Assembly (NCBI GenBank): GCA_018389105.1
Contig: JACATO010001062.1
Coordinates: 186,001-250,000 of the forward strand
Length of the DNA: 64,000 nt
DNA from: Nautilus pompilius
Lineage: Eukaryota; Mollusca; Cephalopoda; Nautilida; Nautilidae
Direction: 5' to 3'
The position numbers and the translations under genes are program-made. Under the pieces are notes generated by a model, which was not told where the DNA came from, did not search any database, and worked only from the letters and a program-made list of their open reading frames with translations. Positions 1 to 64,000 of the stretch are shown here, in pieces (the stretch's first letter is position 1; the number at the start of each line of letters is the position of its first letter).

Positions 1-1967
1 TTGTCTCGTGAACAGGCCTGGTGTCATATGCTGATAGACCATTTTTGTCAATGCATATCCAGTTGTAGTTTTCTGTTTAGGCATTCACACTTTGCTGAAC
101 AAAAGTGTCCAAAAAATTAGCAGAAGTGCTAGAAACCATCTGCACCTGTGTGTGTGTGTGTCTGTCCTGCTGACATGTCTGCCATCTATAACTGATCCAC
201 CAACAAAAAAGGGGAAAGGAATGAAAGAAAAAAAATAGTAGTACAAAAATATCAAAGAAACTATGTGTAAGTCTTATTAATATATTTCCTTAGCCCAGTA
301 ATATAGAAAATACAACGAGACCTTCACGACGTTTTCTTTGTCTTGAATGGTCAAAACATAAAGCTGTTCAAAATGGTGTTCATCATCAATTGTCTTGGAA
401 ACAAAATCACATACCCGCCCTCAAACAAACAAACAGCCCAGAAGTAATGCTTAAACAGATATACTGGTGATAGTTTGCCCCTTCCCCCATTTTTATCTTG
501 CCATCAAAAACTACTCGCTATACTGGAAACGGTTGTCTTGGTACTAGGTTACCATTCAATCATGACGATATTTAGACGAAGGTTGAGAAACCTTTGGTCA
601 CAGAACTTAAAATGTACACTATTTATTTTTAAAAAAAGTAACTCTTTTATTTGAAAATAATTACTCTCACAGGCAGGTGACATCATGTGATTTGAAATAA
701 ATGGAAGCAGAGAATTTTAAAAAGTAATGAATGCCGTGCCATCATCATAATTTTTCATTCTTTTATAATTTCTTTCTATCTGTGTAATAACTACAGATCA
801 AGAATAGCCCCGCAGAGTCAATAGCCAGACATGATGATCGTAGAATGTAACTCAGAGAGATGAGAATACCCCCTTAAAGTTAAGGGTGGAGAAATAAAAA
901 AAAAACAAACTAGGAGTTCTTAGAATAATTCATTCAGATGGACCGGTACAAAAGAGCAAGAGAAAGCTACGCAACTGGCTGGTCACCATGATCACTAAGC
1001 ATGCTAACTCTGATGTTTATGGAGGAATTATGAATTGCTTGCTTGCAGAAGCCATAGTGAAGAGAGTCCACACATTTTATTCCAGTAGGGAAAAAAAAAG
1101 CAAAACTACAAGAGAGTCTAAACAAAATGGTGGTGAATGTGTAGTCAGGGCTAGTACGTACATACCTCTTATACTTTCTTTCTCTTGGGGACAAACTGAA
1201 CTTAGGCAGCAATGGGCAAAGGTGTTCACTAAAATAAATCTGCAAAAATAAAAACAGACAGATTATAATAGTGTAATGTTTTGCTTATAATCTAGTTTAA
1301 AGGCGCACACAAAGTCATCACAGTCGATATAAGAATCCAATGAGCGTTAATTTTTTATATTGTTTTAGGATTTGCTAACAATGTTTGAAGATTACTACCA
1401 TATTTGCAGTTCACTTTTTAAACATCTTCTAGTGAGGACCTCCTTTGAAAGAAAAGAGGGTAGAAGATTCACAGTTTTCAACATGAAGCCACCAGTTTTT
1501 ACTTCCTTTGTGCCCTAAACAGGACCCGTTATCCAGAGAAAGCCACTGGTGACATTCTCAGAAAGATGCACCAGCAGCCAGTTTAAAACCAACTTTTGCT
1601 TAAATTTTGCTCGAAGTGATCAGAATCATTGCCGTGATTTATATAGGAGATTTTAATATCAGAAAATCAGAGAATTCCTGTATGAACGGGGCCAAGTTAA
1701 TTAGATTTCAGCTAAGTAATTTTGACAAATAATCTGTCTTGCTACACAAGCTTGTGATTAGTCTAACCACAGGGAGGCTGCTTGATACTGTGTCAGTTCA
1801 CTTCCCTCTCAGGACGTTTTGTAGACAGCCGGGGTTCCTCACCTCCCCATACACCAGTTAGCTTAAGTTGTGTTATAATGCCAACTATACACTTTATTAT
1901 AATGCCAACCTAAAATTATAAAAATAAAGTTTTAATATACACAACAATTAATACCTATTCCTTATTA
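1..1967. other. AT-rich non-coding sequence
   Basis: No gene or recognisable mobile element is visible. It contains a short (TG)8 microsatellite at about 147-162 and several A-runs. Two opposed open frames at about 970-1250 overlap each other and have no recognisable protein features, so they are treated as chance. Confidence 0.6.
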
Positions 1968-2272
1968 CACTGGTCAACAAAATTAAATGTATTATACTCA
2001 TTATGAATGCAAGCCAACTTTTTTAGACTAATTTTTCATGCTGATTTCAAAATTTCACTCCATTTGTATACAGCACGTATCAGTTTTTCAGTAGATACAT
2101 AAAAAAATATTTACATATTTGTATATATGAAATCATTAACATAATAAGTAAGGACATAATAAACTCATTTACTTTCTAAAAATAATGAGTTAAAAATCAT
2201 CACTATCATTCTACAAAGAGTGAATACACACAAAATGGGTCAGACAAAACAGACAAAGTTAGAACAACAGAG

Positions 2273-3157
2273 TTAGAAACATTGTGATTTGGATTTCCTG
2301 CGGTGTTCCTGATCTGGTTGATCACGGTAAAGTGTCCAGCAGTAGGTCAGCCAGCATACTGTCATTCCAGAAGCCTTTGTACCGTTTCTCCATAGCACTA
2401 ATGTCCTGGTGAAATCTTTCACCATGTTCATCAGACACTGCTCCAAGGTTATCTGCGAAGAAATCCAGATGGGAGTCCAAGAAGTGAACTTTCAGTGACA
2501 TGCGACAACCCATTGCTGAGTAACATTTCAGAAGATTCTTGATGCCATCCTTGTAGTCCATTGCCTTCTTGTTGCCCAAGAAATTCTCACAGATCCAATT
2601 GAAAGCATTCCAGGCAGGCAGTACAGTTCATCCAGTGTTGTCTTGAATTTGACATCTTTGAGTACTTCTCTAATTCGGGGTCCGACAAAGATACCCTCTT
2701 TCAACTTCGCCTGTGAGATTTTGGGAAACTTTTCTACAATATACTCAAACCTTCTGGCATTTCTCTTCCCTAGTGTCTTTACAAACTGTTTCATCAGTCC
2801 AAACTTTATGTGCAAAGGAGGCAATAGGACATTACATGGATCTACAAGAGGTGTATTCTTGACGCTAGACAGTCCTGGCTGGTATGATGTTCTTGTCTGC
2901 CAGTTTGATTCCGAATAATGTCTGTCAGTTGCCCGACTATCCCATAGACACAAGAAACAACAGTATTTTGTGAAAACTGACTGCATTCCCATTAACATTC
3001 CAATGACTTTTAAATCTCCACATATTTTCCATGAGTATCTTTCATAGGCAATGGCATGAAGTAAAAGTTCCATATTCTCATATGATTCATGAAGATGAAC
3101 GGAGTGTGCAATAGGAATGGAGGGCTTCAAATTACCATTATGGAGAAGTACAGCTTT
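2273..3157 (-). pseudogene. C-terminal two-thirds of GERFHQD-family transposon protein, frameshifted
   Basis: Reading the minus strand from about 3157, one frame starts at KAVLLHNGN and includes HLHESYENMELLL, ICGDLKVIGMLMGMQ, YTK/FTKYCCFLCLWDSR, LPPLHIKFGLMKQFVK and KEGIFVGPRIREVLKD. These are in the order seen in a multi-copy protein family found in many arthropod, cnidarian and mollusc genomes. A one-base shift near 2613 moves the frame to AWNAFNWICENFLGN, then GCRMSLKVHFLDSHLDFF and SDEHGERFHQDISAMEKRY. A second shift, an extra C near 2345, is needed to restore the usual ADYCWTL end and reach the stop at 2273-2275. The family has no assigned function that I know of. Its repetitiveness and the inverted repeats around this copy argue that it is a transposase or a transposon accessory protein. 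The many conserved Cys and His residues suggest metal binding in part of it. Confidence 0.72.
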
Positions 3158-3170
3158 TTAAAAAAAACAT

Positions 3171-3287
3171 CTATAGCTTATAAATCTTCTTGATCTCTGG
3201 TGTTATTGTACGTTTTTGAGCTTTCACAATAAATTGTCCACAGACATAACAAAACACATCAGGAGGATTTCTACACTGTCTTGACAT
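3171..3287 (-). pseudogene. N-terminal zinc-knuckle fragment of the same GERFHQD-family protein
   Basis: From the ATG at 3285-3287 the minus strand encodes MSRQCRNPPDVFCYVCGQF and continues through IVKAQKRTITPEIKKIYKL before a TAG. This matches the conserved start of the family, including the C..C pair in FCYVCG that begins a Cys-rich N-terminal domain. Where full-length members continue for a few hundred residues, this copy jumps to the KAVLLHNGN segment within about 15 bases, so most of the N-terminal half is missing. The exact match at both edges shows an internal deletion and not independent insertions. The start codon was chosen because the family consistently begins M-x-R-x-C. The codons upstream of it look like AT-rich untranslated sequence. 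Confidence 0.7.
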
Positions 3288-3343
3288 TGTTAACACTGTA
3301 AAACAAGTAAGGAAATAGATACAAACGGTTATACTTATATTGA

Positions 3344-3462
3344 ATTTGAGATGATGAAATATTTCATCAGACCAATTATGACTGGACAATTTGAGATGTT
3401 GAAATACCTATTTCATCAGACAAAACTTGATTGGTTAATTTAAGATGATGAAATATTGCATC
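3344..3462. repeat. Three tandem 46-48 bp units with GATGAAAT palindromes
   Basis: Units begin with A(A)TTTGAG/AAGATG at about 3344, 3389 and 3437. The first contains a perfect 16 bp palindrome, GATGAAATATTTCATC (3353-3368). The second carries the same arms separated by two bases and the third is degraded. They lie just upstream (in minus-strand sense) of the ATG of the GERFHQD-family gene, inside the transposon. This is the place expected for subterminal transposase-binding or promoter sites, but that role is inferred. Confidence 0.6.
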
Positions 3463-3706
3463 TGAACTATGCAGCAATGAATAATGTAGTTTATTTAAAG
3501 GTATGTTTCCATGATGTAAATGAAATACATGCATACACGTCATTAATTGGAATTTCTATATAATGCATGAGCTAAACCAAAAAACTTTCTCATCTTGAAA
3601 ACTGTACGTGATGTCAAAAAACTAATTGTATATTTGAAATCAGCATTAAAAACTACACTAAGTACACCCTGACATATGCTTGATGAAAAATACTTGTTGA
3701 CCAGTG

Positions 3707-6700
3707 AATTATTCAATAAAGGTAATTTGAATAATTAAAATGAAAACCTTACATACCTAAATCCAAACAAAATTCTTGTTTTAATAATTAACCACAATAC
3801 ACCTCTGTTATTCAAAGTAATTTAGTCTTTCAAAGAAAAACAAAAGTGCTAAGGCAATCATTTTGATCAATTTTTTCGTTCACATGAAAACTGTCTACAC
3901 TATACTGAACTGTATACCATTTGTTTGATAATAAAGGTATGACGACTTTCCCAAAGCTCTCAATCTGAAAGAGAAATTATGCTGTAACCGCAAAGGTAAA
4001 AGACATTAGTGTTCTGGAGACGGCTATTCCTTAAGCACCATTGCAAACAACAAATTGTGCTCTGGTTATGCAGCTCTGCCTATTTTCTATCAGGATATTA
4101 GAAAGCACATATGCAGCTACATCATCAGTTGGTTGGCTTTCTCTTCAAAACCACATATGATGCCACCTCTCTCTCTCTTCCACAAAAAAAAAAAAAAAGA
4201 GACAAAAATAATTTTTGGAAACATGCATCTGAAACATATAATAATTCTAGGTTGGCGACCATGTAAACCACATGGCTAACAGAACGATGGTACTCTAATA
4301 ATCAGGGAAATTCGTCATGGTTCACATTTCTTTCTAAACTCAGCAAACATCTGCAGATGGCTAGTAAACTAACGGGTTACAGCTGAGAAACACACTGATC
4401 ATCACCACCCTAGAATAGATAGCAAAACAAAAAAAAAGGGCGCATGCTGTGGCTCATTAAAGATGTCTATTTTACTTGTGCATTAAGAACATAGTTTTTG
4501 TAGCATCTGGAAATCTACATTCACACGGTCTAATAAACTTCTATAATGGATGGTGAGTTAGCACAGTAGTCATATGCACAACATAACTTGGTGGTATCCA
4601 GAGTTCTGGCTGCTGGACATTTAGCCAGTAAATCTGATTTCCCTTGCTCATTTTTTAACCAACACGTCATCACAGGTTTTCTTTCCTCCAACCTTCCTGG
4701 ATGAGCCCAACTTCTGATAAGGAGGACAATCAAGAGATGCAACAATTGTGCACAAGCATGTGTTTGGTTTTCTTCTAATTTTATTATTTTTTTAAAACAG
4801 AATTCTTAGAAACCTTGAACAAGCCAGAAATGTAAATATTTGTTTAAAAAGGTAACGAGTAAATAAATACAATTTCTTTATATTTATACCTTAATTTTTT
4901 GCTTTCTTTTGAAGTTTATGCATAACTAGGTTTATCAAACAGTAAATTTATTAATTCCCCAACCAGAGCACAGATACACTGTGTCATCTTACCTCTTCAA
5001 GGGAAGGACTTTGCACAGTAGTCTGCCTTTTCATTGTAAATGTGAATTCTTGTTTTTTTTTAACTATTAGAATTAAAAACAAAAAAACACACCAGGAATC
5101 CTTCCTTGTCTCACTATTTAAAGCTTAGGTTACGGTACATTTAGAGAATACAGTCCAAGGTGTTCCCATCTCACTAAAGATGTTATCAGTTTGGAGAAAG
5201 TGCAAAGCAAACTGTGGCATTTCGTAAATTAGAAAGAGGACAATTAACACATTTAAAAATTAAAAGTCAGAAATATGTAGATTGAGCTACTAGACTACAA
5301 ATATAAAATAAAACTTTATAAACACCATAGTATGTTTATCCATATATTTTGTATGTTTTTTTAGTAACAGAAGAGTGAATGCATTGAATGGCATGTCTTG
5401 TAAACTTATTAAATGCAGCACGAGTAATTTGGTTGAAAATGCTTTGGATAGTTGACTTGAAAGACTGGTGTCGTTTTTGTGCCCCTCTACAGATGACGGC
5501 TGCAAAAAAAGAGTAAGACTGAAGCCACAACACAGGCACATTGCTGTGACAGGGATCTAAGAACCGGAATATCAACTTTCAGCCTCTATGATAGTTTCAT
5601 AAGTTGATGCTGTTAGAACCAACTTGCCTCATATACTCTTATCTCCTGTGCCTCTCATGCTCCTAAAACATAAATAATGTTTTTGATTCAAATCCATTTC
5701 CTCAGAATAAATTGGGAAAAGAAATACAATAAGCATTCAGGTCAGAGATTTTCAGCCAGAATCCCCATATTGATATCGGTATGTTTTCTATTCAATTTCT
5801 TTTTTGCTTTAAAGAGAAGTTTGAATAAATCATCACACACAACTCACCACTTATAGGCGTACAAATACAATTTACTATTTTATTCAGATCACTTACAGTG
5901 ATTCATTGGATTAAAAACTAGCACAGTTCACAACTGTCTTTTATATTAATGCAATTCAATATTCAAAATTTAAATACATTTTTAAAATAATTTTCAAAAA
6001 ATCCAATTCAGGCATTTTTTCCCCGAAATATATATTAAAAAATAAAAACGCTGTTAACGTGATTTTTATTGACTACTGCTTTGCACAATACTAAAACTAT
6101 ACAGACCACTGCATCATTTAATAGGGTAGAGCTGTCAGTGTTATCTAGGAGTTAGCTAAGCCAAAACATAGCAAGTGTCTTCATTAAAATATCACGAATG
6201 CATTATTAGCCAAACTTGAACATAATGGGCAATGATCCACTTCTTTGTTCCTGTATCAATTCAAATAGCAATGATCTAATATTTTAACATATAACCCATG
6301 GCTAGGATTTCTTTTTAAGAGAGTATACGGATGCTAAAACTGATTTTGCTTTTATCTCGACATTGACACTTCAAGAAGCCAAAGGAAATTAGCATATGAT
6401 CGATGCCTGGAGCTGACACTGAGGGGATGAAATTTATTTACATGTTGACATAATTATTGATTTCCATGCACTCGTCTTTCCTGAACTGGCATTAAAAACC
6501 TGCAAAATTTTAAACAGAACAAGTTATCTGAGCAGCATCTGTTTCTTTCATCCTTCGGGTAATTTCCATAATCTTGCCAATGTAACAATACAATGTGAAC
6601 CTCAGTGACAAATTGGTCCAAGTCCTTCACTATCTGATCTTGTCTCATAAAATGCTGTCAAACAACCTACTGCACAGTGAAACAGTAACAGATGTTGTCA

Positions 6701-7258
6701 AACAGAACAGCACAGACACAAACAGGCCCTTTGCATTTCCTCAAAGTTTACCAAATTTTGAAAGCCAATCAGGTGCAACTATAAGGCAATGGAATTAATC
6801 ACGAAAGTTCCAGAAAGAAATATTTCATCACTGCACATGCATATTACACCCGATCGAACACGTCATTAATTTTATGCTAAAAAGTAAATAATATTAATGG
6901 ATAAAAAGCCTTTCTTTCCAAACCCACACGTGCAACTAGAGTGTTTTTTTTTTGGTCATTTGGTTGTCAGCTACTCCTCTACTGAAGCAGCGAATCAGTT
7001 GCAGAAAGAAGTTTATGAACAGACTGGGAGAGATTTAAAAAAAAATCACCCAAGGCTGTCCGTCAAAAATCTACAAGTTACATTAGTTCACAACTAACTA
7101 AACAAGTATTTAGTTTGCCACTCCAGAAATGTCATGATTATACAGCAGTAAACTACTGACTATAAAGAAGTGTCACCCCCAACTGTTTTCTTTTTCTAAG
7201 TTTTTAATTACATTTTTTGTTAAATCTAATACGCATTTTCAAGTTCTCATGTTTGTCC
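3707..7258. other. AT-rich sequence without recognisable genes
   Basis: Several short open frames (for example about 4055-4279, 5290-5575, 6454-6800) occur on both strands. None has known motifs, raised GC content, or convincing splice and polyadenylation context. Homopolymers of A and T are frequent. No transposon ends were recognised. Confidence 0.55.
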
Positions 7259-7660
7259 GTCTGTTACTCTTTCATGGATTAACCGTAGCACCTAGGGGCC
7301 CCAAATTTTGGTTGTAGGTACTTCAGAATCTGGCCAAAGTTTTAAGCTGCTGCACGTTGGCCTTGAAGGCCGTTTTGAGGCCACCAAAGGCTGCTTCTCA
7401 AAAGACTCTTAGAATACACTGCACTCGTTCAAAATAGGCGACCTAGCAGCCTCAAACTACAATGAAGGTACCTCAGGATCAAAGGCAGGATCCAAGGGTA
7501 CCAGAGTCTGGTCTCAAAGGACAACAATGGCCACCTTTCAAGGTACTCATTCAACTCAGACCACAAATTTCAATTTTTTCAACATTTGGCCTCAAGGGCC
7601 ATTTGGAAGCCATCAGCAGCAGGTTTTGATATCATACACAGTACAACTTTGAAAACTAAC
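7259..7660. repeat. Modular repeat with GGCC palindromes
   Basis: A block richer in G+C than its surroundings starts with GTCCGTCTGTTACTC and CCTAGGGGCCCC. It contains GGCCTTGAAGGCC (7359-7371, a perfect inverted repeat around one base) and, about 228 bp later, the diverged relative TGGCCTCAAGGGCCA (7587-7601). Both are followed by matching text (TTTTGAGGCCACC versus TTTGGAAGCCATC). Motifs of the type GGTACYTCAG and TCTGGYC also recur between them. No coding frame is visible. It looks like an old non-coding repeat or minisatellite-like element of unknown family. Confidence 0.45.
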
Positions 7661-10580
7661 AATAAAAATCCATTTAGTAGTTTGCTGTAGGTCTTTCATC
7701 TTATAAGCCGGCCCCTCCAAAAAACAAGTCAGCTGATACATGACCATCATACAATTTTTAAAAAGCCTATGTTTTCTCACGATTCTAATAAACTTGGCTC
7801 TTATGGAACAAAGTTAAATTTAAGTGTACAACTTAAAGAAAGTTAAGAAATGTATCATTAGCATCAGTTCAGCATTCATTCAATGACTGTGTTTTTAAAG
7901 AAATAACATCTCTGCTTTTCAAAATGATATAAAACCATATAAACCTTGTTTGTAAAGCCATCTTGGGTATCCAGGCTTGTTTAATATAAAAATAGAATTA
8001 GATTTATTGAAAGTTCATACCATAATATGGCAAAAAAAGAGAGAAAGATACTTAATAATGAATCAATAATTCTTAAATATAAAGTTTGAAAAAGAACCTT
8101 CATTTCTAGAAGCTTTCAAATTCTACACAAGAAAGAAGTGTATTTTCTCTGTATTTTGTTTTGCCAAACTTCTAGTGTAAAAGTCTATATTTACTATTTT
8201 CATTGGCTTTTTTTTTTAAAAAAGAAAGTTTAAATGGTAATTTTGGCCAGGACATGTTCTCATTAAGTTATTCAGATAAATTCTACATCAGAAAGGTTCA
8301 GCACTTGAATGTACCACAAATAGGGATCTATCTGCATCGACTGAAACAAATAAAGCTATCACTGGAAGGGGGGGGTATTCTTCTATTGCAGAATAATTTT
8401 AAGGCATTCAGCTTAAACTTTTGATTACACTTAAAAGCTTTTATCAGAAATTACTATCTTGCAACAAAACATACCACAAAACTGAATTCATTCCATAAAA
8501 CAAGGATAATGAATTTCAAAAAGTCACAAAGGAACAATCATTTCTCCCCCCTCTTTTGCATATATATTGATTATTTTAAATAAATAAAAAAAAGAAGGTA
8601 CCACCAGGCAACTCATGCACATGTATTTCCTCAAGTCATCATTTTGGCTCCTTTTTTTTCTTTCCCCAGAGATAAATATTAAGTCTCTTTGATATGTACC
8701 ACTATCAATTTGCATAATGCCTGCCAACATACATCATGAAAACAAACAGCTTAAAAAGACTCTAATGCGTAGTGTGGATGAATTACGCTATTAATGTAGA
8801 ATTTAAGAAAGTTATGGCGTAATATGTTAAACACGGCTTTGAAAGCATAGAAGTGTGATAGATAAATCCGGTGTTATGCTCAACAGGAAATGAATGCTGT
8901 GTCAATGTTTTGATAAGGTCTAAAAACAGCTCTATTGAAATTCTTGCAGGTTAATCGCAGAAAGCTGTGTTTAAGGGCCACTTAGAAAATAACATCAAAT
9001 ATAAACCTGTGGCAATGCATTTTCTGATTCCTTAAACATAAATGTAAAGTCATTTAGATCCTTTAGCACAATCTTTAAAAAAACAAACAGGAAAAGAAAA
9101 TAAAAAGTTAAAAGCAAAGTTGTTTTTTAAAAGTTAAAGGAAATGCTAAACTTTCCTTATTTGGTAATAATTTTAAAAATGAGAGGATTTGAAGCCAAAT
9201 GCTGGTATTCCAATTTCTTCCTGTCGTCGAAACTCTGAAATTATGAATCAAACCTGGAAAAAGTGAATTTAAGGTTGCTCACACACACCGTGCATATTAT
9301 TTAATAAAGTATCAGAAAACACTGTAATCCGGTAAGCAGCATTCACTCAAAAATTCGACAAAACAGAAAAAAAAAACAGACAAACCGACACCATTATCTG
9401 ATGAGTGTATTGATTAAACAACATTTATCAGTAATTTCGAAATCTCTCAGCGGATGACTGCTATTAATGCCAATCTCATTGTTGAATTCTACAAGTGTAC
9501 AATGGAGGGGAGGTTTCTGAGAAATCAAAATTCAAAATAATAATGTGTGAAACAGTCGAAATCCCAGAAAGATTTCAACAATTAAAAAAAACAAAAAATG
9601 CACTCCATTAATATTTGATTTTATAACTCATTCATTTAAACTCTGGCGCAGCCAGTGATCCTGACTTACACAAGGAATTAAACCATGTCAGAAGAAAGAA
9701 CTTGAAATCCTTCTCCATCCAATGCCACTGTTCGTTGTCATAAGCTTTCAGTCTACATACAAGTGGGTCATTTAATCATCCCCTCAAAACATGAAGTATA
9801 ACATAAATATTCTGGGTTTTAACCTAGGCATATGGAGCCGGGTGTATGCACGCATCAGACCAAAACAAGGAGGAAAAATGTAACTGGAGTTGAACAAATG
9901 TAAACCAACCTGTTGTATATCAATGATCGAACAAAACCACAGGCAGAAATATTACAGGCTCTGCCACAATCGCAATTGAGAATGAAATCCAAATATCTCG
10001 AGCTAACCAACATTCTAATACAATAACAAGATTGATGCGAAAAACAGGATGGATGACGACGTCGACAACATCTGCAGCAAAATATTTTTTTTTTTACTAA
10101 ATCTGATCACAGAGAAATACATTTTAAAATGTTTTCTGTCACACACACACACACACACACACATATAAACATACATTCCAAAATTGTGGTCCATCCAGCT
10201 GCTGTGGGTGAACTGCCTGATTTTATTAATATAAGACAACAAATACCTTAGGTATCTATCTCTACTTCTGTTTTTTTATTCACCACTCCCCTCCAAACAA
10301 TCAAATGACGACGTACATTCTGTGCTATTTCAAACCTCTTTTAAGACCTTTACTTACATCAGTATAAATGGCTGGCTGGCTAATTAATGCTGCCAAACAC
10401 TTAACAGCTATTACTACTCACAGAAACACCCTAATATTTCAAAAGATGCATGCAGCCAGTTAGGGATTTCAGACTTAAATTTGGTTTTACCGTAGCAGTA
10501 CATTAAACAGATAATGGATAATCTCGTTTTGAACCACAAATCCAGCAGCAAGAATGCACTAAGGAATGGCTCTGGATGAT
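7661..10580. other. AT-rich sequence with a (CA)12 microsatellite
   Basis: No gene is recognised. It holds a (CA)12 tract at 10140-10163 and scattered A/T runs. Short open frames here (8203-8424, 8524-8730, 10015-10242) are low-complexity or derive from the microsatellite. Confidence 0.55.
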
Positions 10581-10601
10581 CCTAACCCTAACCCTAACCC
10601 T
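10581..10601 (-). repeat. Interstitial telomeric repeat (TTAGGG)n
   Basis: CCTAACCCTAACCCTAACCC followed by T gives about 3.5 copies of the vertebrate/lophotrochozoan-type telomere unit, with the G-rich strand on minus. The flanks are ordinary unique-looking sequence. Most insects use TTAGG, so the hexamer is weak support for a non-insect animal. Such short tracts can arise at repaired breaks or be copied in by telomerase. Confidence 0.75.
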
Positions 10602-12092
10602 GTCAAACCAGGTTGGCACTTTTCTCTTTTCTTCACTGTTGTGCAGTGTGGTGTTTCTGGTAATGGATACAATTATGGGATACAGTTCTGCGAAGCTCCC
10701 AATGCTATTGGTGTCTGATGGAGGAGAGCCCGTGTCACAGGCCTCACAGAGGATCAACAAACGAGTATGCTGTCCTTATCGCCAGTAGAAGAAAGTCTGC
10801 GACTGAATATTTATCCCACAAAAAGAGAGAGAGCTTCACTTCTGATAAATCAAGTGAAGAGAGAAAACCACCCCCCCCACCACCACACAAACAACAAACT
10901 GGTAACTGAATGATATGAAGATGTAGAGTTAGCTGATAGCATGGACAAAAGAATGTGCGCTCTTCAAGTTGTAATAAACGCGATGTCGTGCCAACTGAAA
11001 GAGAATGGTGCTCACACACAGTGACGAGGGAAGGAACAAAACCAAGTTTAGTGTGTAATGCAGCAAATGATATCATGTTTGTTGTGAGACATACGCAGCT
11101 TGATCCAAGTATCAGCTATCTTGTTTACCAATTTCACACATTATGCAGGTATAAATGCATTTAGCTTTGAATATTTATTAACTACTATATTAATTTCCAA
11201 AAAAAAGAGGAAGGTTGATTGAGAATGCATCGTTGACACATCAACATTAACCCTTTACTTCCAACGAGTGTCTGACCATTGAAAACAGCCTATAGTTCTT
11301 CTGTATAAATATATTTTCTTTCCTAATATAATTTGCCCAAATCAGATTTTTATTTCACCAAGAACATAACTGTCTACTATACTGTTATATATATTCATAA
11401 AATTAATCAAACCTAAACTGCGCTAGCAGATAGGTAAATGGTTAACTCAGATAATTACAGATCAGAAAGAACCTGGGCAACAGACAATTTTTGCATTGCA
11501 CCTGGCTGAAAATTAAGGTTATCATTGGATAAAAGCAATTTCAAAATCTTATTTTGAACAAGTTCAAATTGGAAATAACAGATTTTGAAATTTACTTAAT
11601 TCCCTGCAAATTAAGAATTTTAGCATTTCATTTTTAAAAAAAATATATATATTCTGCATGTGTTGGTAACTTTATTTAAAGAGAATTTACATATCATCAA
11701 ATGAATGCCATAAAAAGTATTTGCTAAATTATGAAATACATAATACAACTGAGTTATGTACTTGTTATTATACAGTTTTGGTTCAAACTAATCACAAATT
11801 TTACATGGACTTTTGTTAGTGAACTTTTTTATTTTTCTGTCAAAAAACTGCTCAAAGTTTCTTACTTAATTAAATTTTTGTTCCTAAATTTTATTTTTCT
11901 TTCTTTCTTGATGGAAATAATATGCTGTCTGCTGCTCAGCCAGATGTTTGAGAAGTTTAAGAATGATGAACAGAGCAGATAATTAGCTGATCTCCACTGG
12001 TAATCAAGGGTTTGTGTTTAAAATTTTGAAACTTTAATTTCTGATTCTAAATTTTATATCTTTTTCCTGCTTATCAGGCATTGTAATAATAA

Positions 12093-12128
<36 letters not shown>

Positions 12129-12578
12129 CAACTATAGATTATTAGGCAGTATTATAACTAAAATGCAAGAAGAAATTACATGGCATTTAGTATGTATGGT
12201 AAGTTGCGTACTTCTTCATATTATACACTTCTGAAATCTTTCTAATAAGATAACTGAAGGTGATAATTTGGCCACACTCTAGAAGTAAATGATGTTTTTC
12301 GCTTATGATAATAAAAAAAAAAAAATAAATGCTAAAGAAAAGTTAGATGCAAGAAAGACAGAATCAAAATGAGTTGGAAATCTAACATCAGTAGAATAAA
12401 AAAATTCAAATCGCCTTAACCAACAGCATTCAGCTCTATCATAATTATGACAAGTGTCAAAAACAAGGTAATTCCAAAATATAAAATACCTAAATTTAAA
12501 CAGAAATAAATCATAATCAGAATGAAAAAAAATATAGCATCTATGGTTTTTGTTGTTGTTTCTTTTTGTCTTTTAAAG
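10602..12578. other. Non-coding sequence with an (AAT)n microsatellite
   Basis: The part at 10602-11160 is somewhat richer in G+C than the average of the window and has overlapping open frames on both strands (10503-10760, 10744-11076, 10955-11164). None is recognisable. From 11170 on it is strongly AT-rich, with an (AAT)12 tract at 12092-12127. Confidence 0.5.
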
Positions 12579-12800
12579 AAATTGCATATTTATTTTTTTA
12601 CAATGCATTTACTTCATGAAGGCTTGAGAAACGCCAAGGTCACAGACATTCGGTCTTCACACTTGTGCGTGTACAACTCCGACCACAACCGGCGAGTCCG
12701 ACAGGCACCAAAACTTACTTATTTTTCTAACAGCGATATCGAGAACGAGGAAAACGTGTTATCGGAGATTAACAAAATGGTACTCCAGTTTAGGAAATAA
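12579..12800 (+). CDS. Possible terminal exon of an unrecognised gene
   Basis: A long pyrimidine-rich run ends in TTTTAAAG at 12571-12578, a good splice-acceptor shape. The frame after it stays open to a TAA at 12798-12800. The part from about 12615 to 12770 is clearly richer in G+C than the surrounding AT-rich DNA. It encodes a hydrophilic stretch ending in NSDIENEENVLSEINKMVLQFRK (positions 12730-12797 approximately). An AATAAA signal overlaps the stop (12796-12801). I do not recognise the protein. It may be a real last exon, an exon relic or a repeat. An internal ATG at 12603 would give a 65-residue product if it is a single-exon ORF. No upstream exon is identifiable. Confidence 0.25.
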   Translation, partial: KLHIYFFTMHLLHEGLRNAKVTDIRSSHLCVYNSDHNRRVRQAPKLTYFSNSDIENEENVLSEINKMVLQFRK

Positions 12801-15800
12801 ATAGCTGCAGAAAGATGAATCAATCCTACAGGTGAATTTATCTATGGTTAAAATGTGAGATAGAGCTCCTAAACATATCTGGCATAGAAAAGGAAAAAGA
12901 GAGGGCTAACTAACCAACCAGTAATTTCTCGTCCATCATTTCAAAAAATCAGAAGTCCTGTCACGTGTTGTCACCAGATGAACTTGTCTGCTGTATGCAT
13001 GCCAAAATTCTAGACTGACAAGCTGGTGATGTTTTTTGCGTATGCATAGTTCACAAGATGGAGTGTACCAGTAACAAATGCCGTTACTGACTTTTATAAA
13101 GTAATTAGTGGCCTCAAAGACTGTTTAACCAAAAATACTTTTAACCATTTGAGTGCCTTAAGAAGGTGCAGCGCCTGCTAACTCTATGGCAAGCTACAAT
13201 CGTGAAGTCAGAACATGGTGTAATCTATCTAGAATGGTTGTGACTTGGTGTTCTACAACAGAGTAGTTAGAATTGAAAGATGTGTGCACCAAGACAGAGA
13301 AAATTGAAAACCATACCATTCTAATGAAATACGAGCCATCATCATACCATGAGCAAACATGAACGTGTTCAGTCACAAACCAAGTGTGAGACTGTGAAAA
13401 TTAACGAAGGTGCCTTTTCAGCCATCTTTCGAGTATTAACAAAAATTTCCATTCCATCTTTTTTGTTGTTTACAACAGAGGGTGTTTGTAAAATCACTGA
13501 AGACGTACAAGACAGAAGATGCTTAAAGCTTCGAGGGATGCAGCAATATATTGTTAGACCCCTACACAACTGCTACCTTTAGTGAAAGGACACTCATTCC
13601 TGTGTCTTGATCACATTCTCCACGTATTTGGCCTGTTGAAAATGTAATGTTCAATTCTTGTGAGGCATGAAAAAGCAATTTACTAGAGCTTCTTTTACAG
13701 GTGTAATCATCTTTTGACTGCCTGGTCCACCAAGGCATTTTTTAATCATTAATGTAACCTGGTTCTTCATCCAGCTCCTAATTGAGTTGTCTGGTGATGG
13801 TATTTTGTTTTCATGCGCCATAAACATTCATTTCCCTGCAGTACCAGACTTCAGTTAACCTTCTCCTTGTTTAGCACCATTTTTACTTCTCAAGTCTGAA
13901 CAACAGAACAACTAATTTAACAAAATCTTTAAGCATGTGACTCTGATATATAATTTATTTTGCACCATTCTGTCTTATGTGTTTAAACAGTCATTAAACA
14001 TTGAAACCAATTCAAAAACTTTATAAACACCTTGTATTATTTAACTTACCAAATAAGCGGGAAAAAAAATCATTCTGAAATCCATCGAAAGAATTAGACA
14101 TTAAACAACATGAGAGGAACTATTTCTTAACTTTGTACTGTCCCACAGTAAAATTTTTAAGTCTAAATGTTAAATAAATACATACATAGGATCAAAGTTC
14201 ATAACATCTACTTCTATTTAGTTCTAGATATTAAGCAGAAGCAAGCATTCCCCCCCCAAAAGCATAAATTTAAAATGCAAAAAAGGGAGTAAAAAATGAG
14301 AAAAACAATTTCAGTTACCCCCCCTTGACACAAGCAAAGAAAGACGATATTAACACAGCATTCTAACCCGAGTTCGATGAACATTCATTATTATGCATGA
14401 GTTATATCAGATAGCATCTTGTTTTTCAATATTTATAATAGATAATAACCAAACATGAAGATGTATATTTTAGGGCAGAGAGTCAGCTGAGAAAAAGACA
14501 TTTTATTCTGATAATGAACTAAAAAAAAAAAAAAACAAACTGATAACTTCTTAAATTAAACTCTCATCCTTTAAATATAATTTTACAGTAATTAATTCAA
14601 CACAGTTGCTAAAATTAAAAATCAATGCTCATTGTGTACTTTACAAAACAACTAGATATGAGTCATTAACAAAGTAAATGCATTTTTAAAATCATTTTAG
14701 GATTAGAAAATGATAACAATAAACTATATCAACCCATTAAGTAAGAAGTCCACAGATAATGTGTGGTGAGTTTTGTTTCCTTTCATGTTTGCTATAAATA
14801 CTTTTAACCGTTTACCTACCATCAAAAATTCTTAAGCTGGCAAACTTTATTTCTGTACTATGCTATCTATAAAAAGAACAGAACCAGGCACTGCAAGGTA
14901 TAAGTGGAATGACACATACAGTATAAAAGCTCTCCCAAAGATGTGCCTATTACTTTCCAGTTCATTATCAATCTCCAACAATCTTTGCATTTAATGCATT
15001 ATTTTCTCTTTAGCTTAAATGGAATCATGCTAAAACAATGTATGCACAATAACTCTTAGTATGTGAATAGGTTTTTTTTTTTTATTCCATTAGAAGAGAA
15101 GAGATCAAAATGAGCTGATGGAAAACTGGTTGATTAACTACACACATACTGGTCCTAGAGCTGTGATATGTGTACATTCCCAATGGCATGTAAACTACCC
15201 CATCATTCATCAACCAGGTCTTTATCTTGAAGCATAAAGGACCTGATCCAGGGCAAAAGACATAACACATTGTAGGAGATCCAATATCCGCACATGCTGA
15301 GAAAACTGGATGAAGATATATATATATAAAGTAAGGCTCACATTTCTTCTTTAAATGTTGTTTGGCGAATTTCAACTCTTACAGGATATTTATTTTATAA
15401 GACTTTTCCCCTTCTTATCATGAGATACAGGTAACCTAGTGATTCCAAGCAGTGCATCAAGTTAAGTACGCACTTAATGAAGATATTTCATAAAGGAAAT
15501 GAGTTCACTCGACAGGGGGCACTTCTGTAAGTAAGTATGATTTATTTGCTATGAAAATAAACCGAGTTTTAGTGAAAACTTGTCATTTCCAGTAGACAAA
15601 CATTGCCATTGGATTGATTTTTGTTGACAAAAAATTAAGTAACCCGAATTTATGCAAAAATTAATTAACTGCTTTAAAAAAAAAAACTCTTTTAGTTTTT
15701 TCTTTCATTCAAAATTTCTATTATTTTACTAAATAATTAATTTTGACCACTCAGAATTATTCCCCCTTTTCCCCTCAACTGTATGCAAAACACAACAACA

Positions 15801-18471
15801 ACAACAAAAAAACTCAACATGGTAGCAATAATCTGTTCAGAACTACATCTCACACTGACACCTCAAAGTATCTTGCTACCATCACAGCATAATAAGCAAC
15901 TTCAATGTCCCTGTCTTCCGTTCACCGTGTATATGGAGACAAATGGGAATCTCCAAACAGTGAAGTAAACAGTAGAATTTGTTTTGTACATTGCACATTT
16001 TCCCAAAAATCTCTTCACTGGCAAATTTTGTTTTCTACCAATAATCATAATTCAAGCCACATTCCGATTTCAGATTATCTAAGCACATAATGTCTACGGC
16101 GGATATTTTCACACACACACAAATAAAAAAACAGCCTATAATTCCAAGAGTGAGTTCAGGAAAAAAAAATAATCTTATTTGATAATTCCAGGTTAACTGA
16201 GACCAAACAGCAGCAGCAACAAAGATTTCCATTCTTTTCAAAAACTATTAATTCCTATCCTTTAAGTTGCATTATGGGCAAATGCGAACTACCACCTTAT
16301 AATAATAATAACATTTTTTTAAAAGCCAGAACAAACAACAGCCAAACTACTTCCTAAAACGCATAGCCTCACCAAAGCATTTCCCTCTAATACATCTTAA
16401 AACACTGTCTATGTTTCAAACATTTTTATGGCTAATTTGAGCGATGGTCAAAACTTTAATTCAAACCTGTTTTGTGTCAGTATACACTCACCAACAGCAA
16501 AATGGCTGAGCATCATTAATCTGCAACTCTCTCGCCACCACATTCTAAAAACTAAAACATTTTTAACGCTAGATTTTTTAAAAAAGGATAACAACTCCGA
16601 ATAAGCAAACTACTGAATACAAATATCTTACCCATTAAAAAGAATATGCCCAGTCCACACCTTCCCCACTTGTCATCTTCACTTACAAGTTCAAGCCCAC
16701 ACGCTCATCTTTATTTGAATTTCCTTTTCTTCTCACAAGATGCTCTTACCTGTTGATGTTAACATGACACGCTATATGGCATGTTTAAAACAATTCTCTC
16801 TGCCTCAAAACCTTTCCCATACCACAAAACCATCCAACACAATGCAGCATTACCCTCAGTAAGCGGTAACCTAAAAGGCAGGCTTCAGCTCTTTCCACAC
16901 AAATCCAGTTCTACACTGAAGTCTCAATCATCTAAATACTGTACTGTATTCAATAATACTTAATCTTCTCAAACAGAAGACAGTCAGATTGCTATCAATT
17001 TCACCCTCTAATTCCTGAATGCATCAGGCAGCATGGAAATAAATTCTTAATATTTATCTGGATTTAACTGCTTTTTACCGTAACAAGTGCAGTTGCTTGT
17101 GTGAAAAAGAAGTCACCTCTTAATAGGCTTACAGATACTCACAAATGAATGTTACCATGCTACCCCTGCTTCACATAGGCAATACATCTTTGTAAAGCCT
17201 TATCTAGTCAAACTAATGTCTGTTAAACAATAGTTACATTTATAAGTCTGAAACAACTACTAATAAAGAACTTGTTTGTGATGATATCAAAGTGGTTAAA
17301 AGAACCAAAGTACGAAAATTTAGGAAAAGAAAACATTTGTCATCTTTGTTGTTATTAGAGTTTATTTTATTAGTAACTTTAAAGCGAATATTTAATATTG
17401 AATGCATAAATAATGAAATGCTATTTTACAAACTAACTATCCATACCATGTGTAACAAAACTGCTAGTATAATGGTAACTAGAATAGATTACCAATGCTA
17501 GCTGCTAGAAGTAATATAGATAAGCACAGAAAGCCAGATGGACAAGAGTCTTTTACATGGTGCTCCCTCTCCTCCAGGAGTGAGCAATTTTAGTCTATTT
17601 ATTTATTCTTCTAGAAATCTTTCCATTACCTGGTTTGTCAAAGCATTCTAAGCAAATTCTACAGGTATACTAAAACATCTATTCTGATGTGTAGTCAAGA
17701 ATGTCTCATTACCACTATACTCGTACATCTTTTGCCTCTGACCTCTTCTGACACGTGATGTCCAACAACCATCAGGGCCGGGCTTTGTTTTCCTTTGCAG
17801 AAAGAAATGGTAATAACAAGAACTCAATCGCATCACCGTCGAAATTTCTGTAAGCTGAACTCGGTAACAGGTAGAGTATAAATCAAGTTCTGAAATCATA
17901 CTGATAGAACGCCTTGCTATAATAACTAAAATAAGCTAAGTTCTAATGAACTTTCTGCTCCCTGAGGTTGATGTATTCTCATATGAAAGATTTTCCTTTT
18001 TGTAAATAGCCTTTCTCTACATCCCTGCATTAGATGCTTTCCAGAAGAGAAAGCTTTGTACTGGCACTGCCCACCACATATCTTTGTGTGACTTTGCTTA
18101 TTCTATACAAAATAAATAAAGTTTAAAACCAACTTCCTAGGAACAGCACCACCTCTGGTCTAAAAGATGATATATATATATTTTTTTTTTAAAGTCTAGA
18201 ACTTAAGGAAAACACCAGCAATCTGTCTTAGGGAAGATGAAAAAAAATTGCTGACTTTTAAAATAAAGGCAGCCAGAAATTTTCACCTGGCTGCATAGTG
18301 AAATTTCCACTCCTCTAGTGTAAACTTTGAAACCTGACTTTCTTTGGAAGCTCAACACACACACACAAAAAAAACCCAACTAATTTAAAGGAGTCGTGGA
18401 TAAAATGGTCCAACTGATGAAAGAATAAAATGTAAAATAGATTAAAGAACTACGCACCCTACAGCTACGAT

Positions 18472-18474
<3 letters not shown>
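12801..18474. other. AT-rich sequence without recognisable genes
   Basis: Short frames at 13190-13582, 15082-15375, 15783-16241 and 17648-17899 were read on both strands. They show no motifs, repeats or splice context that supports a gene. A few patches (13190-13580 and 15080-15310) are closer to 40% GC and may be decayed repeats. No mobile-element ends were recognised. Confidence 0.5.
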
Positions 18475-18523
<49 letters not shown>

Positions 18524-18598
18524 AGAGAGAGAGAGATGGAGAGAGGAGAGGAGAGAGAGAGAGAGAGATGGAGCGAGAGAGAAGAGATCTGGAGAGAG

Positions 18599-18641
<43 letters not shown>

Positions 18642-18860
18642 TCGAGAGAGGGGGAGAGAGAGAGAGAGAGAGCTGGAGAGAGATGAGGGGGAGAGATGAA
18701 GACGCTCTCTCCCTCTCCCGCGCCCAGATGAGGGGGAGAGATCCGCTCTAGGAGAGCGCAGAGCTGACCGTTCTCAGCCACTCCTGAGAGGCGGGCGAGA
18801 TTGGAGAGATGTCCTATCAGTATACAGAGAGAGAGAGATGGAGCGATGAAGTCAGTATAC

Positions 18861-18893
<33 letters not shown>
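18475..18893. repeat. Compound (GA)n purine tract
   Basis: About 420 bp dominated by GA dinucleotides on the plus strand, interrupted by short inserts such as a region of mixed sequence at about 18698-18830. Inner duplications are visible: GATGAGGGGGAGAGAT occurs near 18682 and near 18727, and CAGTATACAGAGAGAG occurs near 18818 and near 18853. This points to slippage plus block duplication. The long frames it creates on both strands (repeating Arg-Glu or Ser-Leu) are artefacts and not genes. Such mirror-repeat purine tracts can adopt triplex (H-DNA) structures. Confidence 0.95.
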
Positions 18894-21800
18894 TTTTTTT
18901 GTATCCGTCCCACACACACGTGACCATCTTAAAATGACTTCAGTCCATGCTATCTTATCAATGATGTTCTCAGTCCTTGGAAGAATGATCAGAAGTCACG
19001 ATGCATTTGAATGATGCATATATAAACAAGACTTCATTTATCAGATTCTCTCTCTAAACTGAGTAAAGTACAACGCACAGTGCGATATTATCATTTTAAT
19101 GCTCCACGCATGCAAAAAAATTAAAATGAAAAATAAACATAGAGATAAAAATAAAAGTTAAATCATTTGTAGGAATTGTGTCCATGAAAATGTAATTAAG
19201 TATTTAAACTCTGAGTCGAAATTATAAGTTTTATGCCACAAATTTTTAGCGCCTAAAATTAATGCAAAATTCTAAAACGAAGTATGCTTTTTACAGCAGG
19301 TTCATCACAAATGGCAGCAGATTTAAATTCCATGCATCACATACACTGCTTCATAATGTCATTTATTAACCTTTGCCTGTTTCCTGCAGATTTAGGAACT
19401 ATCGTCTGAATAGTTAGAGTTGGGAGGGAGGGGAAGAAAGGGCCAACAGAATCTAAAAAAAAAAATAAGGTGTACGAAAATTTACATTTATAAAGAAATG
19501 CCAGTTTATATTGTCATGCATACAGGCATTTCTTTAAAATTCCCCAACAAGCTTTATAGGTAGATGGTGATGTTTGTGTGCATAGCTGTATTTTGCGACT
19601 GGACATTTTAACATACAGGAAATTCTGAGAAACGGCAGTAAATACTCTTACACTGTATGGTAATGCAGTTGTTTCGGATTTTGAAAATTCAAAAAAAAAA
19701 GAGCAAAAAAATAACTTTAGCCTTCAAGAACACACAAAAGACACCCCCAATTCTTGAAAAAACTATAATTAACTTACAAACCTTAACAACGGCACAAACA
19801 AAAGTTGTATTTTTTTTTTTGTTTTAGAAAATATACACCAATACAGTCATCATCATGATCTACAGCACCACCAGTATGCCATTACAGTTAAGTGATGCCT
19901 TTGCTATGAAGCCACTGATAAACACCATTCTTCACAGCGCCAGCCATGTATACCTTCTCTCAGAGGACTGAAGAGATGAAAAGCTGAGTTACTGAGTCTG
20001 AAATTTAAGGGTGAGGAAGACTTTTGATGTTTTGAAGCTCGTGTGAGGTTCATGAAACCCACTAAGCACATACTTTTAGAGTAAGCAAGGTTATTAGTAA
20101 TCATCTCAATAGCATGATGACTGATGCTGAGGCCTCATCACAAAACGTGTGCTGCATGATGTGTCAATTTCTGTCAATCAGTCTTTAACATCTGTTACCA
20201 GTTGCCTTCTGTGAGATCTCTCTTGGAGTTCGGTTCCTCTACTTTTCTCATGATTTATCCAGCATCATCATATAAGTTTTTGTACACATTCATTATATAA
20301 CAGTGAATTTCAGTAAGCAAAATCTTCTCAGCTGAAAGAAATTCAATTACTGCTCTTTACTTAATGATGTCATCAATGATAGCTGTCATTTTGAACTGTT
20401 GTGGTATGAAATATAAATGTATCGTTTACAATTGTACTACTTAATATTCTTTACAAAGGAAGCTTAATTACTTTTGGGGTATCCCTTTTATTTGTAAAAG
20501 AACAATGATATAAAAACTGCAATAAAATTTGGCAGATTATAATCCAAACTTCAGCAACAAACCAAAAAAAACTAAGTGGCAATTAACATAGGTAATACAA
20601 ACAACGAACTGCATAAGGTAAATGTTGTACAGCCTTAGATACACAAGAACAAGAGATGATGTTTAAAAGAAAAATTAAGGATCCAATAAATAATAAATAA
20701 AAATTTAATAATCTGTAGTTTTAAAACAATAAAATCTCATGTCATCCAAGAACAATGAGAGGCCTGGATGCTCCCAACATGACTGAAAAATGGTCAGAAG
20801 CTCCCTTTCATTAAGATGCAATATAGTATTCTCTTATGTCCAACAATTTTACAGAAATTTAAACCTTGTGAACTAAAGATTCTATTTTACCAAAAAAAAA
20901 ACCAGATTGTTTTTGTCTTAGCTATGTTTTTACTGCCACTGTTTTCACAAGAGCTAAATGTGTACGCACCCAAGCAGGTTCTGATCAACAGGTAAGGCAG
21001 AAGGAAAGTTCCGAGGATGAACTTGACTAATTGATTTAAGGGATTCATATGCTGGTTTCCAAAACCTTCCAACCTAAACAATAAAAAAAAAACAAAAAAC
21101 AGAATAATTAATAAATGAATACTTGACAAAACCTGCAAAATGAAAATAATCTAGTCCCCTAACTAAGATGGACTAGAAAAGGTAAGAATACATTCTAATG
21201 ACGAAACAACAACAACAGAAATTCTTGGGAAAAAAAATAACCGAAAGTGAACATCAACAAAACAGAGAATAAACAAGGTACCAAAGATCCAGTTTTTAAA
21301 TTTATGAAAAACAAACAAATAAAAATAAAGTGCTTGTTTTAAAATGGATAGATTTTTAGTTGTCAAGACAAGTAACAAAGATTCCACCTAGCATTTGCGT
21401 TTAGAGTGTACCAGGCATCGTCTTATCCGATTCCATAGTAAATCACTTAGCAGTTCTTTTTTTTTTTTTTAAAAATAAAAAAATTAACATATTCCCTGCT
21501 GCTTTTGTTATAGTTAGCAAGTTTATCCTTTCATAACGAAATCCAGTCACAGTACAAATAGATTAAAGAGAAAGCATAATAAACCAGTTGGCACCACGAG
21601 CGAGGTCTTGAAAAGTGCCACCGTTCTCCAATATTACTGGCATCGTGGCAAAGCCGACCACCAACCCAACCTCATCCTCCTCCCACTTGTAAGACCGAGG
21701 GGTTAAAAAAAGCCTGGCAACAGAGGGGCAAGTAATTGTTTCGGAAGTTTTCCATGCATGAGTCAAACCACCCGACACAACTTCTGAATTGGTTGTTAGC

Positions 21801-24800
21801 TCAAAAGATAAATAAAGCAAAATAAATTCCTTTACAAACGGCGTTAAAAAAACAAACAACAAGATTTTTGAAGCTACACTAAACGGTTGGCACTGTAATC
21901 GTCCAGTCAAGCCCTGTTTGTTAACTATGCAAACAGCTTCAAACAATCTAACTTCAGAGTGTTTTCTTCTGTGTGCATGAAAATAAGAACAGCTGCAGTA
22001 GCAATGTGTACCTTACAAATATTGATAACAATTACCATATCCATTCAGTCAATATATGGGGTGTGCAAAAAGGCTAATGACTTGTTACCTAATTAAATAA
22101 GATGTAGCTGGGCTCAGTTATCACTATTGATTATACTTGAACTATTTTTTTTTTCTTCATTGTGCCATTTCAGTCCAAAGACAAACAAACAAAATCTTCC
22201 ACATTAAAATTTTATAACTCTGTGAAAAAGTTGTCACTCAGATAAGACAGAAAAAGTCGTAAGGGAAATGCTAACATCAAAAGTAATGGAATTGCCAAAG
22301 AATTGAGCTTCGGAGTTCAGGATAATAATCAGGGCTTCTAGTAATAAGAGCCTGCAAACTTTTTCTGATGACCAGAAACAGCTTTTGTGTACATAATACT
22401 GATATTCGGTTTCTCTTAGTTATTTTCTTTTGCTTAACTCATAACTAACACCCCCCACTCTCCCAAACATAAAAGTAATGAGCAATACTCTAAAACATCA
22501 CACAAAGAAGCAGGCAATATAAGGGAAAACTGTCATCTCATAGTGTCAACAAATGCAGAAAATCAATGATCAGTTTTGATTGTCCTCAGAAAATATGGTG
22601 GATAATGCAGACATCGACTCTCTCAGATTTTCTGTCAGTCTCACTGATTTGGAGTCCATCTCATGTTCTAGTGCATATATGCACTAAACTCAGAAAAAAA
22701 TTGATCAAACTAATACAGTTTTCAAACTGTCAATAGTAATTCATGACCGCATAGTTTTTAGAGATATTGTAGTCCTTATAGCTTGTTATTTCTTATCAGC
22801 ACATATTTAAAGATCTCTATAGTTAGATATTAGCTTGGATTTTACTGGCTATTGCCAGCTGGTCTTGCATATTCAGTGCACTGGAACAATCACAGCATCT
22901 CTTCTTTTAAATGCAACAAGGTGCTTTATCCGAAAAGCACTGATAGTAATTTTGACTCCTTGGAGGAGAAATGCTGCTGCCCTCCATCAAGTAAAAAACC
23001 TAACAAAGCATACAAGACCAGGCTCAACAAAAGATAAACTGCAACACAACCGATTATTTCTTCTGATTGGAGATAAATGCTGCCTTTTTTTGGAACACGT
23101 GCACTATGTGCTGTTCGTAAGAGTTAGCCATCAAGGAGATGATGATATATGAGCAAACACAAGGCTCAACTCAACCAAAGCTGATGCCCCCCTTGCTGAA
23201 AGTTAAGTCATTCTGGCACAGTGTAAGCAAGGCAGTTATTAATGAAATCTCCAGCAGGTTTTGTCAACAAACATTCTGAAAATGCAGTAATTACTTAATC
23301 AGTCGAGATTGGGTTTAAGCTGAAAACATCACAAAATCAAGATTCATAATGGTATACTAGGTTAGTCCAATATTTAAAACATTGCAAAGTGTAAATTCAT
23401 AGTCTGGATAGTAGTAGTAGTAGTAAAAATAGGTACTTATTATAGGAAGATAGGAAGACAGGGAATGGAGTTTGCTAAACTTCATAGCAGGGCAAGCAAG
23501 AACTATTTTCCTTTTAAATGTAGTTAATTATAATTAAACTTTTCACTTTAAAAGTAGCATTCTGATTTTATTCTTTGTTTTTCTTTTTTGCTAACATATT
23601 GCAGGGAGACAATTTCTGGGACTAAGATGAAAGGCAGGTACACTCCTACCATTTAACCATGTGCCAGTCAAAAGATGAGTTCATCTCTTGTCAACTGCTG
23701 AAAAACGGCGATATGCTTATAGCCACGTGACAAGGCGGCGGCAGTTATCATGGAAGATTCTTCTGACTCTGTAAAAGCAAAAAAATCTATTCCCTGGATA
23801 CAATCAGAGAAGTACTGAACAGGCAGATGCGATGAAGATGGCAACTCCTCCCACCTTTCCCCACATATGCCCCATTTCAATGTCGCATAGGAGTGTGTTT
23901 TCTCAATAGATTTCAAAAACAAGACCTCATTTAGGCCTAATTTAGATCCTGAGGAAACTTGAAGGTGACAAAAAAAAAAGAAGGGTAACCAGGATTTACA
24001 ACCTGGCTCTTAAGAGATTGCTACATTGGGGCATAGCCCAAATAGCGAGACTTTAATTAAGATAATTAGTAATAAATGTATTAGTAAATAATGACTGCCA
24101 TTGTGGCACCAATATTTAAATTCAATGCATCATCTTTTTACTCCCTGAAAGGCAAGAAATGACAATCAGTTTTGTGCTTTAAATGGTCATTCTCAATCAT
24201 TTCAGTTGTTGTTATCTCTGATAACGACACAATAAAGTTATTATTTATTTAAAAAAAGAAAAAAAAAATACACTAATATATACAATGTAAAAAAAAAAAA
24301 ATTGATAATGTATATTAGGTAGCTGCAGTATTTAAGTGAATCATTAGTTGAATTTATATAAATTTGTGATGTGCATACTCCTAATTTTCTACATTCCCTC
24401 CTGAGCAAAAAATACCAAAACATCCTAATACTTGTTCATGAAAGAATTTATTTGATAAATTAATTGGAAATGAAATAAATCCACTTTCTCAGTATTGATG
24501 CTCATTTTCAACATTTTTTTTTTTAAAGTTAATATTTTATTAATGTACCATACTTACGTGGATAATTATTCTCCTTGGCAAAAATTTGAACTTGGGGGGG
24601 AGGAGGGAGTATTGAAAACAATTATGGAAACAGATGAAAAACTGGGCATAAATTACAGACAACGTGACAGAATCATATCATACATTTAAACATAGAATGC
24701 CCTTTAGTACAGTCTCGTGTTGATATAGTACACTGTGGTTGGTTGTCATGCAAGCAATCAAAAAGTGCCACACCTGCAAAAGGAACATAAAAGTATATGC

Positions 24801-24829
24801 AGCGATATTATTGTAGTGTGGTGAATACT
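18894..24829. other. AT-rich sequence, one GC-raised patch
   Basis: No gene is recognised. A patch at about 21570-21800 is richer in G+C. On the minus strand it carries GGTTTGACTC, close to an RNA polymerase III B box, so it could be a decayed SINE. A (GTA)5 repeat lies at 23411-23425. Open frames at 21563-21946, 22835-23152 and 23668-23922 have no recognisable content. Confidence 0.5.
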
Positions 24830-25870
24830 ATGGCTACTGGGAAGGATATATCATGTGACAATTGGATAGAAATCAAAGTCTTGGCGAGCGAAGGCTGCTC
24901 CATGTGGTAGACTACAACCTGACTTCATGTTTCAGGAGGAGCTGTATACAAGACTCTGAGGAGGATACACAACTCTGTTACCGTTCACAACAAAAGTGAT
25001 GGAGGAAGAAAACCTAGAGTCTCCAAAAGCAATGCTATGTACCTCAGGATATGTCTGTGATAGACAAAGAGCCAGTAGAGACCTTCGCATTACCTGGCTG
25101 CGAGTATGGGTGTTAACATGGTTTCAAGAACATTAAAATATGCATTGGTGTGAAGTGACCTCAAGGGATGTGTAGCTGCCTGAAAACATTTGCCAAGGAG
25201 AGACAACTGAATGACAAGGATGAAATAGGTGGCAGAAATTAAACGGTGAGGTGACCAAACCTGGAAGAAGGTGGTGCTCGTTATGGGTAGATCAGAGTTT
25301 GAGCCGTTTGGCAATAATCAACAGAGATAGACCGAGAAGTGATACAACAACTACAGTGAAGGATAGGATGGTGGGGGGGGGGTAGATAAATGCTAGTGTG
25401 GGGCAGCATATCACTGAACGGTTTCGAAGATTTGCATAAAATCAAAGGTATACTGAATGCTGACAGATACAGGCAGGTTCTTGTCCATCTCGCCATTCCC
25501 TCAGGAAAACATTTCATTGGGCAAGGATTCATCTTCTGACATGACAGTGACCCCAAGCATACAGCCAATATGGTGAAAAACTATCTGAAATGTAAAGATA
25601 CTGATGGAGCACTCACAAATGGCCTGCACAAAGTCCTGATGTGATCATTAAACTATGATGTTATATGGCTACTGAGAAAATCAAAAGACAATTGAATAAA
25701 TTGTTGAAAGTGCTACAGGATAGTTGGAACAACATTCCAGTCAGTCATATGTTGATAACCTGTATGGGAGCAGGAAAACAAGGTGCCAAGCTCTGTATAA
25801 AGCAAAAGGATCGCATACCAAAAGCTAATACACTGTACAGCACATTAATTCTGTTTTTTGTACATTTTCT
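24830..25870 (+). pseudogene. Tc1-like transposase relic
   Basis: The plus strand starts MATGKDISCDNWIEIK at 24830, like the N-terminal helix-turn-helix of Tc1 transposases. It continues with RIHNSVTVHNKSDGGRKPRV (the GRP-type hinge between the two DNA-binding halves). A degraded WKKVVLVMGRSEFEPFGN (about 25262-25310) corresponds to the W-x-x-V-L-x-SDES-x-F-x-x-FG block, with the catalytic Asp lost. RYRQVLVHLAIPSG and GFIF-HDSDPKHTANMVKNYL (25460-25590) are the second catalytic block. The canonical W-P-x-SPDLNPIE region and the C-terminus (about 25600-25830) are only loosely recognisable. Frames change repeatedly and stops are common, so the gene is dead. In Tc1 elements this enzyme performs cut-and-paste transposition at TA sites. 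Clear terminal inverted repeats were not found. Confidence 0.8.
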
Positions 25871-28800
25871 GTGATATTGCATCATGTATGTTATATACAT
25901 CTACCAGTTGTAATTATTCATTATTTGCGCACATCATGTGTGTGTTTCAATAATTATTTACAATATTGTAAATTAATTATCTGAAGGTAAGATGCTGGTC
26001 ACATTGGACAGTCAGTCAGCTTAGTAAATAATTCTATGATAATAAAATCATTTGTAATTTAACTTTTGATTAAAACATGTAACAAAAATTATAATTTGTG
26101 AGCGAACATACATCATGCGGGAATCATGTCTTTCACCTTTATGCTAGTAAATCTTAAAATAATTATGATTAGTGTAAACACAACAGAGAAAACAAAGTTA
26201 CGGATATTTTTGAGCCAGAATATTTGAAGTACTGCATTTTCCAATTTTAGGCATGCTATCTTGACAATGCAATTAAGACAGCAGCATGTATTGATTTTTA
26301 GAATAAATTTACAACAACACCATGATAATGCTGGAATTTTAAATATAAACTTACAAAAAAAAAAAAAACCAACAGATCTACATGCATGGAATTTAATCGA
26401 TTTGCCAGAAAAATTCAATCATTATAGTCTTCACTGTTGCAAAAAATGTCAGTTCTAAACGTTCTGAAACTAATTTCTAAATACTGTTGTTTATTAATGG
26501 TGTGTAATAGGTAATCTTAGAGCTATAACTTAAAATAAAACACAATATAGCAGTTCTACTTAATGCTGTTTTGCCCTCTTTCTCTGCAAGTTTTCCTATA
26601 GCTAAAAAAACAAAAAAAAATCAAGTTGTCAGGGTCTCTTAGCCAGATTATGTTCATGTATACCGAATCAGCAATGGTATTAAATATAATATGGATGTGG
26701 TCCCTGAAAATTTGACTTCAAATTATTCATGAACAAAGTTCTACCCTGAATTACTTACTACAGCAGCTGTAGTTGATGAAAAGCAGATGGCCACTGATTT
26801 TCATAAATCCTTGTAGCACGAAGCCTCGCCAGACAACCAGAATGGTTTTTAATAATTTACATTTTGCTGGTTGTTTCTTTAAATGCCACCAACTCTTTCA
26901 CTGCCAATGAGGAGTGGGACCTCTTGTGTCACTTGTGCCCATAATCAGCTAAGTTTATTAATGACTACAGAGTAGGTTCACTCAAACTATATACACTAAA
27001 TGGGGTGAAGAATTAGAGAATATATTAATACTGTAATGTTTGGGAATGCGTGCAACAAAATTTGAATCACAAATAAGAGAGTTTACACTTTCTTTGCTCA
27101 TAAACTTGGTAAAAACAAAGCATTTTGTTGTAATAGATGTAATTTCATTTTGAACTATGACCGACCTACTCTCTAATTGTTAATAAAATGCCTGGTATTA
27201 ATCTGTTAAGAATTAATTCCTTTAAAAGAGATGACATTCTTAAAAGAAAACTTCATTTGTACGTGTGTTTATTATTAAGTTTTTTTCTAATGGGCATCTT
27301 TAATCCCAAAACCCAACTTTCTATTTAGGAACTCAAGCACAAAATGTAAAATCTATTTACACTATACTAAATGCATAAAGCTGTTTTCCCTATGTCAGTA
27401 CAATAATGGTTTATCAGAGTAGCCTTAGATACATGCTGCCACAGGACCAGTTGAGAAACGCTGCATAGCTACATACAAAACCTGACTATTGGATATGTAC
27501 TTGACAAACAGCAAGTGGTAAAGCACATTACAGTTAGCATGAAATGAATAGCCGACTTCAGCAGCTGGAAGGCAGTAAACTGATAACTCAATGCTGGAAC
27601 CATAATGTGCGTCAAACACAATATAAACTGATCGTGAAAGAAACGATTAGCTAAGCACTGCACAATACACCTAAAGTAATCTTGTTTGTCTCATCTATAT
27701 TACTTCATGCCACTCTCTCTATTCAGTTAAATACAAATCTTATCCCGGTACGCTATCTAGTTTTACAAAGTAAATGATCTCAAAGAAAAAGAGAGAGAGA
27801 GAGAGAGAAAAAAAAGCTAGATGAGGTTCTTTTTCTCCTAAGAAATAACAATTTTAAAAAATGTAATAAATGGGGCAAGCAGCAGCAAAAGTAGACATCT
27901 ACATCTCATTTAGAGTATACAATCTTTTAATCAATTTGATTATTGAGAAAAAATACATGTCATTATCCAAAACTGCTCAATGTAACTAACAATGACATGT
28001 TACAGCGGAAACAGTCGCAAATTGTTAACCAGAGCTAATGGTCTAAATAACGGTCTGACCAGTTCTAAATAATCCAGAACATAAAAAAAATGTAAAGACC
28101 AAGTTTGTGCCCATGAAGACTTCAGTTTTATTTAGAGTTAACAAAAGAAACTAACAAGTTATCACTTAAAAAGTTGAATAAAATGTTTTACTGAGACGAC
28201 AATAGAATTTTGCCATCTGGATAAAAGGCACAACAATAAAAGGGAGGTAACTGGACACGTGCATTTTCTTTTACAAATTTTTAAAATACATTCTCTGTAG
28301 TGACAGATTTCCATTAAAAAATAAAAAAAAAAAGGAAAAACAAATCCAGAAGCTCTGTGAGAATCCCCAGTTTTCCAGATGTCAGCTAGGAGAAGGATTG
28401 TTGGTTCTACCAAGCACGAAACTAACTTTCCAAAAGCTAATATTAGACAACCATATGCACAACAGGGTGTGGCAACAGATACAACAAAAGAGAATGTGTT
28501 TGCTGGGCTAATTATTCATTAACAAATTTTAGCTAAAAAAAAAAACAAACAGTAAAATTATTGTTTAAAATTTAAATTATAATATATGATAATAAAATAT
28601 TATATTCATAAATTAATAAAACTATTTGTATACCATTATTTTTTAAGCAAAAAAAACTAAACAAATTTTTCTCTTCTCTTTTCCCTGAGACCAGGCATTA
28701 GCCCTAATGGCTGGCTTCTTGCTTAACTGCTAAACTAAACTAAACTAGTTTCTTATTTTCTTTTTAAAACAGACATACATTTTTCTTAGATAATCCATCA

Positions 28801-29582
28801 TAAATTTTAGCGTAATGGAATTCAACTGAAGAAAGCTATGGAAAAAATATCATTTAATGCTTGATAACATTGGTCACTAGTAACCATGCAAAATCAATGT
28901 CTTGTTAATTTTATATCCATATAGTTACATGGAAGGGTTAAATAGTTTCAATATATATGGATTAATTCTTCACTTAGATTAATAATGTCACTTTCTTGAT
29001 ACATTGTTTAGTAAAAAATATATATATATTATTAGCAGGGGGTTGCAATCAATTTGTGTCATAACTCTCACAGCTTCAATCTCTGTTATTTTACAGCAAA
29101 AGCCATTACACAAGATAAATAGCCTTTGAAATGTTTATCAACCATTGGTGTGATTCATCAACTGACTGGTTACATGTACCATGAACTTACAGAATAAATT
29201 AAAATCTATAATAGTATTATAAGAACAATTTAAAAAGTGTTTGGCAATGAGTTAACATAGCATACAAACATGGACACTTATCTTCAATTCAAATATTTTA
29301 TAGTTAAAAAAAAAAAATTCAAAACAGAGGCTAAATTGTCAAATAGAAAAATATTATTCTGCTAAATAATTCTTTTCCGTGTATTCATCTCTAAAATAAA
29401 TTTCATTAACTATTCAAGATGCACACCACCGTGGAAATCTAACTCCTGCTGGTGAGGAAAGGCAACAACAGAAAGATCCAAAGATTCTATTTATTATTTT
29501 TTTGGTTAGTATCTGTGATATGGGACTGCTTGACAGAAAAATGGCCATAACTAAAGTCACTGTTAGAAATTATACTACTCGT
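25871..29582. other. AT-rich sequence without recognisable genes
   Basis: It contains a (GA)9 tract at 27791-27808 and many A/T runs. Short frames at 26113-26458, 27425-27663 and 28162-28413 have no motif support. Confidence 0.55.
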
Positions 29583-30560
29583 TTAATACTTTTTATGACC
29601 GTCCTTTGCTGTAACCACAGCTTGTCAATGCATTTTGCTAGGATAATCAATCCACAGCTGTTCCAAACTTTATGAAGCGCCTTGCAAAGCACACGTCCAT
29701 TTAGTTAGATCCTGTATCCATTCAGTTCAACTAAGATCAGAGTTTCGTAGCCATCTCATGATACTTCTTTCCATGCTAACCCTGTCCTACAAAGCTTTGA
29801 GGCATGTTTAGGATCACTGTACCCTGATGTATGAACTGAAAACCAACAAAATACTGTCCAAAAAGAATTCCATGATGTACAAGGATTTTTCTGTCCATAA
29901 GACCATTAGGTGTAAGCGACTTCCTGATTCCAGTGGCAGACATATAGTTCCAGTACCACCCTCATATTTCATGGCTGAGCATATACAGTTACCAAGAAGT
30001 TTCTCATCTACTCCCTGTTGTACATAGCCTCCTCTTGGTTCCAAAAAATTAATACTTAACTCATTTATCAAAGGTACTTTATGGAAACCCAATGAAGTCC
30101 AGTTTTTATCTTTTTAGAATGAAGTTTTATATGATACTTATGACTTAGCTGTCCTTTAAACCTTGTTGCTGCAGTTTATGCCAGAACAAAGTTTAACTGA
30201 TATTATTTTCCAATCACTAATGTTTACTTTTAAGGTTCTTTCTAGTGTTTTTTTCACAGAAGTTAGTCTCTTCCAACCAACCTAGTGGATTTTTTCCAAT
30301 CTGTGGGAGGAGATTCTTCAGGTTCCATCCAGCACAATACTGGATGCCTTCCAAAATCAAACAAATAGTTATTTCTGTAATTTGTAAGTCTGAACTCTTT
30401 TACAGTCCAGTAAAAGAGAAGCCATACTCTTTGTCCGTTTTGTTAATGTTGATGTTTTTTATTTATTTAACAGTGCATGATGGCATCTCTTCCCCTGATT
30501 TTTGCGATAATTGTACTGTTTGCTACAATAACCACAACTGTAATCCTGTTTTTTGTCAGT
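29583..30560 (-). pseudogene. Tc1-like transposase relic (minus strand)
   Basis: On the minus strand the recognisable end is KDGHKKY followed by TAA at 29583-29585, the usual C-terminus of Tc1 transposases. Upstream are CKALHKVWNSCGLIILAKCI (matching the C-terminal helix region), LRNSDLS (remnant of the SPDLNP block), GFQFIHQGTVILNMPQ (remnant of the catalytic FQQDNDPKH block) and NWTSLGF-STFDK (remnant of the W-x-x-V-L-x-SDES block), in correct order. Several frame changes and stops separate them. The N-terminal DNA-binding part (above about 30250) is too worn to place. It is older than the Tigger copy at 57691 judging by decay. It faces the truncated plus-strand Tc1 at 31330. Confidence 0.7.
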
Positions 30561-31329
30561 TTTTCTGTTAAGAGAACTATGTAATGGTATTTCTGAATAT
30601 CTATCATATCACGCTATTACCTTCAAAAGGTAATCCAAAATTTGTGCAGTAATGTACATTTTCCTTCCTCTCTGTATTTTGGTACGTCCACCAGTGTTAA
30701 GCCAGAATTATCAACGTACTAACCAACGGAATTTCTTTTCCTAATATCAGATCAAATCTATTGGAATTTTTCCTGGGTTTAATGTCAGAATTTTGTTTTC
30801 TAAATCATGCTTTTTGAAATACTAGGTTTTAGTATTTATTCTTTACTTCTAAATCATGATTTTGACTCTATATTTTCCACAACGAAATCATTTTTAATTG
30901 TAATATTAATGTTTTATTTTAATACTTATGACATTCTAAAATTGCCAAAAAAATCACTGTGGAAGTTTTTTCTCTCCGTTTTTCCTTTATCCTAGGAGAA
31001 TACTCAAAGAAAGAAATTAACAATGTAAACACATTTATTATTTCCCAACCCCTGCTGTACAAGCCTGGCAAGTTTCATGTCTCTAGGCCTACCAAAGGTG
31101 CTGATAGCAGGGTCTTAAAAATGCACAAAAAAGAGCGAAAACTTATTTTCGCAAATAAGGGCCAATATTAAAGTCTCCACATCTCAGTGACAAAAAACTA
31201 TAGAGAACTGAAACTTTCAGGGTTCCTGCTTGCCAGATATTTTGCAATTTTTTCTGAGATGGTCACCTGTGGACTTTTCGGAAATTTGACACAGTTGGGC
31301 TGGAATGACCCTTTTGCTTTATTTTCGGA

Positions 31330-31561
31330 TTGAAAATCTGCTGTTGCGTTTGTTATGATTAAATTTCTTAACTGTTCAACTCAAGTTTTAATAGCATCGT
31401 GTCCATATCTGTGATGAAGAACTTAAAATATCTGGACAACTAAATTCCAACTTTGGTTTTTGTGTGTCACACTGGCAAAAAAAAGTCCTCTCTTGGTTCA
31501 ACAACAATAAAATCCATTGGTTTGAAGATTGGCCTGGAAATTCTCCTGATTTAAATCCTTT
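31330..31561 (+). pseudogene. Truncated Tc1-like transposase, C-terminal catalytic part
   Basis: The plus frame CVSHWQKKVLSWFNNNKIHW then FEDWPGNSPDLNP (about 31455-31560) is the segment running from the second catalytic Asp block to the third, with W-P-x-NSPDLNP nearly intact. The frame upstream is eroded. The coding sequence breaks off immediately after SPDLNP at about 31561, where the tRNA-like head of a SINE begins. The final part of the transposase is missing. This is a different copy from the minus-strand Tc1 next to it, because orientation and sequence differ. Confidence 0.75.
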
Positions 31562-31850
31562 GGGGGTTGGCCAATAATTAGACTTCTGTACTGCCAAGGC
31601 TAAGGGGTCAAAGTTCAATTCCTAGTCAGGGTCATCTCAGTTTGGCATATATCCCTGGCAGGATTGCTTCTTGCTTTTCTTCAGTCAGCCAGTCACGTGG
31701 GTGTCCTTTAGACACTAAAATTGGAGAGTTCTAGTAGGGCTTTCTTTGCTGACATTATCCAGCGGATAACTGCAGCACTATGCTCCCAATCAGAGTTGTC
31801 TCCAATGTTGAGATTAGTGTGCGGCACAACAACAAACCAAATTAAGAACA
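31562..31850 (+). mobile_element. tRNA-derived SINE-like element
   Basis: An A-box-like TGGCCAATAATTAGA (31568-31582) is followed about 40 bases later by a B-box-like AGTTCAATTCC (31612-31622), the internal RNA polymerase III promoter of a tRNA. A tRNA-unrelated body follows (GGCATATATCCCTGGCAGGA, GTGTCCTTTAGACAC) and ends near ACAACAACAAACCAAATT at about 31828-31846. Such tripartite elements are copied through RNA by LINE machinery. The A box is one or two bases off consensus, so the copy is probably silent. It abuts the broken Tc1 gene on its left. No target-site duplication could be confirmed. Confidence 0.6.
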
Positions 31851-32146
31851 CATGAGCAGTGATGAGCCAATATGTTGCAGAAAAAAAAAATCATCCAAAG
31901 AATAGGCAAAAGTCATTAATTATTTTCCTACGCTTCCTTAATCATACAAGACATTAGCTGAAAAAGTGACAGGTAGGATGAAAGCAATCACCAAAAAACA
32001 AAAAAATATTGGTCTAAATGTTATTAACATAAAAAAAAATAATACTTTGTAGATTTAACTTATTTTTGTCTTCATGTTAAAAAAAGCATAAATCAATGGA
32101 AATTACTTAGTGGGCTAAAATGACTAGCTGAAGCTGTATATATGTA
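31851..32146. other. AT-rich spacer between SINE-like element and Tigger relic
   Basis: No coding or repeat structure is recognised. It contains several runs of eight to ten A residues. Confidence 0.5.
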
Positions 32147-33825
32147 TAGTAGCATCTCACTATTATAAACCACCATTGGACTTAGGGAAACATTCACTAT
32201 AACAGCTTTTGTTGATTTGCTAAGACGACACAAAAATCACGCTCATAATTTTTTTAAACATTCACATTATAAAACAAATTCTAAAAATCAAACCAAAACA
32301 AAACTATAATTGTATTGATGACTTATTACAAGCAAATATATAATTATATACATGTACAACAACAATATAAAAAAATGTCTGTAGAAAAAATACAAAAGGA
32401 TAAAAAAGTAAAAATTTACATGGGTTTCCTTTTTAAAACAAGCTATAAAATATGGAAGCTGATAAATATCATTACATTAGAGGAAACCAATATAGCTGTT
32501 CATTTTAGCAACCTCCCCCAACTATCCAGTGATGACTGATTAAGGTACATCACTCTTTTCTCTACAACTGTTTTCAATCTTGTCTTCAATGGTTGCCAGA
32601 GATTCTACATAACAATGCAAAGTTTCAATGACTTTAAGACACTCCTGTAGCGAAGAGATAACTGGTTAAAAAGAAGCAACATCCTTTTCACTTGTCTTCT
32701 TTTTACCATACTTAACATACCTGAATAACTATATGATGTCTTCATCGTCCATGGTTGCACAAGTAGAGGCCTGATTTTCTTCATCATCAATTTAATCTAT
32801 CAGACCTTCAAAGATGCCAAGTATCTTACATTCTTCATTAACATTCACAACAAGCATCTTTCATTAAAATCACCTTTAACCCAACTAGCATAATGTCTAA
32901 AATAGTTGGCTGTGTGTTTCTCAATGACATGGTCTCAAGCTTTTTTTTAGTGAAGTGCATGGCTTGAAGAATATCCATTTGAAATTGATGGTTAGCGTCA
33001 ATGCAATCCACCATCATTCTAAGCAGCAATGTATAATACCATGATTTGAAGCAGTAAATTAAGCTTTTGTCCATTGTTTGGAGTACAGATGTTAAATTAG
33101 GAGATAAGTGCGCTGTAACAGCCTTAAGTCCTGAAACTTTTGGAATGAGCCAGGCAGCTATCAACAAACAAAAGCAGTATCTGCTTCTGGTGGTTACACC
33201 CATTTTGTCCACAGGTGACCAATCATCCAAGCCTTTTTTAATGAAATGATAGATGAGAGGAAGAGTTATCACAATTTCAGCATTTGCAGAAACTAGTATC
33301 TTGCTATGGACAAACTGGGAAAACAAACCATTTTAATCAACAATCTAAATGTCTCAGGGGTAGAAACCTCTTACCAGTATTTTTCAACCAAATAAAGATG
33401 GTTTTGTGTGCATCCTCACAACAGACTTTCCCCCCATTGACTGAAACTTAGAACATGACAGTTTTTATGTGCTCCAGCCATCCACTAGAGAAATTTAAAT
33501 CATTAAATCCTAATGTTGTTGTAAATCTGTTAACTTCAGCAGCCAGAAACTGAAGTGTTTCTATCTCTCACTGATTGACACGAGCATTCTAAACCCCCAT
33601 AGTCTGGTATACAAAATCTCTTTTCTATAATAGACATCTCAAAACCTACAATAGCTGACTTAACTTTCATCATGTTAGCCCATTATATTGCAATAGCAAG
33701 ACCACTTGACAAATTTCTGTTTTACAATCTATAAACCATGTAGCACATAACAAAAAATATGCATTCTTATAAGTCAATGCATCTAATGCAAATAAAATTA
33801 TTGTATAAAGGGTGAAGCATTACAA
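32147..33825 (-). mobile_element. Tigger/pogo-like DNA transposon relic
   Basis: The left end reads TAGTAGCATCTCACTATTAT (32147 onward) directly after TA. This resembles pogo/Tigger termini of the CAGT-x-G-x-ACCTC-x-CTAT type. The right end, TATAAAGGGTGAAGCATTAC (33804-33823), is an imperfect inverted match. Between them lies a single decayed transposase on the minus strand. A length near 1.7 kb is shorter than complete Tiggers, which suggests internal deletions. Insertion at TA agrees with the family habit. Confidence 0.6.
32600..33700 (-). pseudogene. Tigger/pogo (CENP-B type) transposase relic
   Basis: Reading the minus strand, a degraded second DNA-binding (Tc5/CENP-B) domain appears at about 33590-33450: IETLQFLAAEVNRF, then LGFNDLNFSSGWLEHIK, like the LG-x-x-FKAS-GWL-RFK motif. 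The catalytic DDE_1 part follows from about 33325. It includes DDWSPVDKMGVTTRSR, a blurred equivalent of LLLDNAPAHP, and LSPNLTSVLQTMDKSLIYCF (about 33100-33041), corresponding to LPPNTTSVLQPMDQGII-x-x-FK. It ends in a segment equivalent to LLDAIH-x-x-x-AW-x-x-V-x-x-x-T-I (about 32990-32860). The catalytic Asp of DNAPGH is not visible. The gene is inactive. Confidence 0.75.
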
Positions 33826-35877
33826 TGATCATTTTACTGGGGTGGAATTCACTACAAAGGCAATTCAAGCTATTAAGATTGTTAAAAGTATGGTTTGCTA
33901 TAATTAAGTAAGACATTATATATACATACACATGCACAGACACAATTAAATTTCAAACTGTACATCCAAAATTGAATTGTATTTTGTTTCTTCATTACTA
34001 TAATGCCTTTAGTTTGCATGTATATTTACATTATTGGTTAGTTTATTTGCTAGATTGATCAATTAAGTAGCCCAACGAGATACTTAATAATCCCAACAAC
34101 AATGATCTCATGACCAAACTATTATATAAATGAATCCATTTATAATAATGGCCTAGAAAATTGCTTAAAGTTATGTTGTTCATTCTCATCTTCCATTATG
34201 TGGTTATGAGATACATTCAAATCACATTTGTATTTCCAATAATGTTTAGTGAGCTATACGAGCATTGAAGAGTTTGCTTCACAAAAACCATCAAAGCTTC
34301 AAATTAACCTACAGGAAATCATTGGTGAAAAAAATATTTAAAAAAAGGGTAAGCTTAAAATGCATAAACAACTTTACAACATAAATAGAGAGAAAAATGC
34401 AATCAGTAATTCTTCCTACTGACTCATTTGTCTAATTAAAAAAAAAAAAAATTCTTTTTACAAGTGTTATTTTCCTTATCACTTATGTAGAACAGAATTG
34501 GTACTTTAAAACATTTTGTTGTAAATTATGAATGTTGGGAAAAAGGCCACATACCAAGCAAGGAAACACTTGGACAAATCATCAAAGTTAAGGGCCAAAA
34601 ACAATTCCTTGAATGGAGTTTTCTTCTTCTATGTTGGTTTGTTCCTCACGAGTTCTCTGTCTCATATACAGTAAGAATGAAATCATAATTAGTCATGCAT
34701 CTATTTATTTCAATGCAATTTTGTTTTGTTTTGTTTTTTTTAATGGGGGCCCCTTTTAATCTCATGAAAAATCTGTCCAAATCAACTGTGGAGAACAGTA
34801 TTTAGCTAGAAATTTCTTTTAAAAATCCAACAGCCTTGGGTTTCAGCAACTGAAAAAGTTTTTGTGTTTTTGATGAGCCCCTTTGTTTGCAGCCTCTCTC
34901 TCACTCTTTCTCTGTCTGTGTGTGTTCAAACAAGAAGTAGACAGTATGGATCTTAATGATGGCCAGTCTTTGATCTTAGATTCAGCAGATCAAATTTATT
35001 TCAATAAGAATTTGCAATGTTTATTCAATATTCACATTACCTCAAGGCGCACTAGTTTTTGGATTTACAGTATAAATATTGCAGAAAAAACATGTGAACA
35101 AAAAAAGCTTCAAATAAAGGCAAATATCCTGAAGTTGTTGTAAACTCACTTAGAGATTAGAAAACTTCTCTATGAACAATAATTCTGTTTCTCTCAATCA
35201 AAAAAATATGCCTATGCATTTTAAAGTATCAGATTCCAAGTTAAGAAATCAGTAGGGAAAGAATTAACCTGATGTCTCAAGCACTGACATTTTAAGATAA
35301 AGCTCTAATTTCTGTAATATGTTGTGCAGTCTCTAACCTTTTTTATTTTCTCTGCATGTGCATCAGTATCATCTGTCAAAATGAAATCTACCCATCACAA
35401 AAATCAAATGCTTGTAAAGTACGAGTTCACCATTGAAAATCAGTTCTTTAAATTGCAACATGTGTCAAGGTCAGGGTTAGAACCTTTTCACTTTTCTTTA
35501 CAATGTTAAGAATTTAAAAAGTTATTTATTATTTAAATCTCTCTGCTAAAAGACATGAAATACAGGTCAGATCAGCTCACTATAAAGAAAAGCCAGTAAA
35601 AAAAAAATTAAAAATCTTATCCACAGTGAGGCCAATGAATAGTAGTACATATTTCTTGGAAATGGTGTGTATTAAGCTTCAACTCTTTGTTGACTGTGTG
35701 ACACTGCTGTTGTTTCAACTGCTCTCTATCTCTTGGGAGGGGGTCTACCTGAAAAAAATCTTATCACTCATTATTTCCAATGATGTCACAAATGCTCACA
35801 CAATAAATTTACCAAACGTTGAGAATACTGGGCTTCGACAACTTAAATGAACGGCAATACCTATCCATGACAAGGCT
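33826..35877. other. AT-rich sequence without recognisable genes
   Basis: Open frames at 34883-35143, 35324-35509 and 35626-35850 have no known motifs. There are many A/T homopolymers. Nothing else is supported. Confidence 0.5.
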
Positions 35878-36560
35878 ATGAACCAAAGTAGACAAAAAGA
35901 GGTGGCTTCTGAATTTGGTGTAACAATACCGTTATTGACTTACTTAGGCAGAAGTAAAGATAGACCAATTCAGTTCATGAAAAAACCTGGTTTGGGGGGG
36001 GGAATCGCAGCACTATTGACTATAGCGATAGCCATTACATTACCAATCTGGATTACTGACATGCTCCATTAAAATAAATTGCGGCAGAAGATCCATGAAT
36101 CATTAGCGAGAATGTATGAACCTGGCCACACTCTGCTTTGCTGATCTACACGCTAGATGTATAGTATTTCACATACACCTAATATCAGCACACCACAAGA
36201 CGAGATTGATGAAGGCTAGAACTCATTAGCAGACTAAAGCCAGGTTCTCTCCTCCAATAACTTTGCCAACGATTGTTTACACGTCTAGTAGAAGCCACAC
36301 CAACACAACACCAACTACAGCATGTTAGAGAAAGGCAATTTTCAGGTTGGCAGGGTTTCTGCTTAGAGCATTGTGTCACATGACCAAAAGATGAAATGAT
36401 TGTGCGGGCTACCTGGATGAGGTCATTAGACCTGTTGTTAATACCATTTATGTATACAGACCAATCCAGAACTGCATCAAGCCTCGGCACAACACATTGC
36501 CACATGACTGAATAAAAAAATCTGGTAAACAGTGAGAGATGCAGCTGCAATGCTGTAGTG
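35878..36560 (+). pseudogene. Tc1-like transposase relic
   Basis: The plus frame at 35878 (SRQKEVASEFGVTIPLLTYL, then DRPIQFMKKPGLGGGIAALL) resembles the Tc1 helix-turn-helix and the GRPR hinge: a short helix with a Val-x-x-x-hydrophobic turn, then a x-RPxSGRP-like stretch. After a poorly preserved gap, the plus frame at about 36385-36510 reads YLDEVIRPVVNTIYVYRPIQ and RHNTLPHD. These match the Tc1 order YL-x-E-I-L-x-P-x-V followed by the QQDNA-x-PH catalytic block. The catalytic residues are mostly lost. Conservation is low, so the family call is moderate. Confidence 0.5.
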
Positions 36561-39500
36561 CAAAGCAAAAGTCATGTGACTTTGATGTGTGTAAGCAGTG
36601 ACTAATTTTTGTGATTACGTCATCACTAGATGCACTGAGGAATGTCAAGATACTGCACAAAATAATCTCTATATATCAAACCTTATGGTACATTTTGAAT
36701 TGTTATTCCCGGATTGTTCTGATGAATAAGAATAAACCTGTTTATCCAGGCCATGTTGCAAAAGCTTTACAATGACAGCAGTCTGCCTTTTGCATTCTCA
36801 ATAACAGCCAACAATTAAAAAAAAAAATATATATATATATCTACAACTGTTCCAGGGATACACACAAAATAAAAACATTTTTCAAAAATTTGTTCTGGAG
36901 ACAACGAAATGCAAATATCTGTGCACCAAAACTACTGTAGCAGCATCACGCAGAAATACAACAACAGAAGACAATTTTGAAGCTAGAAAAAAAAAAATGA
37001 AAACAAACAAATAAGAGCAACTAAAGACAGAATATAATGGAAGTCACTTGATGGAAATGGGAAAAAGGCAAGTAATGAATAACAAAATAACTGCTTCTTG
37101 AAATGTTATTTTGTTTTCTCGTTACTTTTCATGGTTTTGTTTCTTCGTTGATGATCAAACAACATCCTGATATGACTGAAACCTGATCTGGTAACAAAAT
37201 AATCATCAAATTTAAATGCTTATTAAAATGTTTAAAAATCAAAGGTACTCCAAAATTTCCTCATGGTCAATGAGTAACGTACAGGGAAAATTATCCATTA
37301 AAAAAAAAGAAAAACAATTTAAAAAATGATTTCTTTCCTGGAGTTCCCACAATGTAAAATTTTAAATGTCTCCCCACAAGGTAATCTATTTCTGTTGTCT
37401 CACGCCTTAAATAGTCTTCAGAAAAGGTTAGGATGTTTAGAGTCATATTGAATTTATTTATTGGCATCCATTTTTATAAATTATAACAGATGCTATAATT
37501 GGTGTCATGAGGTGAAAGTCACAATGTAACAATGTTTAAGGGTTTAGTACTTCAAGAGTGCACTACAGACATATAAAGCCTGTCAGCTGATATGGAAGCT
37601 TCTGCCACTCCTGACGTGTCTGAAGCACTGGCAGACAATACCATATATGGATATCAAGCTGATTCCATCATAGGTGTTTGATGAGGTCCAGAATAATGCA
37701 TTGGTTGACGGTGTGCAGAAAAACACTGATAATGTAAGGCCTATCACTGTCTTGGAATATCCCATTATGGACGTGCATGAAGAGGAAAACATGGCCACCA
37801 TCAGATTTCCGTGTGTAGACAAGATCAAAACAGCAGTTTAAGACAATCCATACTACACCATAACAATTCCTCCACTAAATCAGTCAACAACATACTAGGC
37901 AAGTGTGTAGTATTCAGGTAATACTCTCTTGCTGAACAATATTGCCATTCAAAGCACCTAAGACCAAATCTTAAGCCACTGATACCATTGTAGGCAATTT
38001 TTAAAAATGCTAAAGGATAAAAAATGCTGCCATACTACTGGCTGGCAGGGTCTGATATCAGCATTATTTAAGCAGTGCCTAATAATCTGGTAAAATATCC
38101 AGTGTAGTCCAGAAACACCCTATGCTATTAAAATGGTAGGAGTGAACTCATTCCAAAAATTCCATATTTGTTTGAAGTAATCTTGGGCCTGTGATATTAT
38201 ATGTAGTAAAACTTAATCTCTAGCATTTCTTGTTTGTTTAAATTGGTCTTACATCTGATTATGATGAGTCTATGAGCACTTAGTATGGTAGCAACATACC
38301 AATAGATTACAGCTGAATATTTAGGCTTTTTACATAGCCAAGCTTACAGGTATGATCTGTCATGTGAAAAACACAGCTATCAGAAAGTACACACATTTGA
38401 AAAAGTGTATGTGTGTGTGTGTGTGTTTTTACAATCATCCAATGACTACACAAGCAGCAAATAACAAGACTGGATATGTTAGTAAAGTGCAAGGAAAATA
38501 TTTATTAATATTATTACTTTTCTTTGATATAGCCATTTAAAACACTGTTGCTGCACAACTTATTGAAAAGTATAACATGGAAACTCTAAAATGATAGCTG
38601 CTCATATCTGTTAACTATATTGTGCCTCAGGATATTTGTTACAGGATATAAACTGCTCCTAGCTGAAAATTTCTGCAAATATCGAAAAGATCAGATCTTC
38701 TCTAAATATATAAGAATCATGCAGATTTTCCAAGCCATTAATACCACATAAAAAAATCGTCGGCGGCAAACAACTTAAATGTCAGCAAATGTAACAAAGC
38801 ACGACAAAATTTGATACCAAATTGTCAAATTTTCCATATTCAGAGGAGTCTACAATCGGTTTTAATTCATGCAGATGTTAACCACTATTAATGTTCACAC
38901 AAAAGGAAAAAAAAAACATCTCACCTTAATCTGTGCTTGTTTTACCTATTACTTTTATCTAAGCAAATATTACATGTACATCCCTAAAGTCTATGTTTGT
39001 TTTACTAGCAGGTCAGTATAAAGAAATGCATTATCAATATGAAATTAACCTGTCTAGCAATATGCATTCCCACAAAAACTCTACAATAGAGGCATAAAAA
39101 TAAAAAAAAAAAACCAACATTTAACTACTACAAAATATATTGGAATTCTTCCATAATGGGTATTGATATTACATAATGTGAGCCATAAACCAATGACATG
39201 GGATATTTCTCACAATCATACTTAGAAAAATAACTTTTAACACATTTTGAAAGAATACCGAAGTTGTGTACAGCAGTAACTGAATGCTCGACAGTGATAA
39301 TGCTTGAGCTATACAAACAAGAATTCTGCATCACTAGATGAACAGAGTCATCACTAACAATGACTGTGTTTCATTATAAGAGCTGAAATACAGTAGAATA
39401 CACTTAACATGAGCATTGCTAACATGAAAATCCTGTTAGCCAGAACAATGTCTAGTGGTCTCAGCAGACTGTTTATATACATAAAGAAATGTATGAGACT

Positions 39501-42498
39501 AAACAGAAATTTGTCAATATATATGTATACATATATTAAAAAAAAAAAGTTTTTTTCAGATATTTTGTTATTTCACTGGATAAATAAAAAAACTGACCTT
39601 CCAGCTCCAGAATACAATGATCTAATCGCAATGTTCCAATGTTTCCAAACAGTAAAACATTTTGTGAAGATAAACAGCCAAAATGCTCATTTCCAAAACT
39701 CAATGCAAGCACCTACACATTAAGATCAAATCTCCAACACGCTGCACAAACTGGCATGCAGCTACTATAACTTTTATTCTTTGGTCTTTCTTTTGTGTAA
39801 ACTTACCCATGCATAATTTATGTAATACACATACAAGTTCATTCATTTTCCTCTGGTTCCATGTAATAACTAATACTAATCAAACAGCTGATGGAGAAAA
39901 ACTGATAACAAATTCCTGAACACTACGCATTACCAAAAACAGCCATTAAAAAACAAAAACAAACTGACAGTAAAGTAGATTTGCTTGTGAAATGCAAAAG
40001 CATTCACTTCCAATAGTTAAATAAATTTTTAAAATTTCTTTTAAAAGATTTGGTATAGGTATACTGAACATTTTCCACACTTAAGTCCTGGCACCACCCA
40101 CCATGTTGTTTCCACTTCACACCACATTCTTGGACTCAGAAGTTACTTACTGTCCACTAAAGAATTTTTGTCAAAGAACACTGGTACTCAAGCACCAGCC
40201 TAGGGGATTAACAAATCTTTAGAGAGAGAAAGAGAGAAAAGCAGGATCTTTTTGTTTATAGAATTTTCTAAAAAAAAAAAAAAAAAATTTGAATTTATGT
40301 CAGGGAATATATTCATTGATGTGCAACATGCTCTCTAGCTAAAAAAATCTGAAGTTAATAACATTACTGGAATAGAGAAATTTAAGTGGATACAGCACTC
40401 CAAAACTGTCATGCTGCTAGTTTCTATATCCACCAGATTAGCTCGGGTCCATCTCATTTTGACTGATCAACAACAGGATGACATTTCTGCCCACAAGGTA
40501 ATTTCATTTGCGTATCTTATCTTTGATGAACAGCAGAAAAATAAGCAAACAAAAAATCATAGGGTAGCTGCCATCGCTAAACTTAGCATTATTTTCTTAA
40601 ATCTGACATAAAACATTTGTACTTCCAATTTTGCATCACGGAGGATGAAACTAATTAAGTATGGAACTTCTGTACATAAAGTATGTAGTAAAAATGGCAG
40701 AGCGGTCAGACCTGCAATAGTTTACTTATATAACATCACTGTCCAGTCCACAGGAGAACTGGCAGAAACTAAAAAGGAAAAAAAAAAAAAAATTCCAAAT
40801 TCTACACATGGATGACAGCAAACATCATCTCTTTCGCTATTAAGGAACAGTAAACAGTATCTTCCCTCTGTGCAGACTTGAAAATTGAATAGCTTCTGTC
40901 TGAATCTGGTCCAGCTGAATGAAGAAAATTCATTATTTTCTGGGCACAAGAACATTTTAATCTATATTCTAATACAGCTACTACGCAGAAAACAACAACA
41001 AAACCTCCTGCCAAAGGAATGCAAAAGAATCAACTCAACTATCTGCCCGTCTTCCAGTTAAACCAATACTTTACAGGTTAACAATGCTCAGATGTGCTTC
41101 TTATCACTACTTTCCAACAACAAGATCTTTGAAAATTCTATTTCCTCATTATATAAAGAGGCAATTATTTAAAAATACACATCTTCCCTTATTTCAGCTT
41201 ATCATCTACAAGATCTTACTGCTGGCATTTCTTTTTCTTTCATTTGCTTCTATCTCACAATAAATGTGATGATGTTGTGTTAGTTTTACTATACATTTTG
41301 GAATTTTAAAAAAATGTTTAAACAGTTTGGCCAAATGATATTGGAAATAAAACTATTCCTTTTTTTCTGTTGTTGAAATTTTAAAAAGGCATTTTTTGTT
41401 TTGTTTTTGTTATTGGGTTACTGGATCTGCACCTGTAATCATTTTGAGGTCACTATCTAAGGCACCTTTTGTTTATTAGGAAATTTTTTTAATACTTAGA
41501 GGTTACAAATAGATGCATGCCCACGTGGAAGTGAGCACCTGTCAGACTAATAAAAATGGTACATTCCACGTCTCAAAGATGCCTATGCCTGCTCAGATAT
41601 CATGGATCATCAGCAGATGTGTGTGGGTGTGTGTGTGTGGGGAGTGGTGGCAAGAAAAGCAGGTAAGTTGAGCAATTTTATCACGGCTGATGACTACTTG
41701 TGCACTTGCATGTCAGAAAAACCAGGCTCTGAAAGCGATTAAACGTCTCTGATTGCCTGTTTCTGTAGAATAGAGTCAACATCCTGTAAAATAAGATGGA
41801 AGGCCAAAACCACCTGAGGCAAATCCTCTAGTAAAAAGTGCATGTCAAAATGCATCAAGTCCGCATGCTGACAGATGCAAGATGAGTAGCGCTGCTGGAA
41901 CAACAGAAGTTAGCAGAAAGACAGGCAGCCATATGCATCATGTGCTTGTGACACAGCAAACACTGACCATATCTGTTGGTTCATCTAACAGGGTAGCAGC
42001 AACAGCCACCAGGAAATAACCAGCACTGAAGGAAATCTGATGGCACAGCATCCTGTGAGATGAGGGTTGTCACTAAACAGAAAAGTAGTTAGAGCAAATC
42101 TAGATCAAGTAACGAAGAACACCCACCAAGAGACAGTGAGTGATATTAGAGTAACGTGAAGCCAATAAAAATTAGTCCAAGCATAAAGAGCTGAGCTATA
42201 TGTAACACACAAGACTTCTGTCAAAGCAGAACTGCTAAACTGGAAACAATCATTAAAGATATCTAAAATAACGCATGGCTATAATAAATGCAAAAAGCTA
42301 GTGCAGATGGTATAGAAAGGCCCATCAAAATTTCAGTGGAAGGTGCTTTAATAGCCAGAGCAAGAGACAACATAAGAGAACACGTCCATCTGAGCAGTGT
42401 TAGGTTGGATTATTGGGCAGGCTTTCAAAGATAAGGGATCTTATGTAGCCAAGACGTAAAAACAGAAAATGAGAAAAAAAAATAGACAGTAGTGGCAT
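36561..42498. other. Non-coding sequence with microsatellites
   Basis: It holds an (AT)n tract near 36828-36840, (GT)8 near 38411-38426 and a GT-rich run near 41619-41640. The block at about 37560-38160 is somewhat less AT-rich and could be an old repeat, but no family or frame is recognised. The stretch at 41800-42480 is purine-rich and may belong to the pseudogene-like sequence that follows. Confidence 0.5.
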
Positions 42499-43266
42499 TT
42501 GAAGCATGCAAATGTGAGATCATTGGAGTCTGGTAAGCAAATAAAAATGTACAGACATAACCTCACAAGTGGGTGGTATTACCAGATCATCATGGCTAGA
42601 GGTACAATTTACCTCAAGAGCCTGGTAAAAGATATTCAGAGCAAGTTAACAGGTAAACCCATTGCTAGTCTAGGGAATGTGAAATATGGCACAAATGGAC
42701 ACCTTGCTCCTCAAAGGCCAGAGACAAAGTCCAAGATATATGTTAAGGCAAAGCCTGCAGTGTTGATTTGATGATAAAGAAACAATCCTAGAATGTGTCA
42801 TATTTTTAAAATGCTGATAGTAGAGGTAAAACGGCTAGATGTTGATGAGATTAATGATGGAACCAAGGAGAACATTGAGAAAGAATTCCAGAAGGCTCTG
42901 ATACACAGGGACAGATAGCCCCAGCAGAGCCTCAACATTAAAAGAGAAAACATAACTCATACTGGAGATGGATCTGAGAGTTTAAAAATGATGCAGAACT
43001 TGAATTTTTGGTTTAGACAGTTGGAACCACTGCGTAGGGTTCCAAATAGATTCTGTAGTGTGAGGAATCTGCTAGGTTGTGGCATGAAAAAACTCCCCTC
43101 ATTGAACTGTAAAGGTAGCTTGCTGCAGAAGACTCCTGAATGGTTTCAGGCAAATGATATAAGACCCTACGATAAGAGGCCGACTCCTATACCATTATTC
43201 TCTGCTTCTCTTCCAATTAGTACCTTTGACTCTTGCTGGAAAACTAAACCCTCAAGCAAAGACTAA
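42499..43266 (+). pseudogene. Single-frame pseudogene-like sequence of unknown origin
   Basis: One plus-strand frame stays readable over about 768 bases. It is broken only by a TGA-TGA-TAA cluster just after 42771 and one TAG near 42916. In order it shows SKLTGKPIASLGNVKYGTNG, EVKRLDVDEINDGTKENIEK, EFQKALIHRDR, NITHTGDGSESLKMMQNLNF and RLLxP-type basic/proline text to the stop at 43264-43266. Base composition is coding-like (purine-rich, close to 42% GC) compared with the surroundings. I do not recognise the protein. It could be a processed pseudogene or a retroelement fragment. No poly-A tail directly follows the stop; an A-run occurs about 60 bases downstream. Confidence 0.35.
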
Positions 43267-44146
43267 ATGCATGGCAAAAGTATTTATTTTGACCATAAAA
43301 TTAAATTTTCTAAAAAGGCAAACAAAAAAAAACTAAAGGTCCAAGAGATTCTTTATTTAAAAATCATAGTGTTTTTGTGTTTTCCTTTAAAAGCAGAATT
43401 ACAAACAAACTATTACTTTTTGAAGGAGCCACATTTCTATTTAGTCCATCATCATCCTTGCATTATGGTTTCAAAGGAAATTTACTCAAATTAAACAAAA
43501 AGCATTGAGCGATCATTTTAAATGTGCCGAGTTTCTGACTTATAAGGTTGAGCGGACTGTTCCAAAAAGTTAGAACTTAAAACCATATCCAAAGATAAAC
43601 AACAAAACATTCAATTCAGTACAGCACACAGCCAGTGTAGCAAACAGCTGCGAGTATGAAAGTTTGCCAATCAATAAGAATTTAGTTTTTTTTTTTTATG
43701 ATAAAGACTTTTTAACGTTCTACCTCTGCATGTTCGCCATTTTAAGTGCGACCTCTTAAATTTTTCTGGTAACGCTTTTCCCCTGCTCTCCAATTTTGCC
43801 CGCTATGTCTTACGACAGTGAAATCAATTGCTGCTTAAAACTGACTGCGTATACGAAGCAGGGCATAAATGCATTAGTAGAAGCCCTATTTGGTAATGCT
43901 AGTTTAATCAGAATCCTTAGTGTGGTTCCTTTTTTTATGAGAATGTCTCGTTTGTTCAAAATAGGGAAATTTAATCTCTGAGAGTATACAAAAAGCTTCC
44001 TGACTGGATGTAGCTTAGTCTAAACCACATAAGCTAATGGAGAAGCTGGCCATTTAAAAAAAAAAATCAGTAGAAGAGAGAAAAAGAAACAGTGTTATTT
44101 CATTTGGGTTCAAATAAACATTAGAAGCTGTGGCTGATCGGTTGGT
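43267..44146. other. AT-rich sequence without recognisable genes
   Basis: Short frames at 43267-43494 and 43796-43981 have no motifs. Nothing else is supported. Confidence 0.5.
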
Positions 44147-44531
44147 ATGGGGGTTCCCAACCTTTGGGTCATAGATAATACCCGAGGGAGTTGCAAAGAA
44201 TAAATAGAACCATAGAATTATAGGTTAAAAAGGCTCAAGGGGAAAAACACCGTGCTTTCTTTGCTTCAGAATTCTTGAGGCCCCCCCACTCTCTTCTGAT
44301 TTAATAGTCTTTCCACTACAAATTTGTCCATTTGTCAAATTACTGCAAGAATACTCAGAAATAAACCACAAACTTGCTTTGCAATATGGGAACATTTACC
44401 AATGTCGTGTGTGATTATGGCTCAGCATAGTTGATTAAACCATCCTATTTCAAGGTCACTAATCATATGCAAAAATTCTAGTGAATGAAATATCAGTTGT
44501 GACTAGAAAAAGGTTTGGAGACCCTAGCCTG
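44147..44531. mobile_element. Non-autonomous hAT-like element
   Basis: The left end, ATGGGGGTTCCCAACCTTTG (44147-44166), has the look of hAT termini of the CAG-x-GGTTCCCAACC type. The right end, read on the minus strand, is GGCTAGGGTCTCCAAACCTT (about 44529-44510), the same consensus (GG-x-TC-x-CCAA-x-CTTT) in inverted orientation. The 345 bp between them contains no coding frame. It is therefore a small internally deleted (MITE-like) copy. No 8 bp target-site duplication was found, so the outer limits may be worn. Confidence 0.55.
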
Positions 44532-46079
44532 CCATACTTTTAACAGTTTCTAATGGTCATCTAAACAAATATCAGAACGAGTTGTGGATTAGATTCTTGT
44601 TAAGATCAATGCCAACATTAAATGTAAAAAGTTAATTTAAATTTTCTTTGAGAGATTCTATATAAGGCCTTCTTTAGAAACGTCCGTTAATTGTCTATGG
44701 CTAGCTAACAAATAAGGCAGCCACAGTGTTATCTTTATCCCCCATAAAGTTATAGTTAATTATATCGGTTATAATATTTTCTATCTAAAAAAATAAATTG
44801 TTTATACTATCAAAAAATGCTTGTTTTCTTATATTCATAGGAACAGGTGACTAAGCTTTGTAGGTTTTTTTTTGCCCTACAGCAAAAAACTTACAGTTCA
44901 CATACATACATAAAATATATGGGCATACTCTTCAAAGGGGTTAATATATATTAGGACTTACAATAACAATAACAGCATCTGATTAAAGGTTAAAAAAATT
45001 GAAGAAAATCCCCCGCAGATGAGCTGATATGTGAACACTATGAAATTCAAACTGCTGCCGTAACAACAGATACTCACGAAACTCCAATGTAGGACTAGCT
45101 ACAGAAAACAACATACTTTAAGTAAATTTATATAGATGTGCTTGTTAGTAATTAACAGTTAAGCTTTTTGATATTTTGAAATATTTAGTGTGCATATTTA
45201 CTTAAATGTACTGATCAAGATGATTTTTTTAATAGTATATTTTCCTCCAGTTGATTACCATGTATAACATCAAAACCATTCTGTCCCAGTTTTGTATCAG
45301 CCTTTCAAAAGATTGTTATATGTTGCATATGCTGATGTTTATCTCAATTTTTACCTCCTTATCCTGGTTTGGTTTGAGAACTTCCCTCTTTTCAAGAGAG
45401 ATGGCAACTACAAAAAAGTTTGCTTAGCAAAGATAGATATGGCACCAGTTTTGTTTTGCTGGAGATAGCGAGATTTGCCAAATGTTGATAGATATAAACG
45501 TTAAAAAGTCGGAGAGAAGGTTTATACTTATATGAAGCCTTTTTGAGCAAACTAGTTTGCACTTTAGCTTCCATTACCTGGTTTGGTAGAAATCTCCAGG
45601 CAGATACCACATGCTTTGTTAAAAAACAAAACAACAACAAACAATGGATGATTACTCAAGACCATTTACTTGTGTTATACTTATGATCATAATGATATAC
45701 AATGTACCACCAAAAATGAAAAAGAGAAAGAAATTTGTTCTCTCTGCAAAGAAAAGTATTAATAGTTTTAAAAATGTATACATAGGCCACACTAGGAATC
45801 CAAGGCGTTTTTAGTCTCTCTCCTAAGACAGACTTAAAGATGACTAATTAATTATAAACCATTGAACTTTCTACAAGATACCCAAATCCTTGAGTGAGCC
45901 ATATTAAATATGATACAAAGATTCTCATATTTTTTTTTTTAATGTTTCCTATTTTCCTGAAAAAATGTATGAGAGACATTACTGAATTACCCTGGTGTCA
46001 TGGGTTGGGCAGGATCCTGGAGCAGCAGCCTAGTTGGTGAGTCACAACTACAAACATTGCGGATAATGAGCACCTTAAA
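44532..46079. other. AT-rich sequence without recognisable genes
   Basis: No genes. The short minus-strand frame at 45392-45640 is unsupported. The last 100 bases before 46080 may already belong to the mariner relic. Confidence 0.45.
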
Positions 46080-46560
46080 TTCAGCACTTGGGAAATTTAT
46101 GGTTCACGACACCCACTCATTATCACTGTACAATCTGGTGATGGCTAGATGAAGTTTTCTGAGCAATGGCTTGGGTAGCCGCAGTTTCAATGAGTGGCCT
46201 CCAAGATCTTGTGATTTAAAACCTCCATCAGAATTTTTCTTTTTGGAGTATAATGAAGGAAAAGGTGCGTGCTGAGAAACCACACATACGTTGTTGAACT
46301 CGTGAAAAAAGGAAGTGTATGCATAGAATCGACCCTGAATGTGCAACAACAAAGAAAAAAGTGTTCTGCAGGCAGCCATCTTCAGGAGTGCTTAGACAAC
46401 AGTGGACAAGATGCTTGAATGTGCTATTTTCTTTTTTTGTTGGTGTGACAGCTGTCTGCATTTCATGTTTTTATGCAATTTAAAAATAATGTAAAAGCAA
46501 CTTCCTGTGTCATTTTGAGCATTGGTTAATTATGGGACATCCTATAATATTATTCCTTTT
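46080..46560 (+). pseudogene. mariner-like transposase relic, C-terminal part
   Basis: The plus strand carries FNEWPPRSCDLKPPSEFFFL (about 46186-46245), a near copy of the mariner-type WPPRSPDLTP-x-DFFLWG block that holds the third catalytic residue. It is followed after a frame change by MKEKVRAEKPH (about 46252-46285), like the GY-x-KEKVYA-x-KP that follows in the family. The upstream catalytic block is represented only by worn text (46090-46150). Only the last third of the gene is recognisable. The GGGACATCC run near 46535 could be part of the element end. The minus-strand frames overlapping here are not genes. Confidence 0.7.
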
Positions 46561-46744
46561 TACACCAATTCTTATTTAAATAAAGCATGTTTTTCAGCTT
46601 TTGGAATATTCTGTTAATTGACTTAAATTAGTTATTTTTCTGGTAAGAAAGAACTAATATATATTCCTTGACACAAGTAACATCAGATTTCATTCACATT
46701 AACCAAAAGTAAAGCATTGTAACAATAAAGCTTTTCAAAGCAAA
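46561..46744. other. AT-rich spacer between mariner and Tc1 relics
   Basis: No features recognised. Confidence 0.5.
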
Positions 46745-47640
46745 ATGTTATCTTCTCTATTGTGTTGCATACACACAGGTTTCATGTATATGACATTACA
46801 GTCGACATGTTTACTAAGCTGTGTAAATTCAAAAGGTTGCATGTCTAGAACTGCTGCTGTGTACATGGCATGGCACAAAAGCCCAAAGATAGCAAATAAT
46901 TCAAAAGAAAAACCTGAGATTTCCTGCAGAGACATAGAAAGAGAACTGGCAAGTATCACTCAGCTGCCTTGCTTATAAATACTGTGTTTACAACTGATGA
47001 TAATGACAAACTATGTAGTGAATATCCCTGAAATTACCTCTGGAGAAGAAAAGGCAGTTATTCATGAAATGTGCAACAATGCCTTCTCCAGTGTCTCTGA
47101 TGTGAAAAACCTTCAAAGAAACGACAAGAAGATATCCACCATAACAGTGTCCAAAAGACTGAATGACCTTAGTTGTCATATCTACAACTCTGTGGAACAT
47201 CTGTCAGACTGGAATAAGCAAACTAAAAAATTTGGCCAATCAACATTTCTGGTGTAATTTGAGAGTATATTGGTCAGAGGTAGGTTAGCTTCTGCTATGC
47301 TGTATCAATGGTTAAATGAGAATTTGGCAGAACTAACTTACAATCAAGGGAGCATTTATGGATTTGCTACTTGTGGAAGTGGATCCATCATGGCATAGGG
47401 AAGAATATCTATCTTATGACTAAACTTGAACTTGTTACTATGCTTAGACTCCTAGACGACAGCAGGTACCAAGAAAACATTCTTCAGTGTGTCATTGCTC
47501 CTCAGTCTGGCAATTACCCAGATGCAATATTTCCAGGATAATGTATTTAACACGAAAATACACCATCACGTATCATATATATAAAAGAAAATGAGCATCT
47601 TTTTTTTTTTGTTGTTATGACTGATCACAATCCCAGTGAT
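46745..47640 (+). pseudogene. Tc1-like transposase relic
   Basis: Text resembling the N-terminal part occurs at 46840-46965 (SRTAAVYMAWHKS, EISCRDIERELASI). KISTITVSKRLNDL (about 47130-47170) matches the VS-x-x-TV-x-RRL start of the second DNA-binding half. FATCGSGSIMA (about 47363-47395) is the GGGSVMVWG motif, with W turned to a stop. LRLLDDSRYQENILQCVIAP (about 47441-47500) matches the x-Y-x-x-IL-x-x-x-L-x-P block. FQDNVFNTKIHHH (about 47531-47570) is a remnant of FQQDNDPKHT. The order is correct but several frame changes and stops occur. It lies immediately downstream of the mariner relic in the same orientation. Confidence 0.65.
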
Positions 47641-50600
47641 TCAATGTGAAATTCAACCTTCAATACTCCAGGTGGCTACAAATACACATATGGTATGAAG
47701 ATGGCATAAATAAAACCTAGTTAGTGAAATTCTTTGAACGCACAAAGGCTGACTGCATCACGTGTAGTTATAAAACCAATTCACCCCCAAAGTCCATGTG
47801 AGCCCTTACTCAGAGGATGAATACACACTGACAAAAAATTCTTTACTCAGGTGAAACCAAATTTCAGTTTGGGTTGCCAAGAGTCTTCCTGGAAGGTGAC
47901 GATCTACCACTTTTTTTTAGCTCTACCAGGTAGTGTTGTAAGGTTTGTGTGGTAGCTAATGATAGAGTCCTACATGCTAATGGAATTTTGTAGCATATCC
48001 CACTGTAGTCTAAAGCTGTCTACTAATGAAAATTGCTTAAGTTTGCATTTACAGATTAATTAACATTTTATTTTTAATAGTAGTGATTAGGTAGTCAACT
48101 TATTAGGATACCATATTCAGCTACTGCTGAACAACAACAATAAATATGAAAAAAAAAGAGAGACTTATTTGTGAATAATAAATGTGTGGGGTCTTTGAGC
48201 AAAAAAATTACAGGACATTCTATTTTTGCTGATTGCCTTGTAAACAGATGTATCTCTGGCAGATAGGATATAAGGAACTAAATAAACCATTTGGTATAAA
48301 GAGAAACTGACTGTGTTAGTCAAAAAATTCTGCACATACCTCTGTCTGAAGCTTTGCCAACTTAGGACTGGATCCACACAGAACACACACCTGGACATTG
48401 CTAATCAGCTGAAAGGTGAGAAGTCGATGGGGCACCTGTCAATGATGAACAATTTAAATGTGAGGCATGTCCCTTTTTCAGCAGATAAAACCTAAATAAT
48501 ATATAGATCATGTAACCCAAGTGTCAAAGAACAATGGCATGTAATTAGTTTTAAAAAGATAAATAGAGAGGAGTTAAATTATTTCCATTTTCTACAGATC
48601 ATTCTCAAAAGCAAAAACAAAAGCAAGATTGTCATGTTACTTTCATCGCCTCTCAAATCTATCTATCAAAAGGTCAATTAACAAATTATTTAATTTTGTT
48701 GTTGTTAGAGGAGCTGACAGACTTCTAGTTAATAATATCATGAAATATATTCTAAAAAAAAAAAGAAATAATTGTATTAAAAACCCTTTTGAAATAACTG
48801 GATATGCTTTACAGGGAATGCTACCTTGCAGATAAATAAAATCTAAAGTCTAAAATTGTTGCCTTTTCTGGTCATCATACAAAATAAAGGATTTAACTGT
48901 TTATATCAAATTTACATACACTAGCAGATGCTACATGAAATTTTAGTTAAAGTTTTTTTCTAATTTTTGATAGAAGCATTTCTAAACTGATCTATGTTCA
49001 TCAACATAATGCATCTTCAAGTTGCTGTGATAATGAAGTTTTCCAAATCTATCAAAATTCTCTTTGTATCTCCCTACAATGTAGATGTTAACGAAGTAAT
49101 TTGGACAAAATTTTGAAAAAGAAAAAAAAAAGGGTTAAGGGATATTTAATGCCGCAGGAGCACTTGCATGTTAGCTCTAGCTCCTAAACAGGCAGTACTT
49201 ATAAAAAAAGGTCACTACATTGTAATTTTCCTTCCCCTTTTTTCATAATATCAGAACTATTTTCCATGATACTGTACTTGCTTCTTCTGTAATTTTCGTT
49301 TTTTTTTTTTGAAAAAAAAAAAATAATTAACATAACAAAACCTATTGAGCCTTTATGTTTGTAATCCTTAAATGACATAGTTTAAAATAGTTTCCAGGCA
49401 GCATTAATGGAAGACGTTGAAAAAAATTTATTACAAACATTTGATTAGCAGCAGATTGAGAGAGAGGAGAAATACAGCACTTGTAAGTTGACAATACAAA
49501 ACAGTTATGAATATACGTGTATTTTAAACCACTTCATAGAATTCTTTGCATTTGGTCCCCCCCCTCTTGTCTTTTTGTAAAACCTCACTATTCTCCACTT
49601 CACACCACCTATTTTGAAACAAACTGAAGCCAGAGATCAGAGTGTTTCCTGATTTGCCATCATCAAACCAGAGTTAGAATCCATAAAATTTCTACACACA
49701 CACACAGCCTCACTCTGAGTTGCCATTGTGTTCCAACCTATAATTGCTGCAGATTCAATTTGATGACATGTATAGGAAAAACTGACTCACAGAGAAGCTT
49801 CCTCCCTGGGGTCATAAATATCAAATCCCAATGCAATTACATACACTCCCGTGGGGGAGCCATCAAACTTTGGAGAGAAAACAAACAACGGGGAAACAAA
49901 GGCTTTCTCAATGAGTGCTCCATTTTTTCTCATGCAGACCACAGATTATATTGATTAGTATATAGTGTACTATTATAATTGTTAATTTTAAAATAGCTTC
50001 TTTACTAGAAGTTATTTCTCCAACAAATCAAATGGAATACTGTGATGCAGATTGCATTTGTAGCTGGAGGACCCATTTTAAAATGGTACTAAACATGGCG
50101 TGTTAAATATTTCAAAACACTTCTGTTTCAGACCACAAATGGAAAAAAAAAGAAGAGAAAAAAGAAAAGAAGGAAATTTAAAAAAAATAAATTTGATTTA
50201 TGCAACTGCGAAAGAAAAGTTATAAATGAAATAAAGGATTATTCAGAAAGTTGCTAAGTTACAAAAAAAAACCAGTAATCTAAAGCATGGGTTTTATACT
50301 ATCTGATGCAGATGCTTACACACATTTTTCAAAATAAAATGGATCAGGAGATTTCCTTCTCAAATCAGATCATAAACAAATGTTATTCATACTCTCACAT
50401 GGAGTATATACACTGCACATAGCATATTTTGGAATTATTCATATTAATTATACTTTTTAAAATATATTGTCGTTGTTATTCATTGTCAGAATGATATAAA
50501 AAACCCCAGTCTTCTTGCATGCACACACGCACGCACCACAATAACAATTTACACATATATGGTTGGAATTTTTATTATTGTTATTTCAATTGTAATCCCA

Positions 50601-53600
50601 TAACCACAAGTAAAGATAAGGTGAAGGGAATAGATTAGTAACCCAACTGAAAGTTATTATAATAAACCTGGCTTAGATTTTTTTTAAAAAAAAATGATCA
50701 ATTATTATGATCCCAGTGCATTTTCATTTAAAATTATCAAAAAAATTATTACATATTTAAAAAAAAAAAAAAATCTTCTGATGTACAAGTGCAGAGAGTT
50801 TTGTTAAATGAGACTCAGACAATTTATATCTCTTCATAAACATCCATTTGACCCAGAGAGAGAGAGAGAGGGGAAAAAGAAACTCACCATTAGTGAAAAA
50901 GTGAGCACAAGTATGGAAATAATCTGGCTTAGAAACTTTTCCAGTTACTGAGATGCTACTAACTGTTTGTTTAATAAATATTCACCTGGCATAAAGTTTA
51001 TGACAACATGTTCTTATGGAAATACAGTTATCTAAAAGCTGATTATTTCAGAGGTATTACCGACAGCTCGTTGCAGGGATGTGAAAGAAAGAAAATTGCC
51101 TTTTTGCTTATCAGTGTGCTATACTGGATAATTATTAGGAATTAAAACAATCCAGGGCTGCAAACTCTATAGTTTTAAGTGCGGTAGATACAGACTTATG
51201 GTAATGGAAAGTTATTAGTTTAGTTTACACAAACGAAAGCAGACAGCCACGTCAGGATAACAACAAAAACAAAACCCTGAAGAAATATCAGTTAACCGAG
51301 AGCTTATGCAAGCGACGCCATGGAAAATACACAATAATTTCAAATAATACAAGGAGTGGAAAACAAAAAAATGCAAAACGTTCGATCGCTGCATGACTAG
51401 TAGGATTCTTGAATAAAACTTTGAAATAAAAACAAAGACTAAAGAAACAGAAATGGGTTTATTACAAGGAAAACAGCCGCAAACAAATTTGTTAGGCCCC
51501 TTTAAAAAAATTGACAGCGATAAGACAGATGGGGGTGTGAGGTTCATAACTTGTGAAATTTTGTTTTCACATCTCAAAAAGTGGGCTCCCTAAAACCATT
51601 ATTGTTAAATGGTGTTTGAAAAAAGATGAAGGTATTAATGTAGCTTAGATTACACACATTTTAGTAATAGCTTTAGTATGCAAATGCAAAAAAGAAAATG
51701 AAAGAATAAAAAGAAGAGCATTTTCTGGTACATTAAGCATGTTCCAGCCCCTACTAATGATAGAGCTCCTTGCAGGGGCTGTACTATCGTTTTGTTCAGT
51801 TATTTGTTCACATAGTCAACTCTGGTCAGCTAATTGAAACAGGACCATAACAATTATGCTGTGCAGACACCCTACACAAACTGATTAGCACACAAAGCGC
51901 TGGCACCTTCTGTTGATTTACATATTCATCACCCGGCTGACCTACCTACTGAGGTCATTAATTAATCAGCAAGGTCAAACTATGCCTTATGATTTGACAG
52001 TGATATACAGTAGCACCATGCCCCCCCCCATCCTCCACCTCAGGCAATTTGGGCAGCCAAGTACATCTGCTTGAAAGAAACCAAAGAGCATTCTGTTCAT
52101 AAAAGAGAAAGTTCAGTAGCTGGGCCACAGATGAAGTGATGGATCAATAACAATCTGACAAAACAATCTACCATGAGAAACACAACCGTTTGTTTGTTCC
52201 TAGTTATTTCAATTAAATCTCTTGCCCGCTGCTAGAACAAAGTCATGTGTGCCATCTGAAACGTTTATCAGCATCAGCTTCCATAGATTGGCAGGATGAA
52301 ATCTAAACTAGTGACAATAATATCTATTAGTGTATCAAATCAATACAAAACAGCAACATATATAAAATCAAATAAGACTGCTTTTATGGTGCTAATGACA
52401 GTAAAAAGTTAACAATGGGAATAGTATTAACAGCAGTATAAAATTCAAATTGATCTTCAATGTAGATTCTCATCAATGGAGTATTTTCCTATCAGAAATA
52501 TAAGCAATCATGAGCTAAGAAAATATTCTTTGAATGCATTCACGCTCATTTATTATTAGAAAAAAATTTTTTTCAGGTTTCAGAAAAAAAATATGAACAA
52601 ATTAACACTTTTGAAAGAGGTTTCAGCAGATTATTGGTATAAGAAAATTTGTTTATGTAATTTACAATCTAGTGTCTACTTCTAGCAGAATTTAAAAGTC
52701 AAACAAATATTATTTAGAGATACAACCTTTGGTTGGAATAACACCTACACACTCTTTCACATCCAATAAAGTTCTGTCTTGAATTTTTATTAAAAAAAAA
52801 AAAAACAACTAAATTTTAGTAAAACTGTTCATCATCAGTAAACATTTTTGAAAAATCTAAAATAAGAAAATTCAGTAACGTTTGTGACGGAGTCGACAAA
52901 AAACATGAAGTCTGCTCAAGATCCACAGAACTCGGACCTTCAGAGATATCGTACTTCATCCTAGAAATAGAGGTCAGACAACTTTAATTAACAAACAATA
53001 CTGCCACACACTGAAAAACTATTCACTCTCAGGTAATTATTATAACAATGCACCAAAAATACAAAATGCAACCTCTCTCTCTCTCTATTTCCCAAAGATT
53101 AATAAACCATCTTGACTCCAAATCAATTAATAAAACGAAGCCATGATAATAGAAAATGCATCGTCCTACAAATCTGCAAAAACTAAAATACTTAATTTTC
53201 TTTTTTAAAATATCACCATGAAATATATATTGTAACAATATCTGCTCCATTACTATGGTCATATTTTCGTAGAAGAATGCTCAATGTATTTTTGATGATG
53301 CTGTCGAATCTTGGTAACTCCAACTTGGAAAACTAAAAAAAAATCTACTTAGTAAGAAAGCAGCAATCAACCGTAGAAAAAAGGGGACACTGACATAACA
53401 GTCAATAACGTGGATTTCTGGACCGGTTGATTGAATGTGTTGCATTTTTCTTTGAAACTGAAAGGAAAACAATGCACTAAGTTTGTAGACTTTCTTTGAG
53501 TTATCATGACGTGCACAATATAGGGAGAGCTGTCACTATCACTCAGAAGTATGCGACTGCATGGACCAATCAACAGGCAGATGCACATGAAAAGGAAACC

Positions 53601-56104
53601 AAATTCAGCACTCGTGCAATGATAGTAAACTGTTTCTATCACAGTGAAATTTCACAGGCAAATCTGGATGGCACAACCTATGTGGAAGGCGATCGAGCAG
53701 CCAACTATGGGAAACCAGTATGGAAGTTGCACTGGAGATGACTATGGAGACTTATGCCAAAGCCATTCTGGATGCCAAAAACTATCTGCAAACCCATTGT
53801 GCTTGTTTCCATCTCTGCACAATACATCCAATAGAAAATCAAATTCATAGAGGATTTTATTTGTAAATAGCTCATTATTTTAAATCTAAATCCATTAAAT
53901 GTGCTGAAATGTATAAACTAATAAGTAGATTTCATGTATTAGCTTCTCACACAAAAAAAACAAAGAACAATCTTCTGGTTCCCAGAGAGCACAAGTGGAT
54001 GTTATCCCTGATGCCCAAATATTATTTATTAGAACACATGCAATATTTCTTAGCATTTACTCAAGCTTAAGAATCTGAACTGTAATTCAGAGCACAGAAA
54101 GAATGCTTATTTAAGAAATTCCAGATGTTCACTGCAGCATTGTCAAACTTAATCCACAGAGCATCATGATTAATGTGAGTTGTCTGATAGTAAATGTTTT
54201 TGTTTCTAAGGGAAATACCCTCAACCATCCAACTCTCAGTGATCCATATAGATCATTATCCACTAAAATCAATCTCTGTTTTATTTCTGCTCAATTTAGA
54301 ATGTTCCAAAGTAACAGTAGTAATGTACTTATTTAAAGCATCATAAAACCATTTCATTTCTTACCCAGGTGCCAACCTAAGCTATATTGGTTTAGGGTAT
54401 TACTTTACAACAGATATCATACATAGTCTTTAAAACAATGGATAACACATTATTCCACTGCATTTGTTCCTATATAAGCATTTATAAATGTTTCCTTTAA
54501 TATTTAGTGATAAAAAAATTCAACTGAAACATTCCAGGTATTTAAAATGGAACCTGTGCAACCTTACGTGTGAAAGAGAAGACATTTTAAAAACAAACAG
54601 CAACTTTAATCCTGTGTGCAGACATCTATGACTCAGGAACATCTCTGCAGATCTACCAGGTTAGCTGGTTAACTCTACAGCAAATGCCTGAAAAGTTGTA
54701 GATTTCAGAATCTGAGCTCCTGCCACTCTCCAACAGGCACTAAACACCATCAGCACCAATCCCAATAGGAATCTGATATATATCACACCACTGTCCAGAC
54801 AGCTTCCACACAGTAGAGAGAACCTGCTAGGTTAACCTACTATGTACAGTCAAAGCAGATGATCTGTACAATTTTTAAAACTTCTCTGCCATTTTCCTCT
54901 GAGTAATAAAAATAAAGACAATAAATTATTGGAGTAGCTTAACTGGCAGATCTTGTGATTAATGACAATATGTCCTTATAATCAACTGAAAGTCTATGCA
55001 TCTTCCATATTTTCCTCAATGCTACTTTTATTTTCTTTTATCAGGGGGGGAGGGAGAAACTGCGTGCAGCTTAAGAAAATTGCAAAAGACAACTCATGCA
55101 ATTAATTATAACAAGGTTATTTGATATCTGGATATTTCTAAAAGTTAACATCTTTCTTCACTCCCAAAGCAATGTACAACAACAGTGAATCTTCACTGTA
55201 CATGCCTGATGTTTTTTAAGAATAATAATAATTGCCAACTTCACACAAAATAATATAAACAATAATGAATTTAGTGTGACTGTTTATATGGTATACGTTA
55301 GGAAAAGTGAGGGTAGAAGATTCATGGTGACATAAATTTCATAAAGCTAAATCCCATTCTAAAACTGTACTACTGCATTTAATAATTGCGACCCACTCAC
55401 CGTTTAGGTCAATTTGAACTTTATTTTAAAAATTGATTTTTTATTCTCCTATTAAAATCTGCTCGAACATTTCTATCAAATCTCTTAACACACGCCAGTT
55501 TTTTTTTGCTATTATAATTACTGTATATTACATCGGGCTTCGGCAGGCATGCATGCATACAGGTTCCTCAAAAATCTTCTATCTAGTCAAAGCGTTGAAG
55601 ATAATGTGCAAGTGACTGAACTATGCTCACATTTCACGAGTCTCCAATCTGCTATTTTTTTTTTTTTTAAAAAAAAATACAATGAACATCAGATGTATTG
55701 GATATTTCTGTTGGTAGTGACAGACCAATCTGGTGCTGCATCTGATGGATTATTAGCATTCTATTAATTGACCATGTGTTTTATTTTTTTTACACATTTA
55801 AAAAAAAAAACAATCAATATTAAATTTAAAAGAATAAACAGAATCAAATTAAAACATCAGCTCCTGAATATATGACTCAGTCTTGGAGAAATTCCACTGT
55901 ATTTAGTGCTACTGCACTTCGTTAGTTACTGCAGTATGAAATAGTAAGGAAAACCACCAGAGGAATTTTCTGTGTTTTTTTTATTAAAGCTGTTGCCAAA
56001 CTGAAATAACATCGTAATGTTTGCTTCAGAATTTGAAAAAAAAAAGAGAGAGAGATTTTCTGACCAGTAGTATAAATAAGGCTTGGTTTCCGGTGAGAAA
56101 AGGA
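47641..56104. other. AT-rich sequence, no recognised genes
   Basis: No gene is supported across this long stretch. It holds a (GA)n tract at 50855-50871 and frequent A/T runs. The part at 51720-52320 is less AT-rich and has clustered AGGTCA-type half sites (51938-51977). The part at 53490-53850 has overlapping plus-strand frames without recognisable motifs. The frame at 49760-49954 is likewise unsupported. Confidence 0.5.
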
Positions 56105-56590
56105 ATCACTAATCACCACCATCTGTAAAACTGTGCGCAAGTGGCGCGTGTGAAAGTTCGTGTATGCGTGTGTATTTCCGAGGAGAAGGGAGCGGAGGAG
56201 GGTGGTGTCCGAAACCCGGTGTGGAGCAAGCTCCCGTTGAGGCGCCGAAGCACCTCGTGTATCTGGCCGCCGAGGCAGCCGGAGTTAGGGGCGTGAACGC
56301 CCCACGTTAGAGTGACTGCTTCCACGGCTAAAAACCAATCTTGGGAAAAAAGGCCTCAGGATGTCAAGTCCGGAACTGGTCTCGACGCCCCTAACCTTCC
56401 CAGCCAGATAGGCAGGCCAAAGGCAGAAAGCGCCCCTCGGCTCCACTCTTTTCGGACAGAGGACTTTCCATCTACAAAATCCACTAAGCAGAGTACTCGC
56501 CTCCCAACCCCAATAAGGTTGACCCCAAGTGACCTTGCCCAAAGGGTGTGGTCCTTGGTCTCCACCCAAATGGTAGGTTGAGAGCACGAT
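56105..56590. repeat. GC-rich insert of unknown family
   Basis: A sharply bounded block well above the GC content of its AT-rich flanks, with frequent CG dinucleotides. It includes a near-perfect hairpin, GGGGCGTGAACGCCCC (56288-56303), and an 11 bp inverted pair, GTTAGGGGCGT (56284-56294) and ACGCCCCTAAC (56385-56395). Open frames occur on both strands (for example 56113-56325 and 56285-56608 on minus, 56312-56581 on plus) but encode no recognisable domain. The abrupt composition change suggests a repeat or a horizontally moved or retroposed element. A CpG-rich promoter is an alternative. Confidence 0.5.
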
Positions 56591-57690
56591 CTTAGCTGAA
56601 TTATACACTAGTAATTAGAAAGACTTGGGTTAAATTAATTTGCTATGTACAGTAAAAACTGTATGAATATGAACAAAGTAATGTATTATTTCAACAAAAG
56701 TCCCCATGAGCTTTCATTTCATTTTGCATTCATTACCCTTTTTTCCTTCACATGAGCCAATTCAAAAGATGATCAGTAAAAGAATTGTCATTTTCAGAAA
56801 GGATCATTTTGCACTGCTCATGAACTGGTGGCTAATGAAGGCAATAGATACACATGATCACCACAAAACATTCAAGGTAATTGCACCTGTAGTATAAGTG
56901 ACAAGAGGTGTTAGGAGTCAAAAGTAGATCATTGCCTAAATGACTCACTTTCTTCAATGGAGCTGAACCTCAGGCATGCAACATAATATAGTTATCTTGT
57001 GGCACCATGTCCAGGAGGTTCCCAGATTCTCTCCAGCCTTAATCACATTACTGAATTGCTATCAAAATCTTTTCACTGATGACTGGGTTTTAATGTAGAA
57101 TAAGAAACTACCAGCCACTTTAGTATGTGAGATGCGCTATGGCATAAACTGTTATTGATCAAATACAAAGTAAATAGTTTTCGCTCCATTATTCTTCTCG
57201 TTTCCATCTCGTTAGTTTATGAGAAGATACAAATCTGTTTTGGTACTTAGCGTATTTTGCTGATTATGTAAAAGATAAGATTATCAGCAGCATAGTGCAA
57301 GGCAAACTCATATATATGTAGGAGTGTATATGCCTTTTTAATAATTTGCTGAAGAATTCATTGTGGTTGTTTTTCATGAGGTCATTCAAGTTCAAACTTA
57401 GCTATTTTTTGTTATAGTTCTGCTATACCATTTGGAATTATATGAAAATTTTTCCATAGGTCTAAAGATAAAAAAAATGTCAGTAACTGTATACACTTAG
57501 GAAAACAACATTTCAGCCATTTTTTTAATATTGTGTACATTACACTTATTAATTTACATGACATTCGGTACCTAAAGTTGCAGCGTTCGCTGCGTGGTGG
57601 CGCTGTAGTTCTTGTCAGTTTATTCAAACTTGTGCTTGTCTTTTTTGCAGCATCTTGTCTGCATTGGATTTGTGGCTTTATTTGCACCCC
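56591..57690. other. AT-rich sequence leading into the Tigger copy
   Basis: No genes. Somewhere after about 57480 the 5' end of the Tigger element should lie, but a clear left inverted terminus was not found. ATTCGGTACCT at 57563-57573 is only a weak candidate. Confidence 0.45.
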
Positions 57691-59081
57691 ATGGCTCCAA
57701 GAAAGTTCCTACTGATAGTCCTAATGCTGGTGCCACTAAGCGCCATGCTATATCGTTGGAAGATAAGCTGGCTATGATAAAATGCCATGAAAATGGTAAA
57801 AAGATTGATACCATAGCTCGTGCTTTTAGCTTCAATTGGATGATGGTATCGACGATCGTTCATGATAAGGCACAGATTTTAGCCCACATCAAAGATGAAG
57901 TTCCAGTGACGAAGAACACCATCATCAACAAGAAAAGAGTAAATGGAACATCTTCTTTCTCCTTGGATTGAACGGCAGACTTGTCAGCGTATTCCCATAA
58001 GCCAGCTGTTGATTCAGGAGAAAGCGTCGTCTTTGTTTAAAGACCTCAAGAAGTTTCCCGATGAGAAAGACGCAGAATTCAAGGGAAGTTCAGCATGGTT
58101 TATGCGGTTTAAGCAGCGACACAGTCTTCAAAACGTCAAGATCAAAGGTGAAAGTGCGTCGGCTGAAGAATTAGCTGCATCGGAATTCCCAGCGACTTTG
58201 GTGGAGATTAATGAGGAGAACAGATTTCTTCTAGAACAGATATTCATCATGGATGAGACCGGTCTCTTCTGGAAGAGAATGCCAGATTGTTCATTCATAG
58301 TCAAGGAGGAGAAGGCTATGCCAGGTTCAAGGTCTCAAAAGACCATTTGACCCTTCTGTTGGGAAGCAATTGCTCAGCGACTTTAAGTTAGAGCTGCTGC
58401 TGGTGTATCCTGCCCAGAATCTTCGAGTGTTGAAGAACATCCCCAAGGCCTCTCTCCCAGTTGCATGGATGGCAAACACAAAGGTTTGAGTGACTGTTGC
58501 AATTTTTGAGGATTGGTTCTTCAACCACATTGTACCAGCAGTGGAGAAGTATTGTAAGGAGAAGGGCATCCCGTTCAAGATCCTCCTTATTTTAGACAAC
58601 GCTCCTGGCCACCTGCAAAACCTTGATTTTCATCTGAACACCACCGTCGTTTACCTCCCCCCCAACACCACCTCTCTCTTGCAGCCGATGGACCAGGGGA
58701 TCATTGCCATCTTCAAACGCTACTACCTTAGGCGTACGTTTAGGCAGGTTGTGGCTGCAATGGAACTGGATGACGACGTCACACCCCGTGACTTTTGGAA
58801 GAAATACGAAATCTACAAGAACCGCGACACTTCACCATCATCAGCAGCAGGGCTTTGTGCACATCGAGAAAGCGCTTGTAATTTTCGAGGAGATGGATCC
58901 CAATGCTCAACACTTTGCAAAATTATGGGGGCAGTTCATGACGCTACTGTTCCTTATAGGATCATCCTACATGAAAAGAAGAGCAAGACTATTCAGGGCA
59001 CTCGACCAGTTCTTGCAGCGCATCAAAAATCAACAGGAAGAACTTGAATCGTCTGCTGGAGAGCCTCAGCCGTCAACGTAG
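57691..59081 (+). pseudogene. Tigger/TIGD1-like pogo transposase with frameshifts
   Basis: The ATG at 57691 starts MAPRK, and after an early frame change the text continues ATKRHAISLEDKLAMIKCHE, a CENP-B/pogo helix-turn-helix. The second DNA-binding (Tc5) domain follows: PISQLLIQEKASSLFKDL and SSAWFMRFKQRHSLQNVKIK (about 57990-58145). The DDE_1 catalytic core shows all three acidic residues in context: IMDETGLFWKRMP (58247-58285), LLILDNAPGH (58583-58612) and LLQPMDQGIIAIFKRYYLR (58678-58734), with about 31 residues between the second and third. Frame changes occur near 57705, 57940, 58330 and 58375, and a TGA at 58487-58489 replaces an expected Trp. A deletion near 58805-58850 removes the segment after FWKK. 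The C-terminal tail (HIEKALVIFEEMDPNAQHFA to the stop at 59079-59081) is open. It is related to human TIGD1-type Tigger. It cannot encode a whole enzyme but is the youngest-looking transposase here. Confidence 0.9.
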
Positions 59082-59357
59082 TCTCATCCTTTTCCTCTAA
59101 CCTCCACCTCTGGCTTATCAAGCACATCAATGTCACCCATCAGGTAAATTTGTTTGTTTCTTCTTTACGTTAGTATCAATTAAAATGTATAAATTTATTA
59201 AAAAGAATGTGAAAACGTTGAACTATCGAACGACTTATTGTATTACTACGCGCCGATGTTATTAGCAACTTTATGGGGTTATTTATAGGGGTGTTATAGG
59301 GGGTCTGGGTCATTCTTTAAAGAGTTTATTCAACTTAAGTCTTGGAATGAACTAACA

Positions 59358-59378
59358 CCGTAAGGCGAGGTATGACTA
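59358..59378 (+). repeat. Right inverted terminus of the Tigger element
   Basis: CCGTAAGGCGAGGTATGACT followed by A. Its reverse complement, AGTCATACCTCGCCTTACGG, matches the Tigger terminus type CAGT-x-ATACCTCG. The sequence is followed by TA, the preferred insertion site. This sets the 3' limit of the copy, about 300 bases past the transposase stop. The matching left terminus was not found with confidence. Confidence 0.65.
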
Positions 59379-59895
59379 TATATTTCGAGTAATTTTTTTA
59401 AACTGCTTTGAAAGTTATTAATTATTGTTGCTTTTTTATGGCAGAGGGAGAAATAAAAGAATTTTTTGCGACCAGATAAAATGATAAATTTTTGTCAGTT
59501 TTCAAAGGGTTGACAAGCATTTATGTTTTTTTTTTTTTAAATCAGAGAATCCATACTAGTAAATGTAAAAACAGACCAAATTCATACCAAACCAACAGCA
59601 CATTTTCAAATATCGGCATACTTTCATGTATATGCCAAGTAAACTGTTAACACACAAGGTGCATATTACACACACAAACACGAAGTATATTCATCTAAAA
59701 GGAACAGTTTTGCAAGCCATTTTTGTATAAAAAGTTTCATTTTTATAAGTACAATATTTGCACTTAGCTATCATCTGCAAAGGGCAAAGTCATTTAAAAT
59801 GCTACTAAAAAATACTATATGCTAACTGCCCCCCTGTTAAAGGCTCATTCCTACTTTGGAGATGTGAAATGTTCATAATAACTGTTTTATTGACA
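59379..59895. other. AT-rich sequence without recognisable genes
   Basis: No features beyond T-runs near 59526-59540. Confidence 0.5.
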
Positions 59896-59966
59896 GCACC
59901 CTCTAGCAAGAAACTACTGCAAACATATGCCAAACATGTTCCTGGTTCAAATCCCACATCTGGTGC
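59896..59966 (+). repeat. Degenerate tRNA-like sequence (SINE head or tRNA pseudogene)
   Basis: A 71-base stretch starts GCACC and ends GGTGC, which can pair as an acceptor stem. It contains an A-box-like TAGCAAGAAACTACTGC (59904-59920) and a B-box GGTTCAAATCC (59944-59954). The T stem is only partly paired and no convincing anticodon arm forms, so it is not a working tRNA. It may be the head of a worn SINE. Read on the other strand, TGGCACCAGATGTGGGATTT resembles a retrotransposon primer-binding region. Confidence 0.4.
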
Positions 59967-62900
59967 CATGCTTGGTGCAAAATAATATGAAAGACTTTGC
60001 CGTAAGTTTAATGTTTTATTAATGTAAAAGGAAAGAAAAAGGAAATTCTGACTAAGCATGCAAAACTATGCACAACTGTTTGTCAGAGAGAGACTGTTGA
60101 AGGAAAGCAAACAGTTTATGGGCGTTTGATGTTGAACGCAATGCTCCTGATGTCATTACTGAGTAATGATGTCAATCTTGTTTAAATATTTAAAGGCCAC
60201 TGATGTAATAAATGGTGTTCTACATTAATTAAGAATTTTTTTTAAAACTTAGGGTATAATACTACAAAGTGTAAATATGGTGTATGATGTTTTTAACAAG
60301 AGTGATATAATCCTAATATTGTTTTTTCAAACAACTTGAAAGCTTAGAATTGTTAATTCTATCATGAAACTTGATAAACAACATTTAATATTACATATTA
60401 CATAAGACAACGATCCATACTGACTAGTGCCTGCCAGGTTTCCGATCAAAGAATTATATGAACTCATTATGTTATTGTTATTTTTAGTCTCTGAAATTAA
60501 TAAAACTATAATTAAAATAATTTAATAGCCTCAATCTATTGAAAAGTTCATTGAGCTACCAAAAATTTTAGTATGTCGACTTTTCTCAAATAAAAGATAA
60601 CATGAAGTAAATCAGCGATCAACTTACGTGTTTATTGCCCTTACAGCTGTCAAACCAACCAAAATATCCATCTTAAAAATTTCACCCAACATACATAAGT
60701 ACTTTTTTTAAAAAAATTCTTCTCCTTCAAACTTTAAGCATCTCCTGGAAAATATTAACATCAACAGTGATAAATTACCATCACAATTATTCCAGACAGT
60801 TATGGTGGATTGATCACTTCTTGCTATTATAAACTTGATCAATTATGAGAAGGTAAAAAAAAGAAAAAAAAAAAAGAAAAACAAGATTCATATAATTTCC
60901 CACCTCTAGAAGCATGACAAGGAATCGAGATAATTTGATCTGAAAATCTGTTATGTAAAAGAAAATCACTAGAATACACAAAACCTTACATTTATGCTAC
61001 ACAAGCAGTATATATACTTCATCTTTAATTTGGCTACAACCTCTCAGTTTCAATTCTAAATTGATTGCTTCCCCTGTTCTGAAATCTGACTTGTGGTTTT
61101 CCTTAAGTTGTGTATTATTTACTGAGTATATCAGTCAAGAACTAAGCAACTGTTAAGATTCTAAAATTGTTTCCCAAATCTATTATTATTTATCATCATT
61201 ACTAGAGTCAGGGTTACCAAGCACGTATCTAAAAAAAAAAAGATTATTTTCAGTTACTGGTGTGTTTATCAAAATCCTGTCATCTCTTTCAAATAAACGC
61301 TTGGCAATTTGATTCTTTTATGAAGGTCGCATATGTTAACAGACAGGCCAAAAAAATTTGGTTTCTTCTCTCTCTCTTTTTTTAAAACGGACTCAATGTT
61401 TTCCTGAGGTAAAGTAAAAGCACGAAAAATAGGAAAAAGAAAATGTGATGTCATGCCACAGTGATCTGCCATAGCCAAAGTTTGCCACCATTTCCCCCTC
61501 CTTGGCAATACCATAAACATTACACCTTGTCAATGCAGATGCTTTCTGGACTGAAAATACAGCTTAATTATCACTGCAATTAAAAAAAAAAATAATATAG
61601 CATTGTCAAAGTACACTATGATAAACAAAATCAATGTCACTTCTGGTAACCTCACCTGTCCAACAATTTCATAGCTAAATTCTAAAAGATACATTGTTTT
61701 TTTTCTTCCAAATAACTAGACGGGCTGTGTTCTCCTAGCTAATAGAGGATGTAGTATAGATTAGGTTTAGCAAAAGGAGAGATATTCCTTTACTTCTCAT
61801 AAGAGAATTTAGAAGTGAAAAGCTTCAGTAATATAGAAAATGCCTGTATTTTTTCCATTACATCCAGTTTCCAGTTCTATTAGTGATTCAAAATACAGTT
61901 ACAAGCAATGGTAAGCAGGTGGAAAAGAATAACTATGCTAAAACCTTTTCTTTAATTTAATTCTAAGATAAATCTGTTTCATGTAAATTTTAAACCTTAA
62001 GTGTGTTTGAAAAATATGCAAAGAAAAAACAACAAAAAACTATTGAAAGTAGAGTTTTAACCCTCCAGGAACAGCATGAAGGTAAAAAAAAACAAAAATT
62101 CTCATTGTAAATGTAAAGCAGCTATAAATCATGTAATTAATTCTCTCATTACAATGTCGAATTTTACTGTATTAAAATTTTAAACACGGCATTATGATGT
62201 CAAACACAGTTATCATGCCCATTTCAAATGTTCTCCTCTAATGTAAAGGCTACCATGGCAATTAAGTGTCACTTAAGCTCAAACTATTAAAAGCACTAGT
62301 TTTCTGATTCCTGTAATATGTGAGGAGGATGATGGGGCAGAAATCTTTTAGAAATTAGAATAAAATGTCTTTGTTAAGATGTGGCAGTAAATACATTTAT
62401 TTCAACTAATTGGTTCTATAAGCTAGACTTATGTTGAAAGTTTACTGGAAACCATCAGAACACAGCTAGGCTACAGGGTAAACTTGCATCTGATACAAAA
62501 TAATAAAATAAAACAAGCAAGAATGAATAGTTTTCTCTTTTTTATTTTTAATGGCAAAGTTTTAAATAACACATTACCTCAGCTGCGATCAATCCTTACA
62601 CAATCACGTCTGCCAAAGAACACAGATGACCTGAATTTAATTCCATCGATTGATGATGTTGGAGTTGCCATAAAAAGTGCCAATAAATTTTAAAACTTTG
62701 ATGTGATACAGCAGACATAAGGAAAATTGGCAGTGCACAGGCTAGTGTAATCTTAGAACTGCTTTTGATGGCTGTGTGTGTATAATTGGATATAGAATAA
62801 CAACACAATAATTCTTGCAACATGCTATTTTTTCTCTGCTCCGTTTTTACAAATGATGAAAGAAATACATTCACTTAAGTGACTTCTAGCAACCTGCAAT

Positions 62901-64000
62901 GTAATTTTTTCTTAAGTATGTATGCAAAGTGGATATCTAACATGCACATAAATTGTCTTCTACAACTCGGATAATAACACAGCCAAAGATATTAAGAACA
63001 AGCAATGTGATGAAAATTACTACTACTTGTAATAAAAAGAGAGAGAGAGAGAGAGAGAAAAAGAAAGCAGATTGGGGAAGAGAGAGAGAAGGGTAGAACT
63101 ACAGAGCATTTAATCCTTACAATTTCTAATCTAAAACAAAAGTGAGCCTTTTTCCATAAAAGTTTCAATGGGATGTGATTTCAAGAGCAGTAGTCAATGA
63201 CATGCTCAACAAATTATAAAGAAACATTTACAAGGTGCACTTTATCATCCGTCAAAAACACTTACATGCAATACACGATCGTTTTTTGACAAGCTATGAT
63301 TACCGAATCATTTCAAAAAACTCCCGAACAAGCATGTACAATACATGCACGCACAAAGCAGGCTAACTCCTAGAAATCTCACAGCAATCAACAAATACTA
63401 AAATTTTACTCTGCTCACTGAAAAATAAAGCTCTTAGAAACTCCAAACTATTTGCCCATAGCTTAAACTTCCACCCAGCAACAAGGTGATGATATTACTT
63501 ACCACGAACTAAAATCATTTTTCTGAACTTTCCAATCTGGAAAGATTCCTAAATGCTTTTGACATTCATTGGTCCTAACTTTACTTTTGTTTAAAAAAAT
63601 ATTTTTTTCTTTACCAGTCCATCTGTGCAGGCCTTTGGTATCCATATAACACAACAACAGAAAGCCTTGGTTTTCTCAAATGAAGCACTGCATGTCCATG
63701 AATCTCGGACCACCTGAGATGGACCAAGCTCTTGTTGTTTTTTTTTAAAAACTGGATACATACAGATGAAGTGATAATTATTAATGCTCATTTTAAAATC
63801 TTTTAACAAAAGCAATTTTACAAATAGGAGAAACACCACAGGAATTTTAGAAATTAGTTTCCACTTGAAATAATTCAAGCAATCATTACAAGCAGATAGT
63901 TTGAGATTTAAAAATATTATATAGTGCTTTTTCCTATTAACAATGTTTATTTTTTTAAAAAAATTATTCCACTAAATTATCTCCCCTTTATGAATTTAGA
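59967..64000. other. AT-rich sequence without recognisable genes
   Basis: A (GA)10 tract lies at 63039-63058. Open frames at 61269-61520, 62484-62874 and 63591-63878 have no recognisable motifs. No mobile-element ends were recognised. Confidence 0.5.

Follow-up and report, generated by a model that had tools for sequence, protein, structure and literature searches.

The window analysed here, a stretch of 64,000 nucleotides from Nautilus pompilius (contig JACATO010001062.1, positions 186,001 to 250,000 of the forward strand), contains the relic of a protein-coding gene between short inverted termini. From the letters of the window, the original prediction had placed this gene, described there as a widespread uncharacterised multi-copy animal protein, inside a cut-and-paste transposon. 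Does the gene lie inside a mobile element, and if so, to which kind does the element belong? We are highly confident that the element at positions 1968-3706 is non-autonomous and arose by internal deletion from a cut-and-paste DNA transposon of the Chapaev3 type. The features that delimit it are the following:

1965..1967, no strand: left target site TTA; the right TTA lies at 3709-3711, after two extra A
1968..3706, minus strand: internally deleted, non-autonomous Chapaev3-type element of 1739 bp, its boundaries and deletion shared by 38 other copies in which both tips are present
1968..1980, plus strand: terminal inverted tip CACTGGTCAACAA at the end 3' of the gene, exact and found in genome copies
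2023..2079, plus strand: left arm of an imperfect subterminal inverted repeat, 74% complementary to 3605-3661
2038..2051, plus strand: inner inverted block ATGCTGATTTCAAA, separated from the tip by 57 bp, found in other copies
3605..3661, minus strand: right arm of the repeat whose left arm is at 2023-2079
3633..3646, minus strand: inner inverted block ATGCTGATTTCAAA, separated from the tip by 47 bp, found in other copies
3694..3706, minus strand: terminal inverted tip CACTGGTCAACAA at the end 5' of the gene, exact and found in genome copies

The 13-bp inverted tips had been called perfect, and no mismatch was found between the two of them. The second inverted block, announced at 60-70 bp from the ends, begins 70 bp inward of the outer end on the left and 60 bp on the right, so that the length from tip to block differs by a net 10 bp between the two ends. 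Both blocks lie within the 57-nt arms. Inward of the tips, the two ends of the element aligned with a gapped local score of 84.6, compared with a maximum of 67.4 among 2000 mononucleotide shuffles of one end. As this score exceeds those of all shuffles, the two ends together make up a long inverted repeat, imperfect and with arms of roughly 110-120 bp. The coordinates noted from the window, 1968-3706, are also the element boundaries found in other copies.

The host assembly (728 Mb, 2558 contigs) was searched with the tip and the inner block together, as the original prediction had proposed. The exact tip followed after 40-65 bp by the block was found 643 times in forward and 647 times in reverse orientation, giving 1290 ends genome-wide, while a reversed-pattern control gave none in either orientation. 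Among 100 ends listed out of the 1290, the spacer measured 47 bp in 39 and 57 bp in 45. These 100 ends formed 30 facing pairs spanning 1301-2391 bp, and 40 ends were unpaired at exact match. The lengths of the pairs cluster at about 1.3-1.4, 1.57-1.63, 1.7-1.8, 1.9 and 2.3-2.4 kb, indicating several length classes of the element.

A DNA search with the whole element returned 1248 first-look candidates, of which 40 were scored, namely the window copy and 39 others with 93-97% identity to it; all 39 were read with 100-bp flanks. Both tips (up to 3 mismatches) were present in 39 of the 40 copies, the exception being L023, which has no right tip. The last 20 bp of the left flank were distinct in all 39 copies with both tips. 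The element is young and present in high copy number in the host genome: 39 derivative copies showed a mean pairwise divergence of 2.95% and a median divergence from the majority sequence of 1.5%. A second search, with the 209-aa protein piece of the window, gave 150 scored hits out of 6006 candidates. Both tips (up to 2 mismatches) were found in 27 of 30 loci cut from the best of these 150 hits, the three exceptions being L053, L055 and L075, and 13 of the 27 are long copies of 2294-2394 bp.

We then turned to the edges of the copies, where a target-site duplication of fixed length had been suggested as a check. Identical 3-bp flanks were found in 27 of 39 copies (17 TAA, 9 TTA and 1 TAT), and equal flanks of 2 or 4 bases in none of the 39. 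The base at -4 was A in 36 of the 39 copies and the base at +4 was T in all of them. In the remaining 12, which include the window copy, the 3-bp flanks were not identical; four of these carry TAA on one side and TTA on the other. Since TAA and TTA dominate the flanks, mismatched left-right pairings between copies already agree over 3 bases in 37.7% of cases, and with two dominant words it was the concordance of the word itself that was tested. In 30 copies each of the two flanks is either TAA or TTA, and the words agreed in 26 of them (17 TAA/TAA, 9 TTA/TTA, 4 TAA/TTA and 0 TTA/TAA; Fisher p = 5e-5). At the 27 protein-found loci with both tips, of which four are the window copy or copies from the DNA-found set, a hand count gave 16 with equal and 11 with unequal 3-bp flanks. 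The window copy has no clean duplication, two extra A standing before its right-hand TTA. Taken alone, it hinted at a 4-bp duplication (TTAT with TACACTGG/TTCACTGG), a length excluded by the absence of equal 4-mers in all 39 copies. Two protein-found loci, L050 and L059, show non-TWA 3-bp repeats at their edges (CGA/CGA and TAC/TAC), so the length of the duplication seems to be kept even off the preferred site.

Sites without the element were sought by joining the flanks of a copy without the element and without one duplication, and by comparing these constructs with a database made of the loci collected here and the window. We tried 71 constructs, duplicate fetches of the same copies included, and a match had to cover at least 15 bases on each side of the junction. 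Three constructs found paralogous element-free sites, with the target word present once in each. The joined flanks of L017 align through the junction to L006:3678-3888 (92.4% over 211 bp) and to L065 (92%), those of L044 to L049 (75%), and those of L008 to positions 25969-25816 of the window (66%). The start of the L044 flanks is also similar to this last segment (25816-25969, minus strand), which, given its 66% likeness to the L008 flanks, is probably a copy of a dispersed repeat that received the element elsewhere.

These results bear on the alternative that the two ends were paired by chance, or that a host gene family lies between repeats. We found nothing in support of it; the tip, when up to 2 mismatches are allowed, is about as frequent in the window as expected by chance. 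This reading is refuted by the 1290 exact ends against none in the control, by the 30 facing pairs, at distances of 1.3-2.4 kb, that the 100 listed ends contain, and by the same boundaries recurring in 39 of 40 copies, whose 39 left flanks all differ, together with the existence of element-free sites; its probability is practically nil. The gene therefore lies inside a cut-and-paste element, as originally proposed, with paired tips at 39 of the 40 DNA-found copies and 27 of the 30 protein-found loci and with a 3-bp duplication. Transposition thus accounts for the copy number of the gene.

The protein pieces noticed in the window (FCYVCG, CCFLCLWDSR and GERFHQD) are real, and all lie on the minus strand between the paired ends. 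In the order of the protein, the transposase remnants are:

3174..3287, minus strand: residues 1-38, which open the N-terminal cysteine-rich region (FCYVCG) and show no difference from the 554-aa copy (tblastn)
3161..3172, minus strand: deletion junction, at which about 660 bp (about residues 39-259) are gone relative to the long copy L071, including the presumed first catalytic D (D254)
2528..3157, minus strand: open frame of 209 aa, the middle of the transposase, in which GDLKVIG contains the second D, CFLC the C(2)C motif and PPLHIK the LH
2346..2621, minus strand: residues 440-531, which switch to the other frame and carry H(4)H (HFLDSH) and the last E of the core (GERFHQD)
2276..2345, minus strand: C-terminal part (...RDQPDQEHRRKSKSQCF), where a second frame change restores the frame of the middle piece

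The frames of the remnant alternate, residues 1-38 and 440-531 lying in one and the middle and last residues in the other, and the final ~30 residues of the 209-aa open frame are out of frame. The part missing from the window copy corresponds to positions 443 to 1104 of the L071 element. Upstream of the transposase start, at about 3371-3465, the window copy carries ~94 bp that are extra relative to L071 (a size taken by hand from alignments); a 29-bp direct repeat lies at the bounds of this stretch and GATGAAATATTTCATCA-like motifs lie inside it.

The long copies, of 2.3-2.4 kb, have the same tips as the window element. One of them, L071, is 2294 bp long and has an uninterrupted frame of 618 codons, which gives 554 aa from the Met of the conserved N-terminus. 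By our own count, a frame of at least 554 aa occurs in 11 of the 150 scored rows of the protein search, of which L071 alone was read. The 554-aa protein contains, in order, D254, D308, C327-C330, LH (PPLHIK), H485-H490 and E507. These positions come from a pattern search, except that of LH, which was taken directly from the sequence; H(4)H had two further matches, at 278 and 505. D254, D308 and E507 are the presumed catalytic residues, assigned from the order of the motifs rather than by alignment. The N-terminus contains further C(2)C motifs at 13, 57 and 93. The flanks of L071 itself show no clean duplication.

The full 554-aa protein matched no Pfam family at E values up to 10. Against NCBIfam, PHROGs and the PDB, which contains RAG1 and Transib structures, nothing significant was found. 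Outside the host, which was the sole eukaryotic genome searched, no relatives came from viral contigs, genome contigs or phages. In the literature, the letters of the tip led only to unrelated papers among the matches listed, and the protein motif strings gave no match.

The Pfam result weighs on whether this could be a CACTA/EnSpm or a PIF/Harbinger element. CACTA elements have CACT-type tips with 3-bp duplications and Harbinger elements duplicate TWA; the tips found here start with CACTG and the duplication is of 3 bp, mostly TWA. Both superfamilies are nevertheless represented by models in Pfam, none of which matched the full protein, and its N-terminal cysteine-rich region with C(2)C...H(4)H fits Chapaev3. 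Harbinger elements are not known to have CAC tips. An assignment to either superfamily is therefore exceedingly improbable.

Further features lie elsewhere in the window. A broken pogo/Tigger-like transposase lies at 57943-59047 (plus strand) in two open frames, with a Tc5-type DNA-binding domain (PF03221, E 2.4e-13) first and DDE_1 (PF03184, E 1.4e-20) in the second frame. At 32838-33332 (minus strand) there is a Tigger-like tail together with a DDE_1 match that is weak (E 0.015) and falls short of the curated cut-off; this is probably another relic. The long open frame at 18380-18928 (minus strand) consists mostly of a simple-sequence SLSLSL repeat.

The deletion seen in the window copy is shared. 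Its junction was the same within 5 bases in all 39 derivatives measured, and exactly 443/1104 in 34 of them, so that one deletion event founded the class. A residual frame of 294 aa is present in many derivatives, as seen in the protein search. Across the 39 derivatives, changes in these 294 codons fell almost evenly on the three codon positions (177/161/170), with 128 synonymous and 353 non-synonymous changes and a dN/dS-like ratio of 1.05. The frame contained 27 stops, was broken by gaps in 14 of the 39 copies and was still open in 13. Selection on the residual frame, for example as a repressor, is rejected on the distribution of the changes and on this ratio. The loss of ~660 bp including the first D, the shared deletion and the neutral decay together identify the window copy as a non-autonomous derivative. 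Decay of the frame with no visible constraint fits mobilisation by an enzyme supplied from elsewhere.

The bipartite ends, in which 47 bp separate tip and ATGCTGATTTCAAA on one side of the element and 57 bp on the other side, raise the idea that transposition might need one short and one long end. The difference of 10 bp is about one helical turn, and among the 30 facing pairs 18 were exactly 47+57, 12 deviated by 1-14 bp, and none was 47+47 or 57+57. The related RAG recombinase follows a 12/23 spacer rule, and a requirement of this sort, if true, would be its counterpart in Chapaev3. As the copies descend from one element, the asymmetry is not independent evidence, and it could be due purely to common descent; the requirement is a long shot. 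The inner block was also considered as a specially conserved site, which is unsupported: its divergence at the two ends (0.030 and 0.023; 64 and 61 ends) is no lower than that of the neighbouring spacer and inner flank (0.014-0.030). Any function of the block is putative.

How the derivative spread may be pictured as follows. The parent would be an element of ~2.3-2.4 kb encoding a single-frame transposase in which an N-terminal cysteine-rich region precedes a D-D-C(2)C-LH-H(4)H-E core. Transposase from full-length copies would bind both ends, cut at the CAC/GTG tips and insert the element at ATWAT sites, the central TWA being duplicated. One derivative that had lost ~660 bp and the first D was presumably mobilised in trans and amplified, and its residual frame would drift neutrally once inserted.

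What the original prediction described as an uncharacterised, multi-copy protein family of animals is very probably the Chapaev3 transposase. A young, high-copy element with at least one open long copy (L071) bears on annotation, on recent activity and on horizontal transfer, which PMC4079192 already reports for Chapaev3.

Setting the element against known groups, the closest likeness is to Chapaev3. According to PMC4079192, Chapaev3 elements such as Garfield, Merrow and Conan share with it the CAC/GTG tips, the TWA duplication between A and T and the C(2)C-LH-H(4)H motifs, as well as a size of ~2.3 kb with an enzyme of ~555 aa (2294 bp and 554 aa in L071, 2,289 bp and 556 aa in Garfield_BM) and internally deleted non-autonomous derivatives, described there from silkworm and lizard. 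The same text gives CAC/GTG tips and the three motifs for the wider Chapaev superfamily and not just for Chapaev3. All the Chapaev3 elements that it examined duplicate TWA between A and T; of the traits tested here, this target is the only one attributed to the group as a whole. The element differs from Merrow and Garfield, which according to this source have two exons, most other Chapaev3 having one; with the single open frame of L071, it is probably neither of the two.

Chapaev sensu stricto and Transib/RAG1 share with the element the clade motifs and CA..TG tips (PMC4411706 and PMC12730594). PMC4411706 describes a zinc-finger "Chapa" domain in Chapaev and in Chapaev3 and treats the latter as a clade of the Transib superfamily, while PMC12730594 places Chapaev3 as a sublineage of Chapaev in a wider clade with C(2)C and H(3-4)H. 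CACTA/EnSpm elements likewise have CAC tips, a 3-bp duplication and C(2)C and H(3-4)H motifs (PMC12730594). The preference for TWA, the size and the N-terminal cysteine-rich region seen here fit Chapaev3 better than CACTA as we know it. The length of the duplication also separates the element, with 3 bp, mostly TWA, from Chapaev proper and Transib, which duplicate 4 bp and 5 bp, respectively.

Could it instead stand apart within the CACTA-Mirage-Chapaev-Transib clade, as an undescribed superfamily or sublineage that is only distantly like Chapaev3 in tips and motifs? No model of Pfam, NCBIfam or PHROGs matches the protein significantly, Chapaev3 was compared by description, and several newer lineages of the clade with C(2)C and H(3-4)H are reported in PMC12730594. 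The combination of TWA between A and T, CAC/GTG, C(2)C-LH-H(4)H, ~2.3 kb and ~555 aa is nevertheless that of Chapaev3 as described in the source consulted, and goes beyond clade-wide motifs, which leaves a separate lineage very unlikely. Of the original placement, near CACTA/Chapaev or apart, the Chapaev side holds, the evidence pointing to the published Chapaev3 group (PMC4079192 and PMC4411706), so that a lineage of its own is not supported. As the tested features match published Chapaev3 traits, we file the element under Chapaev3, by anatomy and by comparison with published descriptions rather than with proteins. It is in all likelihood a member of this known group, probably not a new kind of element and at most a new family member.
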